Part shown: in pieces, positions 1 to 64,000 of the stretch
How positions within the stretch are numbered: position 1 is the first letter of the stretch
How the letters are laid out: each line of letters starts with the position of its first letter
Origin: Caulobacterales bacterium
GTDB lineage: Bacteria; Pseudomonadota; Alphaproteobacteria; Caulobacterales; Caulobacteraceae
Direction: 5' to 3'
Length of the DNA stretch: 64,000 bases
Assembly (NCBI GenBank): GCA_019510435.1
Contig: JAEKKJ010000006.1
Coordinates: 62,001-126,000 of the forward strand
The notes under the pieces: generated by a model
Database searches by the model: none
What the model was told of the DNA's origin: nothing
What the model saw: only the letters and a program-made list of their open reading frames with translations
Translations under genes and position numbers: made by a program

Positions 1-1
1 G

Positions 2-2218
2 CCGGGGAACACGGATCTCGAGGAACTGGTCGTCACCGCCCAGAAGCGCGAGGAGAACCTGCAGGTCGCCCCGCTCTCGATCACCGCCATCAGCGGCGAG
101 ACCCTGGCGCGGGACAAGATCCTCAACTCCGAGGACCTGGGTCACACTGCCATCGGCCTGTCGTTCACCCAGAACTCGCCGCAGGCGCTGGAGCTGAACA
201 TCCGCGGCGTGGTCAACACCCGCCTCACCGCCCCCACCGCCGACCAGTCGGTCTCGACCTTCGTGGACGAGGTCTATGTCAGCCGCTCGGGCAATCTGAA
301 CACCGAGTTCTACGACCTGGCGCGGATCGAGCTGATCCGCGGGCCGCAGGGCGTGCTGCTGGGCAAGAACGTCACCGGCGGCGCGATCAGCGTGATCTCC
401 GCCGCGCCGGAATTCACCCGCTCGGGCGAGTTCGCCTTCACCTACGGCAACTACGACCTGAAGCAGACCACCGGCCACATCACCGGCCCGATCACCCAGG
501 ACCTGGCCGGGCGGCTGTCGTTCCAGACGGTGAACCACTCGGGGTACGCCCGCGACCTGCAGCACAATGTCGACCTGGAGGACCTGGACTCCACCCAGAT
601 CCGCGGCCAGCTGCTCTACCAGCCGCACGACAGCGACCTGCGCGTCCACCTGACCGTCGACTACGACAAGGACACCAGCAACGGCCCCAACCGGGTCGGG
701 ACGGGCGAGACCACCTGTACCACGCCGGCCCAGTGCTTCGCGCCCTGGTACAAGGCGCGCCTCGCCATCGCCGCGCTGCGGCCCGGCGGCCTCTCGATCC
801 GCGAGAGCTTCCCCACCTGGCCGCTGTTCGCCGGGACCACCACGCCCACGCCCCAGGGCACGCGCCACGAGTCCGGCAGCGCGATCCTGAAGGTCGAGAA
901 GGACGTCATGCCCGACGTGACCTTCACCTCGGTCAGCGGCTATCGCCACGGCCAGGCCTTCACGCTGTACGACCAGTCCGGCGTCGGCCCGACCAACCCC
1001 TACAATGTGGTCACCCCGCTGCTGTTCGCCGAGCCGGTGAACTTCATCGAGCACGTGCAGCAGATCTCGGAGGAGGTGCGCCTGACCTCGCACTATCCCA
1101 ACAGCCGGTTCGACTGGATCGTGGGCGCCTACTACCTCCACACCAAGGTCCACCAGTTCAACCGGTTCTGGGGCGAGAGCACGGTGCTGCCGACGCTGTC
1201 GGGCGAGAGCCACTGGGACGACTACGGCCGCAACCAGGACCTCGCCGTGTTCGGCCAGGCTGGGTACAAGCTCACCGACACCCTCAAGCTCGAGGCCGGC
1301 GTCCGCTACACGCGCGACAAGAAGAACGGCGTCCAGAGCGGCCGCGCCATCGCGCTCGGCGACCGGCTGAAGCCCAACGACACCGCTCCCCTGACCCCGT
1401 TGACCAGCGTGCCCGGCTTCACCACCCCCTATGGCGACCACTGGTCGAAGGTCACGCCCCAGGCGACCCTGACCTGGACGCCGCAGGACGGGCTGATGAC
1501 CTATGCGACGGTCTCGGTGGGCTTCAAGGGCGGCGGCTTCCAGAACGACGCGCCGAACGCCTTCGCGGCCCAGACCGCCTACCGGCCGGAATCCCTCACC
1601 AACTACGAGGCCGGCTACAAGTGGGAGTTCCTGGACCACCGGGCCCGCTGGAACACCTCGGTCTTCTACATGAAGTACAAGGACCTGCAGGTTCAGCGCA
1701 CCGACGGCACCTGCCTCTGCAACGTGATCGCCAACGCCGGCGCGGCCACCATCAAGGGGGTCGAGAGCGAGTTCCAGGTCGCCCCGGTGCACGCCCTGCG
1801 CCTGTGGCTGGGCGCCAGCGCGCTCAACGCCAAATACACCGACTACGTCGATCCGGTGACCAAGATCTCGTACAACGGCAAGTTCCTGCAGCGCACGCCG
1901 CGCTACCAGATCACCGCCGGCGGCGAGTTCGTGACCTCGGTGCTGGACATGCCCGACGCCCTGCATGTGCGCCTGAACTACAAGTACCAGGGCAAGCTCA
2001 GCTGGGCGCCCGACAACGTGCAGTACGAGAAGGCCTATGGGCTGCTCGACGGCCGGGTCACCTTCGCCCCCGCCGACAAGCCGTGGTCGGTGTCGCTCTG
2101 GGGCCGCAACCTCACCGACAAGGACTACCGGACCAACATCATCGACATCCTGGGCGACGCGGTGGCCTCGTTCGGCGCGCCGCGCACCTTCGGGGTCGAG
2201 GTGGCGACCAAGTTCTGA
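2..2218 (+). CDS. TonB-dependent outer membrane receptor (5' truncated by window edge)
   Basis: Outer-membrane beta-barrel receptor that would import a bulky substrate using TonB energy. The reading frame is open from the first bases of the window, so the signal peptide and true start lie outside; 738 residues are visible. A typical post-signal segment (LEELVVTAQKR) lies at the start, followed by the plug domain with an IRGV motif and LIRGPQGVLLGKN, then a long barrel ending in a terminal phenylalanine, as expected for BAM-assembled barrels. Its stop overlaps the start of the next gene (TGATG), so it is translationally coupled to the SnoaL-like pair. The substrate is unknown; the neighbouring CoA-ligase/thiolase cluster suggests a hydrophobic organic acid or terpenoid rather than iron, but this is inference. 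Confidence 0.93.
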   Translation, partial: PGNTDLEELVVTAQKREENLQVAPLSITAISGETLARDKILNSEDLGHTAIGLSFTQNSPQALELNIRGVVNTRLTAPTADQSVSTFVDEVYVSRSGNLNTEFYDLARIELIRGPQGVLLGKNVTGGAISVISAAPEFTRSGEFAFTYGNYDLKQTTGHITGPITQDLAGRLSFQTVNHSGYARDLQHNVDLEDLDSTQIRGQLLYQPHDSDLRVHLTVDYDKDTSNGPNRVGTGETTCTTPAQCFAPWYKARLAIAALRPGGLSIRESFPTWPLFAGTTTPTPQGTRHESGSAILKVEKDVMPDVTFTSVSGYRHGQAFTLYDQSGVGPTNPYNVVTPLLFAEPVNFIEHVQQISEEVRLTSHYPNSRFDWIVGAYYLHTKVHQFNRFWGESTVLPTLSGESHWDDYGRNQDLAVFGQAGYKLTDTLKLEAGVRYTRDKKNGVQSGRAIALGDRLKPNDTAPLTPLTSVPGFTTPYGDHWSKVTPQATLTWTPQDGLMTYATVSVGFKGGGFQNDAPNAFAAQTAYRPESLTNYEAGYKWEFLDHRARWNTSVFYMKYKDLQVQRTDGTCLCNVIANAGAATIKGVESEFQVAPVHALRLWLGASALNAKYTDYVDPVTKISYNGKFLQRTPRYQITAGGEFVTSVLDMPDALHVRLNYKYQGKLSWAPDNVQYEKAYGLLDGRVTFAPADKPWSVSLWGRNLTDKDYRTNIIDILGDAVASFGAPRTFGVEVATKF

Positions 2219-2646
2219 TGGCCCGCCATTTCGAGACCCTCTCCAAGCTGATCGCCGCCTGGAGGGGGCGGGACGTCGAGACCGTGCTGTCGTTCATGAC
2301 CGACGACGTGGTCTGGCACTATGCCGTCGCCGCCATGCCTCCGGTCCGGGGCAAGGCGGCGGCGCGCAAGCTGCTGCAGCGGTTCCTGGCCGACATGCAC
2401 GAGGTGAACTGGCGGATCTTCGCCCATGCGGAGACCGGCGAGCGCCTGTTTGTCGAGGGCGTGGACGAGTACCGCACGCCGGACGGGCGGACCGTGGCGA
2501 CGCCCTATGCCGGCGTGCTGGATTTCCGCGATGGGCTGATCTGCGGCTGGCGGGACTATGTCGATCTTGGCGTCGCCGCCGCGCAGAAGGCGGGCGAGCC
2601 GCTGACGAAGCAGGTGGTCGAGCTGCTCGACCGGCCGCCCGCATGA
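2218..2646 (+). CDS. SnoaL / limonene-epoxide-hydrolase-like (NTF2 fold) protein, first paralogue
   Basis: A 142-residue protein with the pattern of the NTF2-like superfamily (SnoaL_2/LEH type): an N-terminal helix with AAWRGRDVE, a DDVVW strand, FVEGVDEY and a C-terminal WRDYVD segment. In limonene-1,2-epoxide hydrolases a similar Arg/Asp set forms the active site; whether all are present here cannot be settled by eye. The start ATG overlaps the receptor stop by one base and its own stop overlaps the next start (ATGA), so the three genes form one operon. Clearly paralogous to the next gene (shared AW-R--DVE-VL, TDD-VW, EGVDE, PYAG and WR-Y-D). Likely a small hydrolase, isomerase or cyclase for a catabolic intermediate; substrate unknown. 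Confidence 0.85.
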   Translation: MARHFETLSKLIAAWRGRDVETVLSFMTDDVVWHYAVAAMPPVRGKAAARKLLQRFLADMHEVNWRIFAHAETGERLFVEGVDEYRTPDGRTVATPYAGVLDFRDGLICGWRDYVDLGVAAAQKAGEPLTKQVVELLDRPPA

Positions 2647-3158
2647 CACCGCCGATGCACCGCCGCGCGATCATCGCAGCCGCCGCCGCCGCTATCCCCG
2701 CATCCGTCCTCGCCAAGGAGACCGCCGTGCCCCGCCTCTACCCCGTGCTGACCGCGGTGATCGACGCCTGGCGCCGCCAGGACGTGGAGGGCGTGCTGGT
2801 CCACGTCACCGACGACATCGTCTGGCGCAACTCCTCCGGCTTCGCCCCGGCGATCCGCGGCAAGGCCGAGATGCGCGCCGCGCTCCAACGGATGGCGGCG
2901 ATCATCAAGACCAACCATTGGCGGCTCTTCGACTACGCCGAGAACGACACCCGGCTCTTCATGGAGGGCGTCGACGAGTTCTGGCTGACCACCGGCGAGC
3001 ACGTGGCCATCCCCTATGCCGGCTCGCTCGAGTTCCGCGGGCCGCTGATCCACGAGTGGCGCGAGTATTTCGACGGCCGCATCAGCGCCGCCATGAAGGC
3101 CGGCGCCCCGATCACCGACGAGCTGAAGGAGATGATCGGCCGTCCCGTGGCGCGCTGA
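2643..3158 (+). CDS. SnoaL / epoxide-hydrolase-like protein with N-terminal export-type leader
   Basis: A 171-residue paralogue of the preceding gene with the same NTF2-like motifs (TDDIVW, FMEGVDEF, WREYFD). It differs by a leader of about 24 residues: a basic HRR start, a run of alanines and isoleucines, and SVLA as a possible signal peptidase site, so this copy may be periplasmic while its twin is cytoplasmic. The arginine pair is not a full Tat consensus. Start ATG overlaps the upstream stop (ATGA). A cytoplasmic/exported pair of the same small enzyme next to a TonB receptor is unusual and suggests that substrate processing begins in the periplasm. Specific activity unknown. Confidence 0.8.
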   Translation: MTPPMHRRAIIAAAAAAIPASVLAKETAVPRLYPVLTAVIDAWRRQDVEGVLVHVTDDIVWRNSSGFAPAIRGKAEMRAALQRMAAIIKTNHWRLFDYAENDTRLFMEGVDEFWLTTGEHVAIPYAGSLEFRGPLIHEWREYFDGRISAAMKAGAPITDELKEMIGRPVAR

Positions 3159-3161
3159 GCT

Positions 3162-4127
3162 CTACGCCATCCCGGGCGTCGTCACCGCGCGCACGTCCAC
3201 CGTCCGGCCGCACTGGTCGCAGGCCAGGCGCGGCTCCAGCACATGGCCGCAGGGCCGGTGCCAGGTGATCAGCGGCGGTCCGGCCTGACCCGCGAGCCAG
3301 CGGTCGCCCCACCGATTAAGCTCGGCGATCAGGGGATAGAGGTCGCGGCCCTCGTCGGTCAGGCGGTACTCCCAGCGCTCCGGCCGCTCCTGGTAGAGCT
3401 GGCGGCGCAGCACCCCCAGGTCCACCAGCCGCGCCAGCCGGTCGGCGAGGATATTGGTGGCGATGCCCAGGGCCGCCTGGAAGTCGTTGAACCGTCGCCG
3501 GCCCAGGAAGGCGGCGGCGATGACGTGGCTGGTCCAGCGGTCGCCCAGCACCTGGAAGGCGCGGTCCAGCATCGGGTTGCCCTGGTTCAGGCCGCCCGCC
3601 GGCACGATGGAGCGACGCTGCGCGCGCGGCGGCAGCGAGGGCTCCAGCCGCGCCCCCGGTCCATCCAGCACATAGACGTCGCGCGGCGAGACCGACTGGT
3701 CGCAGCAGCCGCAGCGCAGCTCGGGCGTGAACTCGTGGCCGCAGTCGTGGCGCAGGCGGTGAACCGGATTGGCCGGATCGTAGAACCAGCGCTTCTCCCA
3801 GCGGATGATGGTCAGGGCCACGGGGTAGAGGTCGAGGCCCATCTCGGTGAGCCGGTACTCGTCGCGCGGTGGGCGCTCCTGGTAGCGCTGCTTCTCCAGG
3901 ATGCCGGCGGCCTGCAGGCGGCGCAGGCGGTCGGTCAGCAGGCTGCGCGCCAGGCCGATGCGGCCCTGGAACTCGTCGAACCGGCGCACCCGCTGGAACG
4001 CCAGGAAGAGGATCATCAGCGTCCAGCGGTCGCCCAGGATGTTGAGCGCGCGGGCGGCGGAATTGGCCTGGACGAGCTGGGGGGCCGGCGGCTCTTGCGG
4101 AACGTCGGGTCGGGGCGCGCTGGCCAT
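3162..4127 (-). CDS. Tandem-HxlR transcriptional regulator (two wHTH domains in one chain)
   Basis: A 321-residue protein, about twice the usual HxlR length, made of two HxlR winged-helix modules. Module 1 (about residues 20-165) has ILGDRWTLMIL, RFDEFQ and LLTDRLRRL; module 2 (about 185-315) has VLGDRWTSHVI, RFNDFQ and ILADRLARL. Each module ends in a CGH...CxxC-type cysteine/histidine cluster (CGHEFTPELRCGCC and CGHVLEPRLACDQC) that could hold zinc. HxlR proteins normally work as dimers of single modules, so this resembles a covalent pseudo-dimer. It is convergent with the SnoaL operon. A second tandem-HxlR gene lies at 12531-13481. Probably regulates this catabolic cluster; effector and direction of control are unknown. 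Confidence 0.88.
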   Translation of the reverse strand: MASAPRPDVPQEPPAPQLVQANSAARALNILGDRWTLMILFLAFQRVRRFDEFQGRIGLARSLLTDRLRRLQAAGILEKQRYQERPPRDEYRLTEMGLDLYPVALTIIRWEKRWFYDPANPVHRLRHDCGHEFTPELRCGCCDQSVSPRDVYVLDGPGARLEPSLPPRAQRRSIVPAGGLNQGNPMLDRAFQVLGDRWTSHVIAAAFLGRRRFNDFQAALGIATNILADRLARLVDLGVLRRQLYQERPERWEYRLTDEGRDLYPLIAELNRWGDRWLAGQAGPPLITWHRPCGHVLEPRLACDQCGRTVDVRAVTTPGMA

Positions 4128-4170
4128 GCGCCTACGTCCGGGCGCGGCCCGGCGATGTCAAGCGCCGCCC

Positions 4171-4280
4171 AGAGCCTGTCCCTTTTTGATGGAACATCAA
4201 AAAGGGGAAGAACAGGCTCGTCACTTTGGTCGACGAGCACGATTCAGACTCTTGTCGATTCCGACAAAGTCATCGTGCTC
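4171..4280. repeat. Dispersed palindromic repeat, copy 1
   Basis: A 110-bp element that matches 45183-45293 almost base for base. It contains a perfect 12-bp hairpin (CCCTTTTTGATG / CATCAAAAAGGG, 3-nt loop) framed by AGCCTGT/ACAGGCT, then a second dyad GAGCACGA...TCGTGCTC enclosing TTGTCG/CGACAA. Compared with copy 2, the first stem has a T-A to G-C paired change, so the fold is kept although the sequence differs. The right end supplies the stop codon and last codons of the nitronate monooxygenase gene (4270-4280). No T tract follows either hairpin, so it is not a classical terminator. Probably a REP/MITE-like genomic repeat. Confidence 0.85.
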
Positions 4281-5190
4281 TCGCTCTGCGGTAGTCCGCG
4301 GCCAAGGTCTCGACGATGTCGGCCAGCGGCTCAACCGTCCGCACCTCGCCCGCGCCCTGCCCCGCCGACCAGACGTCGCGCCAGCGCGCGGCGGCCTCCT
4401 CGGGCCGGCCCAGGCTGATCTCGGCCTTGGTCTTCAGGCCGTCGGCGTCGTAGCCGGCCGCGGCCAGGCTGGCGCGCAGCCAGTTGGCCGGGATCCCCGT
4501 GAGCGCGGCGGAGGTGACGATGTCCTCGGCATTGGCCTCCACCAGCATCTGCTTGTAGCCCGGGACCGCCAGGCTCTCGGCGCAGGCGATCAGCCGGGTG
4601 CCCAGATAGGCCAGGTCCGCGCCCAGCAGTTGCGCCGCGCGCACGGCCCGGCCGGTCCCGATGCCCCCGCCCAGCACGATCGTGCCGTCGAACACCTCCC
4701 GCACCGCCGGTGCAAAGGCGAAGCCGGCGATCTGGCCCGTATGGCCGCCGGCGCCGGCCGCGACCAGGATCAGGCCGTCGACCCCGGTCTTGGCCGCCTT
4801 CTGCGCATAGGTCAGGGAATTGACGTCGGCATAGACCAGGCCGCCGTAGCCCTGGATCGCCTCCACCACCGCCGACGGGCTGCCAAGCGCGGTGATCACG
4901 ATCGGCGGACGGTGCTTCAGCACCAGTTCAAGCTCCTCCTCCCAGCGGGCGTAGGAGCGGTGGACCATGATGTTGACCGCCCAGGGTGGCGCGTCGGCGG
5001 GGAGCGTCGCGGCGATGCGGCCCATCCAGGCGTCGAGGTCGTCCAGGGTGCGGGCGTTGTTGGCCGGGAACGAGCCGATGATCCCGGCCTTGCACGCCGC
5101 CAGCACCATCTCCACGCCCGAGACCAGGAACATGGGCGCGGCGATGGCCGGCAGCCTCAGGCGCTCGGCAATGTGGGGCGGCAGGCTCAC
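4270..5190 (-). CDS. Nitronate monooxygenase / 2-nitropropane dioxygenase family flavoprotein
   Basis: A 306-residue TIM-barrel FMN protein of the NMO family. It shows LPAIAAPMFLVSG at the N-terminus, AAGAGGHTG around residues 145-152 (the GGH histidine, residue 150, aligns with the family's catalytic His) and the phosphate-binding loop LGGGIGTG near 173-180. The GTG start at 5190 overlaps the stop of the DUF1295 gene (GTGA) and gives the family's normal N-terminus. Family members oxidise alkyl nitronates, but many in catabolic clusters act on unknown enones or as detoxifying flavoenzymes. The last codons and stop lie inside repeat copy 1, which appears to have reset the C-terminus to RRARAR. 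Second gene of a two-gene operon preceded by motif copy 6042-6057. Confidence 0.9.
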   Translation of the reverse strand: MSLPPHIAERLRLPAIAAPMFLVSGVEMVLAACKAGIIGSFPANNARTLDDLDAWMGRIAATLPADAPPWAVNIMVHRSYARWEEELELVLKHRPPIVITALGSPSAVVEAIQGYGGLVYADVNSLTYAQKAAKTGVDGLILVAAGAGGHTGQIAGFAFAPAVREVFDGTIVLGGGIGTGRAVRAAQLLGADLAYLGTRLIACAESLAVPGYKQMLVEANAEDIVTSAALTGIPANWLRASLAAAGYDADGLKTKAEISLGRPEEAAARWRDVWSAGQGAGEVRTVEPLADIVETLAADYRRARAR

Positions 5191-5996
5191 GCCGCTTCCG
5201 GCGGCTTGGGCGGCCAGGGCAGGAAGCCGGACGTTCGGCGCATGTAGTCCTCGTAGGCGGGCTTGCGCCGGCGCATGCGGCCTTCGACGGTGGGCACGCC
5301 GCTCCAGCGGGTCAGGGTGTAGACCAGGTAGATCGGCCCGACGACCGCCAGGAGGCCGAGCCGGCTCTCCGCCGCCACCAGCCACAGGCCCCACCAGACG
5401 CAGGCGTCGCCGAAGTAGTTCGGATGGCGGGTGTAGCGCCAGAGCCCGCGGTCCAGCACCTGGCCGGCGTTGGCCGGGTCTTTCTTGAAGCGCACGAGCT
5501 GCCAGTCGGCGACGGATTCGAACAGCAGCCCGAAGACCGCGAGCGCCGCCCCGGCCAGGCCCACGGCCCCGAGCTGCGCCGGCTGCGGCGCGACCTGCCC
5601 CAACTGCACCGGCAGGCTCACCAGGAACAGCAGCGGCATCTGCAGCACGAACACCAGGCGCAGGGCCGCGTAGCCGTAGTTCCAGCCGCGCTCGGCCTTG
5701 GCCTTGTCCAGCAGCCGCACATAGCGCCCGTCCGGCCCGTGGTCGCGCCAGCGCCACAGCATGTAGCCCCCGAGCCGCAGCGCCCAGGTTACGCAGAGCG
5801 CGGTCAGCACCGCGCGGCGTTCGGTCCCGCCGCCGACCTGGATGAAGGTCGACACCGCCACCAGCCCCATGCCCAGGCCCCAGAGGCTGTCCACGGGCGT
5901 GCAGTCGCGCATGGCCACGCAGATCGCCCAGGCCGCCGCGAACAGCGCCACGACGACGGCCGCATTCACCGCCAGGACCACGAAGACGTCAGGCAT
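5187..5996 (-). CDS. DUF1295 / steroid 5-alpha-reductase-like integral membrane protein
   Basis: A 269-residue polytopic membrane protein with five to six hydrophobic stretches. The C-terminal part has LWRYTRHPNYFGDACVWWG, the hallmark of the DUF1295 / 3-oxo-5-alpha-steroid 4-dehydrogenase C-terminal family, whose NADPH-dependent members reduce steroid or fatty enones. ATG at 5996 is preferred over the upstream in-frame ATG at 6035 because GGGGGAG sits just upstream of it. Its stop overlaps the nitronate monooxygenase start, so the two are co-translated; a membrane enone reductase beside a flavin oxygenase fits processing of a lipophilic substrate. The shared motif copy lies 46 bp upstream of the start codon. 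Confidence 0.88.
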   Translation of the reverse strand: MPDVFVVLAVNAAVVVALFAAAWAICVAMRDCTPVDSLWGLGMGLVAVSTFIQVGGGTERRAVLTALCVTWALRLGGYMLWRWRDHGPDGRYVRLLDKAKAERGWNYGYAALRLVFVLQMPLLFLVSLPVQLGQVAPQPAQLGAVGLAGAALAVFGLLFESVADWQLVRFKKDPANAGQVLDRGLWRYTRHPNYFGDACVWWGLWLVAAESRLGLLAVVGPIYLVYTLTRWSGVPTVEGRMRRRKPAYEDYMRRTSGFLPWPPKPPEAA

Positions 5997-6041
5997 CCGG
6001 CTCCCCCAAACCCGCCGCGCCAGGGCGGCGTGCATTTGACA

Positions 6042-6057
6042 GTCTTTCTATGCAAGT
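6042..6057 (-). promoter_or_regulatory. Shared cluster motif, copy 1
   Basis: Plus-strand GTCTTTCTATGCAAGT, matching the consensus GTATCGTTATGCAAGT at the ends (GT...TATGCAAGT). It lies 46 bp upstream of the DUF1295 start on the minus strand and 35 bp upstream of the divergent SDR start. A TTGACA sequence begins at 6036 on the plus strand. Likely operator or activator site of the cluster regulator. Confidence 0.55.
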
Positions 6058-6091
6058 TAACCTGTCGCCGCAAGATCGCGAAGGGGATGAC

Positions 6092-6916
6092 ATGGCGGAG
6101 TTCAGCGGCAAGGTGGCCCTGGTCACGGGCGCGGCGGGCGACATCGGCGCGGCGGCGGCGGCCGCTTTCGCCGAGGCGGGCGCGACGGTGGTGGTCACCG
6201 ACCGGCGGGCGGACGCCCTGAAGGACGTGGCCGCGCGGCTGACGGCGGGCGGCGCCACCGTGGTCGTCCAGGACGCCGACCAGACCGATCCCGAGGCGGT
6301 GGGCTGGCTGTTCGACACCATCCAGGGCCGGTGCGGGCGGCTGGACGCCGCCTTCATCAACGCCGGCTACGGCCGCTACGGACCGCTCATCGACATGCCC
6401 TTCGACCAGTGGCGCAAGCACGTGGACGTCAACCTGAACGGCGGGTTCCTGATGGCCCAGGGCGCGGCGCGGGAGATGCGGCGGGCCGGAAACGGCGGCT
6501 CGATCGTGATGACGGCCTCCACTGCGGCGACGCACATCTGCGACCTGCTCGGCGCCTATGCGGCCTCCAAGGCGGGCGTGCGCATGCTGGCGCGGTCCCT
6601 GGCCTCGGAGCTGGGGGTGTGGCGCATCCGGGTGAACCTGATCCTGCCAGGCGTGGTCGAGACCGCCATGACCCGCTCGCTGATCGACGACCCGGCCGTG
6701 CGCGCCGATGTGCTGTCGAACACGCCGGTCGGTCGACTCGGACAGCCTGAGGACATCGCCCGCCTGGCCCTGTTCCTGAGCAGCGAGGCCGCCGGCTACA
6801 TGACCGGCGCGGAGGTCCTGGTCGACGGCGGCCAGACCCTGCACGGCTACCCCCGCTGGTTCAGCGCGGACTACGCCGAGCCGGGCGCCGAGTGGACGCC
6901 GCATAGCGCCGGTTGA
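6092..6916 (+). CDS. Short-chain dehydrogenase/reductase
   Basis: A 274-residue classical SDR oxidoreductase. TGAAGDIG (residues 12-19) binds NAD(P); INAG is at 89-92; the catalytic Ser143, Tyr156 and Lys160 are in place (YAASK); the PGVVET loop and a C-terminal GAEVLVDGG complete the fold. An aspartate in VVVTDRR after beta-2 suggests NAD(H) preference. The start at 6092 has AAGGGGA a few bases upstream; an in-frame ATG at 6050 lies inside the conserved motif and is rejected. Transcribed divergently from the DUF1295-NMO operon. Probably oxidises a hydroxyl of the cluster substrate to a ketone before CoA-dependent steps; specificity cannot be read from sequence. Confidence 0.9.
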   Translation: MAEFSGKVALVTGAAGDIGAAAAAAFAEAGATVVVTDRRADALKDVAARLTAGGATVVVQDADQTDPEAVGWLFDTIQGRCGRLDAAFINAGYGRYGPLIDMPFDQWRKHVDVNLNGGFLMAQGAAREMRRAGNGGSIVMTASTAATHICDLLGAYAASKAGVRMLARSLASELGVWRIRVNLILPGVVETAMTRSLIDDPAVRADVLSNTPVGRLGQPEDIARLALFLSSEAAGYMTGAEVLVDGGQTLHGYPRWFSADYAEPGAEWTPHSAG

Positions 6917-6931
6917 GGCGGCGCGCAGCCT

Positions 6932-8725
6932 CTACCCCAGCACCATCACCCCGGCATCCGGCGCCTCGGCAAACAGCCGGTCCACCTCGCCGGCGCGGCG
7001 GTCGATGACGGCGCGGCGGTTGATGGTGCCCTTGTCGGAGATCTCGTGGGCGTTGGCGTTGGGCGGCTCGGCCAGCAGCAGCGCCCGCTTCACCCGCGCC
7101 GCGCCGCCGTGCTGGCCGGCGTTGAACGCCGCGAGCCGGCGGCCGATCTCATCCCGGTTCGCGTCCGGCTTGGCCCACAGCATCACGCCGAGGTACGGCC
7201 GCCCGTCGTCGCAGAGCACCAGATCCGTGACCAGCGGCGACAGGGCGCGCAACAGGCCGTCTCGCAGGGCGCCGCCGTAGACCCAGGTCCCGCTCGAGAG
7301 CTTGAACTCTTCCGCCGCGCGGCCGGCGAAGGCCAGGCCCTGGGTCGGGTCGGCCGGGTCGTGGAACACGGCCAGGTCGCCGGTGCGGTAGAAGCCCTCC
7401 TCGTCGAAGGCCAGGGCCGTCTTCTCCGGCTCGTCGAGATAGCCGGCGGTGACATTGGGCCCGCGGGCGCGCACCTCGTAGCGCTCGCCCGCCGGCTGCA
7501 GCTTCACCGTGGTTCCCGGCGCCGGCAGGCCGATGCCCACCTTGTCGGTCGGGAAGTGGATGACCATGAAGGCCGAGACGGTCTCGGTCATGCCATAGCC
7601 GCTGGTCATCATGATCCGGCAGCCGGTCTCGGCCACCGCCAGCGCCTGGAGGCGGTCGTAGACCGTCTGCGAGAGGCCCGCGCCGCCGTACAGCATCAAC
7701 CGCATCTTGGCGAAGAACGTCCGCCGCAGGACCGGGTCGGTTTCCAGGGCGTCCACCAGCATGGCGTAGCCCAGCGGGACGTTGTTGAAGTAGCTGACCG
7801 CGATCTCCCGCAGATTGCGGATCGAGGTCTCGAACAGGCCCGGCGCGGGCTTGCCGTCGTCGATATAGAGCGTCCCGCCCTCCAGCAGGGTGGTGCGCAG
7901 CACGAAGGCCCCGGCCGCGTGGTGCCAGGGCAGCCAGTCCAGCATGACGTCGTGCCAGCCGGCCGCCTCGCCGATGGTCTGCTGGCACTGGGCGCTGTTG
8001 GCGGCGAGGTTGTCGAAGGTGATCGGCACGACCTTCGGCAAGCCCGTGGAGCCCGAGGTCAGCATCAGGGCCGCGCGGTCCTGCGGCTTCAGGGCCGCGA
8101 TGCTGGCCGCCACCTGCGGCGTGACCGGCGTCGCCAGCACGGATCCATAGGCGACCGCAGGCTTGCCCAGCCGGGCCGGATCGCCGGTGACGATCTGCGC
8201 CCCGCCCAGGTCCAGGGCCTCCAGCGCGCCGCCTGCGACCAGAGTATCTTCGGCGAAGATCACCGCGGGCCGCACCTTGGCGATCACGTGCGCCAGCCGC
8301 CCGTAGTCGCCGCCTAGGGCGGCATAGGTGGTGCTGACCGGACAAGCCGCACGGCCGGACGCCTGGGCCGCGAAGCTCATCACCGCAAAGGCCGGGGTGT
8401 TGCCCGCCAGGATCAGCACCGGCCCCGGCCGCGGGCAGTCCAGCAGCCACTGGGTGGCCGCGTCCATGTCGCGCTTCAGCTGGGCGAAGGTTGTGAAGAC
8501 CCACTCGCCGCCCATGCCGCGCTGGGCCAGCGCCGGCTTGTCGGCCGAGACCGCCGCGCGCCGGGCGAACTCGGCCGGGATATTGGGCTCATAGGGCCGC
8601 AGCGGCACCTTCGAGGTGATCAGGATCGCCCCGTCCGTGCGCCGCTCGACCTCGAGGTCCACCGGCATCAGCCGCGCCTCGCGGAACGGCGCCGCGGGCG
8701 GAGGCGCGACGGCGACGCCGGCCAC
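6932..8725 (-). CDS. Feruloyl-CoA synthase-like AMP-forming acyl-CoA ligase
   Basis: A 597-residue ANL-superfamily ligase that activates a carboxylic acid to its CoA thioester via an acyl-adenylate. The P-loop LTSGSTGLPKVV is at about 222-233, WLPWHH follows, and YGMTETVS and YRTGDLA are conserved. The late motif FKLSSGTWVYGGALRD (instead of the usual IKSGG hinge) and the N-terminal VERRTDGAILI are distinctive of feruloyl-CoA synthase. The GTG start at 8725, three bases after the thiolase stop, is kept because the residues before the internal ATG (8668) fit the family N-terminus. Operon with the upstream thiolase. The substrate is probably an aryl-propenoic or other hydrophobic acid; true feruloyl activity is not shown. 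Confidence 0.88.
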   Translation of the reverse strand: MAGVAVAPPPAAPFREARLMPVDLEVERRTDGAILITSKVPLRPYEPNIPAEFARRAAVSADKPALAQRGMGGEWVFTTFAQLKRDMDAATQWLLDCPRPGPVLILAGNTPAFAVMSFAAQASGRAACPVSTTYAALGGDYGRLAHVIAKVRPAVIFAEDTLVAGGALEALDLGGAQIVTGDPARLGKPAVAYGSVLATPVTPQVAASIAALKPQDRAALMLTSGSTGLPKVVPITFDNLAANSAQCQQTIGEAAGWHDVMLDWLPWHHAAGAFVLRTTLLEGGTLYIDDGKPAPGLFETSIRNLREIAVSYFNNVPLGYAMLVDALETDPVLRRTFFAKMRLMLYGGAGLSQTVYDRLQALAVAETGCRIMMTSGYGMTETVSAFMVIHFPTDKVGIGLPAPGTTVKLQPAGERYEVRARGPNVTAGYLDEPEKTALAFDEEGFYRTGDLAVFHDPADPTQGLAFAGRAAEEFKLSSGTWVYGGALRDGLLRALSPLVTDLVLCDDGRPYLGVMLWAKPDANRDEIGRRLAAFNAGQHGGAARVKRALLLAEPPNANAHEISDKGTINRRAVIDRRAGEVDRLFAEAPDAGVMVLG

Positions 8726-8727
8726 CC

Positions 8728-9948
8728 TCAGACGCCCACGACCAGGCTGACGGTCGTGGTGGTGGAGCCGCCGATGTTCAGCGTCTGCACCGTCTTGGCG
8801 CCCTCGACCTGGTAGCCGCCCGCCCGGCCGGTCACCTGCTTGAAGGCGTCCAGCGCCATGCGCACGCCGGTCGCGCCCACCGGGTGCCCGCCGCCGATCA
8901 GGCCGCCGCTGGGATTGATCGGCAGCCGGCCGCCGATCTCGATGGAGCCGTCCTCGATCGCCTTCCAGGCCTCGCCCGGCACGGTCAGGCCGAGGTGCTC
9001 GATGGCCATGTATTCGGTGGTGGTGAAGCAGTCGTGGGTCTCCACGGCGTCCAGCTCGGCGACATCCGCGATCCCGGCCCGGCGGCGCGCGGCGTCCACC
9101 GCCTGTTTCACCCGCGGGAAGACATAGAGCTCCCCGGCGCTGGCGCGGACCTTACGCTCGTAGCTGATCGGCGCGGAGGTGTGCCCCCAGCCCTTGATCT
9201 GCGGCAGGCTCTCCAGGGGAATGCCGCGCTTGGCCGCATAGTCGGCGGCGGCCTTGTCCGAGGCCAGGAACACCACCGCCGAGCCGTCGGTCACCTGGCC
9301 GCAGTCGTTCTTGCGGATCATGCCTTCGACCACCGGATTGGCCTCGTCGTCGGCGGTGAAGCTCTTCTCGTTGAAGCCCCACTGGCGGGTCTGGGAGTTG
9401 GGGTTCTTCCTGGCGTTGGCGAAGTTGATCTCCGCGATCCGCATCAGGTGCTCGTACTTCAGCCCGAAGCGGCGGTCGTACTCCTCGCCGAGGTCGGAGA
9501 AGGCGCGCGGCCAGAGGAAGGTCGCGTCCTGGAATTCGTGCCCGGTCCAGGCCGCCGCGCCCAGGTTCTGGGCCGCCTGCTGGCCGGAGACGTTGCGCAT
9601 CATTTCCAGGCCGACGACGCAGGCGGTGTCGTAGCGGCCGGCCTCGATCTCGGCGGTGGCCGCCAGGATCGCCACGCTGCCGGAGGCGCAGGCCGCCTCG
9701 TGCCGGGCGGTGGGCATGCCGTCGAAGTCCGGATGCACCAGGCCGAAGAAGCCGCCCAGCAGGCCCTGGCCGGCGAAGAGGTCGCCCACGAAGTTGCCCA
9801 CGTGGCCGGTCTCGATGTCCTTGGGCTCCAGGTCGACCGCGGCCAGCCCCTCGCCGACCACCTCGGCGAAGGCGTCGGCGAAGTCCATCTGCTGCCGCGC
9901 CCAGTTCTTGGCGAAGTCGCTCTGCCAGCCGCCCAGAATATAGACCAT
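8728..9948 (-). CDS. Thiolase (SCP2-type acetyl-CoA acetyltransferase)
   Basis: A 406-residue thiolase-fold enzyme. The acyl-accepting cysteine is Cys87 in HEAACASGS; HDCFTTTE and GGGHPVGATG carry the remaining catalytic His/Cys positions. This spacing and the HDCF motif are typical of the SCP2/lipid-transfer thiolases rather than the short-chain PhaA type. It cleaves a 3-ketoacyl-CoA to a shortened acyl-CoA plus acetyl- or propionyl-CoA. ATG has GAGGAC upstream. It leads a two-gene unit with the feruloyl-CoA-synthase-like ligase, an arrangement consistent with side-chain shortening of the activated acid. Its promoter region contains motif copy 9992-10007, which itself overlaps the 3' end of the upstream SDR gene. 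Confidence 0.92.
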   Translation of the reverse strand: MVYILGGWQSDFAKNWARQQMDFADAFAEVVGEGLAAVDLEPKDIETGHVGNFVGDLFAGQGLLGGFFGLVHPDFDGMPTARHEAACASGSVAILAATAEIEAGRYDTACVVGLEMMRNVSGQQAAQNLGAAAWTGHEFQDATFLWPRAFSDLGEEYDRRFGLKYEHLMRIAEINFANARKNPNSQTRQWGFNEKSFTADDEANPVVEGMIRKNDCGQVTDGSAVVFLASDKAAADYAAKRGIPLESLPQIKGWGHTSAPISYERKVRASAGELYVFPRVKQAVDAARRRAGIADVAELDAVETHDCFTTTEYMAIEHLGLTVPGEAWKAIEDGSIEIGGRLPINPSGGLIGGGHPVGATGVRMALDAFKQVTGRAGGYQVEGAKTVQTLNIGGSTTTTVSLVVGV

Positions 9949-9991
9949 GGTGTCCTCGCTGGCCGGGGCCCGGCCGCTTCAGAAAGAGTGA

Positions 9992-10007
9992 GTTCGATTA
10001 TACAAGT
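9992..10007 (-). promoter_or_regulatory. Shared cluster motif, copy 2
   Basis: Plus-strand GTTCGATTATACAAGT, 44 bp upstream of the thiolase start on the minus strand. This copy contains TATAAT on the minus strand, so a -10 role is possible here. It overlaps the last codons and stop of the SDR gene ending at 9998. Confidence 0.5.
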
Positions 10008-10918
10008 TCGTCGTCCGCCACCAAGGCGCGGCGTCTGTCCATGAAGGCGGCGAAGGCCTGGTGGGAATCCGCGTAGGCCTCGCGGGGCTCGGCGGTCAGC
10101 GCCAGGTGCGCCGCGGCGCCGACCGGACCCTCGAGCGCAACCGGCGGCCCCTCCACGGCGAAGGCGGCGCGAAGCCGTCCGCCGCCGACCACGAAGGTCT
10201 GGCCGCTGACGTCGCAGGCCTCGCCGGCCAGCCAGGCCACCAGGGGCGCCACCGCCTCGGGGTCCATCCGCGCCGCCTGCTCGGGCGTCACGAACGGCGC
10301 GGTCATCGGGGTCGCCGCATAGGGCGCGATGGCGTTGATCAGCAGGTTCCGCGGCCGGCCCTCCACCGCCAGGCCGCGCACCAGCCCGATGAGCGCCGCC
10401 TTCGACGAGGCGTAGGCCGCCATGCCGTCGCCGCCGTGCAGGCCGGCCGACGACGTGCTGACCACGATCCGGCCCGCGGGCGCCTGTGACAGCACCGGCC
10501 AGGCGGCCAGCACCAGGTGGAAGGTCCCGAAGAAGTTGATGTCGAAGACGCCGCGGAAGCTGGCGAGCGTCTGACGATGCAGGCGCCTGGTCTCCGGCAC
10601 CCCGGCGTTGGCGATCACCGCGTCCAGCCGGCCGAACGCCGCCAGCGCCTGGGCGACCAGGGCCTCGCCCGTCTCCGGCGCCTCCGCAGGGTCGTAGTTG
10701 GCCACGGCGCGGCCGCCGCTCGCCTGGATTTCGGCAACGACATCGTCGGCGCTGGAGGGTTGGCTGCGGTCGGTCCAGCGGTTGTTGACCACCACCGCCG
10801 CGCCCCGCACCGCCAGGTCCAGGGCGTAGGCGCGGCCCAGCCCCTTGCCCGCGCCGGTGACGATCGCCACGCGGCCGGCGAGGTCCTTGGCAGTCTCCGC
10901 GGGCGGCTCGGCCGGCAT
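9998..10918 (-). CDS. Short-chain dehydrogenase, 17-beta-HSD4 / multifunctional-enzyme-like
   Basis: A 306-residue SDR with TGAGKGLG (21-28), ANAG near 93-96, catalytic serine in STSS (144-147), Tyr159 and Lys163 in YASSK. The insertion after beta-2 (VVNNRWTDRS) and the extended C-terminus resemble the dehydrogenase domain of peroxisomal-type multifunctional enzyme 2 / 17-beta-HSD4, which oxidises 3-hydroxyacyl-CoA. This would place it one step before the neighbouring thiolase. ATG at 10918 is chosen because CAGGAG lies close upstream; an in-frame start at 10948 has no such site. It has its own motif copy at 10954-10969. Activity on an acyl-CoA is an inference from similarity and context. Confidence 0.88.
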   Translation of the reverse strand: MPAEPPAETAKDLAGRVAIVTGAGKGLGRAYALDLAVRGAAVVVNNRWTDRSQPSSADDVVAEIQASGGRAVANYDPAEAPETGEALVAQALAAFGRLDAVIANAGVPETRRLHRQTLASFRGVFDINFFGTFHLVLAAWPVLSQAPAGRIVVSTSSAGLHGGDGMAAYASSKAALIGLVRGLAVEGRPRNLLINAIAPYAATPMTAPFVTPEQAARMDPEAVAPLVAWLAGEACDVSGQTFVVGGGRLRAAFAVEGPPVALEGPVGAAAHLALTAEPREAYADSHQAFAAFMDRRRALVADDELV

Positions 10919-10953
10919 GCTCCACTCCTGTTCGGCGCGATCATCCACAGATC

Positions 10954-10969
10954 GTATCGTTATGCAAGT
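10954..10969 (-). promoter_or_regulatory. Shared cluster motif, copy 3 (consensus)
   Basis: Plus-strand GTATCGTTATGCAAGT, identical to the consensus, 36 bp upstream of the SDR start at 10918 on the minus strand and 137 bp upstream of the divergent 102-residue gene at 11106. Confidence 0.6.
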
Positions 10970-11105
10970 GACAGCGGCTCAGGCGACGAAGGTGGGGACA
11001 CGCACGGCGCTTTCGGAGAAAATGGCGGACACGCGCGCGCTTCGCATCCCGGCTCGCAGGATGCTCTCGAGGGCGTGTCCCAACCCTCCCGGCAAGGAGC
11101 ACGAA

Positions 11106-11414
11106 ATGTCAGTTGTCCGTATCTCCCTCGCCCGGTTCGACGCCGACCGGTACGACGCGATCCGGCAGATGCTGGACGAGTCCCAGGCCACCCTGGCCCC
11201 GGCCATCAAGGCGTTGCGGGGAAACCTCGCCTTCTATGCCGGCATCGATCGCGAGAACTGTGCCATGCAGAACGTCAGCGTCTGGGAGACGCTGGCCGAC
11301 GCCAAGCAGCTGGACACCCTGAAGGCGATGCTGGACCTGGCGCCGCGCTTCGCCGCGGCGGGCGCGCGCTTCGAGCGGCCGATCACCAATCACGAGACGC
11401 TCTGGAGTCTCTAG
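11106..11414 (+). CDS. Small conserved protein, possible dimeric alpha/beta-barrel (ABM-like)
   Basis: A 102-residue soluble protein without signal peptide or cysteine cluster. The layout (beta strand SVVRISLARF, helix with RQMLDES, strand LAFYAGID, VSVWETLADAKQLD, final helix and strand) resembles the ferredoxin-like ABM / stress-responsive alpha-beta-barrel families, in which VxVWE-like strands line a small active site. I do not recognise the exact family. A strong AAGGAG is placed seven bases before the ATG. It is divergent from the SDR at 9998-10918 and converges with the DapB-like gene, overlapping it by four bases at the 3' ends. Possibly a decyclase or monooxygenase-like accessory enzyme for the pathway. 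Confidence 0.75.
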   Translation: MSVVRISLARFDADRYDAIRQMLDESQATLAPAIKALRGNLAFYAGIDRENCAMQNVSVWETLADAKQLDTLKAMLDLAPRFAAAGARFERPITNHETLWSL

Positions 11415-12466
11415 GCGAGATCGCCGCGGAACGGCGTCGCCACCGGCCGCAGCAGCACGCCCGGCGCCGCCGCGCAGACGACGGGGATCGCGTTGATCAC
11501 CGCGCCGGCCACGCCCAGCTGCTCGGCGGAGGTCGGCGTCGCGTCGCCGGGGCGCTTCTCCAGGTCGACGGACAGCCGCACGCCCGGCTGGCCAGTCACA
11601 TGGATGCGCCAGAGCGGCGGCTCGGGCGTGTCCAGGTGCGCGCTCTCCATGTGCCAGTGGATCGACATCACCAGCCTTGGCGCCCCGGCGACGACGCCCA
11701 CCCAGCGCCAGTTCAGGTGGCTGATGCCGCCCTTGCGGATCGGCCCGGCGGCGATCGCCAGGTCCTCGGTGGCCGCGAACACCCGATGATCGGTGTCGAC
11801 CCGCTCCAGCGCCAGGCCCAGGCGCTCGGCCAGCGCCGCCAGCACCTCGGCATACATGCCGTTCAGCGCGGAGGCCGGCCCCCAGTCCGGGTCGTTGGGG
11901 TTCGCGGACGCCGGATCCTCGCCAAAGCCCAGCACGCCAAAGACGTAGTCCGGGTTGCGCATGGCGCGGCAGTCGACGCTCTCGACTACCTCCACCTGGT
12001 CCAGCTCGGCGCAGAGGCCGCTGGCCGCCACCGCCAGCTGTTCGGCCGCGAAGCCGGGGTTGAGCCCTGCGCCCATCAGCGTGGAGCCGCCGGCTGCGCA
12101 GGCCGCCTCCAGCGCCGCCAGCCGCGCGCCGCCCCAGTAACCGGGATCGGAATAGCCATTGATGCTGATGACGTTCTTGCCCGAGGCCAGCAGCCGGATG
12201 ATCTCCGCGTCATGCGAGCCGTAGGGCGGCGCCAGGCGCGCGCAGTGGATCACCACGTCGGCGTCCAGCGCCAGGATCTCGTCCACGTCGCGCGTCGCGA
12301 CCACCCCCACCGGCGGGCGGCGCGCGAGCTCCCCGGCGTCGCGCCCGGCCTTGCTCTCGCCATAGACGTAGAGGCCCACCAGCTGCATCGCCGGATGGTC
12401 CAGCACCGCGCGCAGGCACGTCCGGCCCATGGCGCCCGTGGCCCACTGGATGACGCGATAGGTCAT
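11411..12466 (-). CDS. DapB-like NAD(P)-binding oxidoreductase
   Basis: A 351-residue protein with an N-terminal Rossmann fold (YRVIQWATGAMGRTCLRAVL) of the dihydrodipicolinate reductase N-terminal type, then DVVIHCA and the conserved SINGYS and LMGAGLNPGF segments found in the family of dihydrodipicolinate reductase-like proteins common in actinobacterial and sphingomonad steroid or terpene clusters and in 2,4-diaminopentanoate dehydrogenases. It is not the lysine-pathway DapB, which is shorter (about 270 residues). Start ATG has GGGAGGAG immediately upstream and motif copy 12503-12518 sits 37 bp upstream. Reaction unknown; probably an NAD(P)H-dependent redox step in this pathway. Confidence 0.82.
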   Translation of the reverse strand: MTYRVIQWATGAMGRTCLRAVLDHPAMQLVGLYVYGESKAGRDAGELARRPPVGVVATRDVDEILALDADVVIHCARLAPPYGSHDAEIIRLLASGKNVISINGYSDPGYWGGARLAALEAACAAGGSTLMGAGLNPGFAAEQLAVAASGLCAELDQVEVVESVDCRAMRNPDYVFGVLGFGEDPASANPNDPDWGPASALNGMYAEVLAALAERLGLALERVDTDHRVFAATEDLAIAAGPIRKGGISHLNWRWVGVVAGAPRLVMSIHWHMESAHLDTPEPPLWRIHVTGQPGVRLSVDLEKRPGDATPTSAEQLGVAGAVINAIPVVCAAAPGVLLRPVATPFRGDLA

Positions 12467-12502
12467 GGCTCCTCCCGAACGCTGAGAAGCCTAGCCAAGT
12501 TA

Positions 12503-12518
12503 GTATCGTTATGAAAGT
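12503..12518 (-). promoter_or_regulatory. Shared cluster motif, copy 4
   Basis: Plus-strand GTATCGTTATGAAAGT, one mismatch to consensus, 37 bp upstream of the DapB-like start on the minus strand, in the short gap after the second tandem-HxlR gene. Confidence 0.58.
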
Positions 12519-12530
12519 TAGTTCTGGCCT

Positions 12531-13481
12531 TCAGGCGACGAGTTCGGGCGCCTGGGCCTCGATGACCTCGAAGGTCACGTCATGCGGCTCCACCGGCTGG
12601 CCGCAGCAGGAACAGGTCACCGCCGGCTCCAGGGCGTGCCCCGGCGCGCCGTCGCGGCCCTTGTGGCGCAGGATCAGCGGCGGACCCTCGGGCGAGCAGT
12701 AGTACTTGTCGCCCCACTGCAGCAGCATCAGCAGCACGGGGTAGTAGTCGATCCCCTTCTCCGTCAGCCGGTACTCCGAGCGTCGACCGCCCACCTCGTG
12801 CGCGCGAATGACGCGCTGGGCGGTCAGCCACGACAGGCGCTCGGAGAGGATATTGGTGGCCATGGCGGTGTCGCGGTGGATCTCGTCGAAGCGGCGCAGG
12901 CCGGTGAAGATCGAGCGCAGCGCCAGGCTCGCCCACCGGTCGCCGGTGATCTGGGCCACGTCGACCATCAGGCTGGAGGCGCCCTCCACCGCGTGGCGCT
13001 GCTGGCGCCGGCGGCTGTAGCGCGGCGCCATCCAGCCCACGCCCGGCCCCTCGGCCCAGTCCACGTCGCGGGCGCTTATCTCGTCGCCGCAGCTGAGGCA
13101 GGTGGGCACGGGATCGAAGGCGTGGCCGCAGGTGCGGTGGCGCAGGCGCAGCTGCAGCCGGCCCGAGCTGGTCGCCCATCGCCGCTCCCAGCGCAGCATC
13201 ATCAGCGAGGGCCAGTAGAGGTCACGGCCCTTCTGGGTCATGCGGTACTCGAAGCGCGGCGGCGCCTCGCTATAGGCGCGCTTCTCCATGACGCCCGCGG
13301 CCAGCAGGCGCTTCAACCGGTCGCTGAGCAGGGTCTGCAAAAGGCCGGTGCGGGTGCGGAACTCGTCGAACCGGCGCGCGCCGATCCAGCTGGCCTCGAG
13401 GATCAGCAGCACCGAGGTGTCGCCCACCACCTCCAGCGCCCGCCAGATGGAGCAGGTGCGGATGAACTTGGGCGGGTTCAT
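12531..13481 (-). CDS. Tandem-HxlR transcriptional regulator, second paralogue
   Basis: A 316-residue regulator built from two HxlR winged-helix modules like the gene at 3162-4127. Module 1 has VVGDTSVLLIL, RFDEFRTRTG and LLSDRLKRLL; module 2 has ITGDRWASLAL, RFDEIHRDTA and ILSERLSWL. Cysteine clusters end both halves: CGHAFDPVPTCLSC in the first and GHALEPAVTCSCC in the second, where the first cysteine of the CGH motif is missing. The two halves are not identical, so the chain could read an asymmetric DNA site. A diverged copy of the shared motif lies 57 bp upstream of its own start, consistent with autoregulation. It sits in the middle of the regulated units, making it the better candidate for the cluster regulator. 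Confidence 0.88.
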   Translation of the reverse strand: MNPPKFIRTCSIWRALEVVGDTSVLLILEASWIGARRFDEFRTRTGLLQTLLSDRLKRLLAAGVMEKRAYSEAPPRFEYRMTQKGRDLYWPSLMMLRWERRWATSSGRLQLRLRHRTCGHAFDPVPTCLSCGDEISARDVDWAEGPGVGWMAPRYSRRRQQRHAVEGASSLMVDVAQITGDRWASLALRSIFTGLRRFDEIHRDTAMATNILSERLSWLTAQRVIRAHEVGGRRSEYRLTEKGIDYYPVLLMLLQWGDKYYCSPEGPPLILRHKGRDGAPGHALEPAVTCSCCGQPVEPHDVTFEVIEAQAPELVA

Positions 13482-13537
13482 GCGGCGATCGTGTCCTCTC
13501 TGGCCGGCCGGGCGGGGGCCGGAGAGTCGCGGAACGG

Positions 13538-13553
13538 GTGCGGCTATGCAAGC
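13538..13553 (-). promoter_or_regulatory. Shared cluster motif, copy 5 (diverged)
   Basis: Plus-strand GTGCGGCTATGCAAGC, 57 bp upstream of the tandem-HxlR start. The TATGCAAG core and outer GT are kept; the middle differs, as might be expected of a weaker autoregulatory site. Confidence 0.42.
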
Positions 13554-13566
13554 GGCCTCTTGCCGC

Positions 13567-15255
13567 TCATTCAGCCGCCACGCCCGCCAGCTCCCGCCGC
13601 ACCACCTTGCCCAGGGGATTGCGCGGCAGCGCCTCCACCACGCGCAGCTTCTCCGGAAGCTTGAAGGTGGCGATGTCGTGCGCCTTGAGGTGGGCCGTCA
13701 GCTCCTCCAGGCTGAGCGCCTCGCCGGGCCGCAGCGCGACGACGGCGCACACCCGCTCGCCCAGGCGCTCGTCGGGATAGGCCGCGCAGCTCGCCTCGCG
13801 CACCTTGGGATGGCTCTCGATCAGCACGTCCAGCTCGGCCGGGGAGATGTTCTGGCCGCCGCGGATGATGATCTCCTTGCAGCGGCCGACGAAGCGATAG
13901 AACCGGCCGCCGCCGTCCGGCGCGATCTCGAACAGGTCCCCGGTCCGGAAGAAGCCCTGGTCGTCGAAGGCGGCCGCCGACAGCTCCGGCGCCTGCCAAT
14001 AGCCGTCGAAGGTCATGGCGCCGGCGATGCGCAGCTCGCCTTCCCGGCCCGGCTCGGTGATCTCCTCGCCGGTGGCCAGGTCGACGAGCCGGGTGCGGAT
14101 CTTCGCTGGGAAGGCCGCTGGCCAGGACAGGCCCGCGGCGCCGAAGCGCGGAAAGTAGCGGGCCCTCTGCTCGGGGTCGGGGATCGCCTGGCCGGTGGAG
14201 AACAGCGAGGTCCCCTCGTTGGAGCCGAAGACGTTCATCACCGTCACGCCGTGGCGGTCCTGCCAGCCCTTGACCATCCAGGGCGCCAGCGGCGCCGAGC
14301 CCGAGCCCAGGCAGCGCAGTCGGCTGAGGTCCGCGGCGCCCAGCAGGGCCTCGTTCTGCAGCAGCATGTTCAGCACCGCCGGCGGGGCCACGGTGTAGGC
14401 CACCCCCTCGTCCTGCATCTGGCCCAGGAACACGGGCAGGTCGAAGGGATGGTGCTGCACCAGCCGGCCCTGGCAGAGGATCCAGGTCATCACCATCCCG
14501 CCCAGGGCGGCGATATTGATCAGCGGAAACGGGTTCAGGATCGTGTCGCCGGGCCTCAGGCCCGCGGCCTCGACCAGCGCCTCGCCATTGACCACCCAGT
14601 GGTCGTGGTGGCGCGGCACGCCCTTGGGCATGGCCTCGGTGCCGGAGGTCCAGCAGATGGTGAGGGCCTCGGCGGCGTCGAGGTCCGCAGGCTCGGGATA
14701 GGCGCTCCCCGCGGCCGTGGCGAGCAGCGCCTCCAGGGACTCGACCCCCGCGGGCGTCTCAGTATCGAGGCTCACCAAGGCCGCGCCAATGACGCCCTCG
14801 GCCTTCAGCTCAGCCAGCAGCGCGGCGTGGTCGAAGCCGTGGAACACCCCCGCCGTCAGGCACACCTTGGGCGCCACGCTGGGCAGGATCTGGCGCAGCT
14901 CGTGGCCGCGATAGGCCATGGCGGCCGGGCTGAAGATCGCGCCCATCCGCGCGCAGGCCAGGAAGGCCAGCACGCCTTCGGCCACGTTCGGCAGCTGGGT
15001 GAAGAGTACGTCCCCGCGACCCAGGCCCAGCTGCGCCAGGCCGTGGCAGAGCGCGTCGACCCGCGCGTCCAGCTCGGCGTAGGTCAGCCGCTGCGGCGGC
15101 GTCCCCACCAGCGCCTCGCGGTTGGGCGGATCGGCCAGCGCCTCGGCGTGTGGCCGCGCCGCCACCGCGGCCCGGAACAGGGAATCGACGGTCTGGCCGC
15201 GCCACCAGCCCTTGTCGCGGTACTCGGCCACGCGGTGCGGCGGACTCGGACGCAA
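13567..15255 (-). CDS. AMP-forming acyl-CoA ligase (long/medium-chain FadD type)
   Basis: A 562-residue ANL-family ligase: P-loop CWTSGTEAMPKG at about 201-212, FGSNEG in place of the YGxTE motif, FRTGDLF, and the hinge/catalytic segment IIIRGGQNISPAELD; the C-terminal lysine is in NPLGKVVRRE. It activates a carboxylic acid to acyl-CoA. No in-frame ATG gives a sensible N-terminus; TTG at 15255 is chosen because GGGAGACAGGG precedes it, with GTG at 15231 as alternative. The reading frame remains open upstream through the motif copy 15332-15347, which argues against a longer protein. A second ligase in the cluster suggests two acid intermediates are activated, or that the substrate and a side-chain product need different enzymes. 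Confidence 0.87.
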   Translation of the reverse strand: MRPSPPHRVAEYRDKGWWRGQTVDSLFRAAVAARPHAEALADPPNREALVGTPPQRLTYAELDARVDALCHGLAQLGLGRGDVLFTQLPNVAEGVLAFLACARMGAIFSPAAMAYRGHELRQILPSVAPKVCLTAGVFHGFDHAALLAELKAEGVIGAALVSLDTETPAGVESLEALLATAAGSAYPEPADLDAAEALTICWTSGTEAMPKGVPRHHDHWVVNGEALVEAAGLRPGDTILNPFPLINIAALGGMVMTWILCQGRLVQHHPFDLPVFLGQMQDEGVAYTVAPPAVLNMLLQNEALLGAADLSRLRCLGSGSAPLAPWMVKGWQDRHGVTVMNVFGSNEGTSLFSTGQAIPDPEQRARYFPRFGAAGLSWPAAFPAKIRTRLVDLATGEEITEPGREGELRIAGAMTFDGYWQAPELSAAAFDDQGFFRTGDLFEIAPDGGGRFYRFVGRCKEIIIRGGQNISPAELDVLIESHPKVREASCAAYPDERLGERVCAVVALRPGEALSLEELTAHLKAHDIATFKLPEKLRVVEALPRNPLGKVVRRELAGVAAE

Positions 15256-15331
15256 ACCCTGTCTCCCTGGCAGGCGGCTGTTCGGGCCGAGCTTCCCATG
15301 GCCCGATGTTGGCGCAGAGGTCGCATGGTGA

Positions 15332-15347
15332 GTATCGTAATGCAAGT
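15332..15347 (-). promoter_or_regulatory. Shared cluster motif, copy 6
   Basis: Plus-strand GTATCGTAATGCAAGT, one mismatch to consensus, 77 bp upstream of the TTG start (15255) of the acyl-CoA ligase. It is the right-hand limit of the motif-bearing region. Confidence 0.57.
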
Positions 15348-15428
15348 CGCTGCGAGCCAACGCCCAACCACATCGAACCCTTATGCGCGCCGGGCCTAGG
15401 TGGGCGCTTCCTAGAGTGGAGCGAACGT

Positions 15429-17375
15429 GTGGCCGAGGCCCTGACCGAAACGACGGCTCCGCCGCCATCCAAGGCCGCGCCCCCGCACGGCGACAGCTTC
15501 TGGGTGCTCACCCTGGGCTCGATCGGCGTCGTCTTCGGCGACATCGGCACCAGCCCGCTCTACGCCCTGCGCGAGGCCCTGGCCCACGCCCGCGGCGGCG
15601 CGGGCCCGATGGCGGTGATGGGCGTCGTCTCGCTGGTGTTCTGGGCCCTGATCCTGGTGGTCACGGTCAAGTACGTGATCTTCGTCATGCGCGCCGACAA
15701 CAAGGGCGAGGGCGGCACCCTGGCGCTGATGGCCCTGGCCCAGCGAGCGCTTGGCGCGGCGCCGTCAGCCGCCCGCAGCTTCGTCAGCCGCTCGCGGTTC
15801 GTGTTCGTGCTCGGCATCTGCGGCGCGGCGCTGTTCTACGGCGACGGCCTGATCACCCCGGCCATCTCGGTGCTCTCCGCCGCCGAGGGCCTGAAGGACG
15901 CGCCGCAGATCGGCCACCTGTTCGAGCCGTTCGTGCTGCCGATCGCGGCGGTGATCCTGGTGGCGCTGTTCATGGTGCAGTCGCGCGGCACGGCCAGCGT
16001 CGGCCGCTACTTCGGCCCGATCACCCTGGTCTGGTTCGCCGTCCTGGCCGGCCTGGGCCTGATCTACATCGTCCAGGCGCCGCAGATCCTCCTCGGCCTC
16101 AGCCCCTACTATGCGGTCCATCTGCTCGCCAGCAACGGCCTCTTGGGCTTTGCGATCCTGGGCAGCGTCTTCCTGGTGGTGACCGGCGCGGAGGCGCTCT
16201 ACGCGGACATGGGCCACTTCGGGAAGGCGCCGATCCGCGCCGCGTGGCTGTTCGTGGCCTTCCCCTGCCTGATGCTGAACTACCTGGGCCAGGGCGCCCT
16301 GGTGCTGCTCAAGCCCGAGACCCAGGCCAACCCGTTCTACCTGATGATCCCGCAGGCGGTGTACTGGCCGGTCCTGCTGCTTACCATCGCCGCCACGGTG
16401 ATCGCCAGCCAGGCCGTGATCACCGGCGCCTATTCGGTGACCCAGCAGGCGGTGCAGCTAGGCCTCCTGCCCCGCATCGACATCCGCCGGACCAGCGAGA
16501 CCGTGGCCGGCCAGATCTATGTGCCCCAGGTGAACACCTTCCTGCTGGTGGGCGTGCTGATGCTGCTGGTGGTGTTCAAGACCTCCTCGAACCTGGCGTC
16601 GGCCTATGGCATCGCGGTGACCGGCACCATGGTGATCACCATGCTGCTCGCCTATGTCGTGGCGCGGCGCCGCTGGGGCTGGCGGCGCTCGACGGCCCTG
16701 CTGTTCGACATCCCGCTGATCACCATCGACCTCACCTTCCTGGCCGCCAACGCCCTGAAGATCCCGGAGGGCGGCTGGTTCCCCCTGGCCTTCGGGGGCG
16801 GGGTGATGCTGGTCATGTGGACCTGGACCCGGGGCGCCGCGATCCTCACGGAGAAGGCCCGCCGCGACAGCGTCCCGCTGACCGACCTGGCCGACATCCT
16901 GAAGACCCGGCCTATCAGCCGCGCCTCGGGCACGGCGGTGTTCCTGACCTCCGACCCCGACACCGCGCCCGTCGCCCTGATGCACAACCTCAAGCACAAC
17001 AAGGTGCTGCACGACCAGAACGTGATCCTGACGGTGCGCACCGCCGAGACGCCGCGCGTGCCCGACGAGGACCGGGTCCGGATCGAGCCGGTCAACGACC
17101 GCTTCCGCAAGGTGGCGCTCACCTACGGCTTCATGGAGAGCCCGAACCTGCCCAAGGCGCTCAGCCTCTGCCGCAAGCAGGGCCTGAAGTTCGACATCAT
17201 GGCCACCAGCTTCTTCCTCGGGAAGCGCTCGGTGGTGGCCTCGTCCCAGTCCGGCATGCCCCTCTGGCAGGACAAGCTGTTCATCTTCCTGATGAAGAAC
17301 GCCGCCAACCCGACCGACTTCTACAAGATCCCGCCCGGGCGCGTGGTCGAGATGGGGACCCAGGTGACGGTGTGA
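15429..17375 (+). CDS. kup: Low-affinity potassium transporter Kup
   Basis: A 648-residue K+/H+ symporter of the KUP/HAK/KT family, normal length for bacteria. The signature GSIGVVFGDIGTSPLYALRE opens the first membrane segment, GALFYGDGLITPAISVLSAAEGL follows in TM2-3, and about twelve hydrophobic helices precede a cytoplasmic C-terminal domain of about 180 residues. GTG at 15429 is chosen because GGAG lies at a good distance; longer frames would run through the divergent promoter. It ends a few bases before the convergent aldose-epimerase gene. A housekeeping ion transporter that seems to mark the border between the catabolic cluster and the galactose region. Confidence 0.95.
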   Translation: MAEALTETTAPPPSKAAPPHGDSFWVLTLGSIGVVFGDIGTSPLYALREALAHARGGAGPMAVMGVVSLVFWALILVVTVKYVIFVMRADNKGEGGTLALMALAQRALGAAPSAARSFVSRSRFVFVLGICGAALFYGDGLITPAISVLSAAEGLKDAPQIGHLFEPFVLPIAAVILVALFMVQSRGTASVGRYFGPITLVWFAVLAGLGLIYIVQAPQILLGLSPYYAVHLLASNGLLGFAILGSVFLVVTGAEALYADMGHFGKAPIRAAWLFVAFPCLMLNYLGQGALVLLKPETQANPFYLMIPQAVYWPVLLLTIAATVIASQAVITGAYSVTQQAVQLGLLPRIDIRRTSETVAGQIYVPQVNTFLLVGVLMLLVVFKTSSNLASAYGIAVTGTMVITMLLAYVVARRRWGWRRSTALLFDIPLITIDLTFLAANALKIPEGGWFPLAFGGGVMLVMWTWTRGAAILTEKARRDSVPLTDLADILKTRPISRASGTAVFLTSDPDTAPVALMHNLKHNKVLHDQNVILTVRTAETPRVPDEDRVRIEPVNDRFRKVALTYGFMESPNLPKALSLCRKQGLKFDIMATSFFLGKRSVVASSQSGMPLWQDKLFIFLMKNAANPTDFYKIPPGRVVEMGTQVTV

Positions 17376-17388
17376 GGGCGCGCGGCGC

Positions 17389-18456
17389 CTAGACGGCGAA
17401 CACGGCGACCCGCGCGGCGTAGGCGCAGCGAGCGCCGGGCGGCAGTGAGACCATGCCTCGCGTGACGTCGGCCGGCCATTCGGCGCCATAGGGGTCGGGC
17501 AGGTTGAACTGGGGCTCGATGACCACGAATGGCTGGTCCGGCGGCGCATAGACCTGGACCGCATGGACGGGCGGGGACGGCGCCGTCACCCGCAGGCCGA
17601 GGCTCGCCGCCGGATCGAGGAGCTGGACCACCATCTCGCCGCCGTCCGCATCCAGGCCGGTGAAGCAGTCGTCCAGGTAGAGCGCGCCCAGCGCCTGTCC
17701 GGGGCCGCGGAAGTCGTAGGGGGTGCTCGCCACGTCCAGCAGGCGGCCGGTGGGCAGCACCTCGTCATAGTCGTTGACGTCCGCCCGGCGCGCGGCCGGG
17801 ACGCGGAGCCGGGCCTGGCCCCGGTCGCCGCTCGGCACGCGGAAGTAGGGGTGCCAGCCGGCGCCGAACGGCAGGGGCTCTGGCCCAAGGCTCAGCGCTT
17901 CCACCTGGAGCCGCAGCTCCCCGTCGCAAAGCCGCCACTCGAAGCTGAGGTCCGCGCCCCCCGGCCACCGTCCGCCAAAGTCGCCGGCCGCCAGCCGCCC
18001 CGTCACCCGATCGGGCGCGGCCTTTTCGTAGGGGATCGGCGTCGCCAGGATCAGGCCGTGCATCGCATAGGTCTCAGCCCCCGCGGCCTTGCCGCCCCAG
18101 TTGCGCGGCAGGCGGGCCGGGCGGCCGTCGATCGTCGTGTCGATCTCGCGGCTGTCGGCGCGGGGGCGGCCGCGGATCCGGTTGGCGTAGGGGATCAGCA
18201 GGGCGCCGCCGAACGCGAACGAACGGTTGCCGGCGAAGTCCTCCGGGCCGCCGTCCAGCTGCGCCGCCGCCTCGGCCAGCGGCGGCGCGTGCAGCAGATC
18301 CAGCCGCTGGCCCGAGGGCAGGGCGACGGTGGCCTGCAACAGCATGAATCCCCGGCCGGGCAGGACCACCGCCTCGACGACGCTGGCGCGGCCCGCGACC
18401 GGATCAGCCGCCAGGGTCACCGCCGGCAGGCCGCCGATGCGCGGAGCCTCCGCCAC
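17389..18456 (-). CDS. Aldose 1-epimerase (galactose mutarotase)-like protein
   Basis: A 355-residue protein with the galactose-mutarotase-like beta-sandwich pattern: GGALLIPYANRIRG, an internal HG (MHGLI), GWHPYFRVP with the catalytic-type histidine, and a late VQVYAPPDQPFVVIEPQ with the Glu equivalent to the GalM general base. It would interconvert alpha and beta anomers of galactose or a related aldose. The GTG start follows the GH1-like gene stop by three bases, so both are one transcript. Together with the divergent sugar-acid operon it fits a galactose-utilisation locus. It could act on a modified or bound sugar rather than free galactose. Confidence 0.85.
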   Translation of the reverse strand: MAEAPRIGGLPAVTLAADPVAGRASVVEAVVLPGRGFMLLQATVALPSGQRLDLLHAPPLAEAAAQLDGGPEDFAGNRSFAFGGALLIPYANRIRGRPRADSREIDTTIDGRPARLPRNWGGKAAGAETYAMHGLILATPIPYEKAAPDRVTGRLAAGDFGGRWPGGADLSFEWRLCDGELRLQVEALSLGPEPLPFGAGWHPYFRVPSGDRGQARLRVPAARRADVNDYDEVLPTGRLLDVASTPYDFRGPGQALGALYLDDCFTGLDADGGEMVVQLLDPAASLGLRVTAPSPPVHAVQVYAPPDQPFVVIEPQFNLPDPYGAEWPADVTRGMVSLPPGARCAYAARVAVFAV

Positions 18457-18459
18457 ACC

Positions 18460-19752
18460 TCAGCTCATCTGGTCGGTGGTGGTGGCCAACTCGACGTCGC
18501 GCAGCTGGCGGGCGTCGTCCGCATGGCGCTGGGCGGCCTGTTCGCCGAACTCGGATGGCGGCACGATCGGGACCGTCAGGCAGATGCTCTGGGTCGGCAG
18601 CACCGCGCCCCAGTCGCTGACCAGCTGCTTGTACGAGCGGCCCACCGGCCGGATCTGGCGGTTCAGGTCATAGAGGCCCACCGGGTGGACGCGGTTGTTC
18701 TGCTCGCGCAGCCCCACGTCCCAGTCGATCTGGTCGGTCAGCGAGTACCAGGTGAAGCCGACGGTCGGCACGCCGTCGTTGCGCAGCCGCAGGACATTGG
18801 CCCACTCCTTCCAGAGCCAATTGACCGCCTCGTCGCCGCTCGGCCCCTCGGCGATGTTGGTCTCGGTGTGCATCACCGGCAGGCGGTAGCGGGCGTAGTA
18901 CTGCCGGGTGATCTCGCAGTAGCCGAAGATCTCGCCCGAGGCCCGGGTCAGGCCGTCGGCGGCAACCCGGTGCTCGTTGGTCCAGTAGTAGTCGTTGCCC
19001 AGGATGCAGTGGTGGCGCAGCGAGTTGCCGAGGAAGAAGTGGTACTCGTCCTGGGTCATGCCGTTGTCCAGCAGGTACTCGTACATCTCCGAGTCGACCC
19101 TGTGGCCGTAGTTGAGGTCCAGCGACAGGAACCGGCTGGAGTTCATCACCTCGGCCGGCTTGATGGCGGCTGGGTTCTCCGCGTGGAAATATTCCGAGGA
19201 TTCGCTCTGCACGAAGATCGCGTCGGGGCGCACCTCCAGGATCTCCTGCATGGCGCGGACATTGGCCCTGACGATGTGCTTGAGGGCGGTGACGAAGGTG
19301 CGCTCGGTGGTGCCCTGCTCGTTCCACCAGCCGTACTTGGCCGAGAACTGGGCGCAGATGAACATCTCATTGACCGGCGTGTAGAGCTGCACCCAGCGGA
19401 AGCGCTCGGCGAAGGCGCGGGCGTAGCGGGCGAACTGCTCGGGGAAATCAGGGTTCTGGAAGTCGCCGATCCAGTCGGGCACGCCGAAGTGGCAGAGGTC
19501 CACGATCGGGATGATGTTGCGCCGGCGCAGCTCGGCGAAGGTGACGTCCGCGAACTCCCAGTCGTAGCGCTCCGGCCCGATCAGGGTGGTGTGCAGCGGC
19601 GGGCCGTAGCGCAGGTAGGACAGGCCCAGGTCCTGGACCAGGTCGAAGTCCTCGCGCCAACGCCGGTAGTGGCCGCACGACTCCATCTGGTCGACGCGGA
19701 TGCGGCCGTGCTGGATCCGGGGGATGGAGTTCTCGATCCCCGTCGCGAACAT
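18460..19752 (-). CDS. GH1-like glycoside hydrolase (beta-glycosidase family)
   Basis: A 430-residue cytoplasmic (no signal peptide) TIM-barrel protein of the family 1 glycosidase type. The acid/base glutamate is Glu129 in YTPVNEM and the likely nucleophile is Glu297 in MHTETN, where classical GH1 has TENG. It is similar in length and spacing to the N-terminal half of the fusion at 24567-26780, whose acid/base Glu is also residue 129. Divergent GH1 groups of this kind have unknown substrates. Co-transcribed with the aldose epimerase. A role in releasing galactose or handling a galactosyl or galactofuranosyl compound is plausible from context but unproven. Confidence 0.82.
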   Translation of the reverse strand: MFATGIENSIPRIQHGRIRVDQMESCGHYRRWREDFDLVQDLGLSYLRYGPPLHTTLIGPERYDWEFADVTFAELRRRNIIPIVDLCHFGVPDWIGDFQNPDFPEQFARYARAFAERFRWVQLYTPVNEMFICAQFSAKYGWWNEQGTTERTFVTALKHIVRANVRAMQEILEVRPDAIFVQSESSEYFHAENPAAIKPAEVMNSSRFLSLDLNYGHRVDSEMYEYLLDNGMTQDEYHFFLGNSLRHHCILGNDYYWTNEHRVAADGLTRASGEIFGYCEITRQYYARYRLPVMHTETNIAEGPSGDEAVNWLWKEWANVLRLRNDGVPTVGFTWYSLTDQIDWDVGLREQNNRVHPVGLYDLNRQIRPVGRSYKQLVSDWGAVLPTQSICLTVPIVPPSEFGEQAAQRHADDARQLRDVELATTTDQMS

Positions 19753-19852
19753 GAAACCAGGAATGAGCCGTCCTCCTGAGGCCGCGGAATGCGGTCGCAG
19801 GACCTAAAACTCCGGCTGGGGAGGCTGGGTTCAGGGGCGCGGTCGCGCCGGC

Positions 19853-20092
19853 CTATTCCGCGGCGTGGCGGAAGGCTTCCGGCGCGACCTTGCGGCACCG
19901 GCTGAGCAGCGCCAGCCCGTCGACCCCGCTGTGCACGTTGCGCACCCAGGCCTTCTCGCCGTTCACCGCCACCACCTCATATTGCGGATAGAGGTTCTGG
20001 CCCGTCGCGACGATATCGCCGGCGTGGATGTCTTCGTGGTGCTCGCGATCATGGCTGATCGCAAAGACGTCCGAGTAGCTCGACAGAGTCAT
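19853..20092 (-). CDS. Small conserved hypothetical protein (79 aa)
   Basis: A 79-residue acidic/histidine-containing protein (HDREHHEDIHAGD near the N-terminus) followed by a beta-rich stretch IVATGQNLYPQYEVVAVNGEKAWVRNV, which suggests a small SH3-like or KOW-like barrel. ATG at 20092 has GGGAGGGG upstream. It lies about 100 bp upstream of the GH1-like gene on the same strand and may lead that operon. I do not recognise the family. Its position beside carbohydrate genes suggests a linked role. Confidence 0.65.
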   Translation of the reverse strand: MTLSSYSDVFAISHDREHHEDIHAGDIVATGQNLYPQYEVVAVNGEKAWVRNVHSGVDGLALLSRCRKVAPEAFRHAAE

Positions 20093-20526
20093 GTTTGGGA
20101 CCCCTCCCGATTCTGTTGAGCAGGATATTCGCCGGCCGCTCGTGAATGGAAACGAAACAGCGCCTGACCACTTGTCGCAGCCCTTGCGGCGAAGGCGTCG
20201 CCCCCTGCGGCCAGCCGCCGCCGTCGAGCCGCCCACAGAGCCTGTCGCGGGCGCGAGATCGCGCGGATCGAAGCTGTTTTTGTTGAATAATTGACACTTC
20301 CCCGGCCTGGCCGAACCGTGATCGCGGAGCGGCGGCAGCCGGGGTCGGCCGGTCGGCGCGCCTCACCCTGTGCGCAACCGTCGCAGTTCCGACGGGCTGG
20401 CGCTGGGCGGGTCCGGCCCGACTGGGCGACGGCGGGTCTGCGACCGGCGTTCCGGGGCCGCGCACGATGTCTGAACCGTCCCCGCGGCTGGCGGGTTTAG
20501 CCCCCGCATCAGGGAGCCCCGGGACG
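20093..20526. other. Intergenic region between divergent sugar operons
   Basis: A gene-free stretch of 434 bp between the minus-strand small protein/GH1/epimerase unit and the plus-strand galactonate-type operon. It must hold both promoters. An AT-rich core around 20275-20296 contains TTGAATAATTGACA; TTGACA at 20291-20296 could be a -35 for the plus operon, but no good -10 follows. No clear operator, RNA gene or small ORF is seen. Confidence 0.6.
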
Positions 20527-22251
20527 ATGGCCGACAAGCCGCTGCGCAGCCAGAGAAGCTACGGCAAGCTCGATCGCGACGGGTTCATCCATCGCAGCTG
20601 GATCAAGGGCACGGGCCTTCCCGACCACGTCTTCGACGGCCGCCCGATCATCGGCATCTGCAACACCTGGTCGGAGCTGGTGACCTGCCAGTTCCACCTG
20701 CGCGACCTGGCCGAATATGTGAAGCGCGGCGTCTGGGAGGCCGGCGGCGTGCCGATCGAGTTCCCGGCCATGTCGCTGCCCGAGACCCAGATGCGGCCGA
20801 CAGCGATGCTGTTCCGCAACCTGCTGGCCATGGAGGTGGAGGAGTCGATCCGCGCCAATCCGATCGACGGCGTGGTCCTGCTGGGCGGCTGCGACAAGAC
20901 CACGCCCGGCCAGCTGATGGGCGCGGCGAGCGTGGATCTGCCCACCATGGTGGTCTCCTCCGGCCCGATGCTCAACGGCAAGTGGCATGGGCGCGACATC
21001 GGCTCGGGCACCGACGTCTGGCGCTTCTCCGAGGCGGTGCGGGCCGGCGAGATGACGCTGAAGGACTTCCTCTCCGCCGAGGCCTCCATGAGCCGCAGCC
21101 ACGGGACCTGCAACACCATGGGCACGGCCTCGACCATGGCCAGCCTGATGGAGGCCCTGGGCGTCTGCCTGCCCAACAACGCCGCCCTGCCCGGCGTCGA
21201 TTCCCGCCGCAAGACCTTGGCCCACCTGACCGGCAACCGGATCGTCGAACTGGTCCGGAAGGACGTTCGGCTGTCGCAGATCCTGACCCGCGAGGCGTTC
21301 GAGAACGCGATCCTGATGCACGCGGCCATCGGCGGGTCGACCAACGCCGTGGTGCATCTCCTGGCGCTCGCCGGGCGGGTGGGCGTGCCGCTCACCTTGG
21401 AGGACTTCGACCGGCTGGGCCGCGAGGTCCCGCTGCTGGTCGACCTGATGCCATCCGGCCGCTTCCTGATGGAGGACTTCTGCTACGCCGGCGGCTGCCC
21501 CGCCGTGGCCAAGCAGCTCGGCGAGCTGTTCCGGCGCGACGCCGTCACCGTGGCCGGCCTCACCCAGGGCGAGATCGCTGACGCCGCGGAGGTCTGGAAC
21601 GCGGAGGTGATCGGATCCCCGGACCATCCGATCGGCCCCGCCTCCGGCGTGTGGGTGTTGCGCGGCAACCTCTGCCCCGGCGGCGCGATCCTGAAGCCCA
21701 GCGCCGCGAGCCCGGAGCTGCTGACCCACCGCGGCCGCGCGGTCGTCTTCGAGGACATCGAGGACTACCACGCCCGCATCGACAGCCCGGACCTGGAGGT
21801 CGACGCCACCTCCGTCCTGGTGCTGAAGGGTTGCGGGCCCAGGGGTTATCCGGGCATGCCGGAGGTGGGCAACATGGCCCTGCCGCCCAAGCTGCTGCGC
21901 GAGGGCGTGCGCGACATGGTGCGGATCTCAGACGCGCGGATGAGCGGCACCGCCTATGGCACGGTGGTCCTCCACGTTTCGCCGGAATCTGAGGCCGGCG
22001 GTCCGCTGGCGCTGGTCCGCAGCGGAGACGAGATCGCGCTCGACGGTCCGGCCCGCACGCTGGAGCTGCTGATGGACGAGGCCGAGCTCGCCCAGCGCCG
22101 CAGCGCCTGGGAGGCCTCACGTCAGCCCTCCCGGTTCGACCGCGGCTGGTATCGACTCTATATCGACACCGTGCTGCAAGCCGACCAGGGCGCGGACCTC
22201 GATTTCCTGGTCGGCAAGTCCAGCGCCGACGTCACCCGGGAGTCCCATTGA
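20527..22251 (+). CDS. IlvD/Edd-family sugar acid dehydratase (L-arabinonate/D-galactonate type)
   Basis: A 574-residue [2Fe-2S] dehydratase that removes water from an aldonate to give a 2-keto-3-deoxy sugar acid. Cluster cysteines are Cys54 (LVTCQF), Cys122 (GGCDKTTPG) and Cys195 (SHGTCNTMG), the spacing of the sugar-acid branch rather than the amino-acid enzyme IlvD; GNLCPGGAILKP and GCGPRGYPGMPE are also conserved. The start at 20527 (MADKPLRS) is preferred to 20467, since family members begin near this point. First gene of a four-gene operon with SDR, DgoK-like and DgoA-like enzymes. Dehydratases of this branch accept D-galactonate, L-arabinonate and D-fuconate; the downstream kinase and aldolase favour galactonate. 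Confidence 0.92.
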   Translation: MADKPLRSQRSYGKLDRDGFIHRSWIKGTGLPDHVFDGRPIIGICNTWSELVTCQFHLRDLAEYVKRGVWEAGGVPIEFPAMSLPETQMRPTAMLFRNLLAMEVEESIRANPIDGVVLLGGCDKTTPGQLMGAASVDLPTMVVSSGPMLNGKWHGRDIGSGTDVWRFSEAVRAGEMTLKDFLSAEASMSRSHGTCNTMGTASTMASLMEALGVCLPNNAALPGVDSRRKTLAHLTGNRIVELVRKDVRLSQILTREAFENAILMHAAIGGSTNAVVHLLALAGRVGVPLTLEDFDRLGREVPLLVDLMPSGRFLMEDFCYAGGCPAVAKQLGELFRRDAVTVAGLTQGEIADAAEVWNAEVIGSPDHPIGPASGVWVLRGNLCPGGAILKPSAASPELLTHRGRAVVFEDIEDYHARIDSPDLEVDATSVLVLKGCGPRGYPGMPEVGNMALPPKLLREGVRDMVRISDARMSGTAYGTVVLHVSPESEAGGPLALVRSGDEIALDGPARTLELLMDEAELAQRRSAWEASRQPSRFDRGWYRLYIDTVLQADQGADLDFLVGKSSADVTRESH

Positions 22252-22252
22252 A

Positions 22253-23005
22253 ATGGCCTTTGCGACCTATCCCAGCCTGAGCGGTCGGGTCGCCTTCATC
22301 ACCGGCGGCGCGTCCGGGATTGGCGAGACCTTCGTCGAGGCGTTCCACGCCCAGGGTTGCAAGGTGGCCTTCGTCGACCTGCAGGCGGACGCCGGCGAGG
22401 CCCTGGCCGCAAAGCTGGGCGATGGCGCCTGGTTCCGGCGCTGCGACGTCACCGACGCGGCGGCGCTGCAGGCCGCGATCAAGGACGCCGCGGCCGCCCT
22501 CGGCCCGATTACCGTCCTGATCAACAACGTCGCCAACGACACGCGCCATCCAGCGGCGGAGACCACGCCCGACGCCTGGCGGCGCGGCCTGGCCGTCAAC
22601 CTGGATCCCTGCTTCATCGCCGCGGTGGCGGTCCATCCGATGATGCAGGCGGCCGGCGGCGGCTCCATCGTCAACGTCAGTTCGATCAACGCCTTGCTGG
22701 GCCCGGCGGACCTGGCCACCTACGTCGCGGCCAAGGGCGCCATCAATTCGCTGTCCAAGACCCTGGCTCGGGAATGGGGCGCCGACCGCATCCGGGTGAA
22801 TGCGCTCTCGCCCGGTTGGGTGGTTACGCCCCGGCAGCTGGAGCTGTGGCTGACGCCCGAGGCCGAGGCCGAGTGGTCGAAGCTGGTGGCGCTGAAGGAC
22901 CGCATCCAGCCGCGGGATATCGCCAATGCGGCCCTGTTCCTCGCCGCGGACGACAGCCGCATGATGACCGGCCAGAACATGGTCGTCGACGCGGGGCGCA
23001 CCTGA
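22253..23005 (+). CDS. SDR aldose 1-dehydrogenase (galactose/XylB-like)
   Basis: A 250-residue SDR: TGGASGIG (17-24), INNVANDTRH at about 90-99, serines in NVSSIN (143-144), Tyr157 and Lys161. The N-x-A-N-D-x-RH variant of the NNAG motif is typical of sugar 1-dehydrogenases such as Caulobacter D-xylose dehydrogenase XylB and rhizobial galactose dehydrogenase. It would oxidise the aldose to its aldonolactone. ATG starts one base after the dehydratase stop and its stop overlaps the kinase start (ATGA). No lactonase gene is seen nearby, so lactone opening must be spontaneous or done elsewhere. Confidence 0.9.
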   Translation: MAFATYPSLSGRVAFITGGASGIGETFVEAFHAQGCKVAFVDLQADAGEALAAKLGDGAWFRRCDVTDAAALQAAIKDAAAALGPITVLINNVANDTRHPAAETTPDAWRRGLAVNLDPCFIAAVAVHPMMQAAGGGSIVNVSSINALLGPADLATYVAAKGAINSLSKTLAREWGADRIRVNALSPGWVVTPRQLELWLTPEAEAEWSKLVALKDRIQPRDIANAALFLAADDSRMMTGQNMVVDAGRT

Positions 23006-23934
23006 TGGCGGCCTCGGCTCTCCCGGCGTGCGAGCTTCTGGCCTGCGACTGGGGAACGACGAACCTTCGGGTCTGGGCGCTGGACGCGGCCGGCGCGGTG
23101 ACCGCCCAGCGCGACTTCCCGCTGGGCGTCTCCCAGCTGGCGGCGGGCGAGGCGGCGCGCCGGTTCCACGAGGAGGTGCGGCCCGCGCTGGGCGCCGAGC
23201 GGACCCCGGCGATCCTCTGCGGCATGGTCGGCTCCAACCTAGGGTGGGCCATAGCGCCCTATGTGGATTGTCCGGCCTCGCGCGCGGATCTGGCGGCGCG
23301 GCTGCTGGCGGTGGAGGACCCGGGCGGCCCGGTCCGTATCGTGCCGGGCGTGCGCAGCGACGGCTTCAACGGCCGCGGTGATGTCATGCGCGGCGAGGAG
23401 ACCCAGCTGTTCGGCTGGCTGGCCAGCCATCCCCGGTATGCGCAGGGCCGGCGCCTGGTCTGCCATCCGGGCACCCACGCCAAGTGGATGCTGGTGGAGG
23501 ACGGCCGGCTGGTCGGCTTCGTCACCGCCATGACCGGCGAGCTGTTCGCGGTGCTGGGCCGCCACAGCGTGCTGCGCAGCGAGGCGCCCTCCGACGACAT
23601 GGCGGCGTTCGACGACGGCGTCGAAGCCGCCGGCGACGGCGACGCCCTGGCCGCGCGGCTGTTCACGGCGCGGGCCCGGATCGTCGGCCAGGGGGCGCCC
23701 CCGCAGAGCGCCTCCAGCTACCTGTCGGGGCTGCTGATCGGCGCAGACGTGGCGGCGACCCCGCGTCTGCTGCGGGCCCAGGCGGAGGAGGTGATCCTGC
23801 TGGGCGACAGCCGGCTGTGCGGGCTCTACGCCCGCGCGCTCTCCGCACGTGGCGCCAAGACCACCACCTTCGACGGCGAGGCGGCGGCGATCGCCGGCCT
23901 CGTGGCGCTGCATGGCATGGAGATGGCGCAATGA
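23005..23934 (+). CDS. dgoK: 2-dehydro-3-deoxygalactonokinase
   Basis: A 309-residue kinase of the DgoK family (ASKHA fold), phosphorylating 2-keto-3-deoxygalactonate to the 6-phosphate. The N-terminal phosphate-1 motif CDWGTTNLRVWAL, CGMVGSNLGW, RGEETQLFGW, HPGTHAKWM and FVTAMTGELF are family signatures, and length is normal. Translationally coupled to the SDR upstream and to the aldolase downstream (both ATGA). This gene gives the strongest evidence that the operon degrades galactose by the De Ley-Doudoroff route rather than arabinose or xylose. Confidence 0.93.
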   Translation: MAASALPACELLACDWGTTNLRVWALDAAGAVTAQRDFPLGVSQLAAGEAARRFHEEVRPALGAERTPAILCGMVGSNLGWAIAPYVDCPASRADLAARLLAVEDPGGPVRIVPGVRSDGFNGRGDVMRGEETQLFGWLASHPRYAQGRRLVCHPGTHAKWMLVEDGRLVGFVTAMTGELFAVLGRHSVLRSEAPSDDMAAFDDGVEAAGDGDALAARLFTARARIVGQGAPPQSASSYLSGLLIGADVAATPRLLRAQAEEVILLGDSRLCGLYARALSARGAKTTTFDGEAAAIAGLVALHGMEMAQ

Positions 23935-24554
23935 CCCTCGAGGACGCCCTGGCCGAATGCCCGGTGGTGGCCATCGTGCGCGGCATCCGCCCGGACGAGG
24001 CCCTGGCCCATGTCGAGGCGCTGCTCGCAGCCGGCGTCCGCGGCGTCGAGGTCCCGCTCAATTCGCCGCAACCCCTGGAGAGCGTCCGCCGCATCGTGGC
24101 CGAGTTCCAGGGCCGCATGGCCATCGGCGCCGGCACGGTGCTGACCCCGGACCAGGTCGAGGCGGTGGCCGAGGCCGGCGGGCGGATCATCGTCTCGCCC
24201 AATACCGACCCGGCGGTGGTGCGCCGCGCCGTGGCGCTGCAGCTCGATCCGGCCCCCGGTTTCGCCACGGCGACGGAAGCGTTCGCCGCCTATGCGGCCG
24301 GCGCGCGGCACCTGAAGCTGTTTCCGGCGGCCACCTACGGCGCCGGCCACCTGCGCCAGCTGAAGGCGGTGCTGCCGCCGGACGCGGTGGTGTGGGCGGT
24401 GGGCGGCGTCGGGCCGGACAGCATGGCCGAGTGGCGCCAGGCCGGGGCCCGCGCCTTCGGCCTGGGCGGCGAACTCTACCGCGCCGGCCAGAGCCCCGCC
24501 GAGACCGCGGAGAAGGCCCAACGCGTCGTCGCGGCGGTGCGCGCCCTCGCCTGA
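23931..24554 (+). CDS. dgoA: 2-dehydro-3-deoxy-6-phosphogalactonate aldolase
   Basis: A 207-residue class I aldolase of the KDPG/KDPGal family; cleaves KDPGal to pyruvate and glyceraldehyde 3-phosphate. VAIVRGIRPDEA at the N-terminus, Glu in GVEVPLNSP, GAGTVLTPDQV and the Schiff-base lysine in HLKLFPAA are visible. The GVEVPLNSP variant (instead of the TLRTP of Eda) is typical of DgoA. Coupled by ATGA to dgoK and last in the operon; it converges with the GH1-RmlD fusion 12 bp away. Confidence 0.93.
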   Translation: MTLEDALAECPVVAIVRGIRPDEALAHVEALLAAGVRGVEVPLNSPQPLESVRRIVAEFQGRMAIGAGTVLTPDQVEAVAEAGGRIIVSPNTDPAVVRRAVALQLDPAPGFATATEAFAAYAAGARHLKLFPAATYGAGHLRQLKAVLPPDAVVWAVGGVGPDSMAEWRQAGARAFGLGGELYRAGQSPAETAEKAQRVVAAVRALA

Positions 24555-24566
24555 CCGGCCGGGCGC

Positions 24567-26780
24567 CTACCGCAGGCCCGCGGCGGTCGCGCCCTCCGGA
24601 TGCAGGACGCCGGCGGCCCCCACCTGGGCCGCGAACCGCCCGATCGCCTGTTCCAGGCTGGGCAGGACCTGGCCGCGTTCGGTGGCCAGCGGCGCATAGG
24701 CCGGCCGCGCCGCGGGCCAGCCGAAGCTCGCGCCGGGGACGGGCCGCACCAGGGCCGCGTCCAGGTCCAGCGCCTGCGCCAACCGCAGGGCGAACTCGGC
24801 CCAGCTCACCTGGCCGGCATTGGCCAGGTGGCGCACGCCGGTGTCCCCGTCGACCATCAGGTCCAGGGTCGCCTCCACCAGGTGCGGCACATAGGTGGGC
24901 GAGACCACCAGGTCCTCCGCCGCCTCCAGCACCTCGCCCGCGGCGAGGGTCCGCCGGACGTGGGCGGCGAAGTTGTAGGGGTCGTGCGGCGAGAAGAACG
25001 CCGCGGTGCGGATGACCAGCGGCCGTCCGCCCGCCGCCAGCACCCGCCGCTCGGCCTCGGCCTTGCTGGCGCCATAGGCGTTGAGCGGCGCCGGCGCGTC
25101 GCTCTCGACATAGGGCCGGTTCGTCCGGCCATCGAACACCAGATCGCTGGAGAAGGTGACGAAGGGCAGGTCCCGGGCCGCGCACGCCAGCGCCAGGTTG
25201 CCGGCGCCCAGGGCGTTGGCGGCGAAGCAACCGGTGCGGTCGGCCTCCGCCTCGTCCACTCGCACCCAGCCGGCGGCGTTGATCACGCCCCAGGCGTGGC
25301 TGGCGTCGAGGCAGCGGCCGATGGACTCCGGATCGTCTATCGCCAGCTCCTGGCGGCTGGTCAGCCGATAGGCGATGCCGCGCAGCTCGCAGGCGTGCGC
25401 CAGCGCCTGGCCCAGGGTGCCGGTGGCGCCGGTGATCAGCACCGGGCGGATCTCGCCGGACGGCGTGCGCCACTCGCGGCGCGGGGGCGCGATGTCCGGC
25501 GTCCGCGTCACCGGCTGGAATTCCAGGCGGATGTCGCGCCGCCACCAGCCCGGACCCCGGGTCGCCGGGTGCGGCTCGCCCGCGCCATCGGCGAGCCGGC
25601 GCAGCTCGGCGGCGATCGCGGTCGGCCGGGGCGGCTCGGCGCGCACGTCGAACGCCCCCACCTCATAGCAGCCCTCGTCGCGCGTCAGCAGGCTCTGCCA
25701 GTCGTGCGAGCCGAGCAGCGCCCAGGCCGTGACCGCCCGGACGTCGACGCCGCGGCGGGACAGCCGCTCGGCGATGTCCCACGCCTCGCGCAGCCAGCGG
25801 ACCTGCTCCTCGCGCGTGCAGCCGTTGTGGCATTCGGTGACCGCGAGCGGCAGGCCATAGCGGGCCCAGGCCTCCTCCAGCACGCCCTCCAGCCCGCCCG
25901 GCGCCGGTGTCGCCACCCGGATCGCCTCGACGTCGGCATAGGCCAGGTAGTCGTTGCCCCCGCGGCGCTCGGGCGGATAGGCGCCCGTGCGGTGGTCGAG
26001 GAAGCGGTCGCTGGTGAGGTAGTGGTTCACGCCCAGCACGTCCGGCGGTGTGGGCCGCTCGGCGATGGCCGCCAGCCGCGCGGCGAGCCCGAAGGCCTCC
26101 ACCCGCCCGTGCAGGAAGTGCTCCGGCGTCACCCGGCCGCACAGCAGGTCCCAGGTCATCCAGCGGCGGGCGTTGTCGAAGGCCACCTGGTGGCCCACCG
26201 GCCGCGTGCCGTAGGTGTGGCCCAGGTCCTCGGTCTGGATCAGCTGGGCGCGCGGGTTCACCGCCCGGATCTCGGCCATGGCCAGCTGGGTGGCCTCGAT
26301 CTGGTTCAGCAGCGCCTGCCAGAAGGCCTGCTCGTCGCGCAGGTGGGGATACCAGTGGCCGTAGAGCGCCGAGAACCGGGCGGTGGTCAGCGGCTCGTTG
26401 ATCGGGGTCCAGGCCTCGATCCAGGGATAGCGCTCGGCCACGGCGCGGGCATAGGCGGCGAACATCTGCGGAAAGCCCGGATCGAGCAGGCTGGTGTAGG
26501 CCGGGCCGCTGCCGTGATGCAGCAGGCCTACGATCGGCCGCAGCCCCAGGTCGCGGAGCCGGGCGAGCCGGGCGTCGGTCCAGGACCAGTCGTAGTCCTG
26601 CGGCGTCTGCGGCGCGATCCGCTCCCACAGCACCGGATAGCGCAGGGCGCTGAGGCCGAGCGCCGCGAACCGGTCGAGATCGTCCGGCCGGTGCTGGTGG
26701 CCGGACCGAACCGTCTGGTCATGGAAGACATCGCCCACGCGGTTCACGGTGCACTCGTGACCGCCCCACAGCTCAACCAT
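24567..26780 (-). CDS. Fusion protein: GH1-like glycosidase + RmlD-type sugar-nucleotide reductase
   Basis: A 737-residue two-domain protein. Residues 1 to about 400 form a GH1-like TIM barrel with acid/base Glu129 in TPINEP and likely nucleophile Glu316 in VTECHNG. From about residue 445 an extended-SDR domain of the dTDP-4-dehydrorhamnose reductase (RmlD) type begins: LITGATGTLGQ (nucleotide-binding GATGTLG at 451-457), FSSDLVFDG, and catalytic Tyr569/Lys573 in YGASK. A linker rich in Pro/Arg joins them. The frame is open throughout with no internal start needed. Divergent from galE. A hydrolase/transglycosidase fused to a nucleotide-sugar reductase suggests surface-glycan synthesis or remodelling; no reaction can be assigned. 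Confidence 0.87.
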   Translation of the reverse strand: MVELWGGHECTVNRVGDVFHDQTVRSGHQHRPDDLDRFAALGLSALRYPVLWERIAPQTPQDYDWSWTDARLARLRDLGLRPIVGLLHHGSGPAYTSLLDPGFPQMFAAYARAVAERYPWIEAWTPINEPLTTARFSALYGHWYPHLRDEQAFWQALLNQIEATQLAMAEIRAVNPRAQLIQTEDLGHTYGTRPVGHQVAFDNARRWMTWDLLCGRVTPEHFLHGRVEAFGLAARLAAIAERPTPPDVLGVNHYLTSDRFLDHRTGAYPPERRGGNDYLAYADVEAIRVATPAPGGLEGVLEEAWARYGLPLAVTECHNGCTREEQVRWLREAWDIAERLSRRGVDVRAVTAWALLGSHDWQSLLTRDEGCYEVGAFDVRAEPPRPTAIAAELRRLADGAGEPHPATRGPGWWRRDIRLEFQPVTRTPDIAPPRREWRTPSGEIRPVLITGATGTLGQALAHACELRGIAYRLTSRQELAIDDPESIGRCLDASHAWGVINAAGWVRVDEAEADRTGCFAANALGAGNLALACAARDLPFVTFSSDLVFDGRTNRPYVESDAPAPLNAYGASKAEAERRVLAAGGRPLVIRTAAFFSPHDPYNFAAHVRRTLAAGEVLEAAEDLVVSPTYVPHLVEATLDLMVDGDTGVRHLANAGQVSWAEFALRLAQALDLDAALVRPVPGASFGWPAARPAYAPLATERGQVLPSLEQAIGRFAAQVGAAGVLHPEGATAAGLR

Positions 26781-26896
26781 CGCTTACCCTGGCTTTTCGC
26801 GACATCTTGAGCGGCAATGGCTGATAGTGCCGTTCGTTCCGTAGCTTACCGAATGATCGCCGTGGAACGCGAAACGGTCTCAGCCTTTCTACCACC

Positions 26897-27949
26897 ATGG
26901 AACGGGGAACGGATCGCGCCGTCCTGGTGACCGGCGGCGCTGGGTACATCGGGGCTCACACCGCCAAGGCGCTCAAGGAAAAGGGATTTCTTCCCGTCGT
27001 CTTCGACAACCTCAGTTCGGGGTTCCGCGAGGCGGTGCGCTGGGGTCCTTTCGTGCATGGGGACGTCCGCGATCGGGCCGCCCTGCGGGAGGCGATGAGC
27101 GCCTACCAGGCCGATGCGGTGATCCATTTCGCGGGCCTGATCGAGGTCGGCCGCTCGGTTCAGCGGCCGGACCTGTTCTGGGACGTCAACGTCGGCGGCA
27201 CGGCCGCCGTGCTGGCGGCGATGCAGGACGCAGGGGTGACCCGGCTGGTGTTCTCGTCCAGCGCCGCGGTCTACGGCCAGGGCTCGCGCGGCGCGCTTGA
27301 GACCATCCCGGAGACGGCCGAGAAGGCCCCGGCCAGCCCCTATGGCGACACCAAGCTCGCCGGCGAGCGGCTGATCGAGGCCCACTGCCGGGCGTTCGAC
27401 CTGAACGCGGTGGCCCTGCGCTACTTCAACGCCGCCGGCGCCGATCCGTCGGGCCGCATCGGCGAGGCGCACGAGCCGGAGACCCACCTGATCCCGCTGG
27501 CGATCGCCGCGGCGCTGGGCGCGCGCCCGCCGCTGACCATCTTCGGCGACGACTTCGACACCCCCGACGGGACCTGCCTGCGCGACTATATCCACGTGAA
27601 CGACCTGGCCGCCGCGCATGTGGCGGCCGTCGAGCTCGCCCTGCCGGCCGGCGCCTTCGAGGCGGCCAATGTGGGGACGGGCCGCGGCTGTTCCGTGCGC
27701 GAGGTGGTCGACGCCGTAGGCCGCGCCGCGGGCCGGCGGCCGCCGCATGCGGTCGGGCCGCGCCGCGCCGGCGATCCGCCCAGCCTGGTGGCCGATCCCA
27801 CGCGGGCCCAGGGCTTGCTGGGCTGGCGCGCCAGGTTCTCGTCGCTGGACCAGATCGTCGCCGACGCCCTGCGCTGGGAGCGCCTGCCCGCCTACGGCTG
27901 CGGCGCCCGCGCGCCGGTGTCCTCCCCTGTTTCGGAAGCGGCGGAGTGA
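26897..27949 (+). CDS. galE: UDP-glucose 4-epimerase
   Basis: A 350-residue extended SDR that interconverts UDP-glucose and UDP-galactose. GGAGYIG (13-19) binds NAD, FDNLSSG follows beta-2, SSSAAVYG carries the serine, Tyr149 and Lys153 are in SPYGDTK, and RYFNAAGADP, TPDGTCLRDYIHV are GalE signatures. Positioned immediately before the glycosyltransferase-UGM fusion, it can supply UDP-galactopyranose, the substrate of the mutase. The C-terminal tail (about 20 residues after ALRWERLP) is unconserved low-complexity sequence. Confidence 0.93.
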   Translation: MERGTDRAVLVTGGAGYIGAHTAKALKEKGFLPVVFDNLSSGFREAVRWGPFVHGDVRDRAALREAMSAYQADAVIHFAGLIEVGRSVQRPDLFWDVNVGGTAAVLAAMQDAGVTRLVFSSSAAVYGQGSRGALETIPETAEKAPASPYGDTKLAGERLIEAHCRAFDLNAVALRYFNAAGADPSGRIGEAHEPETHLIPLAIAAALGARPPLTIFGDDFDTPDGTCLRDYIHVNDLAAAHVAAVELALPAGAFEAANVGTGRGCSVREVVDAVGRAAGRRPPHAVGPRRAGDPPSLVADPTRAQGLLGWRARFSSLDQIVADALRWERLPAYGCGARAPVSSPVSEAAE

Positions 27950-28028
27950 TCCCGCCGGCCCCACCGCACGCGCGCCCGCAGTCCGCGGGCGCGCTTCATT
28001 TCGGCCCCCAGCCAAGAGGATCCCGCTT

Positions 28029-30362
28029 GTGACCGCGTCCCACCCGGAACTGCTGATCTGCTTCTCACACCTGCGGTGGAACTTCGTTTTCCAGCGGCCA
28101 CAGCACCTGATGGTCCGGTTCGCGAGGGACCGACGCGTGATCTTCTGGGAGGAGCCCCTGGACGCCGCGGCCGGCGAGCCGCCGCGCCTGGACCTGCGCA
28201 CCTGCGAGCAGAGCGGCGTGGTGGTGGCGACCCCCATGCTGGCGCCGGAGCTGCAGGGTGACGCGCGCGAGGCGGCGCTGCGCAAGCTGCTGGACGCCGC
28301 CGTCGCCGCCGAGCCCCGGGACATCGTGCGCTGGTACTACACGCCCATGATGCTGCCGTTCTCGCGGCATCTTGCGGCGGCCTGCACCGTCTATGACTGC
28401 ATGGACGAGCTGGCCAACTTCAAGTTCGCGCCGCCGCAGCTGATCGGCCTGGAACAAGAGCTGCTGGCCCTCGCCGACGTGGTGTTCACCGGCGGCTACA
28501 GCCTCTGGGAGGCCAAGCGCGATCGCCACCCGAACATCCATCCCTTCCCCTCGAGCGTCGACCGCCACCACTTCGCCCAGGCCCGGACCCTGACCGACGC
28601 CCCGGCCGACCAGGCCCCGATCCCCGGCCCGCGCCTCGGCTTCTACGGCGTGGTGGACGAGCGCATGGACCTGGCCCTGCTCCAGGTGGTGGCGGACGCA
28701 CGGCCCGACTGGAGCCTGGTGATCGTCGGGCCCGTCGTGAAGATCGACCCGGCCACCCTTCCCCAGCGGCCGAACCTGCATTTCCTGGGCGGCAAGTCCT
28801 ACGCCGAACTGCCGGCCTATCTCGCCGGCTGGGACGTGGCGCTGATGCCCTTCGCGGTGAACGAGGCCACCCGCTTCATCAGCCCCACCAAGACGCCGGA
28901 GTACCTGGCCGGGGGCCGGCCCGTGGTCTCGACGCCGATCGCCGACGTGGTGCGCCACTACGGCGAGCTCGAGGCGGTGAAGATCGCCGACACCGCCCCG
29001 GCCTTCGTCGAGGCCTGCGAGGCGGCGCTGAGCCTGGCGCGCCGCCCCGGCGCCTGGCTCGCCGAGGCCGACACGGTCCTGGCCGCCATGTCGTGGGACG
29101 AGACCTTCCGGCGCATGAACCGCGAGATCGCCAAGGTCTTCGAGGCGCGCGAGGCGGCCGCCAGGGCGCTGATCCCGGCGCCGGTGATCCGGCCCTCGCG
29201 GCGGCGCAAACCCGTGGACTACCTCATCGTCGGCGCGGGCTATGCGGGCTCGGTGCTGGCCGAGCGCCTCACCCGCCAGCTCGGCAAGCAGGTGCTGCTG
29301 ATCGACCGGCGCCCGCATATCGGCGGCAACGCCTACGACGAGACCGACGCCGCCGGCGTGCTGATGCACCGCTACGGCCCGCACATCTTCCACACCAATT
29401 CGCCCGAGGTGTTCGCCTATCTCTCCCGCTTTACCGACTGGCGGCCCTACGAGCACCGGGTGCTGGCCAATGTCCGCGGCGGGCAGCTGACCCCGATCCC
29501 GATCAACCGGACCACCCTGAACCAGCTCTACGGGCTGGACTTGCAGACCGACGAGGACGCGGCGGCCTTCCTGCGCACCCGGGCCGAGCCGGTGGAGAAG
29601 ATCCGCACCTCCGAGGACGTGGTGATCTCCCAGGTCGGCCGCGAACTCTACGAGACCTTCTTCCGCGGCTACACCCGCAAGCAGTGGGGGATGGACCCGT
29701 CCGAGCTGGACAAGTCGGTGACCGCGCGCGTGCCTACCCGGGTCAACACCGACGACCGCTACTTCACCGACAAGTTTCAGGCCATGCCCAAGGCCGGCTA
29801 CACGCGCATGTTCGAGAACATGCTCGACCAGCCCGGCCTCACGGTGGCCACGGGCGTCGAGTTCGAGGACGTCCGCGACGACACCGCGTACGACCGACTG
29901 ATCTTCACCGGGCCGATCGACGCGTTCTTCGACCACCGCTTCGGCGAGCTGCCCTACCGCAGCCTGCACTTCCGGCACGAGACCCTGGACCAGCCCTGGT
30001 TCCAGTCGGTCGGCACCGTGAACTATCCGGACGAGCAGACGCCCTACACCCGCATCACCGAGTACAAGCACCTGACCGGCCAGAGCTCGCAGCGCACGAC
30101 CATCACCTACGAGTATCCGCGCGCCGACGGCGACCCCTACTATCCCGTGCCGCGGCCGGAGAACCAGGCGCTGTACAAGCGCTACGAGGCCCTGGCGCTG
30201 GAGACCCCGGACGTCACCTTCGTCGGACGGCTGGCCAGCTACCGCTACTACAACATGGACCAGGTGGTGGGGCAGGCGCTGGCGACATTCCGGCGGATCG
30301 CCGCGCGGGCCGGCTACACCGTGGCCGCCGAGGACCAGGTCGGCGCCGCCGCGGCCGGCTGA
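28029..30362 (+). CDS. Fusion protein: glycosyltransferase + UDP-galactopyranose mutase
   Basis: A 777-residue bifunctional protein. Residues 1 to about 390 look like a GT-B glycosyltransferase (RPQHLMVRFAR, YDCMDELANF, LGFYGVVDERMD, PTKTPEYLAGGRPVVSTPI). From about 395 a UDP-galactopyranose mutase (Glf) begins: DYLIVGAGYAGSV (FAD Rossmann), RPHIGGNAYDE, YGPHIFHTN, FFRGYTRKQWG and YYNMDQVVGQAL. Glf converts UDP-Galp to UDP-Galf using reduced FAD; the attached transferase may use that Galf directly. The GTG start has AGAGGA upstream; 79 bp after galE, likely same transcript. Product is probably a galactofuranose-containing surface glycan or glycolipid. Confidence 0.9.
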   Translation: MTASHPELLICFSHLRWNFVFQRPQHLMVRFARDRRVIFWEEPLDAAAGEPPRLDLRTCEQSGVVVATPMLAPELQGDAREAALRKLLDAAVAAEPRDIVRWYYTPMMLPFSRHLAAACTVYDCMDELANFKFAPPQLIGLEQELLALADVVFTGGYSLWEAKRDRHPNIHPFPSSVDRHHFAQARTLTDAPADQAPIPGPRLGFYGVVDERMDLALLQVVADARPDWSLVIVGPVVKIDPATLPQRPNLHFLGGKSYAELPAYLAGWDVALMPFAVNEATRFISPTKTPEYLAGGRPVVSTPIADVVRHYGELEAVKIADTAPAFVEACEAALSLARRPGAWLAEADTVLAAMSWDETFRRMNREIAKVFEAREAAARALIPAPVIRPSRRRKPVDYLIVGAGYAGSVLAERLTRQLGKQVLLIDRRPHIGGNAYDETDAAGVLMHRYGPHIFHTNSPEVFAYLSRFTDWRPYEHRVLANVRGGQLTPIPINRTTLNQLYGLDLQTDEDAAAFLRTRAEPVEKIRTSEDVVISQVGRELYETFFRGYTRKQWGMDPSELDKSVTARVPTRVNTDDRYFTDKFQAMPKAGYTRMFENMLDQPGLTVATGVEFEDVRDDTAYDRLIFTGPIDAFFDHRFGELPYRSLHFRHETLDQPWFQSVGTVNYPDEQTPYTRITEYKHLTGQSSQRTTITYEYPRADGDPYYPVPRPENQALYKRYEALALETPDVTFVGRLASYRYYNMDQVVGQALATFRRIAARAGYTVAAEDQVGAAAAG

Positions 30363-30405
30363 GGGTCGGGAGCCGCGGACGGACGGCCCACACCCCTGCG
30401 TCGGA

Positions 30406-31731
30406 TCAGAACTCGGCGACCTGGACGCGGCCGCCGCGACCGAAACGGGCGAGGCGGTAGGGGCCGGGATCCACGATCGGCGGAGCTCCGGTGGCGATGT
30501 CGCAGATCAGCCGCCCGGCGCCGGGCCCGATCCCGAAGCCGTGGCCGCTGAACCCCGCCGCCACGATCAGGCCGCCCACCGAGTCGACTTCGCCGATGGT
30601 GGGCACGCCGTCGGGCGTGCTGTCGACGAACCCTGCCCACGACCCCAGGGTCGCCGCCGGCGCGATCGCCGGCGCGAGCTCGGCCGCCCGTATCCGCGTG
30701 AGCCGGACCGCGCCCTCGTCGACCTTGGGGTCCAGGATGCGCATGGCTTCCATCGGCGTCGGCCGGTCCAGCGCCCAGCGCGACAGGGTTTCGTGGCCCG
30801 ACCGCAGCCCCTGGAGCCCGCCGGGCCAGAGGCTGCGCCAGCGGCGGCCGAACATCGGCACGAACTCGCGATGGAAGCGCAGGAACTGGAGGGTCGGATC
30901 GATCCGGGCGCGCCCGCTGATGGCCAGGACGTGACAGCCTTCGCCCCGCCGTGTGATCGAGAACGAGCGGCTGTAGAAGGCGTCGGGCAAGGCGATGCCG
31001 TCGGTGGCCACCGCCACGATCGACTGGCGCACCGTCGCCTGCGGAAAGCGCACGCCCAGCTGGTTGCAGAACGAGGAGGCCCAGGCGCCGCCGGCCATGA
31101 TCACAAGCTTCGTGCGGATGACGCCCTTCTCGGTCACCACCGCGGTCACCGCGCCGCCGCTGGTCTCCAGTCCCCGGGCCGCGCAGCCCTGGTGGACCGT
31201 CCCGCCCAGCTTCATCAGCGCCTTCGCCGCAGCCGGCGCGGCCAGGCCGGGATTGGCGATCCCGTCGCTCGGCGAAAACACGCCGCCGCGCCAGGACTCG
31301 CCGGTGAACGCCGCGCGATCCGTGGCGTCCTGGCCGCTCAGCATGTGGGAGGTGACGCCCAGGGTGCGCGCGAACTCGCCCCAGCGCGCCCAGGTGGCGA
31401 GCTCGGCCTCGTCATTGCTGACGTAGAACAGCCCGCATCGGCGGAATCCGGTGTCCTCGCCGCTGTCGCGCGAGAACTGCTCCCAGAGGTCCAGGCTCTG
31501 GGTGGAGAGCGGCAACTCCCGGAAATCGCGGTTCTGCTGTCGGCACCAACCCCAGTTGCGGCTGGATTGCTCACCGCCCACCACGCCCTTCTCGAGGAGC
31601 GCCACCTTGAGACCCTGCCGGGCCAGGTAATAGGCCGCGAAGCTGCCGACGATCCCGGCGCCGATGACGACAGCGTCAGCCTCGGCAGGCAGGTCCGGCG
31701 AGCCCGCGATCAGGCGCAGTGGCGCTGGCAA
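30406..31731 (-). CDS. FAD-dependent amino acid oxidase (DAO/DadA-like)
   Basis: A 441-residue flavoprotein of the D-amino acid oxidase superfamily. ADAVVIGAGIVGSFAAYYLA is the FAD-binding Rossmann motif near residue 18-37, LLEKGVVGGEQSSRNWGW follows, and SAGFSGHGFGIGPGAGRLICDI-like C-terminal sequence (GFSGHGFGIGPG) closes the FAD site. Start is TTG at 31731, supported by GGGGGAG eight bases upstream; an ATG nearby is out of frame. Cytosolic or membrane-peripheral; would oxidise an amine or imino/D-amino acid. Likely grouped with the RidA and D-threonine-aldolase-like genes upstream on the same strand, for breakdown of a D-amino acid, with RidA hydrolysing the imine it releases. Confidence 0.88.
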   Translation of the reverse strand: MPAPLRLIAGSPDLPAEADAVVIGAGIVGSFAAYYLARQGLKVALLEKGVVGGEQSSRNWGWCRQQNRDFRELPLSTQSLDLWEQFSRDSGEDTGFRRCGLFYVSNDEAELATWARWGEFARTLGVTSHMLSGQDATDRAAFTGESWRGGVFSPSDGIANPGLAAPAAAKALMKLGGTVHQGCAARGLETSGGAVTAVVTEKGVIRTKLVIMAGGAWASSFCNQLGVRFPQATVRQSIVAVATDGIALPDAFYSRSFSITRRGEGCHVLAISGRARIDPTLQFLRFHREFVPMFGRRWRSLWPGGLQGLRSGHETLSRWALDRPTPMEAMRILDPKVDEGAVRLTRIRAAELAPAIAPAATLGSWAGFVDSTPDGVPTIGEVDSVGGLIVAAGFSGHGFGIGPGAGRLICDIATGAPPIVDPGPYRLARFGRGGRVQVAEF

Positions 31732-31907
31732 GAAGACATCTCCCCCTGAACGAACCTGGTCCCGTTGTCCGGCGCCGCCGGCGACGCCACTGGGTCGCCG
31801 TCAATTAAGCCCGCGGCCGCTCGCAACAATCGCCCGAATCCGCCGATGGCGCGCGCTGATCTGCGGCGCCGCCGGCAGCCCACGACATTTGCTGCCAAGA
31901 CCCGATC

Positions 31908-32315
31908 CTAGCGCTCTTCCACCAGCTGCGGGGCCGCGACGATGGCGTCGATCTCCACCCGATAGCCGTGGTGCAGCTCCGGCACGGGCACGACGCTGCG
32001 CGCCGGCCGCGCCTCGCCCAGGACCTCGGCGTAGATCGTGTTGAAGCGGGGCCAAGCCTCCACGCCCACCAGATAGGCGGTGACCTTCACCAGATGGCGG
32101 GGGGCGGCGCCGGCTGCGGCGAGCACGGCGAGAAGGTTGGCCAGGGTCTGGCGCACTTGGTCGTCGAACGGCAGGTGCGACGTGTGGCTGCCATCCGGCC
32201 GCATGCCGAGCTGGCCTGAGACGTAGATCAGGCCGCCATGCGCGACGGCGGGGCTGTAGTGGCCGGCGGGCGGCTGGGCGCCGGAGACCGTGATCGCGCG
32301 TGGATCGTCCGCCAT
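31908..32315 (-). CDS. RidA family reactive imine deaminase
   Basis: A 135-residue YjgF/YER057c/UK114-family protein. GLIYVSGQLG, DQVRQTLANLLAVLAAAG, HLVKVTAYLV and RSVVPVPELHHGYRVEIDAIV cover the fold; the arginine that binds the imino acid carboxylate in true RidA enzymes appears to be the one in ARSVVPV. It hydrolyses reactive enamine/imine intermediates to ketoacids plus ammonia. ATG at 32315 overlaps the stop of the upstream D-threonine-aldolase-like gene (TGATG). Its products would come from the PLP enzyme or the FAD oxidase next to it. Confidence 0.92.
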   Translation of the reverse strand: MADDPRAITVSGAQPPAGHYSPAVAHGGLIYVSGQLGMRPDGSHTSHLPFDDQVRQTLANLLAVLAAAGAAPRHLVKVTAYLVGVEAWPRFNTIYAEVLGEARPARSVVPVPELHHGYRVEIDAIVAAPQLVEER

Positions 32316-33496
32316 CACCAGCCCCGCATCCGCGGCCAGCGGGCCGCGACGTCCGGTGAGGCGCCGCGCACCACATGGTAGGCCTCGTGCTGGGCCGCCG
32401 TGGCGCAGGCGTGGTTCGGCAGGATCCGCACGCGGGCCCCGATCGGCAGGTCCGGCAACCGCTCGCCGCTGCCCGCGCGGATCGCCAGGATGCCATGCTC
32501 CTGGCTGGCCTCGGCGACCAGCAGGTCCGGATAGGGACGTCCCTCCAGGTCGCAGACCAGGCCGTAGCGCTGGTCGACGGCCTGCGAGGCGGTCCCGCGG
32601 TCCCGCGACAGCGCCATCCAGCCGGCGTCGACCAGGATCCAGCCCTTCTCCGGCTTCCGTCCGATGACGGTGGCCAGGACCGAGGCCGCGATATCGTCCA
32701 GGCCGCAGACGCCGATCCCGTGCATCACCAGGTCGAAGAACACGTAGACGCCGGCGCGCACCTCGGTGACGCCGTCGAGGTTGCGGGCGAAGTGGGCGGT
32801 GGGGGTCGAGCCCACGCTCACCACCGGGCAGGCATGGCTGAGGGCGCGCAGCTGTTCGGCCGCGGCCACCGCGGCGGCGCGCTCGCCCTCCGCCGCCTCG
32901 GCCAGGGCCTGGGGCGTGCGCAGGCCATAGGACTCCCCGGCGTGGGTCAGGACGCCCGCCAGCGTCACGCCGCCCGCCCGCAGCGCGGCCGCCACCTCGC
33001 CGATGGCAGGGTCGCCCGGGACCAGACCGCCGCGGTGCCCGTCAGAGTCGATCTCGATCAGCGCCGCCGGGGTCACGCCCAGCGCCGCGCCGCCGGCCGC
33101 CAGGGCCCGGGCCTGGTCGACCGTGTCCAGCACCACCTTCAGGTCGATCCCCTGCCCGCGCAGCCGCAGCGCCCGCGCCGCCTTGCCGGGCGCGAGGCCG
33201 ACGGCATAGGTGATGTCGGAAAAGCCGTGGCCGGCGAAATATTCCGCCTCCGCCAGGGTGGACACGGTGATCGGCCCCGGCGCATCCGGATAGAGCCGCC
33301 GGGCCACGTCGACCGACTTGGCGGTCTTCAGGTGCGGCCGCAGCGCGACGCCGAACCCGGCGAGCCGGTCGCGCAGTCGGGCGATATTCCGCTCCATGCG
33401 GTGCAGGTCCAGCACCAGGGCCGGGGTCTCCAGCTCGTGGAGGGCGCCCCCGGGCGCGGACGCCGCCGATCGTTCGCGCTGCATGCTGTCCATCAC
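32315..33496 (-). CDS. D-threonine aldolase / D-serine dehydratase-like PLP enzyme (DSD1 type)
   Basis: A 393-residue fold-type III PLP protein: alanine-racemase-like N-terminal barrel with the PLP lysine in RPHLKTAKS (about residue 57), and a C-terminal beta domain with the metal site NHACATAAQH (His and Cys ligands). These two features mark the D-threonine aldolase/eukaryotic-type D-serine dehydratase/D-threo-3-hydroxyaspartate dehydratase family, which is Zn- or Mn-dependent. Overlaps rid by one base. Its start has several options (33496 GTG, then two ATG); position is uncertain by up to five codons. Divergent from a LysR regulator with an inverted-repeat operator in the gap. Confidence 0.9.
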   Translation of the reverse strand: MMDSMQRERSAASAPGGALHELETPALVLDLHRMERNIARLRDRLAGFGVALRPHLKTAKSVDVARRLYPDAPGPITVSTLAEAEYFAGHGFSDITYAVGLAPGKAARALRLRGQGIDLKVVLDTVDQARALAAGGAALGVTPAALIEIDSDGHRGGLVPGDPAIGEVAAALRAGGVTLAGVLTHAGESYGLRTPQALAEAAEGERAAAVAAAEQLRALSHACPVVSVGSTPTAHFARNLDGVTEVRAGVYVFFDLVMHGIGVCGLDDIAASVLATVIGRKPEKGWILVDAGWMALSRDRGTASQAVDQRYGLVCDLEGRPYPDLLVAEASQEHGILAIRAGSGERLPDLPIGARVRILPNHACATAAQHEAYHVVRGASPDVAARWPRMRGW

Positions 33497-33548
33497 CGTT
33501 CAAGGCCCGTCCCAGCGCCGTCTTGCGCTTCAGGCGTGAAGTCCGCAA

Positions 33549-33574
33549 TTAATCCCGACTGCATTTCAGATTAA
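33549..33574. promoter_or_regulatory. Probable LysR operator
   Basis: TTAATC at 33549-33554 and GATTAA at 33569-33574 form an inverted repeat with a 14-bp spacer in the 89-bp gap between the D-threonine-aldolase-like gene and the divergent LysR gene. LysR proteins commonly bind such interrupted dyads in divergent promoters. Confidence 0.55.
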
Positions 33575-33585
33575 GATGCGCGTTA

Positions 33586-34500
33586 ATGCTGACCTCCGAG
33601 GACCTTGCCTTCTTCGCGGTGCTGGCGGGGTCCTCTTCCCTGGCCGAGAGCGCGCGAAAGCTGAACGTGAGCGCGCCGGCGGTCACCCAGCGCCTGCGCG
33701 CCCTGGAGGCGCGGGTCGGCGTCCGTCTCGTCGAACGCTCGGGCCGCCAGCTCAGCCTTACGGACGAGGGCGCGCTGGTCGCCGCCCATGGCGCGGTGGT
33801 GAGCGATGCGATCGGGGCGCTGGCCGAGGCCCTGGCCGACCGCCGCCACACCGTCAGCGGCCACCTGCGCATCGCCGCGCCCCACGGCTTCGGCCGCCTG
33901 CACGTGGCGCCCGTCGTGGCCGCCTTCGCACGCCGGCACGACGCCGTGACCGTCAGCCTGGAGCTGTCCGACCATCCCGCCGCCCGCCTGGTCGAGACCT
34001 GCGACGTGGTCGTCCACATCGGCCCGCCCGGCCCGCCCGGCCAGATCGTCACGACCCTCGCCCCGAACCTCCGGATCCTCTGCGCCAGCCCGGCGTACCT
34101 GGAGGCCGCGCCGCCGATCCACGCGCCGTCCGACCTCATCCGCCACCGCGGCCTTGTGGTGCGCGAGAACGACGAGGACGTCACCCTCTGGCGGTTCCAG
34201 CGCGCGCGCCACGAGCCGACCACGGTGCGGATCCATCCGGCGATGTCGAGCAATGACGGAGCGGTGGTGCGCGAGTGGGCCCTGGGCGGCCTGGGCGTGA
34301 CCATCCGGTCGGAGTGGGACGTGGCCGCCGACCTCGCCAGCGGGCGCCTGTGTCAGGTCCTGCCGGACTGGGAGGCCCCGCCCGCCGATGTCGTCGCCCT
34401 GCTGGGCGCACGCCATGGCCGGACGACCCGCACCACCGCCTTCCTCAGCCTCCTGCGCCAGTCGCTGACGCCGCCGCCTTGGCGAACGCCCGTGGGATGA
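33586..34500 (+). CDS. LysR family transcriptional regulator
   Basis: A 304-residue LTTR: N-terminal winged HTH (FFAVLAGSSSLAESARKLNVSAPAVTQRLRALEARVGVRLVERSGRQLSLT, about residues 9-58) and a periplasmic-binding-protein-like effector domain from about residue 90. It is divergent from the D-threonine-aldolase/RidA/FAD-oxidase genes and the dyad between them is well placed, so it most likely controls them in response to an amino acid. It converges with the sulfatase gene, 78 bp apart. Confidence 0.92.
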   Translation: MLTSEDLAFFAVLAGSSSLAESARKLNVSAPAVTQRLRALEARVGVRLVERSGRQLSLTDEGALVAAHGAVVSDAIGALAEALADRRHTVSGHLRIAAPHGFGRLHVAPVVAAFARRHDAVTVSLELSDHPAARLVETCDVVVHIGPPGPPGQIVTTLAPNLRILCASPAYLEAAPPIHAPSDLIRHRGLVVRENDEDVTLWRFQRARHEPTTVRIHPAMSSNDGAVVREWALGGLGVTIRSEWDVAADLASGRLCQVLPDWEAPPADVVALLGARHGRTTRTTAFLSLLRQSLTPPPWRTPVG

Positions 34501-34578
34501 CGCCGGTCCGCGCCGAACACGAAGCGCCGCCCAAGGCTCGGGTCGTCCGCCGGAACGACATCCAGAGGTCGGCGCGCG

Positions 34579-36294
34579 TCACACCGGCGCGTCGTACGAC
34601 TTCGTCGCCGCGCAGATCATCGCCGGAGGCTGCTGCAGCGGCGCGGGGACATGCCGCGCCCACTCGGCGGACCACAGCCGCTTGAGCCGGTCGAGGACCG
34701 CCGGCTCCGCAGCGGCCAGGTCCCGGGCCTCCGATGGATCCGCGGCGGTGTCGAACAGCTGCCAGCGGTCGGCCTCGTACGGCTTGCCGCACTCGTGCAT
34801 GGCCACGGCCCGCCAGCGCCCGGAGGTGATCGCCCGGTTGCCGCGGAGCTCGAAGTACTGGGTGTCGCGAGGCGCCGGCGCGTGCGGATCCGCGAGCGTG
34901 GGGAGGAACGACCGACCCGCGACCGGTATCTGGCGCACGCCGCCGACCGCGCGCGCAAACTGCGTACCGGCCGCCGCGAGCAGCGTGGGCCCCACGTCGA
35001 CCACATCAAGGTACTGGCGGCGGATCGCGCCAACGTCGACAATGCGCTCAGGCCAGGAGACGATCAGCGGCGTGCGCACGCCGCCGAGGTAGGGCCAGAG
35101 CTTGTAGCGGCGGAAGGGCGTCACCGACGCGCCCGCCCACGGCCGCGGATACTCCGCCTGCGTCTTGCCGGTCCCCAGCTCTTCCAGCCGCGCGCGCATC
35201 TGCGCGGCGGTCAGGATGTTGGGACGGTAGAGCGCCTCGAAATAGCCGGTCTGTCCGGCTTCCGAGGCGGCGCCGTTGTCGGACAGCACGACGATCATGG
35301 TGTCGCGATCGACGCCGCGCGCCTTCAGATGCTCGAGCAGCCGGCCGATCTGCTCGTCGGCATGCTCGAGGAAGCCGGCGTAGACCTCCATGAACCGGGC
35401 GAACACCACCCGCTCGTCCTCATTGAGCTCTGCCCAGGCGCGGTCGCCCTCGTTCGCGGGCGGCAGGACCGTATGATCCGGCAGCAGGCCGATGGCCTTC
35501 ATCCGCGCAAAGCGATGGCGCCGGATCTCGTCCCAGCCGACGTCGTAGACGCCCTTGTAGCGATCCGAATAGCTGGCCGGGACCTGGATGGGCGAGTGGG
35601 CCGCGCCCAGGCCGATGTGCAGGAAGAACGGCCGCCCCTTGCCTTCCGCGAGATGCCGCTCGACCAGGTCCATCGACTTGTCGATGAGATCTGCCGACAG
35701 GTGATAGCCGGAGGGCAGCTGCGGTTTGATGTAGGCGTTGTTCTCGACGAGGTCGGGGCGATACTGGTCCGTCCAGCCGCGGGCGAAGCCGTAGAAGTAG
35801 TCGAAGCCGCGCTGCAAGGGCCAGGTGTCCTGTCCCGATATCCCGTCGAGCTGCTCCTTCGGAATCAGGTGCCATTTGCCCACCAGCCAGGTGGCGTAGC
35901 CTTCCCGTCTCAGCGCCTCCGGCACGGTCTCGGCGTTGTTCGGCAAGTGGAAGGCGCCGGGCGGGAGATCTCCCGGTTTGGCGAACGGCGCGGTGTCCGG
36001 CACGTCGGGCATGTTGACGGTGTGGGCGTTGCGCCCGGTCAGCAGTGCGGCGCGGGTGGAGGAACAGACCGCCTTGGTGTCGAAACTGGCGTAGCGCAGG
36101 CCGGCCGCGGCGAGACGGTCGAGGTTTGGCGTGCGGATCTCGCCGCCGAAGCAGCCCAGGTCGGAATAGCCCACGTCGTCCAGGACGATGGTGACGATGT
36201 TCGGGCGCGCCGCCGCAGGCGCCATGGCATAGGCGGCGCCCCCGAGCGCGGTGGAGCCCAGAAGCGTCGCCAGAAAGCTTCGTCGGGAAAGCAT
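34579..36294 (-). CDS. Tat-exported type I sulfatase with atypical CSSTR signature
   Basis: A 571-residue arylsulfatase-family enzyme. The leader SRRSFLATLLGS is a clear Tat signal (residues 3-14), so it folds in the cytoplasm before export. PNIVTIVLDDVGYSDLG gives the metal-binding aspartates; the active-site residue is Cys77 in CSSTRAALLTGR. Formylglycine-generating systems normally read C/S-x-P/A-x-R, and here position three is serine. GKWHL and HIGLGAAHSP are conserved. It precedes no other gene on its strand but follows the TonB receptor 36319-38637, whose 3' end lies 25 bp upstream of its start, so the two are likely co-transcribed for uptake and desulfation of a sulfated compound. Confidence 0.9.
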   Translation of the reverse strand: MLSRRSFLATLLGSTALGGAAYAMAPAAARPNIVTIVLDDVGYSDLGCFGGEIRTPNLDRLAAAGLRYASFDTKAVCSSTRAALLTGRNAHTVNMPDVPDTAPFAKPGDLPPGAFHLPNNAETVPEALRREGYATWLVGKWHLIPKEQLDGISGQDTWPLQRGFDYFYGFARGWTDQYRPDLVENNAYIKPQLPSGYHLSADLIDKSMDLVERHLAEGKGRPFFLHIGLGAAHSPIQVPASYSDRYKGVYDVGWDEIRRHRFARMKAIGLLPDHTVLPPANEGDRAWAELNEDERVVFARFMEVYAGFLEHADEQIGRLLEHLKARGVDRDTMIVVLSDNGAASEAGQTGYFEALYRPNILTAAQMRARLEELGTGKTQAEYPRPWAGASVTPFRRYKLWPYLGGVRTPLIVSWPERIVDVGAIRRQYLDVVDVGPTLLAAAGTQFARAVGGVRQIPVAGRSFLPTLADPHAPAPRDTQYFELRGNRAITSGRWRAVAMHECGKPYEADRWQLFDTAADPSEARDLAAAEPAVLDRLKRLWSAEWARHVPAPLQQPPAMICAATKSYDAPV

Positions 36295-36318
36295 CGAACA
36301 GCTCGCCTCCGCCGCGGC

Positions 36319-38637
36319 CTAGAAGTGGGCCCGCAGTTCGACGCCCACCCGCCGGAACGCGTCCGAGGTCAGCGTCTGGGTATAGCCCGCGCCGGCCGCA
36401 TTGTTGTCGAGAAAGCCCGTACCGATCGCCGATACGAAGTGCTTGTCCAGCAGATTGCGGGCGAAGGCCGTCACCTCGTAGCGGCCGTCCTTCGTCTGCA
36501 GGCCGAGGTTGAGGTTGAGCAGGCCGTATCCAGCCTGGCGCGCGTTCGGGTCGCCGAAGGCGAAGAAGACCGACGAGCGGTAGCTGTAGGAGACGTCGGC
36601 CGTGAGGTCGAAGGGCATGTCGTCGAGCGCCCGGTGGTAGCCGGCGTCCAGGGTGTACGACCAGCGAGGCGCGTTGGTCAGGGCGCTGCCGCTGACGTCC
36701 TGGCGCCCGCCCACGCAGCCCAGGGCCGCGGTCTGGCCCGGGTAGCAGGCCGGAGCGAAGCCCTGCACGTCGGTGTCGGCATAGGCCAGGTTGGCGGAAA
36801 GCTGCAGCCCGCCGCCCGGGGCGAATTGGCTCTCCAGCTCCGCCCCCCGGGACCTCAGCTTGCCGGCGTTGGCGAGCGCGAAGCTGTTGGCGGCGACGTT
36901 GAAGGTCTGGGCCTGGAAGTCCCGGAACTCGGTGTCGAAGACCGTCAGGTTGAAGGTCACCCTGCGGTCGAAGGGGCTGGAGCGCAGGCCGGCCTCGTAG
37001 TTGCGGACTTTCTCAGGCTGGAGCACGTACTGGCCGGAGTTCACCGTCGCGGCGTTGAGTCCGTTCAGCAGGTTGATGGCCTTGCCCTTATAGCCCCGCG
37101 AATAGGTCGCGTAGACCATGAGCGTCGGATCGACCCGGTACTGGACGCCGGCCTTGTAGGACAGGTCGTCGTCCTTGGCGTGCAGGTCCGGGGCGTTCAG
37201 CACCGGGCCGCCGACACCGGGCACCGGGCCCGCTGCGCCGACCGGCACGTCACGCCGGAAGCGCGCGTTCAGCTTCTCGTTGGTGTAGCGCAGGCCCCCG
37301 ATGAGCCGCAGCTGATCGGTGACGTTGAACGTCGCCTGGCCGAAGGCGGCATAGTTGCGGGTGCTGATCGCCCGGTCGATCAGGTTCTGGAAATAGGCGC
37401 CGGCCGGCAGCGGTTGGGCGAAGTTGCCACGCACCTCGGTGACCGTCGCCACGTCCTGGTCGAAATAGAAGAGGCCGGCCACATATTCGATCCGCTGCCC
37501 TGAGGGCGAGGCGATCCGCAGCTCCTCGGTGAACTGGTTCTGCTTCTGGTCGGCGCTGTTGATGTTGAGCAGCGGCAGGGACGTGCCGTCGGCGTCGTTG
37601 TTGTCCTGGACGTGGAACTTCCGATAGGCGGTGATGGAGGTCAGCGCCACGGCGCCGAAGTCCTTGGTCATCTCCAGCGAAGAGCCCCAGGTGTTCTGGT
37701 CGTTGAACTGCTGGCCGTCGAACTTGGCCTCGCGGCTGTAGGGGCTCAGCTCCACGTCGGTGAAGAGCGAGGCGCGGGTCGGCCCGCTCGCCCCGAGATA
37801 GCGCGTGGTCGGCAGGATCGAACGGATCGTGTTCACGCAGCAGTCCTGGTCCGCCCGCGTGTAGTCGATCGTGGCGAACGCGCTGAACGTCGCCTCGGGC
37901 TGCCACGCCAGCTTGCCGCGGACGCCCCACGAGTTGAGGCCGTTGTACTTGCGGCCGTCCAGGACGTTGGTGATCAGACCGTCGGAGTGGTTGTAGAAGG
38001 CCCCCAGGCTGGCGGCGAGTTCGCCCGGCTTGATCGGGGCCGAGACGGAAGCCTTGGCGCGCACCTCGTCGAAGGTGGCGTAGCTGACCGACGCGTCCGC
38101 ACGCGTCTTGTCGAGGTCGGGCCGCGCCGTGACGATATTGATCACGCCCGCAGCCGCGTTCTTGCCGAACAGCATGCCTTGCGGCCCGCGCAGCACCTCG
38201 ATCCGCGAGATGTCGTTGAAGTCGAAGAACGAGGCGGCGCTGCGGCCGATCACGACGCCGTCGACTACCACCGAGACCGAGGGCTCAACGCCGTCCGAGA
38301 AGTTGAGCGTCCCGATGCCGCGCACGGACAGGCCCTGGCCCCGCGTGTTGGCCGAGGGGGTGAAGGTGAGCGACGGCGAAATCTGCTGGAGTTGCTGCAG
38401 CCCGGAGATGTGGCTCTCTTCCAGCGCCTTGGCCGAGACGACGTTCACCGAGACGGGCACGTCCTGCAGGCGCTCCGCCCGCTTCTGGGCCGTCACCACG
38501 ATCTCGCCGAGGCTGGTCGGCGCGTCGGCAGCGGCCTGGGCGTGGGCGCCGGAACCCGCCACCAGCGCTGCGGCCGATCCCAGCGCCAGCGCGCGGGCGA
38601 CGGCCGCAGACGAGAGCAATGTACGCAGCACGGTCAT
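36319..38637 (-). CDS. TonB-dependent outer membrane receptor
   Basis: A 772-residue TonB receptor with a complete signal peptide (SAAVARALALGSAAALVAGSGAHA, cut near residue 34), a SLGEIVVTAQKRAERLQDVPVSV segment typical of the non-siderophore receptors of caulobacters and sphingomonads, plug-domain motifs VRGIGT and VLRGPQGMLFGKN, and a C-terminal phenylalanine (ELRAHF). ATG at 38637 is supported by GGGGGGAAA just upstream. Encoded immediately before a sulfatase on the same strand, with a TetR-type gene further upstream and a 17-bp palindrome at 38906 in its promoter region. Probable importer of a sulfated or steroid-/aromatic-type nutrient. Confidence 0.94.
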   Translation of the reverse strand: MTVLRTLLSSAAVARALALGSAAALVAGSGAHAQAAADAPTSLGEIVVTAQKRAERLQDVPVSVNVVSAKALEESHISGLQQLQQISPSLTFTPSANTRGQGLSVRGIGTLNFSDGVEPSVSVVVDGVVIGRSAASFFDFNDISRIEVLRGPQGMLFGKNAAAGVINIVTARPDLDKTRADASVSYATFDEVRAKASVSAPIKPGELAASLGAFYNHSDGLITNVLDGRKYNGLNSWGVRGKLAWQPEATFSAFATIDYTRADQDCCVNTIRSILPTTRYLGASGPTRASLFTDVELSPYSREAKFDGQQFNDQNTWGSSLEMTKDFGAVALTSITAYRKFHVQDNNDADGTSLPLLNINSADQKQNQFTEELRIASPSGQRIEYVAGLFYFDQDVATVTEVRGNFAQPLPAGAYFQNLIDRAISTRNYAAFGQATFNVTDQLRLIGGLRYTNEKLNARFRRDVPVGAAGPVPGVGGPVLNAPDLHAKDDDLSYKAGVQYRVDPTLMVYATYSRGYKGKAINLLNGLNAATVNSGQYVLQPEKVRNYEAGLRSSPFDRRVTFNLTVFDTEFRDFQAQTFNVAANSFALANAGKLRSRGAELESQFAPGGGLQLSANLAYADTDVQGFAPACYPGQTAALGCVGGRQDVSGSALTNAPRWSYTLDAGYHRALDDMPFDLTADVSYSYRSSVFFAFGDPNARQAGYGLLNLNLGLQTKDGRYEVTAFARNLLDKHFVSAIGTGFLDNNAAGAGYTQTLTSDAFRRVGVELRAHF

Positions 38638-39013
38638 CAGGTTTCCCCCCTCTGGTGTCCCGCCCGTCCGGCGGGTTGTTGTCGCTGTCGGACGTTCCGG
38701 ATTGCCGCGGCCTTGGGCAGGCGCGATCAGGTCCACGAGCCCACGCTTCGGAACCGGACCGCACCGCGGGCGCAGATGAAATCCATTACATTTCGGGCCG
38801 CGGACATGACGGCGGTCCCGCTGGACAGGCGAGGTCGCGAGCGGCCGCACGGCTTCTCCCTTGGATCCTGAGCGATCGCCGCTTCGGGCGTCTTGCCATG
38901 AAGCCTTAAGGCTCAGCCTTAATATGTCAACTCTTGAGTATCGAAATTAGCTCGACCCCATATTGAGCCGACCCGCGGAGAGCTGGTCCGGGCCGTCCGC
39001 CAGAGCGATCTGA
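38638..39013. other. Intergenic region upstream of the TonB receptor
   Basis: A 376-bp stretch between the TonB receptor start and the TetR gene end, both minus strand. It contains the 17-bp palindrome described separately, surrounded by AT-rich sequence (38900-38960). Short frames in it show no conserved features and I regard them as spurious. It presumably holds the receptor promoter and a long leader. Confidence 0.6.
38906..38922. promoter_or_regulatory. Palindromic operator candidate (TetR type)
   Basis: TTAAGGCT-C-AGCCTTAA, two perfect 8-bp arms around one central base. It is about 270 bp upstream of the TonB receptor start and about 90 bp downstream of the TetR gene end, so it would serve the receptor-sulfatase unit. 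Size and symmetry fit a TetR-family dimer. Confidence 0.5.
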
Positions 39014-39619
39014 TCAGGGTCCGGCGCGGCTCGCCGGCGTGAGAAGCGTCACGATCAGGGCGCGAAGCTTGTCGTCAGCCAAGGGCCAGCGCAGGCCCTC
39101 GATATTGCGGGCGACGCCGTTCAGCGCGTGCAGCATGGTTTCAGCGGGCAGGCACGGCGGCTCGGGCAATCGCTCCAGCGCCCGCGCCAGGGTTGCGGTG
39201 TTGCGGGCCCGGCGCTGCAATCCCGCCGCGTCCACGGGATCGAACACCGCCGGGTTCACCGGGCGCTCGGCCTGGACCGCCAGCATGCAGCGCCCCAGCA
39301 GTGGATGCGTGTAGAGCCCGATCAGCTTATGGGCGAAGGCCTCCAGGTCGCGCAGGGGATCGCCGGCGTCGACGAACTCGGCCTCGCTCCAGACCTCGAC
39401 CAGCGCTTCGAGGACACATGCGACGGGGCTGTGCCACCGCCTGTAGAACGTCGCCTTCGTGACGCCGGCTTCCGCGCAGATCCGGTCCAACGTCAGCCCC
39501 GAAAATCCATTCCGGGCCAGGACCACCATGGCGGCGTCCTTGATGCGCTGCTGAAGCGCCTCGTCCCTCGGTCGTCCAGGGCCACGCCGCCCAGACCCGC
39601 GCTCCGCCGCGTTCGCCAT
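39014..39619 (-). CDS. TetR family transcriptional regulator
   Basis: A 201-residue TetR/AcrR protein. The basic arm GSGRRGPGRPRDEA precedes an HTH (FSGLTLDRICAEAGVTKATFYRRWHSP, about residues 40-65); the rest is an all-helical ligand domain with a C-terminal TetR_C-like region. ATG at 39619 is chosen since GGAGGAC lies upstream and the longer frame adds only unconserved residues. It lies upstream of the TonB receptor/sulfatase pair on the same strand and is the natural candidate to bind the palindrome at 38906. Ligand unknown. Confidence 0.9.
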   Translation of the reverse strand: MANAAERGSGRRGPGRPRDEALQQRIKDAAMVVLARNGFSGLTLDRICAEAGVTKATFYRRWHSPVACVLEALVEVWSEAEFVDAGDPLRDLEAFAHKLIGLYTHPLLGRCMLAVQAERPVNPAVFDPVDAAGLQRRARNTATLARALERLPEPPCLPAETMLHALNGVARNIEGLRWPLADDKLRALIVTLLTPASRAGP

Positions 39620-39720
39620 CGTCCGGACCGTCCTCCCGCAGGCGCCCGGCGAGGCAGGCCCCGCGGATGGATGGCCATGGTCCGCCGGGAATGCAAGCGG
39701 GGGCCGCGTCCCGGACCGGC

Positions 39721-41793
39721 TCACCAGACCTGCACCCGCTCTGCCGGATCGAGGTAGAGCCTGTCATCGGGCTTCACCGCGAACGCGTCGTACCAGGCGT
39801 CCAGATTGCGCACGACGCCGTTGACCCGGAACTCGGCCGGGCTGTGCGGGTCGGTCATCACGTCCCGCCGCAACTGGGCCTCGCGGACCTTTTCACGATA
39901 GGTCTGCGACCAGGACAGGAAGAAGCGCTGCTCGCCCGTGAACCCGCCAACGACCGGCGCCGGCCGGCCCCCAAGCGACATCCGATAGGCGTCGAGCGCG
40001 ACGCTCAGCCCGCTGTTGTCGCCGATGTTCTCGCCGAGGGTCATGACGCCGTTGAGGCGCAGGCCGGGCAGCGGCTCGTAGCGCGCGTACTGCGCCGCCA
40101 GGGGCCCCACTCGAGCCCTGAAGCGGGCGACGTCCTCGTCGGTCCACCAGGCGCGCAGCACGCCGTTCTCATCTGATTTGGAACCCTGGTCGTCGAAGCC
40201 ATGGCCTATCTCGTGACCGATCACGCCGCCGATGCCGCCATAGTTGACCGCGACGTCCGCGGCCGGGTCGAAATAGGGCGGCTGCAGGATCGCGGCCGGG
40301 AAGACGATCTCGTTGAAGAAGGCGTTGTAGTAGGCGTTGACCGTCTGGGGCGTCATGCCCCACTCGTCGCGGTCGGTGGGCTTGTCGAGGCGGCCAGCCT
40401 TGCGCCGCCATTCCCACAGCCTGGCGCGGGCGCGGTTACCGACCGGGTCGCCGGGCCGGACCTCCAGGGTCGAGTAGTCGCGCCAGGCATCGGGATAGCC
40501 GATCTTCACCCGCAGCTTGTCGAGCTTGCGCTGCGCCGCCTGCCGAGTCGCGGGCGCCATCCAATCGGCCTGAGCGATACGCCTCTGGTAGGCCGCGCGG
40601 AGCGTCCCGACCAGGGCGACCATCTGCGCCTTGGCGTCGGCGCTGAAATGACGGCGCACATAGAGTTCGCCGACCGCCTCCCCGAGCGCCGTGTTGAGCG
40701 CCGCGGTCGCGCGTTTCCAACGCTCCCGCTTCCGGGGCTGTCCGGACAGGGTGCGGCCGTTGAAATCGAACGCCAGGTCGTCGAAGGCCGCGGGCAGCAG
40801 GTCCGCCGTCGCGTTCAGGTAATGGAAGGTCAGATAGTCACGCCACGTCTGGACGGGCGTCGCACGAAACAGCGCCGCCAGACCTTGGATCGCATCGGGC
40901 TCTTTGGCGCCGAACAGGTCGTGATCGTCCGCAATGTCCAGCGTCGCGAAGGCCTCGTCCCAGGGGAACTCGGGCGCCAGCGCCTTCAGGCCGGTTCGCG
41001 TCCTCGGATTGTAGGTGAGGTTTCGGTCGCCCCGCTTCTCGGCCGGCCAGTGCAGGGTGGCGATCGCGGTCTCGAGCAACAGGATCGCAGCCGCAGCCTC
41101 GCCCGGCTTGGGATAGCCGGCCAACGACAGCATCCTTTCGATGTAAGTCCGATACTGGTCCCGCGCGCCCGTGAAGCTCGCCCCAGCGTTCAGGTAATAA
41201 TCGCGGCCGGGCATGCCCAAGCCGGCCTGGCTGACGTTCACGGTGTAGCGGTCGGGGTCCTTGTCGTCGGCCCAGATGTCGATCGAGAAGGGCCCGCCGG
41301 CGCCGAGGTCGACGCGCACCGTCAGCCGGGCGATCTCCTCATGGGACCCGGCTCGGGCGATCGCGGCGAGGCCGTCCTGGACCGGCCCGACGCCGGCCGC
41401 TTCGATCGCCGTCGTATCCAGATAGGCGGTATAGAAGTCGGCGATCTTTTGCTCCGGAGAGCCCGGCTCCTGGGGCCGCCGGATCAGATCGTCGAGGATC
41501 GCCTTCACATCGGCCTCGGCCTTTGCGCGCAGGGCGAAGAACGGCCCCCAGGACGGTCTGTCCGGTGGAATCTGGGTGGTCTTCAGCCACGAACCGCCGC
41601 CATAGCGGAAAAAGTCGTCGCCCGGCCTGACCGCCGGGTCCATGCCTTCGACGTCGAAACCCCAGGCGCCGATCGCCGGCCTGGCCACCGCAGCGACGGC
41701 CCGCTTCGGCAGGAGGGGAAGGCATAGCGCGGCTGCGGCGGAGGCGAGAAGGCCGCGCCGGCTGGCCCCTTTCGCTTGGCCTTCGCCGTTCAT
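39721..41793 (-). CDS. M13 family (neprilysin-like) zinc metallopeptidase
   Basis: A 690-residue M13 endopeptidase. Tat-type leader (ASRRGLLASAAAALCLPLLPKRAVA, residues 10-35) indicates export. Zinc site HEIGH around residues 527-531 within GGVIGHEIGHGFDDQGSK, with the third-ligand motif ENIGDN downstream and VNAYYNAFFNEIVFPAAILQPP before it, all as in the family; length is normal. It cleaves short peptides in the periplasm. Divergent from a MarR regulator, with a perfect 12-bp palindrome between the two starts. Confidence 0.94.
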   Translation of the reverse strand: MNGEGQAKGASRRGLLASAAAALCLPLLPKRAVAAVARPAIGAWGFDVEGMDPAVRPGDDFFRYGGGSWLKTTQIPPDRPSWGPFFALRAKAEADVKAILDDLIRRPQEPGSPEQKIADFYTAYLDTTAIEAAGVGPVQDGLAAIARAGSHEEIARLTVRVDLGAGGPFSIDIWADDKDPDRYTVNVSQAGLGMPGRDYYLNAGASFTGARDQYRTYIERMLSLAGYPKPGEAAAAILLLETAIATLHWPAEKRGDRNLTYNPRTRTGLKALAPEFPWDEAFATLDIADDHDLFGAKEPDAIQGLAALFRATPVQTWRDYLTFHYLNATADLLPAAFDDLAFDFNGRTLSGQPRKRERWKRATAALNTALGEAVGELYVRRHFSADAKAQMVALVGTLRAAYQRRIAQADWMAPATRQAAQRKLDKLRVKIGYPDAWRDYSTLEVRPGDPVGNRARARLWEWRRKAGRLDKPTDRDEWGMTPQTVNAYYNAFFNEIVFPAAILQPPYFDPAADVAVNYGGIGGVIGHEIGHGFDDQGSKSDENGVLRAWWTDEDVARFRARVGPLAAQYARYEPLPGLRLNGVMTLGENIGDNSGLSVALDAYRMSLGGRPAPVVGGFTGEQRFFLSWSQTYREKVREAQLRRDVMTDPHSPAEFRVNGVVRNLDAWYDAFAVKPDDRLYLDPAERVQVW

Positions 41794-41826
41794 TTCCCGC
41801 TCGCGCCCAAGGTCAATTTGGTATCA

Positions 41827-41838
41827 GTAGGCGCCTAC
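41827..41838. promoter_or_regulatory. Palindromic operator candidate (MarR type)
   Basis: GTAGGCGCCTAC, a perfect 12-bp palindrome in the 100-bp gap between the M13 peptidase and marR-like genes. Position in a divergent promoter next to a MarR gene suggests an autoregulatory operator. Confidence 0.5.
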
Positions 41839-41893
41839 GGAATTTGCGGGGTCAAATGAATTTCGGGACACGCTCGCCGACGGACGCCCGTTG

Positions 41894-42391
41894 ATGCAGG
41901 ACCACAAAGACGGCTTGGGCGGCGCCAATATCGGCGCCGTGCTCAGGCGGATCTCCGATCGTATCGACCGGGACGCAAACCGGGTCTACGCGCGGTTGGG
42001 CGTCACCTTCGAGCAGCGCTGGATGGGCGTGCTCGACCTTCTGGCCCGGCAAGGACCCATGTCCGTGAAGGACCTGGCCCGTGACCTCCGGATAAGCCAC
42101 CCGTCCGTCAGTCAGACCCGGAGTTCGCTTCTCCTGGCGGGCTTCGTCGCGGAACGGGGCGATCCAGCCGACGGCCGGCGCCGCGCCTTGTATCTGACGC
42201 CCGAGGGGCAGGCCCTCGTTGAAACGCTTCAGCCGCTCTGGGCGGCGCTCGACCAGGTGGGCCGGGCGCTCAATGCCGAAGCGGGCGATGCCGTCTCCGT
42301 GCTCGCAGGCCTGGAGGCGGCAATGGATCGACGCTCGATCCAGGACCGCGTCGCGGACGCCTTGGCCCTCACCGAGGGCGCCGCTCGCTGA
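41894..42391 (+). CDS. MarR family transcriptional regulator
   Basis: A 165-residue winged-helix regulator. The pattern VLDLLARQGPMSVKDLARDLRISHPSVSQTRSSLLLAGFV, then GDPADGRRRALYLTPEGQAL, is the MarR HTH plus wing (about residues 45-105), flanked by dimerisation helices. The ATG at 41894 is preceded in frame by a TTG; no strong ribosome site distinguishes them. Divergent from the M13 peptidase, which it probably controls together with itself. Confidence 0.9.
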   Translation: MQDHKDGLGGANIGAVLRRISDRIDRDANRVYARLGVTFEQRWMGVLDLLARQGPMSVKDLARDLRISHPSVSQTRSSLLLAGFVAERGDPADGRRRALYLTPEGQALVETLQPLWAALDQVGRALNAEAGDAVSVLAGLEAAMDRRSIQDRVADALALTEGAAR

Positions 42392-42534
42392 CAAGGCAGG
42401 CCGAAGGTGGCTTCTCGTCCGGCAGCAGCCGTTCCGGATGGCCGTTCAGAGTCAGGCGCGGGCCTAGGATGTCGAGGCGGAGGGATTGGGTTTTTGCAAA
42501 CGCTCCATGCCAGCGCGTCCGCCGTGCATGGGGT

Positions 42535-42619
42535 TGGTGCGGGCGGTCGGGGTCGAACCGACACTCCTTTCGGAACCGGATTTTGAGTCCGGCGCGTCTG
42601 CCAATTCCGCCACGCCCGC
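42535..42619 (-). tRNA. tRNA-Leu (anticodon CAA)
   Basis: An 85-nt class II tRNA on the minus strand, including an encoded 3' CCA (42535-42537). Acceptor stem GCGGGCG pairs perfectly with CGCCCGC; the anticodon stem CCGGA/TCCGG holds loop CTCAAAA with anticodon CAA (reads UUG). A variable arm (TTCCGAAAGGAG) and T-loop GGTTCGACCC are present. Confidence 0.96.
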
Positions 42620-42708
42620 GTTGATTTTGCTCGTGTAATCGGCGTCAAAGAACGCGTCTACACAGGCCTTGCACATAAAGTCTGATTGCGGGTTCCGGCT
42701 GCTGAAAT

Positions 42709-42730
42709 CGTTGAAGAAAATTCTTCAGCG
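42709..42730. repeat. 22-bp palindrome, possible hairpin or operator
   Basis: Starts CGTTGAAGAA and ends TTCTTCAGCG; ten pairs (one G-T) around a 2-nt centre. Located about 90 bp upstream of the tRNA-Leu 5' end. Too tight a loop for an efficient RNA hairpin, so a protein-binding palindrome is more likely. Function unknown. Confidence 0.5.
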
Positions 42731-42913
42731 TTCGCACAGTCAGGCCACCTTTTGAGCCTGCCGCGTCCGCCCTTTCGCCACCGGGGCGGCGGGCGCGCAC
42801 CATAGGCGCCGGCTGGCCGGCGTCAACGCAGGCGCGGAGCCGTGCGCATTTGCGCTGGGTCAATGCGCCGCGCGCGCAGGGCGGTCTGGTGGTTGAATTT
42901 GCGCTGTCTCGGC

Positions 42914-42932
42914 GTAAATGATAATCACTCGC
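42914..42932 (+). promoter_or_regulatory. Fur-box-like site upstream of feoAB
   Basis: GTAAATGATAATCACTCGC matches 14 of 19 positions of the classical Fur consensus GATAATGATAATCATTATC, including the unbroken core AATGATAATCA. It lies 30 bp before the feoA start, placing it over the promoter. Iron repression of ferrous iron uptake is the expected role. Confidence 0.7.
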
Positions 42933-42962
42933 AAGAGTAAGGCGTACAGGACCTTCCCGCCG

Positions 42963-43310
42963 ATGCACGACATGCTCGCCGAGCCCGCCGACGTCGCGGT
43001 GACGCAACTCGCGCCGACCCAGGTTGCGGCCGCGGGCGCGGGCCTCGTGCGGCTGAGTGCGGCGCGGCCGGGCGACCGGGGCGTGATCGTCGAGGTGGGG
43101 GCCCAGAGCCATCCGGGCGGACACGGCGTCGACGTGGACGAGCTGGAGCGCCGCCTGCTGGAGTTCGGCTTCGTCGAGGGGGCCCATATCGAGCTCCTGC
43201 ACGAGGGCGCGATCCGTCGCGACCCGATCGCCGTGCGGCTGGACGACATGCGCGTGGCCCTGCGCCGCCGCGACGCCGAGGATATCTGGATCCAGCTGGA
43301 CGCCCGATGA
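42963..43310 (+). CDS. feoA: FeoA family protein
   Basis: A 115-residue protein whose C-terminal 75 residues form the SH3-like FeoA domain: LSAARPGDRGVIVEVG, LERRLLEFGFVEGAHIELLHEG and DPIAVRLDDMRVALRRRDAEDIWI. FeoA assists the ferrous iron permease FeoB on the cytoplasmic side. ATG at 42963 is chosen; ATG at 42918 would fall inside the Fur box, and ATG at 42972 is a possible alternative. Stop overlaps feoB start (ATGA), so feoAB is one operon; no feoC is present. Confidence 0.9.
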   Translation: MHDMLAEPADVAVTQLAPTQVAAAGAGLVRLSAARPGDRGVIVEVGAQSHPGGHGVDVDELERRLLEFGFVEGAHIELLHEGAIRRDPIAVRLDDMRVALRRRDAEDIWIQLDAR

Positions 43311-45184
43311 GCGAGCTTGCGCTGCGTCCGGCGCGCGTGGCGCTGGTCGGCAATCCCAACACCGGCAAGACCGCCCTCTTCAACGCCCTGACCGGCAGCC
43401 GCCAGAAGGTGGCCAACTACGCCGGCGTCACCGTCGAGCGGAAGGAGGGCCACGTCACCACCGCCAGCGGCCGCAGCCTGTCGGTCCTGGACCTGCCCGG
43501 CACCTATTCCCTGCGCGCGCGCAGCCCCGACGAGGCGGTGACCCGCGACGCGGTGCTGGGGCGCCTGGCGGGCGAGGCCGAGCCGGACGTGGTGGTGGCC
43601 GTGGCCGACGCCACCAACCTGCGCCTCGTGCTGCGGCTGATCCTGGAGCTGAAGGCCGTGGGCCGCCCGATGGTGCTGGCCCTCAACATGTACGACATCG
43701 CCCAGCGCCAGGGCCTGCGGATCGACCTGGACGGCCTGCGCCGCGAGCTGGGCTGCCCGATCGTCACCACCGTGGCGACCCGCAAGCGCGGGGTCGACGA
43801 CCTGGTCGCCCAGGTGGAGGCCCTGGCCGCGGCCGGTGAGATCGGCGGCCACGCCAACGCCTGGCGCGAGCCCACCGCCCCGGAGATCCGCGCCGCCCAC
43901 CGCGAGGCCCAACGGATCCTGCGCGCCTATGTGCGCCCGCCCGAGCGGCCCGACACCCTGACCGGCAAGATCGATGCGGTGCTGCTGCACCCGGTGGCGG
44001 GCCTGGCCATCCTGCTCGGCCTGCTGTTCGTGATGTTCCAGGGCGTGTTCACCTGGGGCAAGTGGGTCGGCGACCAGATGGGCGACGGCTTCACCGCGCT
44101 CGGGGCGTTCATCGCCGCGCACCTGCCGCCGGGCCTGCTGGCCAGCTTCCTCACCGACGGGGTGATCTCAGGCGTCGGCAGCGTGCTGGTCTTCCTGCCC
44201 CAGATCCTGGTGCTGTTCTTCTTCATCATCCTCCTGGAGGACTTCGGCTACATGGCCCGGGCCGCGTTCCTGATGGACCGGATCATGGGCGGCGCGGGCC
44301 TGCACGGGCGCGCCTTCATCCCCCTGCTCTCCAGCTTCGCCTGCGCGATCCCCGGGATCATGTCCACGCGGGTGATCGACAACAAGCGCGACCGGCTGAC
44401 CACCATTCTGGTGGCGCCCCTGATGACCTGTTCGGCGCGGATCCCGGTCTACACCCTGATCATCGGCGCCTTCATCCCGGACCGCACCTACTGGGGGTTC
44501 ATGAGCCTGCAGGGGCTGGTGATGTTCGGCCTCTATGCGGCCGGGATCGTCTCGGCGCTGGGCGTCTCGTTCGTGATCCGGCGGGTGTTCTGGCGCGGCG
44601 CCGTCGAGCCGTTCCTGATGGAGCTGCCCAGCTACAAGCTGCCCTCGGCCGCCAACGTGGCGCGCAACGTCCTCTTGCGCGGCCAGATCTTCGTCAGCCG
44701 CGCCGGGCGGATCATCTTCCCGATCATGATCGTCGTCTGGGTGCTGGCCAACGTGCCCGGCCCGCCGCCGGGCGCCACTGAGCCGGCCATCAACTTCAGC
44801 GTCGCCGGGCGGCTGGGCCACCTTCTGGAGCCGCTCCTGGCCCCCATTGGCTTCAACTGGCAGATGACCGTCGCCCTGATCCCGGGCTTTGCGGCGCGCG
44901 AGGTGGCGGTGGCCGCACTGGGCACCGTCTATGCGGTGAGCGACGCCGGCGGCAACCCCGGCGCCCTGGCCACCCAGCTGGCCCACCACTGGAGCCTGGC
45001 CACCGGCCTGTCCTTCCTGGCCTGGTACGTCTTCGCCCCGCAATGCGCCTCCACCCTGGGGGTCGTGAAGCGCGAGACCAACTCCTGGCGCTGGCCGATC
45101 ATCATGTTCCTCTACATGGCGGGCCTGGCCTATCTGACCTCGTTTGCGACCTATCATCTGGCCGTCGCACTGGGCGCGGGCTAG
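43307..45184 (+). CDS. feoB: Ferrous iron transporter FeoB
   Basis: A 625-residue Fe(II) permease. N-terminal GTPase domain: G1 GNPNTGKT (15-22), T in NYAGVTVE for switch I, DLPGTYS (G3) and NMYD (G4). A helical GDI-like domain follows, then about eight to ten membrane segments with the Gate motifs (FGYMARAAFLMDR, GRAFIPLLSSFACAIPGIM). Shorter than the E. coli protein (773) because of shorter loops. Translationally coupled to feoA. The last two bases of the stop codon are the first two of repeat copy 2, so the repeat inserted or arose exactly at the gene end. Confidence 0.95.
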   Translation: MSELALRPARVALVGNPNTGKTALFNALTGSRQKVANYAGVTVERKEGHVTTASGRSLSVLDLPGTYSLRARSPDEAVTRDAVLGRLAGEAEPDVVVAVADATNLRLVLRLILELKAVGRPMVLALNMYDIAQRQGLRIDLDGLRRELGCPIVTTVATRKRGVDDLVAQVEALAAAGEIGGHANAWREPTAPEIRAAHREAQRILRAYVRPPERPDTLTGKIDAVLLHPVAGLAILLGLLFVMFQGVFTWGKWVGDQMGDGFTALGAFIAAHLPPGLLASFLTDGVISGVGSVLVFLPQILVLFFFIILLEDFGYMARAAFLMDRIMGGAGLHGRAFIPLLSSFACAIPGIMSTRVIDNKRDRLTTILVAPLMTCSARIPVYTLIIGAFIPDRTYWGFMSLQGLVMFGLYAAGIVSALGVSFVIRRVFWRGAVEPFLMELPSYKLPSAANVARNVLLRGQIFVSRAGRIIFPIMIVVWVLANVPGPPPGATEPAINFSVAGRLGHLLEPLLAPIGFNWQMTVALIPGFAAREVAVAALGTVYAVSDAGGNPGALATQLAHHWSLATGLSFLAWYVFAPQCASTLGVVKRETNSWRWPIIMFLYMAGLAYLTSFATYHLAVALGAG

Positions 45185-45293
45185 AGCCTGTCCCGTTTTG
45201 ATGGGCCATCAAAACGGGAAGAACAGGCTCGCCACTTTTCGTCGACGAGCACGATTCAGGCTTTTGTCGATTCCGACAAAAGTCATCGTGCTC
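45183..45293. repeat. Dispersed palindromic repeat, copy 2
   Basis: A 111-bp element matching 4171-4280. First hairpin CCCGTTTTGATG/CATCAAAACGGG (3-nt loop GGC) keeps 12 pairs through a compensatory T-A to G-C change against copy 1; flanks AGCCTGT/ACAGGCT are identical. Second dyad GAGCACGA/TCGTGCTC encloses CTTTTGTCG/CGACAAAAG, here a perfect 9-bp stem. It begins within the feoB stop codon. Confidence 0.85.
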
Positions 45294-45339
45294 GGACTGC
45301 AAACCCGCAGTTGCGTTAACTGCACTTTTGCCGTGCGCC

Positions 45340-45354
45340 TTAACCGCCCGATAA
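45340..45354 (+). promoter_or_regulatory. CtrA-like binding site
   Basis: TTAA-N7-ATAA (45340-45343, 45351-45354), one base from the CtrA consensus TTAA-N7-TTAA, 28 bp upstream of the 107-residue gene. A nearby inverted repeat GCAGTT/AACTGC (45307-45323) may also matter. Weak call: based on one near-match. Confidence 0.35.
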
Positions 45355-45381
45355 ACGAGAAGGGCCAAAGCTGTTCTGGCC

Positions 45382-45705
45382 ATGCAGAACCAGCTGGAAA
45401 TCGCCCACGACGTTCCCACCGGGAAAAAGCCTGTCCGGGTCAAGCAAACCCTGTGCAAGCGCGTCCGTGAGGCCCTCCTTTCGCTCGGCGGCGAAGCGCA
45501 CCGATCGATTGTGATTGAGCAGGTGGCCCGTAACCTGGGTCACGACGTCCGTCAGATCCCCGAAGAGCTGCAGCTCGAGGTCATCGTCTCCTTCGAGGAG
45601 ACGTGGCGCGACGAGCGCAAGCGCGCCACGTACGGCTTCCATCTGCCGTTCGGCGAAGGCTCGCACCGCTGGGGCGTCCGAACGCCGGAAATGTTCGCGA
45701 TCTAG
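45382..45705 (+). CDS. Conserved hypothetical protein (107 aa)
   Basis: A 107-residue soluble protein with a basic N-terminal third (GKKPVRVKQTLCKRVREALLSLGGEAHRSIVIEQVA) that looks like a small helical, possibly winged-helix, DNA-binding segment: helix LCKRVREALLSLGG, then HRSIVIEQVARNLG, then PEELQLEVIVSFEETW. The C-terminal end has YGFHLPFGEGSHRWGV. I do not recognise a named family. It converges with the response regulator, ending four bases inside it. The CtrA-like site upstream suggests a cell-cycle link if the organism is a caulobacter; this is speculative. Confidence 0.7.
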   Translation: MQNQLEIAHDVPTGKKPVRVKQTLCKRVREALLSLGGEAHRSIVIEQVARNLGHDVRQIPEELQLEVIVSFEETWRDERKRATYGFHLPFGEGSHRWGVRTPEMFAI

Positions 45706-46079
45706 GCTCCGAGCACAGTCTCGATCGCGTCGCGCAGCTGCCAGTCCGAGATGGGCTTGAACAGCACCGCGGCGGCGTGATCGCGCTCGATGCGCGCCAG
45801 GGTCGCCGGCTCCCGCGAGCCGGTGACGAAGATCACCTTCGAGCCCACGGTCGCATGGATGACGAGGGCGGCGTCCACGCCGTCCTTGTCGCCGCCCAGC
45901 CGCACGTCCATCAGAACCACCGCCGGCCGCTGGTCCCGCGCCAGGGCGATCGCCTCCTCGGCGGTGGCCGCCGTGCCGCAGACCGTCAGGCCCAGCCCCT
46001 CCACCTGCACCGACAGCGCCGCGGCGATCAGGTACTCGTCGTCCACCACCGCCACGCAGCGGTCCTTAAGTTCGCTCAA
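45702..46079 (-). CDS. Single-domain response regulator
   Basis: A 125-residue CheY-like receiver with no output domain. The acidic pair is Asp13/Asp14, the phosphoacceptor Asp58 in LMDVRLGGD, the switch threonine Thr86 (FVTGSR) and the conserved Lys108 in LFKPI, so it should be phosphorylatable. Its start overlaps the kinase-like gene stop (ATGA), which strongly implies a matched pair. As a stand-alone receiver it would pass phosphate on or bind a target protein. Confidence 0.92.
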   Translation of the reverse strand: MSELKDRCVAVVDDEYLIAAALSVQVEGLGLTVCGTAATAEEAIALARDQRPAVVLMDVRLGGDKDGVDAALVIHATVGSKVIFVTGSREPATLARIERDHAAAVLFKPISDWQLRDAIETVLGA

Positions 46080-46924
46080 GACAGCGCCGGGGACGGCATA
46101 CGCACCTCGCTCCTCACACCCTGTCCGTTCGATACGGTCAGCACGCCCTTCAGCTGGGCCACCAGCGCCTCGATGATGGTGGCGGCCAGCGACGCCGGAT
46201 CGGCCGCCGGGATCCGCGGCGCGCCGGTCTCCCGACCGCCCCCCTCGCGGACCTGCAGCACCAGTTCGCCGGCCTCCGCCTGCGCCAGCTCGACCTCGAT
46301 GGCGCCATCGCCCGGACCCGACCGTCCGATCGCCTCATTGACCAGTTCGGTGACCAGGAGGCCCAGGGGAATGCCGAAGTCGAGGCCGACCTTCAGCGGC
46401 GCGGCGCGCACCGAGAGTCCGACGCCGCCGCCGGCGTGGTCGCGCAGGCGGCGCGACAGCTCCTCCAGGAACGGCGCCACGTCGAAGGTCTCCAGGTCGC
46501 CCGAGCCCATCACCTGCTGGTGCACCAGCCCCAGGGCGAAGAGGCGCGAACGCAGGGCCTCCAGGGCGGTCCGCGACTCGCGGTCGGAAAGCCGGCGGGC
46601 CTGCAGCACGATCAGGCTGTCGACCACCTGCAGGTTGTTCTTCACCCGGTGATAGACCTCGCGCAGCAGAAGGTCGCGCTGCACCAGGGCCGAGGTGCGC
46701 TCGGCCACCACGCGCTCGAGGTCCTGCTTGGCTTCGGTCCCTTCTTCGAGGGCCACGACCAGGCGCGCGTTGAGTTCCGCCAGCTGGGCGAAACGCACCG
46801 CGTCCGCGCGCCGGTCGCCCCGCCGCGCGAAAACCGTCACCGCGAGCGCGCTCGCCAGGACGGCCAGCCCTGCGATCACGCCCTCCTGGATCGACACGAC
46901 GCGATCCCCCGCTAAGCCCGACAC
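46076..46924 (-). CDS. HisKA_2-type histidine kinase-like protein with degenerate ATP-binding domain
   Basis: A 282-residue membrane-anchored protein: one TM helix (about 15-33), a coiled coil (about 40-80), a HisKA_2 dimerisation domain with His92 in LLLREVYHRVKNNLQVV, then a Bergerat-type fold. The ATP-binding motifs are damaged: the N box ELxxNA reads ELVNEAIGRS, the G1 box DxGxG reads VREGGGRETG, and the G2 glycines (SLGLxLV) read SLAATII. It may therefore be a phosphotransferase or scaffold rather than an active kinase. GTG at 46897 (GGGGGA upstream) is an alternative start. Paired with the adjacent receiver. Confidence 0.85.
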   Translation of the reverse strand: MSGLAGDRVVSIQEGVIAGLAVLASALAVTVFARRGDRRADAVRFAQLAELNARLVVALEEGTEAKQDLERVVAERTSALVQRDLLLREVYHRVKNNLQVVDSLIVLQARRLSDRESRTALEALRSRLFALGLVHQQVMGSGDLETFDVAPFLEELSRRLRDHAGGGVGLSVRAAPLKVGLDFGIPLGLLVTELVNEAIGRSGPGDGAIEVELAQAEAGELVLQVREGGGRETGAPRIPAADPASLAATIIEALVAQLKGVLTVSNGQGVRSEVRMPSPALS

Positions 46925-47003
46925 ACTAACCCCCGAGGCGAGTCACGGGGGTAACGACTCAACTATGGCGCTTGTTGAGGCCGGCGGCCACAGGCCTTGG
47001 CGA

Positions 47004-47522
47004 CTATCTCAGGCTGGGGGTCGGCGGCGCCTCGCCGGCGAGCTGGCCGGCGGCGGCTTGCAGGCGGCTGAGCAGCCGCTTCAGCAGGGTCACGTCCTCG
47101 GGGGCAAGGCCGGCGATCAGGGCGGCTTCATAGGCCAGCGCCAGGGGCGCGATCTCGGCATGCAGGCGCCGGCCCTCGGCGGTCAGGGCCAGCACGTGGC
47201 TGCGCCCGTCGGCCTTGTTCTGGGCGCGGCCCACCAGCCGGCGTTTGACAAGGCCCTGGGCGGCCCGGCTGACCGTCACCTTGTCCATGACCGTGCGGGC
47301 CACGATCTTGGCCTGGGTGAGGCCGCCGTCCTCGGCCAGCACGCAGATCAGCCGCCACTGCGGCACGGACAGGCCGAAGCGGTCCTCGTAGGCCCGGGCG
47401 ATCAGGCCGGAGACGGCGTTGGAGGCGACGGACAGGCGGTAGGGCAGATAGGCGTCGAGCCGCAGCTGGGCCTCGCGGTCCGCCGCCTCACCGGCCCTCT
47501 GGCCCTCGCCGTCCGGACTCAT
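47004..47522 (-). CDS. MarR family transcriptional regulator of the tyrosine operon
   Basis: A 172-residue MarR protein: SVPQWRLICVLAEDGGLTQAKIVARTVMDKVTVSRAAQGLVKRRLV forms the winged HTH (about residues 50-100) and KADGRSHVLALTAEGRRL the wing. Its ATG overlaps the stop of the fumarylacetoacetase gene (ATGA), making it the last gene of the hpd operon. It probably controls that operon in response to homogentisate or another tyrosine metabolite, perhaps through the dyad at 52077 before hpd. Confidence 0.9.
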   Translation of the reverse strand: MSPDGEGQRAGEAADREAQLRLDAYLPYRLSVASNAVSGLIARAYEDRFGLSVPQWRLICVLAEDGGLTQAKIVARTVMDKVTVSRAAQGLVKRRLVGRAQNKADGRSHVLALTAEGRRLHAEIAPLALAYEAALIAGLAPEDVTLLKRLLSRLQAAAGQLAGEAPPTPSLR

Positions 47523-48523
47523 CCGCCGGCGACCTGCTGCTCGATGGCGCCGAACAGGCTGGCCCGGCGGGCGTCGACCATCTCGATGCGCACCACGTCG
47601 CCCGCCTTGAGGAACGGCGTCGTGGCCTGGCCATGCAGGATGGTCTCGACGGTGCGCACCTCGGCCAGGCAGGAGTAGCCGACGCCGCCCTCGGCGATCG
47701 GCTTGCCGGGCCCGCCGTCGGGGCCGCGGTTGGACACCGTGCCCGAGCCGATGATCGTTCCCGCCGCCAGCGCCCGCGTACGCGCCGCATGGGCGATCAG
47801 GGTCCCGAAGTCGAAGGTCATGTCGACGCCGGCGTCGGCCTCGCCCAGCGGCTTGCCGTTGAGCTCCACTTCTAGTTTCCCGTGCAGCTTTCCATCTTTC
47901 CAACCTGGCAGGGAATCGGGCGTCACCGCCACAGGCGAGAAGGCCGAGGCGGGCTTCGACTGGAAAAAGCCGAATCCTTTGGCAAGTTCGCCCGGGATCA
48001 GGTTGCGCAGCGACACGTCGTTGCACAGCATCACCAGGCGGATGGCGGCCAGCGCCTCCGCGCGGCTGGCGCCCATCGGCACGTCGCCGGTGACCACGGC
48101 GATCTCGCCCTCCAGGTCGCAGCCCCAGGCCTCGTCCGTCAGCGGGATCGGGTCGCGCGGGCCCAGGAAGCCGTCGGAGCCGCCCTGGTACATCAGGGGA
48201 TCGGTCCAGAAGCTCTCCGGCATGTCGGCGGCCCGCGCCTGGCGCACCAGGGCCACGTGGTTCACATAGGCCGAGCCATCGGCCCACTGGTAGGCCCGCG
48301 GCAGGGGGCTGGCGGCCTCGTGCTCGTGGAAGCGGGCCTTGGGCACCGAGCCGTGCTCCAGGCTCTCGGCCAGGCCGCGCAGCTCTGGCTCGCACCGGGC
48401 CCAGTCGTCCAGCGCCGCCTGCAGGCTGAGCGCGATGCGGTCCGCCGGCGAGTACCAGGCCAGGTCGCTGGAGACGACCACCAGCCGCCCGTCGCGGCCG
48501 CCCTTCAATGACGCCAGCTTCAT
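47519..48523 (-). CDS. Fumarylacetoacetate hydrolase family protein (fumarylacetoacetase)
   Basis: A 334-residue FAH-family enzyme. The metal-binding core is visible: DLEGEIAVVTGD (Glu/Asp ligands), MLCNDVSLRNL, GFGFFQSKPASAFSP and TIIGSGTVSNRGPDGGP. It matches the shorter bacterial fumarylacetoacetases that cleave fumarylacetoacetate to fumarate and acetoacetate, the last step of tyrosine breakdown. Coupled by overlaps to the 91-residue gene upstream and MarR downstream, and in the same operon as hpd and hmgA-like genes, which makes the assignment firm despite the breadth of the FAH family. Confidence 0.91.
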   Translation of the reverse strand: MKLASLKGGRDGRLVVVSSDLAWYSPADRIALSLQAALDDWARCEPELRGLAESLEHGSVPKARFHEHEAASPLPRAYQWADGSAYVNHVALVRQARAADMPESFWTDPLMYQGGSDGFLGPRDPIPLTDEAWGCDLEGEIAVVTGDVPMGASRAEALAAIRLVMLCNDVSLRNLIPGELAKGFGFFQSKPASAFSPVAVTPDSLPGWKDGKLHGKLEVELNGKPLGEADAGVDMTFDFGTLIAHAARTRALAAGTIIGSGTVSNRGPDGGPGKPIAEGGVGYSCLAEVRTVETILHGQATTPFLKAGDVVRIEMVDARRASLFGAIEQQVAGG

Positions 48524-48795
48524 TCGCTCTCCCCATGCCGCGGGATCACCCGGGTGATCCGCACTCCGTCCTCGTACGATCGTGGCTCGTACACGGTCAC
48601 CTCGACGCGGATGTCGCCGCCGGTGTCAGCTTCCCACAAATAGCTGCGCTCGAAACAGACTTCGCGGCCTTCGGGGGTGAATCCTTCGAACGTATCGCCC
48701 CACGGTGTCAGTTTCGCCAGTTCGCGCCAGCCCAGGGTCATGGCGCGGCCGATTTCCTCCTCGGCCGCCTCGCCCAGGTCCTCGGCGAAGCTCAC
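48520..48795 (-). CDS. Conserved hypothetical protein in tyrosine operon (91 aa)
   Basis: A 91-residue acidic soluble protein: helix SFAEDLGEAAEEEIGRAMTLG, then beta-rich PWGDTFEGFTPEGREVCFERSYLWEAD and DIRVEVTVYEPRSYEDGVRIT. One cysteine, no metal motif. Overlaps by four bases with genes on both sides (hmgA-like stop/start and fah start), so it is an integral operon member. No family recognised. Its fixed position suggests a subunit, chaperone or inhibitor-like partner of one of the catabolic enzymes; it is not the missing maleylacetoacetate isomerase, which is a GST of about 210 residues. Confidence 0.8.
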   Translation of the reverse strand: MSFAEDLGEAAEEEIGRAMTLGWRELAKLTPWGDTFEGFTPEGREVCFERSYLWEADTGGDIRVEVTVYEPRSYEDGVRITRVIPRHGESE

Positions 48796-49925
48796 GCGCC
48801 CTTCCAGCTGTCGACGTAGGCCGGGTTCTCCACCGCGGCGGCCGCCTCGCCCACATCCAGCGGATCGCGGGTGTCGATCATCACCGCATACTCGTCGGTG
48901 GCGGGCTTGGGCTGGGACAGCATGTTCTTCAGCGCCTTCGGATGCGGCCCATGGGTGAAGCCGGAGGGGTGGAACGTCATCATCCCGGCCTCGATGTGGT
49001 CGCGGCTGAAGAAGTCCCCAGCGTGATAGAACAGCACCTCGTCATAGTCGTCGTTGTTGTGGAAGAACGGGATCTTCAGCGCGCCCGGATCGGTCTCGAA
49101 CGGGCGCGGCGCGAAGGTGCAGACCACGAAGCGGTCGCTGACGAAGGTGGAGTGCACCGACGGCGGCAGGTGGTAGCGGTGGCTGACCACCGGGCGGATG
49201 TCGGCCACGTTCAGGCGCACGGGCGCGAGGTCGCCGTGCCAGCCGACCGCGTCCAGGGGGTTGTACGGATAGGTCACCGTCGAGACCTGGCCGCGCTTCT
49301 TGACCTCCACCCGGTGCTCGCCGGCCTGGTCCTGATGGGCGCGGAAGGCCTCGTCCATCACCGGGGTGTCCAGCATGGCCGGGTCGAACTGGGCGTGCGG
49401 GCCCATCAGCCCGCGGTCGGGCAGCTTGTAGTGGGTGTTGGTGGCCTGGATCATCAGGATGGCGGTCGGCGCGGCGGGCGCCAGGCGCCACATGGTCCCG
49501 CGCGGCAGGTACAGGTAGTCGCCGGCCCGCCAGGCGATACGGCCAAAGTCGCAGAAGAGCTCGCCCTCGCCCTGGTGGACGAACAGCAGCTGGTCGCCGT
49601 CGGCGTTGCGCGCCAGGGCCGGCATGGCCTCAGCCAGCTTCCAGAAGCGCACCTCGACGGCCGCGTTGTGCAGGACGACGCCGGCGGCCCACGGCGACGG
49701 CTCGGCCGCGTTCAGCCGCGCCAGGTCGAAGGCGCGCGGGCGCAGCGGACCGTCGAACTGCGTCCAGCCGGTGGGCGGGCGGCGGTGGTAGAGGAAGGCG
49801 GCGGGCCCGAAGAAGCCCTCCTTGGACATCTCCCGCTCGTAGGCGCCTTCCGGCAGGTCGGCGTGCGCCTGCCGCGAATGGGCGCCCTGAGCGCCGCGGA
49901 CCGGAATCCAGTCACCCTTGGCCAT
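48792..49925 (-). CDS. hmgA: Homogentisate 1,2-dioxygenase
   Basis: A 377-residue cupin-type dioxygenase of the HmgA family that opens the homogentisate ring to maleylacetoacetate with Fe(II). Visible motifs: FVHQGEGELFCDFG and DYLYLPRGTMWRL of the cupin core, FFHNNDDYDEVLFYHAGDFFSR and the iron-site segment FHPSGFTHGPHP. It is somewhat shorter than typical HmgA (about 430), and belongs to a divergent group, so confirmation of substrate is desirable. ATG overlaps the asparaginase-like gene stop (TGATG). Operon context with hpd and fumarylacetoacetase supports the assignment. Confidence 0.87.
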   Translation of the reverse strand: MAKGDWIPVRGAQGAHSRQAHADLPEGAYEREMSKEGFFGPAAFLYHRRPPTGWTQFDGPLRPRAFDLARLNAAEPSPWAAGVVLHNAAVEVRFWKLAEAMPALARNADGDQLLFVHQGEGELFCDFGRIAWRAGDYLYLPRGTMWRLAPAAPTAILMIQATNTHYKLPDRGLMGPHAQFDPAMLDTPVMDEAFRAHQDQAGEHRVEVKKRGQVSTVTYPYNPLDAVGWHGDLAPVRLNVADIRPVVSHRYHLPPSVHSTFVSDRFVVCTFAPRPFETDPGALKIPFFHNNDDYDEVLFYHAGDFFSRDHIEAGMMTFHPSGFTHGPHPKALKNMLSQPKPATDEYAVMIDTRDPLDVGEAAAAVENPAYVDSWKGA

Positions 49926-50920
49926 CACGGATCATCCTTGTAGGCGCCGACCACCAGCGGCTGGCCGTCGGCGATGCGGGCGCGGTACATGCCCTCGGTG
50001 TTGAAGCTCCAGGCCATCTGGCCGTCGGGCGCCACGGCGATCACGCCGCCATCGCCGCCGAGCGCGGTCAAATCGCCCTGCACCACCCGGTCCACCGCCG
50101 CCTGCAGCGACAAGCCCGCGTGCTGGACCAGGGCGCAGATCTCGTGGGCGACGCCCAGGCGGATGAAATATTCGCCCGCGCCGGTGCAGGAGACGGCGCA
50201 GGCGCGATCGGAGGCATAGGTCCCGGCGCCGATGATCGGGCTGTCGCCGACCCGCCCCCAGCGCTTGGCCGTGGTGCCGCCGGTGGAGGTGCCGGCCGCC
50301 ACGTGCCCGCGGCTGTCCAGCGCCACGCAGCCGACGGTGCCGCGCTTGCCCTCGTCGTGGACCAGGTCGCCGCGCAGGTCGGCCTCCGCTACGATCCCCG
50401 CCGGCCGCGGCGGGATCGGCAGGTCCAGCTTGGCCAGCGCCCGCTCCAGAGACCGCCAGCGGCGGGCGCTGAAGAACCAGCTGGGGTCCACCTGCTCCAG
50501 GCCCTGGCTACGGGCGAAGGCGTCGGCCCCCTCCCCGCCCAGCATCACATGGGCCGAGCCCTCGATCACCGCCCGCGCCGCCGAGATCGGATGGCGCGTC
50601 GTGGAAAGGCCGGCCACCGCGCCCGCCGCCAGGGTGCGGCCGTCCATGATCGAGGCGTCCAGCTCCACGCGCCCCTCGGCAGTGAAGACCGCCCCGCGGC
50701 CGGCGTTGAACAGCGGGTCGTCCTCCAGGAGGTGGATCGCCGCTTCCACCGCGTCCATCGCCGAGCCGCCGGCGCGCAGCACCGACGCGCCGGCCTCCGC
50801 CACCGTCGCCATGGCCTGGCGGTAGGCGGCCTCCTGCTCGGGCTTGAGATGGTCGCGCGAAATGAGGCCGGCGCCGCCGTGCGCGACGAGGGCCCATCCG
50901 GGAGAGCTGTCAGAGGCCAT
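49925..50920 (-). CDS. Isoaspartyl peptidase / L-asparaginase (Ntn hydrolase, plant type)
   Basis: A 331-residue type III asparaginase/beta-aspartyl peptidase. It self-cleaves to expose Thr195 in GKRGTVGCVALD; NAGRGAVFT, STGGTTAKRWGRVGDSPIIGAGTYA and CTGAGEYFIR complete the active site. It hydrolyses isoaspartyl dipeptides or asparagine in the cytoplasm. Positioned between hpd (39-bp gap) and hmgA (overlapping), it is part of the tyrosine operon; why an isoaspartyl peptidase is kept there is not obvious. Confidence 0.92.
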   Translation of the reverse strand: MASDSSPGWALVAHGGAGLISRDHLKPEQEAAYRQAMATVAEAGASVLRAGGSAMDAVEAAIHLLEDDPLFNAGRGAVFTAEGRVELDASIMDGRTLAAGAVAGLSTTRHPISAARAVIEGSAHVMLGGEGADAFARSQGLEQVDPSWFFSARRWRSLERALAKLDLPIPPRPAGIVAEADLRGDLVHDEGKRGTVGCVALDSRGHVAAGTSTGGTTAKRWGRVGDSPIIGAGTYASDRACAVSCTGAGEYFIRLGVAHEICALVQHAGLSLQAAVDRVVQGDLTALGGDGGVIAVAPDGQMAWSFNTEGMYRARIADGQPLVVGAYKDDP

Positions 50921-50959
50921 GACCGTCCACTCTAAGCGCGTGATGGCCGCGTGGAAGAC

Positions 50960-52051
50960 CTATGCCTTCGCCGGCAGCACGCCCCGCCTGATCTGGTCCA
51001 GTTCGATGGACTCGAACAGGGCCTTGAAGTTGCCCTCGCCGAAGCCCTCGTTGCCCTTGCGCTGGATCAGCTCGAAGAAGATCGGCCCGATCATGTTCTC
51101 GGTGAAGATCTGCAGCAGCAGGCCCTGGCCCTCGCTGGGCGCGCCGTCGATCAGGATCCGGTCGGCCCGCAGCCGATTCACGTTCTCGCCGTGGCCGGGC
51201 AGGCGCGCATCGATGCCGTCGAAGTAGGTGTCGATGGTGTCCTGGAAGGTCACGCCGCGGTCGCGCATGGTCTCGACCGACTCGAAGATGTCGCCGGTCC
51301 CCAGCGCCACGTGCTGGATGCCCTCGCCCTTGTAGTCCTTGAGGAACTCCTCGATCTGCGAGTGCTCGTCCTGGCTCTCGTTCAGCGGGATGCGGATCTT
51401 GCCGCAGGGGCTGGTCATGGCCTTGGAGACCAGGGCCGTCTGCTTGCCCTCGATGTCGAAGTAGCGGATCTCGCGGAAGTTGAAGATGCGCTCGTAGAAG
51501 TCCGCCCACTTCCCCATCTGCCCGCGGTGGACGTTGTGGGTCAGATGGTCGAGGTAGGTCAGGCCCACCGAATTGGCCGCCATCTGGGCCTCGGCGCCCT
51601 CGATCGGCACGAAGTCGACGTCGTAGATCTCCTGCGCCCCGTAGCGGTCGACCAGGTAGAGGTTCGAGCCGCCGACGCCCTCGATGGCCGGGATGTTGAG
51701 CTCCATCGGGCCGACCGGACCCTGGACGGGCTTGGCGCCGCGCTCGACCGCCAGCTTGAACGCCTTGGCGGCGTCCTTCACCCGGAAGGCCATGGCGTTG
51801 GCCGAGGGCCCGTGGACCTCGCGGAACTGCGCGGCCTGGCCCTGGGGCTCCATGTTCAGGATGAAGTTGATGTCGCCCTGGCGAAAGCGCAGCACGTTCT
51901 TCGAGCGGTGCTTCGCGGTCGCCGTGAAGCCCATCTTCTCGAACAGGTCCTTCAGCCGCTCGGGCTCGGGCGAGGTGAACTCGACGAACTCGAAGCCGTC
52001 GGTGCCGAGGGGGTTGTCGAACAGGTCGCGGGTCTGGGTCTGGACGGTCAT
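50960..52051 (-). CDS. hpd: 4-hydroxyphenylpyruvate dioxygenase
   Basis: A 363-residue HPPD, converting 4-hydroxyphenylpyruvate to homogentisate. Iron ligands are the His in LDHLTHNVHRG, the His in GIQHVALGTGD and the Glu in GPIFFELIQRKG; GFGEGNFKALFESIE near the C-terminus is the family signature. ATG at 52051 has a strong AGGAGG; the longer frame adds unconserved residues. First gene of the operon hpd, asparaginase-like, hmgA, hypothetical, fah, marR. Confidence 0.95.
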   Translation of the reverse strand: MTVQTQTRDLFDNPLGTDGFEFVEFTSPEPERLKDLFEKMGFTATAKHRSKNVLRFRQGDINFILNMEPQGQAAQFREVHGPSANAMAFRVKDAAKAFKLAVERGAKPVQGPVGPMELNIPAIEGVGGSNLYLVDRYGAQEIYDVDFVPIEGAEAQMAANSVGLTYLDHLTHNVHRGQMGKWADFYERIFNFREIRYFDIEGKQTALVSKAMTSPCGKIRIPLNESQDEHSQIEEFLKDYKGEGIQHVALGTGDIFESVETMRDRGVTFQDTIDTYFDGIDARLPGHGENVNRLRADRILIDGAPSEGQGLLLQIFTENMIGPIFFELIQRKGNEGFGEGNFKALFESIELDQIRRGVLPAKA

Positions 52052-52076
52052 GGCTGCCTCCTGCGCGGCGCGGTTC

Positions 52077-52090
52077 GTATCATATGAAAC
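52077..52090. promoter_or_regulatory. Imperfect palindrome in hpd promoter (MarR operator candidate)
   Basis: GTATCATATGAAAC, six of seven base pairs symmetric around TCATATGA, 26 bp upstream of the hpd start codon. TATGAT on the minus strand could also serve as a -10 element. Candidate site for the MarR protein at the operon end. Confidence 0.45.
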
Positions 52091-52255
52091 TAGTCCGCGG
52101 TAGGCGCCAGGGTTGGGGCGGGAAGAAAACGCCGGAGCCGGCCGATCGGTCGCAAACGGGCGTGGCCCGGCCCACTGCCCCGGCGCCATGCTGCAGCGCG
52201 ACATTCCCCCCGCGGACTGCTAGGCAGGACCGACTGCTTCGCCATTGGGACCTGC

Positions 52256-52816
52256 ATGCTTCGCCGTACCTACGACTGGGTGATGGGCCTGGCCGCCTCG
52301 CGCCACGCCGTCCGCGCCCTGGCCCTGATCGCCTTTGCCGAAGGGGTGTTCTTCCCGATCCCGCCCGACGTGCTGCTGATGCCCGTGGTGCTGGCCGACC
52401 GCAGCAAGGCCCTGCGCTATGCGGCGATCACCACGGTCTGCTCGATCCTGGGCGGGTCGACCGGCTATGCGGTGGGCTATTTCCTGCAGCCGGTGGGCCG
52501 CTGGATCCTGTCGATCACCGGCGGCAGCTACGAGAGCTTCCAGGCCTGGTACGCCCAGTGGGGCGCCCTGCTGATCGCCGTGCCGATCCCCTACAAGATC
52601 ACCGCCATCGCCTCCGGTCTGGCGCACCTGAACATCTGGGTCTTCCTCGGCGTGTCGCTGCTGGTGCGCGGCCTGCGGTTCTCGCTGGAGGCGCTGCTGC
52701 TCAAGGTCTACGGCGAGCCGATCCGCGCCTTCGTGGAGCGCCGGCTGGCGCTGGTGGCCAGCGCCGCCGCGGTGGCCATCGTGGGCCTCGTGATGCTGCT
52801 GAAGTTCGCGCACTGA
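52256..52816 (+). CDS. YqaA/DedA-like SNARE-associated membrane protein
   Basis: A 186-residue inner-membrane protein of the YqaA branch of the DedA/VTT family. AEGVFFPIPPDVLLMPVVLADR, a conserved proline-acid motif in a re-entrant region, and GGSTGYAVGYF and PIPYKITAIASGL are characteristic; four to five membrane segments. DedA-type proteins are linked to lipid flipping and membrane homeostasis. Followed 25 bp later by dsbB, probably one transcript with coq7. Confidence 0.88.
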   Translation: MLRRTYDWVMGLAASRHAVRALALIAFAEGVFFPIPPDVLLMPVVLADRSKALRYAAITTVCSILGGSTGYAVGYFLQPVGRWILSITGGSYESFQAWYAQWGALLIAVPIPYKITAIASGLAHLNIWVFLGVSLLVRGLRFSLEALLLKVYGEPIRAFVERRLALVASAAAVAIVGLVMLLKFAH

Positions 52817-52840
52817 TTTCCGGCGCGCTATAGAAGGCCG

Positions 52841-53353
52841 ATGGCGGCGCTGCTTCGTCCTTTCCTCGACCGTTGGCGGCTCTGCGCCGTGTTGGCGGCG
52901 GCTGCGATGCTGGCCATCGCCCACGCCTTCGAGACCTTCGGCGGCTTCGCGCCCTGCATGCTGTGCCTGCGCCAGCGCGAGGTCTACTGGGCGATCCTCA
53001 CCGTCGGCGTCGCCTTCATGGTGCTGGTGCGCATGCCCGGCGGCCCGCGGTGGCGCGAGGCCACCTGCTGGGTCCTCGCCCTGGGCTTCGCGGGCGTCTG
53101 CGCGGTGGCGATCTACCACGCGGGGGCGGAGTGGAAGTTCTGGCCGGGGCCGCAGTCCTGCTCGGGCGCGGCCAAGGTCAGCGCGGCCGACATGACCGCC
53201 TTCCTCGAGGGCGCGAAGGTGCGCCCGCCCTCTTGCGAAAACGCCCCCTGGGTGTTCCTGGGACTCTCCATGGCGGGCTGGGACGCGGTCGCGGCCTTCT
53301 GGCTGGCGGCGCTGTCGGTGCTGGCGGCGATGCGGGAGCGGGGCAAGCGATGA
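52841..53353 (+). CDS. dsbB: Disulfide bond formation protein B
   Basis: A 170-residue membrane protein with four TM helices. The quinone-linked cysteine pair is Cys39/Cys42 in APCMLCLRQ after TM1; a second pair in the periplasmic loop (SCSG and SCEN) would interact with DsbA. It reoxidises DsbA using ubiquinone. Its stop overlaps the coq7 start (ATGA); coupling a quinone-using enzyme to a quinone-synthesis gene is sensible. Confidence 0.91.
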   Translation: MAALLRPFLDRWRLCAVLAAAAMLAIAHAFETFGGFAPCMLCLRQREVYWAILTVGVAFMVLVRMPGGPRWREATCWVLALGFAGVCAVAIYHAGAEWKFWPGPQSCSGAAKVSAADMTAFLEGAKVRPPSCENAPWVFLGLSMAGWDAVAAFWLAALSVLAAMRERGKR

Positions 53354-53940
53354 GCGACGAGGCGACGGTCGAACCGCAAGGCGAAAAGCCGATCCCGCCG
53401 CGCCCGGGTCGCGGGGCCCAGGCCGCCCGCCTCGCCGAGATCCTGCGGGTCGACCACGCCGGCGAGCTGGGGGCGGTCCACATCTACCGCGGCCAGCGCG
53501 CGGTGATGGGCGCGGCCGCGGGGCGCGGACGCATCGCCGGCCAGCTGGCCGAGATGGAGGCCCAGGAGGCCGTCCACCTGGCCCGCTTCGACCGGCTGCT
53601 GACCGAGCGCCGGGTGCGCCCGACCGCCCTGGCCCCGCTTTGGCGGCTGGCGGGTTTCGCCCTCGGCGCCGGCACCGCCCTGCTCGGCGAGAAGGCCGCA
53701 CACGCCTGCACCGAGGCCGTGGAGACGGTGATCGAGGGCCACTACGCGGGCCAGATCGCCGAGCTTTCCGAGCGCGACCCCGACCTCGCCGCGGAACTCT
53801 CGCGCTTCCGCGACGAGGAGCTGGCCCACCGCGACCTGGCCGTCGAGGAAGGCGCCCGCGAGGCGCCGGCCCACGGCCTGCTCTCCGCCGTCATCGGCGC
53901 CGGCTGTAGAGCCGCGATCAAGCTCAGCGAGAAGCTCTAG
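53350..53940 (+). CDS. coq7: 2-polyprenyl-3-methyl-6-methoxy-1,4-benzoquinone monooxygenase (Coq7)
   Basis: A 196-residue carboxylate-bridged diiron hydroxylase of ubiquinone synthesis. Diiron ligands: Glu in RVDHAGELGAVHIYRGQ, EAQEAVHLARFD (ExxH), Glu in TEAVETVIEGHY and the second ExxH in DEELAHRD. Catalyses hydroxylation of demethoxyubiquinone at the membrane. ATG at 53350 overlaps the dsbB stop; a much longer frame through dsbB is an artefact. Confidence 0.94.
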   Translation: MSDEATVEPQGEKPIPPRPGRGAQAARLAEILRVDHAGELGAVHIYRGQRAVMGAAAGRGRIAGQLAEMEAQEAVHLARFDRLLTERRVRPTALAPLWRLAGFALGAGTALLGEKAAHACTEAVETVIEGHYAGQIAELSERDPDLAAELSRFRDEELAHRDLAVEEGAREAPAHGLLSAVIGAGCRAAIKLSEKL

Positions 53941-54123
53941 CCCCAACCCTGCGCAAGCTGTTGACGACCGGCGCGCACGCCTTGACCTGAATCGGCGGCG
54001 CAGTCCTGATCGCCAGGCTGCCGCGCAAGGGGATTCGTCGGGCGCTGGGCTACGCGGCCCACAACCCGGCGGAGTTGAACGCCGCGAAAAACACAGCCGG
54101 CAGGGAGTCGCCAAGGGTCAAAA

Positions 54124-54138
54124 GTTCTGCTTTTGTTC
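54124..54138 (+). promoter_or_regulatory. LexA (SOS) box, alphaproteobacterial type
   Basis: GTTC-TGCTTTT-GTTC, an exact match to the alphaproteobacterial LexA consensus GTTC-N7-GTTC, 20 bp upstream of the 95-residue gene at 54158. A small dyad CAAAAG/CTTTTG (54119-54135) overlaps it. Confidence 0.7.
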
Positions 54139-54157
54139 CCGATAGGGAGTCGAAGCG

Positions 54158-54445
54158 ATGGCTGACGGAAGCAGATCCTACCTGGCGCGGCCCATGGCGG
54201 TGGGCGAGGCGCGACTCGGCTGGGCCACCGCCGCCCGCTCCAGCCTCTGGGCCCGCTGCGGCTGCGGGCGCGAGGCGGCGATCGATCCGCGCCCCTGGCT
54301 GGCCCAGGGCCTGAGCCGTCAGGTGCTCCACGACCTCAGCCACCGCCTGCGCTGCGTCTGCGGCGCGCGCCAGGCTGAGCTCGAGATTCGGGGTCTCGCC
54401 GAGGCGCCAGGGCATGGCGCTGGCGGCATCTACGTCTTCCGCTGA
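54158..54445 (+). CDS. Small CxC/CxC zinc-ribbon-like protein, probably SOS-controlled (95 aa)
   Basis: A 95-residue protein with two paired cysteine motifs: WARCGCGREAAID (about residues 33-44) and LRCVCGARQAELEI (about 64-77). The spacing looks like a compact zinc ribbon that could bind nucleic acid or a protein. In between is DPRPWLAQGLSRQVLHDLSHRL, an amphipathic helix. GGGAG lies ten bases before the ATG. The exact GTTC-N7-GTTC box upstream makes it a candidate damage-inducible gene. No named family is recognised; zinc binding is inferred from cysteines only. Confidence 0.75.
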   Translation: MADGSRSYLARPMAVGEARLGWATAARSSLWARCGCGREAAIDPRPWLAQGLSRQVLHDLSHRLRCVCGARQAELEIRGLAEAPGHGAGGIYVFR

Positions 54446-54950
54446 TTTCGATCAGCTTCCCGGAGGTGCAGGTCCCCGGAGGTGCGGCTCCCCCTGTGGG
54501 GGCTGTCGGGGGAGCCGCGTTCCGTACGCCCGAGGGGGGATTCGGGTGGCCGGGGTCGCAGTCGGGCGGCGGGGGAGGGAGAGAGCCGCGTCGCTGCTGA
54601 GAGGGACCTTCGCAGCCGCTTGCGGCGGCCGTAAGGCCGCTCCATGGCCCGTTCCAGCAGAGTTCGCCGCAGTTCAGCCGGTTCCGACACATGCCGGAAA
54701 CGCCAGGCGGCCAAAATTGCCCAGTTGTCGCGAATGAAGATCGCCCCCGCGCGCAGGCTTTTATGTCGGCAATACGGTGATCCGGGCGCGATCGGCCGCC
54801 GATCGCGGCGCCGATGACCTGAATGTTTCAGTTCGACCTCCGCGACTGAAACAAAGCGGCGCGCGCCCCTTCTTGCAACGGCCTGGGGGCCGATCGACCG
54901 GGCTTCAGGCCCGGCCGCGGCGACGTCGCAACCACCGAAGAGGTGTAACC
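54446..54950. other. 505-bp intergenic region before the EF-hand gene
   Basis: No credible coding sequence. It contains a GC-rich hairpin (54484-54518), a near-repeat CCCGGAGGTGC twice just before it, and an inverted repeat GTTTCAG (54825-54831)/CTGAAAC (54846-54852) about 100 bp before the EF-hand start that could be an operator. ATCGGCCGCCGAT at 54790-54802 is a further short palindrome. Confidence 0.6.
54484..54518. terminator. Strong GC hairpin after the SOS-box gene
   Basis: GCGGCTCCCCC pairs with GGGGGAGCCGC, an 11-bp perfect stem with a 13-nt loop, 39 bp after the stop of the 95-residue gene. No T run follows, so factor-independent termination is uncertain; it may stabilise the 3' end. 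Confidence 0.45.
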
Positions 54951-55679
54951 GTGCATATCTCAAGTCATTCAAACAGTTATGGAGCTGGCGAGACCCAGCG
55001 CGTGCTCAGCGCCCTGCTGAACGGCGCGCCGGGCGCCCGGCAGAAAGGGACCACCGCCGCCAACGACGGGGACGGCGACGACGCCGCGACCGCCGCGCCG
55101 CCCGGACCGCCGCCCGCGGGCGGGGCCAAGCAGTTCGCCCTCGGCACCCTGAAGAGCCTGCTCTCGGCCCAGGAGGGCCCGCCCTCCTCCGCCGACCTCG
55201 CCGGCCAGATCGTCAAGGCGGCCGACACGGACGGCGATGGGAACCTCACCGCCGACGAAATCGCCAAGGCCCTCGGCTCCTCCACCTCCGACAAGCTCAC
55301 GGCGGCGGTCGGCAAGCTGGACACCGATGGCGACGGCAAGCTCTCCGCGAGCGAGCTCACCGCAGCTCTGGACGCGCGCAAGGCCCATCACGGCCACCAC
55401 TACGGCGCCGCGAAGTCCAGCGCCGACCTGGCCTCGCAGCTGATCAAGACGGCGGACAGCGACGGCGACGGCTCGGTGAGCCAGGACGAGGTCAAGTCGC
55501 TCCTGGGCGATGCGGCCGGCGGCGACGCCTTCGCCACGGCGTTCGGCAAGCTGGATGGCGACGGCGACGGCAAGCTCTCGGCCAACGAACTGGCCTCGGC
55601 GATCGACGCGTTCCGCACCGCCCACTTCGGCGGCGCGAACTCGAACAGCGCCACGAGCTCGATCCAGGCGACCGCCTGA
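54951..55679 (+). CDS. EF-hand calcium-binding protein (four EF loops)
   Basis: A 242-residue protein with four canonical EF-hand loops: DTDGDGNLTADE, DTDGDGKLSASE, DSDGDGSVSQDE and DGDGDGKLSANE, in two pairs separated by a His-rich linker (HHGHHYG). Each has Asp at 1, 3, 5 and Glu at 12, so calcium binding is very likely. The N-terminal 60 residues are disordered, Ser/Gly/Pro-rich, with no signal peptide visible, so location (cytoplasm or export by a non-Sec route) is open. GTG at 54951 has GAGGTG nine bases upstream. Such calmodulin-like proteins recur in caulobacters without known roles. Confidence 0.9.
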   Translation: MHISSHSNSYGAGETQRVLSALLNGAPGARQKGTTAANDGDGDDAATAAPPGPPPAGGAKQFALGTLKSLLSAQEGPPSSADLAGQIVKAADTDGDGNLTADEIAKALGSSTSDKLTAAVGKLDTDGDGKLSASELTAALDARKAHHGHHYGAAKSSADLASQLIKTADSDGDGSVSQDEVKSLLGDAAGGDAFATAFGKLDGDGDGKLSANELASAIDAFRTAHFGGANSNSATSSIQATA

Positions 55680-55847
55680 TCCGTCGCGGCCGGCCTTCTG
55701 CAGAAGGCCGTGGCCGGCCGCCCCTTCCCGACCGCGCACCCAGCGGCGTCTTGCCCGAACATTTCAGGGGCGTCTTGATCCCCGTCATCCTCGCACTGGA
55801 CGCCCGTGTCATAAGCCGGACCTCAGGGAAGAGGAGATAGCTCCACA

Positions 55848-56450
55848 ATGAACCGACGTCTGATCCTGGGCCTTGCGCCCATCGCCGCGGCCTTGGCGAC
55901 CGTCGCCAGCGCCCAGCCGCCCGCCCCCCACCACGACGCCGGCCCGCCCGAGATGCATCACGCCGACATGAAGGCGATGCACGAGGCGATGATGAAGCAG
56001 CACCTGGAGGACCTGAAGATCGTCCTGCGGCTGCGCCCGGACCAGGAGGCGGCGCTGCAGGCCTTCGCGGCCGCCCATCACCCGCCGGAGATGGGCGAGA
56101 TGATGCACGACAAGATGTTCGGCGGGCCCGAGGCCAAGCCCATGACCACGCCCGAGCGGCTGGACGAGATGGCCAAGCATGAAGCCGCCATGGCCGCCGA
56201 GCACCAGAAGATGACCCAGGCGCTGAAGACCTTCTACGCCGCCCTCAGCCCCGACCAGCAGAAGGTGTTCGACGCCCTGCAGCGCCTGGAAGGACCCGGC
56301 GGCATGCACGGCGGCCATCACATGGTGATGATGGGCGGGCCCGGCATGATGATGGGCGGCCCGGGCATGGGCCCGCCCGGCATGGACGGCCCGCACATGA
56401 TGATCATGCACCGCCAGGCCGGGGCGCCGGGCCCCGGCGACGACCAGTAG
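55848..56450 (+). CDS. Spy/CpxP-like periplasmic protein, His/Met-rich
   Basis: A 200-residue exported protein with a Sec signal (MNRRLILGLAPIAAALATVASAQ). Mature part has two LTxxQ-like motifs (LRPDQEAAL and LSPDQQKVF) typical of Spy/CpxP/ZraP/CnrX-type periplasmic chaperones or metal sensors, and is very rich in His and Met: HHDAG, MHHADMKAMHEAMMKQH, and a low-complexity C-tail of GGPGM repeats with HH pairs. This composition fits copper or silver binding. Placed directly before an OmpR-type regulator/sensor kinase pair whose sensor is also Pro/Gly/Met-rich, suggesting a metal- or envelope-stress circuit. Confidence 0.83.
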   Translation: MNRRLILGLAPIAAALATVASAQPPAPHHDAGPPEMHHADMKAMHEAMMKQHLEDLKIVLRLRPDQEAALQAFAAAHHPPEMGEMMHDKMFGGPEAKPMTTPERLDEMAKHEAAMAAEHQKMTQALKTFYAALSPDQQKVFDALQRLEGPGGMHGGHHMVMMGGPGMMMGGPGMGPPGMDGPHMMIMHRQAGAPGPGDDQ

Positions 56451-56522
56451 CCGCCACTGCGGCGCTGCGGATTGTGGCGAAGTCGCGATGACGGCGCCAC
56501 AGTCCGCGGCCAGAGGTCCCTC

Positions 56523-57254
56523 ATGACGCCCCAACCCGCGGTGCTGCCCGCCCGGCACATCCTCGTCGTCGACGACGACACCCAGCTGCGCGAGCAGATC
56601 GCCGGTTACCTGGCCGAGTACGGCTACCAGGTGCACGACGCCGGCGACGCCAAGGCCATGGACCGGGTGCTGGCGTCCGCGCCCATCGACCTGGTGGTGC
56701 TGGACCTGATGCTGCCCGGCGAGGATGGCCTCTCCATCTGCCGCCGCCTCACCGCCGACGGCGGGCCGGCGATCATCATGGTCAGCGCCATGGGCGAGGA
56801 GATCGACCGGGTGCTCGGCCTGGAGCTCGGCGCCGACGACTACCTGGCCAAGCCCTGCAGCCCGCGCGAGTTGCTCGCGCGGGTGCGGGCGGTGTTCCGC
56901 CGGCTGGAGGAGGCCAGAGGCGGGGCGCCTCGGCGCGGCAAGGGCTACCAGTTCCAGGGCTTCGTGGTCGATGTCCTGCGCCGCCAGCTGCGCGCGCCCA
57001 ACGGCACCACCATCCTGCTGACCTCCGGCGAGTTCTCCCTGCTCTCGGCCTTCCTCGACCACCCGCAGCGGATCCTGTCGCGCGACCAGCTGCTGGACAT
57101 CGCCCGGGGCGAGGACACCGACGTCTTCGACCGCGCTGTGGACGTGCAGATCAGCCGCCTGCGCCGCAAGCTGCACGCCTGCTCGGACGGCGAGATCATC
57201 AAGACGGTCCGGGGCGCGGGCTACATGTTCGACGTGCCGGTGACGCGGGCGTGA
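56523..57254 (+). CDS. OmpR/PhoB family response regulator
   Basis: A 243-residue regulator: receiver with Asp17/Asp18, phosphoacceptor Asp61 in VVLDLMLPGEDGL and Lys110 in DDYLAKP, then an OmpR-type winged helix (LTSGEFSLLSAFLDHPQRILSRDQLL, RAVDVQISRLRRKL, IKTVRGAGYMF). ATG at 56523 follows AGAGG. Stop overlaps the kinase start (GTGA). Probably activates the upstream Spy-like gene and itself. Confidence 0.94.
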   Translation: MTPQPAVLPARHILVVDDDTQLREQIAGYLAEYGYQVHDAGDAKAMDRVLASAPIDLVVLDLMLPGEDGLSICRRLTADGGPAIIMVSAMGEEIDRVLGLELGADDYLAKPCSPRELLARVRAVFRRLEEARGGAPRRGKGYQFQGFVVDVLRRQLRAPNGTTILLTSGEFSLLSAFLDHPQRILSRDQLLDIARGEDTDVFDRAVDVQISRLRRKLHACSDGEIIKTVRGAGYMFDVPVTRA

Positions 57255-58735
57255 GCCGCGCCACGCCGCGGGTCTCCATCGGCGTCCAGCTGGTGGCGCT
57301 GCTGATGGCGTGCCTGCTGGTCACCCACCTCATCATCTACAGCGCCCTGGTGATGATGCCGCCGCCGCGGCCGGCGATCTACCGCGTGGCCGAGATCGCC
57401 ACGGCGCTGAAGGGCGGCTCGCTGGCCTCGCGCTTCGGCCGGCCCATGAGCCGCACAGTCGCCGCCAGCCTGCCGCCGGAGCTGGCGCGGCCACGGCGCG
57501 CCTTCGGCCACGTGGAGGCCATGGCCGCCGCCCTGGGCGCCTCGCCGGAAGACCTGCGCTTCACCATGCGGCCGCCCTCGATGCTGGAGCGGATCTTCCA
57601 CGGGCCGGGGCCGCACCGGGCGATCTACACCGCCCGCATCGGCGGGCTGCATCCCGGGCCTGGCGGCGGACCGGACATGATGTTCGCCACGGCCGGACCT
57701 GGCGGGCCGCCGCCCGGCGAGCCCGGGTCCCCGCCGGGTTTCTCGGTCGGCTTCCACGGGGAGCGTAGCTTCCGCTTCCGGATGATGTCCGGCGAGATGC
57801 CGGTGGTCGGCGACTTCGCCGCGGCCCTGCGCCAGCCCGACGGGCAGTGGACGATCGTCGAGTCGAGTCCCGAGCCCTTCCCCACCGAGTGGGAGCAGCG
57901 GGCCCTGCTGCTGTTCCTGGCCAGCTTTGCGGTGGTGGCGCCGGCCGGCTTCCTGTTCGCGCGCCGCATCACCGCCCCGCTCAAGCGGTTCTCCCAGGCC
58001 GCCGAGCAGCTGGGCCGCGACCCGCACGCGCCGCAGATGACCCTGTCCGGCCCGGCCGAGATCGGGGCGGCGGCCGAGGCGTTCAACGGCATGCAATCGC
58101 GCCTGAAGCGCTACATCGACGACCGCACCGCCATGGTGGGCGCCATCAGCCACGACCTGCGCACCCCCCTGGCCCGCATCCGTTTCAAGCTGGAGAACGC
58201 GCCCAAGGAGCTGAAGGGCTCGGTGCTGGGCGACGTGGCCCAGATGGAGCAGATGATCCAGGGCGTCCTGACCTTCATCCGCAACGAGAGCACCCCGCGC
58301 CACCGCGAGCGGCTGGACCTGCTGTCGCTGGTGGAGTGCGTGGCGGACGACGCGGCCATGCTGGGCGGCGACGTGGAGGTGACCACCGCCGACCCGGTCA
58401 CCGTGGAGGGCGACGCCATGGCCCTGCAGCGGCTGTTCGTGAACCTGGTGGACAATGCGGTGAAGTACGGCGGCCAGGCGCGCATCGCCCTCAGCCGCAC
58501 CGACGGCCACGCGGTGGTGGAGATCACCGACGCCGGCCCGGGCCTGGAGGGCGAGGAGCTGGAGAAGGTGTTCCAGCCGTTCTACCGCGCCGACCCCGCC
58601 CGCAACGTCGACGCCGGCGGCATCGGCCTGGGTCTGCCCATCGCCCGCTCCACCGCCCGCGCCCATGGCGGCGACCTGGAGCTGGCCAGGGCGGAGACCG
58701 GTCTCACCGCCCGGGTCACGCTGCCGGTGGCCTGA
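57251..58735 (+). CDS. Sensor histidine kinase (EnvZ-like)
   Basis: A 494-residue kinase: TM1 (about 12-36), a periplasmic domain of about 180 residues with a striking Pro/Gly/Met-rich stretch (GPGGGPDMMF, GPPPGEPGSPPGF), TM2 (about 218-240), HAMP, then HisKA with His301 in AISHDLRTPLARIRF, and an intact HATPase (NLVDNAVKYG, DAGPGLEGEEL, GIGLGLPIARS). So, unlike the 46 kb protein, this kinase should be active. GTG start coupled to the regulator. The low-complexity sensor loop mirrors the GGPGM tail of the Spy-like protein; direct contact is possible. Confidence 0.93.
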   Translation: MSRATPRVSIGVQLVALLMACLLVTHLIIYSALVMMPPPRPAIYRVAEIATALKGGSLASRFGRPMSRTVAASLPPELARPRRAFGHVEAMAAALGASPEDLRFTMRPPSMLERIFHGPGPHRAIYTARIGGLHPGPGGGPDMMFATAGPGGPPPGEPGSPPGFSVGFHGERSFRFRMMSGEMPVVGDFAAALRQPDGQWTIVESSPEPFPTEWEQRALLLFLASFAVVAPAGFLFARRITAPLKRFSQAAEQLGRDPHAPQMTLSGPAEIGAAAEAFNGMQSRLKRYIDDRTAMVGAISHDLRTPLARIRFKLENAPKELKGSVLGDVAQMEQMIQGVLTFIRNESTPRHRERLDLLSLVECVADDAAMLGGDVEVTTADPVTVEGDAMALQRLFVNLVDNAVKYGGQARIALSRTDGHAVVEITDAGPGLEGEELEKVFQPFYRADPARNVDAGGIGLGLPIARSTARAHGGDLELARAETGLTARVTLPVA

Positions 58736-58802
58736 GGCGAGAGCCCGCCCCTCACGGAACCCGCTGCCGCGCCAGGGATTGGGCTGCGGCAAGGAGACCG
58801 GC

Positions 58803-59000
58803 ATGTACTCACACGAGATGCTCTGGGGGCTTGGCCTGGTGGTCCTGGCCCTCGCCCTGGCCTGGGGCCTGCTCCAGAACCGCCGCCGCAACCGCGCCAA
58901 CGACCGGATCACCGAAGAGGCGACCCGCGAGCAATACTCCAACCCCGCCGACTATCCGGAGACCCGCGAGCGGCTGAAGGACCAGATCCGGCCGTCCTGA
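58803..59000 (+). CDS. Small single-pass membrane protein (65 aa)
   Basis: A 65-residue protein: one TM helix (LWGLGLVVLALALAWGLL, about 7-25) followed by a charged cytoplasmic tail (QNRRRNRANDRITEEATREQY). AAGGAG lies at ideal distance before the ATG. It follows the sensor kinase by 67 bp, possibly in the same transcript, and may be a small membrane modulator. No named family recognised. Confidence 0.78.
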   Translation: MYSHEMLWGLGLVVLALALAWGLLQNRRRNRANDRITEEATREQYSNPADYPETRERLKDQIRPS

Positions 59001-59045
59001 ACCCGGGCGGCCGCGATGCGCCGCATCTAGCGGCACGTTGAATGT

Positions 59046-59057
59046 CACTATATAGTG
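59046..59057. promoter_or_regulatory. Perfect 12-bp palindrome upstream of sulfatase
   Basis: CACTATATAGTG, 22 bp before the sulfatase start at 59079. Symmetric, AT-centred, in an otherwise GC-rich region: a probable repressor operator or promoter-overlapping site. No regulator gene is adjacent. Confidence 0.5.
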
Positions 59058-59078
59058 CGCGCAACGGGGGAAGCGCGC

Positions 59079-60758
59079 ATGAAGCTCTGGACCTGGCTGA
59101 TCGGCCTGGTGGCCGTGGTGGCGGTGTTGCTGGGCGGGGCCTGGCTGAACCGCGGCGCCCTCTTCGCCATGGTAGCGCACGCCCGCCTGCCGCACGTCGA
59201 ACCGAACCATCCGGTGGCCTGGGCGCAGGGCCCGGCCGCCCCGCCGCCCGGCGACCGGCCGCCGAACATCGTCTTCATCCTGGCCGACGACCTCGGCTAC
59301 AACGACATCACCTTCAACGGGGGCGGCGTGGCCAACGGCGCCGTGCCTACGCCCAACATCGATTCCATCGGCCGCCAGGGCGTGTCCTTCGCCAATGGCT
59401 ACGCCGGCAACGCCACCTGCGCGCCCAGCCGCGCGGCGCTGATGACCGGCCGCTACGCCACCCGCTTCGGCTTCGAGTTCACCCCCGCCCCCGTCGGCTT
59501 CGAGCGCCTGGTGGGCACCGAGGCCGAGCCCGGCGCGATCGCCAAGCCGCGTTTCTTCAAGGACCGCCTGAAGCTGATGCCGCCGGGCAGCGCCGCGCCG
59601 ACGCCCGAGGCGGTGAACTCCCTCGCCGTGCCGTCCAGCGAGATCACCATCGCCGAGGTGCTGAAGACCCGCGGCTACCACACCGTCCACTTCGGCAAGT
59701 GGCACCTGGGCGGGACCAAGGGCTCGCGCCCGGAGGACCAGGGGTTCGATGAGTCCCTGGGCTTCATCGCCGGCGCCTCCATGTACCTGCCCGAGCATGA
59801 CAAGGACGCGGAGAACTCCAAGCAGCCCTGGGACGCCATCGACCGCTTCCTGTGGCCGAACCTGCCCTACGAGGTGCAGTTCAACGGCTCGCCGATGTTC
59901 GCCCCGCGCGGCTACATGACCGACTACCTGGGCGAGGAGGCGGTCAAGACGATCCACGCCAACCGCAACCGGCCCTTCTTCATCTACTTCGCGCCGAACG
60001 CCATCCACACGCCGTTGCAGGCGAAGAAGGAAGACTACGACGCCCTGCCGCAGATCAAGGACCACCGCCTGCGCGTCTATGGCGCCATGGCGCGCGGCCT
60101 GGACCGCAACGTCGGGCGCATCCTGCAGGCCCTGAAGGACGAGGGCTTGGACCAGAACACCCTGGTGATCTTCACCAGCGACAACGGCGGCGCCAACTAC
60201 ATCGGCCTGCCCGACATCAACCGGCCCTACCGCGGCTTCAAGGCCACGTTCTTCGAAGGCGGCATCCACACGCCGTTCTTCATGCGCTGGCCCGACGTGC
60301 TGCCGACCGGGACGAGCTACCCCTATCCGGTGGGCCATGTGGACGTCTTCGCCACCGCCGCGGCGGCCGCGGGCGCGCAGGTCCCGACCGACCGGCCGAT
60401 GGACGGCGTGAACCTGCTGCCCTTCGCGCAGGGCAAGGCGCAGGGCCGGCCGCACCAGACGCTCTACTGGCGCTCGGGCCAGTACAAGGTGCTGCTGGAC
60501 GGCGACTGGAAGCTGCAGGTGAGCGAGGCCCAGAAGAAGGCCTGGCTCTACGACCTGGCCCACGATCCGACCGAGCGCCGTGAACTGTCGGCCGCCGAGC
60601 CGGCCAAGCTGGCCGAGCTGAAAGCCAAGCTCGCGGCGCAGGACGCCCAGATGGCCAAGCCGCTGTGGCCGTCGCTGCTGCAGGGCCCGATCTACGTCGA
60701 CCACCCCAGCGGCCAGCTGCCGAAGAAGGGCGACGAATACATCCTGTGGGACAACTAG
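59079..60758 (+). CDS. Membrane-anchored/exported type I sulfatase
   Basis: A 559-residue arylsulfatase-family protein. The N-terminal hydrophobic segment (WTWLIGLVAVVAVLLGGAWL) is an uncleaved anchor or signal. PPNIVFILADDLGYND gives the metal site and Cys114 in CAPSRAALMTGR is the canonical formylglycine site, unlike the sulfatase at 34.6 kb. GKWHLGG, FIYFAPNAIHTPLQ and FTSDNGGANY are conserved. GGGGGAAG precedes the ATG at 59079. It hydrolyses sulfate esters in the periplasm. No anaerobic or FGE-type maturase gene is in the window. Confidence 0.93.
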   Translation: MKLWTWLIGLVAVVAVLLGGAWLNRGALFAMVAHARLPHVEPNHPVAWAQGPAAPPPGDRPPNIVFILADDLGYNDITFNGGGVANGAVPTPNIDSIGRQGVSFANGYAGNATCAPSRAALMTGRYATRFGFEFTPAPVGFERLVGTEAEPGAIAKPRFFKDRLKLMPPGSAAPTPEAVNSLAVPSSEITIAEVLKTRGYHTVHFGKWHLGGTKGSRPEDQGFDESLGFIAGASMYLPEHDKDAENSKQPWDAIDRFLWPNLPYEVQFNGSPMFAPRGYMTDYLGEEAVKTIHANRNRPFFIYFAPNAIHTPLQAKKEDYDALPQIKDHRLRVYGAMARGLDRNVGRILQALKDEGLDQNTLVIFTSDNGGANYIGLPDINRPYRGFKATFFEGGIHTPFFMRWPDVLPTGTSYPYPVGHVDVFATAAAAAGAQVPTDRPMDGVNLLPFAQGKAQGRPHQTLYWRSGQYKVLLDGDWKLQVSEAQKKAWLYDLAHDPTERRELSAAEPAKLAELKAKLAAQDAQMAKPLWPSLLQGPIYVDHPSGQLPKKGDEYILWDN

Positions 60759-60762
60759 GCCG

Positions 60763-61197
60763 ATGGCCTTCCTGCCGCCTTCCACGAACGACCAGTACCG
60801 CGGCTCGATCGCCTCGGTGTGGTTCCTGGGCCTGGCGGCGGTGCTGACCCTGGTCCCGGGCCTGATCCACAGCTTCCTGCCGGATGGCGGGGCCCAGGTG
60901 ATCGCCCACCTCGACGTGGGCGACCGGGCGGGGCTGGTGCGGGCCGTCTTCGCCTGGGAGGGCGCAACCCAGATCGCCCTGGGCCTCGGCATGCTCGCGG
61001 TGGCGGTCCGCTACCGCCCGCTGACGCCGCTGTTCCTGGCGCTGGTGATCGTCGAGCGCGGGCTGATGGCCCTGGATGGGTGGGTCCTACTGCCGCCGGC
61101 GGGCGGGCATCATCCGCCGGAGCACTACGCGAGCCCGGTGGCCGTGGCGCTGGCGGCGGCGTTCCTGGTCCTGGCGATGAAGGCTCGGAGCCGCTAG
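60763..61197 (+). CDS. Four-helix membrane protein of unknown function
   Basis: A 144-residue protein with about four hydrophobic segments (SVWFLGLAAVLTLVPGLIHSFL, FAWEGATQIALGLGMLAVAV, PLFLALVIVERGLMAL, PVAVALAAAFLVLAM). It starts four bases after the sulfatase stop, so it is co-translated and possibly functions with it. A loop with GGHHPPEH carries histidines. Resembles small DoxX/DUF4345-like membrane proteins in layout, but I cannot assign a family. Confidence 0.8.
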   Translation: MAFLPPSTNDQYRGSIASVWFLGLAAVLTLVPGLIHSFLPDGGAQVIAHLDVGDRAGLVRAVFAWEGATQIALGLGMLAVAVRYRPLTPLFLALVIVERGLMALDGWVLLPPAGGHHPPEHYASPVAVALAAAFLVLAMKARSR

Positions 61198-61200
61198 CGA

Positions 61201-61325
61201 GCGCCCCCTCCACCACTTCGTGGTCCCCCTCCCCCGCTGAAGCGGAGGAGAAACTAGAGAGGTCGACGCTGCAGTTCCTCCCCCGCATGCGGGGGAGGGG
61301 GACCGCGAAGCGGTGGAGGGGGCGC
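61201..61325. repeat. Large inverted repeat with 37-bp arms
   Basis: Arms 61201-61237 and 61289-61325 are reverse complements at 35 of 37 positions. The two differences sit symmetrically in a small internal hairpin (ACCACTTCGTGGT in the left arm, ACCGCGAAGCGGT in the right), so each arm keeps its own pairing. The centre holds CTCCCCCGC-ATGCGGGGGAG, a further palindrome. Located between convergent genes. Resembles REP-like intergenic palindromes; transcription through it would give a very stable cruciform or hairpin and may terminate both genes. Confidence 0.85.
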
Positions 61326-61358
61326 TGCGGCAACAGGGGCGCTGCTGCAACAGGGGCG
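61322..61358. repeat. 17-bp tandem repeat, two copies
   Basis: GCGCTGCGGCAACAGGG and GCGCTGCTGCAACAGGG follow each other directly, one base different, at the right edge of the large inverted repeat. Confidence 0.65.
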
Positions 61359-61365
61359 GTGACGC

Positions 61366-61779
61366 CTAGAACCCCTCGCCCGGCTTGGTCCGGATGTTCA
61401 GCTGGCCCGCCAGGCCGGCCTTGCGGTGGTGCTCGATGGCATGCATTTCCGGCGACACCGCCATCGCGCGGAACGCCGCCAGCGACGGGTATTCCGCCAG
61501 GGCCACCACGTCCCACGGCTCCTCCACCTCGCCGAGCAGCAGGCCGGTGACGCGGCCCGAGTAGCGGACCGTGCCGCCGAGCCCCTCGACCAGCTTGCGC
61601 ACTGCTTCACCGTAGAGCGCATAGGCCTGCGCGCCCGTCAGCCCGTGGTCGCCGTCCTCGTAGCGGGCGCGGGCGTGGAACGTCAGCAGGTTGACCATCA
61701 CGAACGGCCCGTCTTCGACCCCGCCGAAGAACGCCATCGCCTGGGCGGGCGTCGGCATGACCTGGTTCTCGACCTTCAT
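61366..61779 (-). CDS. DUF1330 family protein
   Basis: A 137-residue small protein of the DUF1330 / ferredoxin-like type ([66 protein letters not shown]). These proteins form dimeric alpha/beta barrels; no activity is established. ATG overlaps the haloalkane dehalogenase stop (ATGA), so it is co-translated and likely helps in the same pathway. Confidence 0.88.
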
Positions 61780-62687
61780 GGCGCGGTTCCTTCGCGGGCG
61801 ATCAGGGCGTCGATGACCGTGACGATCTCGGTGGGGCTGTCCTCCTGCAGGAAGTGGCCGCCGGAGAGGGTGACGTGGGGCTGGCCCTTGCAGCCGGGGA
61901 TCCGCGCCTGGATCTGGACATCGGCGCCGCGGGTCACCGGATCGCCATCGCTGAAGGCGGTGACCACGGGCTTGGCGAACGCCTCCAGCACCTTCCAGGC
62001 TGCGAGGTTCTCGGCCACCGAGGGATGCTCAGGCGTCACCGGCACCAGCGTCGGGAACTGCCGCGCACCCTCCTTGTAGGTCTCGTCGGGGAACGGCGCA
62101 TCGTAGGCGGCGACCTCCGCGTCCGAGAGGGTGCGGACCGTCCCGCCGTTGACGATCACCCCGACCGGCATCACCGGAACGTTCTGGCTGAACTCGAGCC
62201 AGGCCTTGAAGCCGTCGGTCATGCCGCCGCCCGTGGGCAGGAAGGTGTTGGCGATGGCCAGGCCGGCGAAGCGCTCTGGATAGGCCGCCACCAGGCGCAG
62301 GCCGATCAGGCCGCCCCAGTCCTGGCAGAACAGGGTCACGCCCTGGAGGTCCAGGCCGGTCAGCCACTGGCTCATCCACGCCACGTGCCGCTCGTAGGTG
62401 TAGTCGGTCCGCGCCGCCGGCTTGTCGGAGCGGCCGAAACCCACGAGGTCAGGCGCGATCACCCGATGACCCTTGGCGGCCAGCCCCGCGATGATGTGGC
62501 GGTAGAGGTACGCCCACGACGGCTCGCCGTGCATCAGCAGCACCGGGGCGCCCTGGCGCGGGCCCTCGTCGACGTAGTGGATCCGCAGGTCCGTCCCGTC
62601 GGCGTCCTTCACCGTCAGGTACTTCGGCGCGAAGGGCCAGTCGGCCAGCCCCTCGAAGCGCGCGTCCGGCGTGCGCAGCACCTGCAT
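61776..62687 (-). CDS. Haloalkane dehalogenase (alpha/beta hydrolase, DhlA-like)
   Basis: A 303-residue alpha/beta hydrolase that replaces halide by hydroxyl in haloalkanes. Oxyanion segment [11 protein letters not shown]; nucleophile Asp123 in CQDWGG, with Trp124 next to it as a halide-binding tryptophan, the same order as in DhlA; late catalytic His in [13 protein letters not shown] at 62687 (AAGGGGA upstream) gives the family N-terminus. Divergent from a TetR gene with a 29-bp palindrome between them, so probably substrate-induced. A homologous epoxide hydrolase would also have Asp in this position, but the QDWGG motif favours dehalogenase. Natural substrate unknown. Confidence 0.89.
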
Positions 62688-62702
62688 CGGCGTCCCCTTG
62701 CA

Positions 62703-62731
62703 ATATATTGGCATTGTGAGTGCCATTATAT
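62703..62731. promoter_or_regulatory. TetR operator candidate between dehalogenase and TetR
   Basis: ATATATTGGCA (62703-62713) and TGCCATTATAT (62721-62731) are an inverted repeat with 10 of 11 pairs and a 7-bp spacer, centred in the divergent promoter. Overlaps the -35/-10 area for both genes. Confidence 0.65.
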
Positions 62732-62794
62732 GCGCGCGTCAAGGCCTCTCACGAAGCGCTCGACACCCCTCGCAGGGACGGGCGAGATACCGCC

Positions 62795-63391
62795 ATGAGC
62801 CGAGTCACCGCCCAGGCGGCTGCGATCGACACCACCGACGGCCGCCGCCGCCGCGGCCAGGACAACCGCGAGCGCATCGTGACGGCCCTGATGGCCCTGA
62901 TCCACGAGGGCAACCTCTCGCCCAGCGCCGAACAGGTGGCCGCCCAGGCCGACGTCGGCCTGCGCACGGTGTTCCGCCACTTCCAGGACATGGACAGCCT
63001 CTACCGCGAGATCTCCAAGGTCATCGAGGCGGAGCTGCAGCTGATCATCGCCCGGCCGATGCAGGCCCAGGACTGGCGCGGCCGGCTGATGGAGCTGATC
63101 GCGCGGCGGGCCGAGGTGTTCGAGCGGATCGGGCCGTTCAAGCGCGCCGCCGACGCCCTGCGCCACCGCTCCCGGTTCCTGGGCTCGGACCACGACCGCC
63201 TGGTGGGCGGCCTGCGCGCCCTGCTGACCGCGGTCCTGCCGCCGCAGATCGTCAGCGACCCGCTGAAGATGGAGGCCCTGGACCTCCTGATGAGCTTCGA
63301 GGCCTGGTCGCGCCTGCGCCAGGAACAGCGCCTGCCGCCCGATCGCGCCCAGGCCGTGGTCGAGGCCGCGGTGGCGCGCACAATCGGCTGA
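62795..63391 (+). CDS. TetR family transcriptional regulator
   Basis: A 198-residue TetR protein. Basic N-terminus (DGRRRRGQDNRERIV), HTH LSPSAEQVAAQADVGLRTVFRHFQDMDSLY (about residues 40-70), then a helical ligand domain. ATG at 62795 is preferred to 62720, which lies inside the palindrome. Divergent from the haloalkane dehalogenase/DUF1330 operon, which it most likely represses until a ligand appears. Confidence 0.92.
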   Translation: MSRVTAQAAAIDTTDGRRRRGQDNRERIVTALMALIHEGNLSPSAEQVAAQADVGLRTVFRHFQDMDSLYREISKVIEAELQLIIARPMQAQDWRGRLMELIARRAEVFERIGPFKRAADALRHRSRFLGSDHDRLVGGLRALLTAVLPPQIVSDPLKMEALDLLMSFEAWSRLRQEQRLPPDRAQAVVEAAVARTIG

Positions 63392-63397
63392 AGGCCC

Positions 63398-63958
63398 TTA
63401 CGCCTCCAGCTCGATGTCCCAGTAGAGGTAGTCCAGCCAGCTTTCGTGCAGGTGGTGCGGCGGGAACTTGCGGCCGCGTTCCTGCAGCTCGAACGCCGTC
63501 GGCCGCCGCGGCTTGAGGCGCGGGTGCATGTGGGCCTCGACCGGCGTGCGCCCGCCCTTGGCCAGGTTGCAGCGCGCGCAGGCGGTGACGATGTTCTCCC
63601 AGGTCGTGCGCCCGCCGCGCGAGCGGGGGATCACGTGGTCGAAGGTCAGGTCCTCGGCCGCATGGCAGTACTGGCAGGAGAAGCTGTCGCGCAGGAACAG
63701 GTTGAAGCGGGTGAAGGCCGGCGGCCGGTCCTGGGTGACGTAGTGCTTCAGCGACACCACGCTGGGCAGCTTCATCTCGAAGGACGGGGAATGGACCGCC
63801 TGGTCGTAGGTCGAGACCACGTCCACCCGGTCGAGGAAGACCGCCTTGATCACCTCCTGCCAGGGCCACAGCGACAGGGGATAGTAGGAGAGCGGCCGGA
63901 AGTCCGCGTTCAGGACGAGGCAGGGCCAGCCGGAGGGCGGAGCCTTAAGCACCTGCAT
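63398..63958 (-). CDS. HNH endonuclease family protein
   Basis: A 186-residue protein with a C-terminal HNH nuclease domain: zinc-binding CQYC, the catalytic FDHVIPRSRGGRTTWENIV (His and Asn) and CARCN. The N-terminal half (LVLNADFRPLSYYPLSLWPWQEVIKAVFLDRVDVV) matches the large family of stand-alone bacterial HNH proteins of this size, often single copy and not in phages. GGAGG lies before the ATG. Biological role unknown; possibly DNA repair or defence. The 42 bp after it to the window edge are non-coding. Confidence 0.92.
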   Translation of the reverse strand: MQVLKAPPSGWPCLVLNADFRPLSYYPLSLWPWQEVIKAVFLDRVDVVSTYDQAVHSPSFEMKLPSVVSLKHYVTQDRPPAFTRFNLFLRDSFSCQYCHAAEDLTFDHVIPRSRGGRTTWENIVTACARCNLAKGGRTPVEAHMHPRLKPRRPTAFELQERGRKFPPHHLHESWLDYLYWDIELEA

Positions 63959-64000
63959 GGCAGGGCCTCCGACGGCGGGAGCGCGCGCCCGGGGAACCGG

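Follow-up and report, generated by a model that had tools for sequence, protein, structure and literature searches.

What is the short sequence that recurs before gene after gene in this stretch of DNA, and which protein reads it? The window, by which we mean the whole 64,000-nucleotide stretch analysed, covers positions 62001-126000 of contig 1 in a genome of 5.1 Mb, and an initial annotation had picked out in it six non-coding copies of a 16-bp motif as the mark of an undescribed regulon. All six sequences are found on the plus strand, at 6042, 9992, 10954, 12503, 13538 and 15332, and the motif is a 25-bp element, approximately AGTnAGT[A/C]TnnTTATGCAAGTnACT (Table 1). The claim of six copies holds for five strong sites, but 13538 is weak. 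Likeness to the 16-mer GTATCGTTATGCAAGT is narrower: 10954, 12503 and 15332 fit it with at most three mismatches (3 such matches in the window vs 0.04 expected from shuffles), but the other three are less alike, with four mismatches at 6042 and five each at 9992 and 13538 by our own count.

To score the sites, we used a 119-site profile trained on loci outside Caulobacteraceae, with a training set that was gathered using an earlier profile begun from this genome and its relatives. With this profile, the strong places in the window are only 12503, 6042, 10954, 15332 and 9992 (21.2-38.2 bits) and the next distinct place scores 7.1 bits, which bears out the statement that the window holds no further good copy. 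Site 13538 scores 15.3 bits in a profile that itself included it, and three close relatives (G009, G030, G016) have look-alikes in the corresponding position. The spacing of about 36-77 bp between sites and start codons agrees with the sequence except at 6042, where the DUF1295 frame offers a nearer ATG (6035) in addition to a second one at 5996; the 6042 site is also upstream of a plus-strand SDR with its ATG at 6092. Four extra copies lie less than 6 kb to the left of the window (contig 56703, 58449, 61700, 61795), on the opposite strand and preceding genes of that strand. The single direction reported for the six copies is true in the window, but cluster-wide the orientation follows the transcription unit.

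Table 1. Cluster genes and predicted operators (window positions unless marked as contig positions)
Feature	Position	Strand	Remarks
WYL protein, left end of cluster	contig 54814-55806		
Tandem-HxlR regulator 2, last gene of DUF1295-NMO-HxlR2 stretch	3162..4127	-	Pfam HxlR, two stretches
Nitronate-monooxygenase-like (NMO), predicted target	4270..5757	-	Domain scan of cluster proteins
DUF1295, predicted target	5187..6035 (start likely 5996)	-	Domain scan of cluster proteins
Operator (predicted), C class (GTC)	6037..6061	+	30.2 bits; same place in relatives; precedes DUF1295-NMO-HxlR2 (minus), also upstream of SDR at 6092 (plus)
SDR, divergent from 6042 site	6092..6916	+	
Acyl-CoA ligase, predicted target	6932..8725	-	
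SCP2-type thiolase, predicted target	8728..9948	-	
Operator (predicted), before thiolase-ligase unit	9987..10011	+	21.2 bits; E 1.43 genome-wide
SDR, predicted target	9998..10918	-	
Operator (predicted), A class (GTA), before SDR	10949..10973	+	25.9 bits
DapB-like, predicted target	11411..12466	-	
Operator (predicted), A class, before DapB-like gene	12498..12522	+	38.2 bits; nearly symmetric
Tandem-HxlR regulator 1	12531..13481	-	Pfam HxlR, two stretches; pLDDT 89.5, pTM 0.87
Weak degenerate site before HxlR1	13533..13557	+	Right half only; missed by genome-wide and 119-site profiles
Acyl-CoA ligase, predicted target	13567..15260 (start approximate)	-	
Operator (predicted), A class, before acyl-CoA ligase	15327..15351	+	24.2 bits

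A whole-genome search with a sequence-only profile of 43 sites (model R1 was built from 43 of 64 distinct sites, at least 20 bits) returned nine matches at E<=10, all in contig 1 at 56.7-77.3 kb, a 21-kb catabolic cluster; window site 13538 is not among these nine. Because 9 of 9 matches are confined to one cluster, the motif does not occur at random density genome-wide, the outcome that the initial annotation had named as counting against a regulon. With the 119-site profile, nine cluster sites score 19.4-38.2 bits, and the next place within 160 kb of the contig reaches 13.4. The regulon reaches left beyond the window and comprises about ten predicted promoters, which serve the RPE65-type oxygenase, TonB receptor, thiolases, CoA ligases, SDRs, DUF1295, NMO and DapB-like genes. 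Two further features of the contig may be recorded here. Several GTGTCGTTGCC-like direct repeats with weak profile scores lie outside the window at contig 1, 154109-154357, and are perhaps a repeat-protein gene, and the tRNA that ARAGORN places at window 18201-18287, with a two-base anticodon undetermined, is inside a coding region and probably spurious.

Motif matches (E<=0.5) occur in 32 of 100 genomes of the genus, which is very probably Phenylobacterium, since the near relatives from the tandem-HxlR scan are mostly so named. A column-permuted control profile matched 0 of the 100, an empty answer that alone, without a positive, shows nothing. In relatives the sites are conserved before orthologous genes, 24 thiolase-linked sites are present in the fetched regions, and 117 of 138 genus matches tallied are on contigs with a tandem or HxlR-like gene, many of the assemblies being fragmented. 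For 151 of 181 sites, an identified gene of matching orientation lies no more than 400 bp away; for 13, the only such gene has the opposite orientation, and 17 have none.

The cluster encodes two tandem-HxlR paralogues that are 43% identical, each with two stretches that match Pfam HxlR (PF01638; 106.2 and 150.9 bits against a gathering threshold of 20.8), and each half of the tandem protein matches HxlR structures. These proteins break the usual HxlR pattern, in which a chain has one domain and acts as a homodimer, in that two non-identical domains are present in a single chain, and the high pTM of the predicted structure (Table 1) suggests that the two domains may have a defined mutual arrangement. 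A His-Cys-Cys-Cys set follows domain 1 and a His-Cys-Cys set follows domain 2; in the alignment of 130 proteins each is retained by 127 or 128, which suggests that they are metal sites. PADLOC gave nothing but weak Csa3 matches, to both tandem proteins.

In the genus, the motif is present in 28 of 31 genomes with a tandem HxlR vs 4 of 69 without one (28/3/4/65; Fisher p 2.7e-17, for genomes that are related and in some cases incomplete). Presence of the regulator here means a full-length match with E below 1e-40, and diverged tandem frames (G018, G117, perhaps G122) were scored as absent. Three genomes have a tandem HxlR and no profile match (G081, G116, G119), and four have the motif and no full-length tandem match (G100, G109, G120, G122). 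The G122 site adjoins a diverged HxlR frame, G119 has altered sites that are visible to a weaker scan, and no site of at least 16 bits is found near the diverged tandem frames of G018 and G117.

To look beyond the genus, we used loci that were chosen by protein alignment alone, blind to DNA motifs; these are the best 78 of a larger set, from named genomes, and they span alpha-, beta-, and gammaproteobacteria. A site of at least 15 bits is present at 76 of these best 78 tandem-HxlR loci and a site of at least 18 bits at 72, and simulated sequences, one per locus, gave 3 and 0 of 78 at the same thresholds; the two of the best 78 with no site of at least 15 bits are L231 and L237. With the 21 Caulobacteraceae loci set aside, 51 of the remaining 57 have a site of at least 18 bits. 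At the Bradyrhizobium, Afipia, Ensifer and Shinella loci the regulator and site are kept and the neighbours differ, and an oxygenase homologue was not found within 10 kb on either side. The regulator is the common factor. From these comparisons of sequence, we conclude that the motif is real and family-wide rather than local, and that its best reading is as the putative operator of the tandem-HxlR proteins. The hint in the initial annotation that the tandem-HxlR protein binds the site agrees with this reading, with two amendments: the cluster has two such paralogues, and the regulon continues to the left of the window. The predicted regulon is well supported, and its original proposal is borne out by the restriction of the motif to one cluster, by the sites before orthologues, and by the co-occurrence with tandem HxlR in both the genus and the proteobacteria.

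The right half of the element, GCAAGT, is nearly invariant, and the left half is variable at position 2. The earlier description of the motif as not palindromic is roughly right, in that a weak dyad at the central T is not significant (346 of 2000 column permutations are as good). On the protein side, the recognition helix of domain 2 is conserved (A[TPS]NIL in most) and that of domain 1 is variable. In a comparison of 55 of the best 78 loci, which omitted Phenylobacterium, loci with two regulators or with any number of HxlR hits other than one, and those lacking a 17-bit site, the per-locus mean for C at position 2 is 10% at 16 TGLL-like loci vs 79% at 39 others; position 4 shifts between these groups too, and right-half position 11 shifts less. 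In two-regulator genomes, counted with a class rule slightly unlike that of the 55-locus comparison, A is present at position 2 before Lig2 (14/14), DapB (12/13) and SDRc (9/10) and at the Snoa2-proximal site (10/10), and C before RPE65 (9/9), DUF1295/NMO (15/15) and thioA (3/3) and at the TonB-proximal site (12/12). The exceptions are the thioB sites (T 3, C 5, A 1) and the type-3 tandem loci, both mixed, and G023, which has regulator 1 only and yet one C site, a misfit to the position-2 rule. Because the position-2 base tracks both the domain-1 helix class and the target class, these data suggest that domain 1 may read the left half, at loci that are related by descent.

Only this class association is claimed for position 2, because a rule based on Arg in the helix has exceptions (L180, L172, L203, L239, L234). 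Assignment of the half-sites by whole-domain similarity failed as well, domains 1 and 2 being equally near single-domain proteins (65/130 each way). At contig 1, 61700-61822, an A-class and a C-class predicted operator stand about 95 bp from each other in the gap that separates a SnoaL-like gene from a divergent TonB receptor, a pairing that recurs in many relatives. In G119 (L141, 3578-12951), six of six sites of at least 17 bits have A at position 0, where G is mostly found elsewhere, and no matching change is present in the domain-1 recognition helix of that genome.

Read in the gene direction, the element is AGTnACTTGCATAACnA[GT]ACTnACT. Among the sites kept as non-redundant (246 of 344), the commonest hexamer at the -35 place is TTGCAT (101/246), with TTTCAT at 38/246, and TANNNT is enriched 16-17 bp past TTGCAT (+30/+31; 39/246 sites, background 1.35 per offset). 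The DapB-like promoter has a -35 box TTTCAT (12516-12511) and a -10 box TAGGCT (12493-12488) with a spacer of 17, and the RPE65 promoter of this genome has TAGGTT at the -10 place. The earlier remark that the motif matches no promoter consensus therefore needs amending, in that TTGCAT of the conserved half fits a -35 box in the gene direction, but it agrees with a strict 9-of-12 sigma-70 scan, which called no promoter in the window region. The element would thus span the -35 box and spacer, and with a transcription start some 7 bp beyond the -10 box its centre would lie near -29. This coverage would explain the fixed orientation, and it makes repression by excluding RNA polymerase, that is, by promoter covering, the likely mode of action.

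Taking these points together, we think there is a good chance that the element is the tandem-HxlR operator and that two paralogues, acting as pseudo-dimers with different A/C preferences, repress through it a catabolic regulon of about ten promoters. Each polypeptide would be a covalent pseudo-dimer whose winged-helix domains differ as the half-sites do: the variable left half would be read by domain 1, and the near-invariant GCAAGT half by domain 2. The regulator would exclude RNA polymerase until a pathway metabolite binds. Where both regulators are present, regulator 1 probably prefers A at position 2 and regulator 2 C.

The same operator might instead serve activation, with the tandem HxlR binding over the -35 region and aiding RNA polymerase on poor promoters. 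We consider this unlikely because, with the enriched TANNNT taken as the -10 box, the centre of the element falls near -29, and such a location is more usual for repressors. Activation would nonetheless suit the strict orientation and the zero 9-of-12 sigma-70 promoters called in the region, and B. subtilis HxlR answers formaldehyde with more transcription, according to PMC7835342. Fixed orientation and a -35/-10 layout are also what the promoter of an alternative sigma factor would have, the tandem-HxlR linkage then being indirect, but the conserved 25 bp reach past the -35 hexamer in both directions and enter the spacer, the element follows tandem-HxlR genes across classes, a mirrored half precedes single-domain HxlR genes (see below), and a sigma-factor gene was not found among the scanned cluster proteins, so we regard this as very improbable.

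Less probable still is that another cluster regulator binds the motif, for example the WYL protein, which has its position at the left end of the cluster in its favour but is not among the homologues listed at other loci, where the motif persists beside tandem HxlR; moreover, the motif-bearing loci were picked by HxlR protein alone. A leader-RNA element or dispersed repeat would be multi-copy, intergenic and in one direction, as the motif is, but the element has no Rfam match, its flanks carry little information, and its distance to the start differs from promoter to promoter, which makes this the least probable explanation of all.

The tandem-HxlR operator, our preferred reading, can be compared with the sites of single-domain HxlR relatives. 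A mirrored left-half profile has its best match 30-130 bp upstream in 16 of 18 single-domain HxlR loci (median 18.7; at the same 18 loci, hybrid profile 13 and mirrored right half 6), several of the genes probably being orthologues. Our own contig outside the cluster peaks at 10.1, which 12 of 16 single-domain loci exceed by our own count. In carrying Arg, the single-domain recognition helices (e.g., LGISRTIIADRL) resemble that of domain 1 in many tandem proteins and differ from that of domain 2. The mirrored left half and these Arg helices suggest that fusion of two domains may have turned a symmetric operator into a hybrid one; searching the 18 single-domain promoters for palindromes independently of the profile was not decisive. 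It is quite possible, if somewhat less likely than not, that fused HxlR pseudo-dimers occur proteobacteria-wide with a hybrid operator, one half of which is retained from the palindromes of single-domain HxlR proteins and the other altered to double as the -35 box, and that two paralogues in one cell split the regulon by A or C at position 2.

By domain and fold the tandem proteins are of the HxlR family, and as far as we have seen their architecture and operator are unlike those of described members. They share the Pfam domain and winged-helix fold with single-domain HxlR/DUF24 proteins (B. subtilis HxlR 7bzg, YodB, HypR, QsrR; PA1607 2f2e, PA1374 4gcv), and the site of the single-domain relatives examined here shares its left half with the tandem-HxlR element. 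Here, however, each chain has two different HxlR domains, the operator halves are unlike, and the site would cover the -35 box at many promoters of a single catabolic cluster. In having one local regulator with many operators within one catabolic cluster, the system resembles KstR, but KstR, of the TetR family, is a dimer whose site is a palindrome, unlike a tandem HxlR with an unlike-halved one. No description of natural tandem-HxlR operators was found in the open-access literature, where "two HxlR" matches concern formaldehyde sensing or measurement, and within that literature the regulon may still be called undescribed. A large, apparently unstudied regulator subfamily thus gains a predicted binding site, so that its target genes become predictable from sequence across many proteobacteria, and expression offers a way to seek the substrate of these oxygenase/thiolase clusters. 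It would also be a natural example of operator symmetry being lost alongside the fusion of two DNA-binding domains.

The cluster as a whole includes two thiolases, two acyl-CoA ligases and several SDRs, plus DUF1295, NMO and DapB-like proteins, and it also encodes an RPE65-family oxygenase, a TonB receptor and SnoaL/LEH-like proteins. The closest solved chains to the oxygenase are carotenoid 9,10-dioxygenase (4.1e-61) and lignostilbene dioxygenase (4.4e-54), and we infer that the substrate is a hydrophobic compound that undergoes oxygenase cleavage before its breakdown as a CoA ester. YodB, HypR and HxlR have an N-terminal sensing Cys, and Cys is present at the aligned position in 44 of 45 TGLL-type tandem proteins vs 19 of 85 others, again under a class rule slightly unlike that of the 55-locus comparison. 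Regulator 1 has a Cys at position 10, near its N-terminus, that is mostly missing from other tandem proteins. An aldehyde signal for regulator 1 is a lead, given that aldehydes are products of cleavage oxygenases and that formaldehyde is sensed by HxlR (PMC7835342). At least seven relatives that have only regulator 2 (G001, G005, G067, G070, G079, G089, G092) keep a reduced set with three sites, consisting of the oxygenase, a SnoaL-like gene, regulator 2, DUF1295 and a thiolase.
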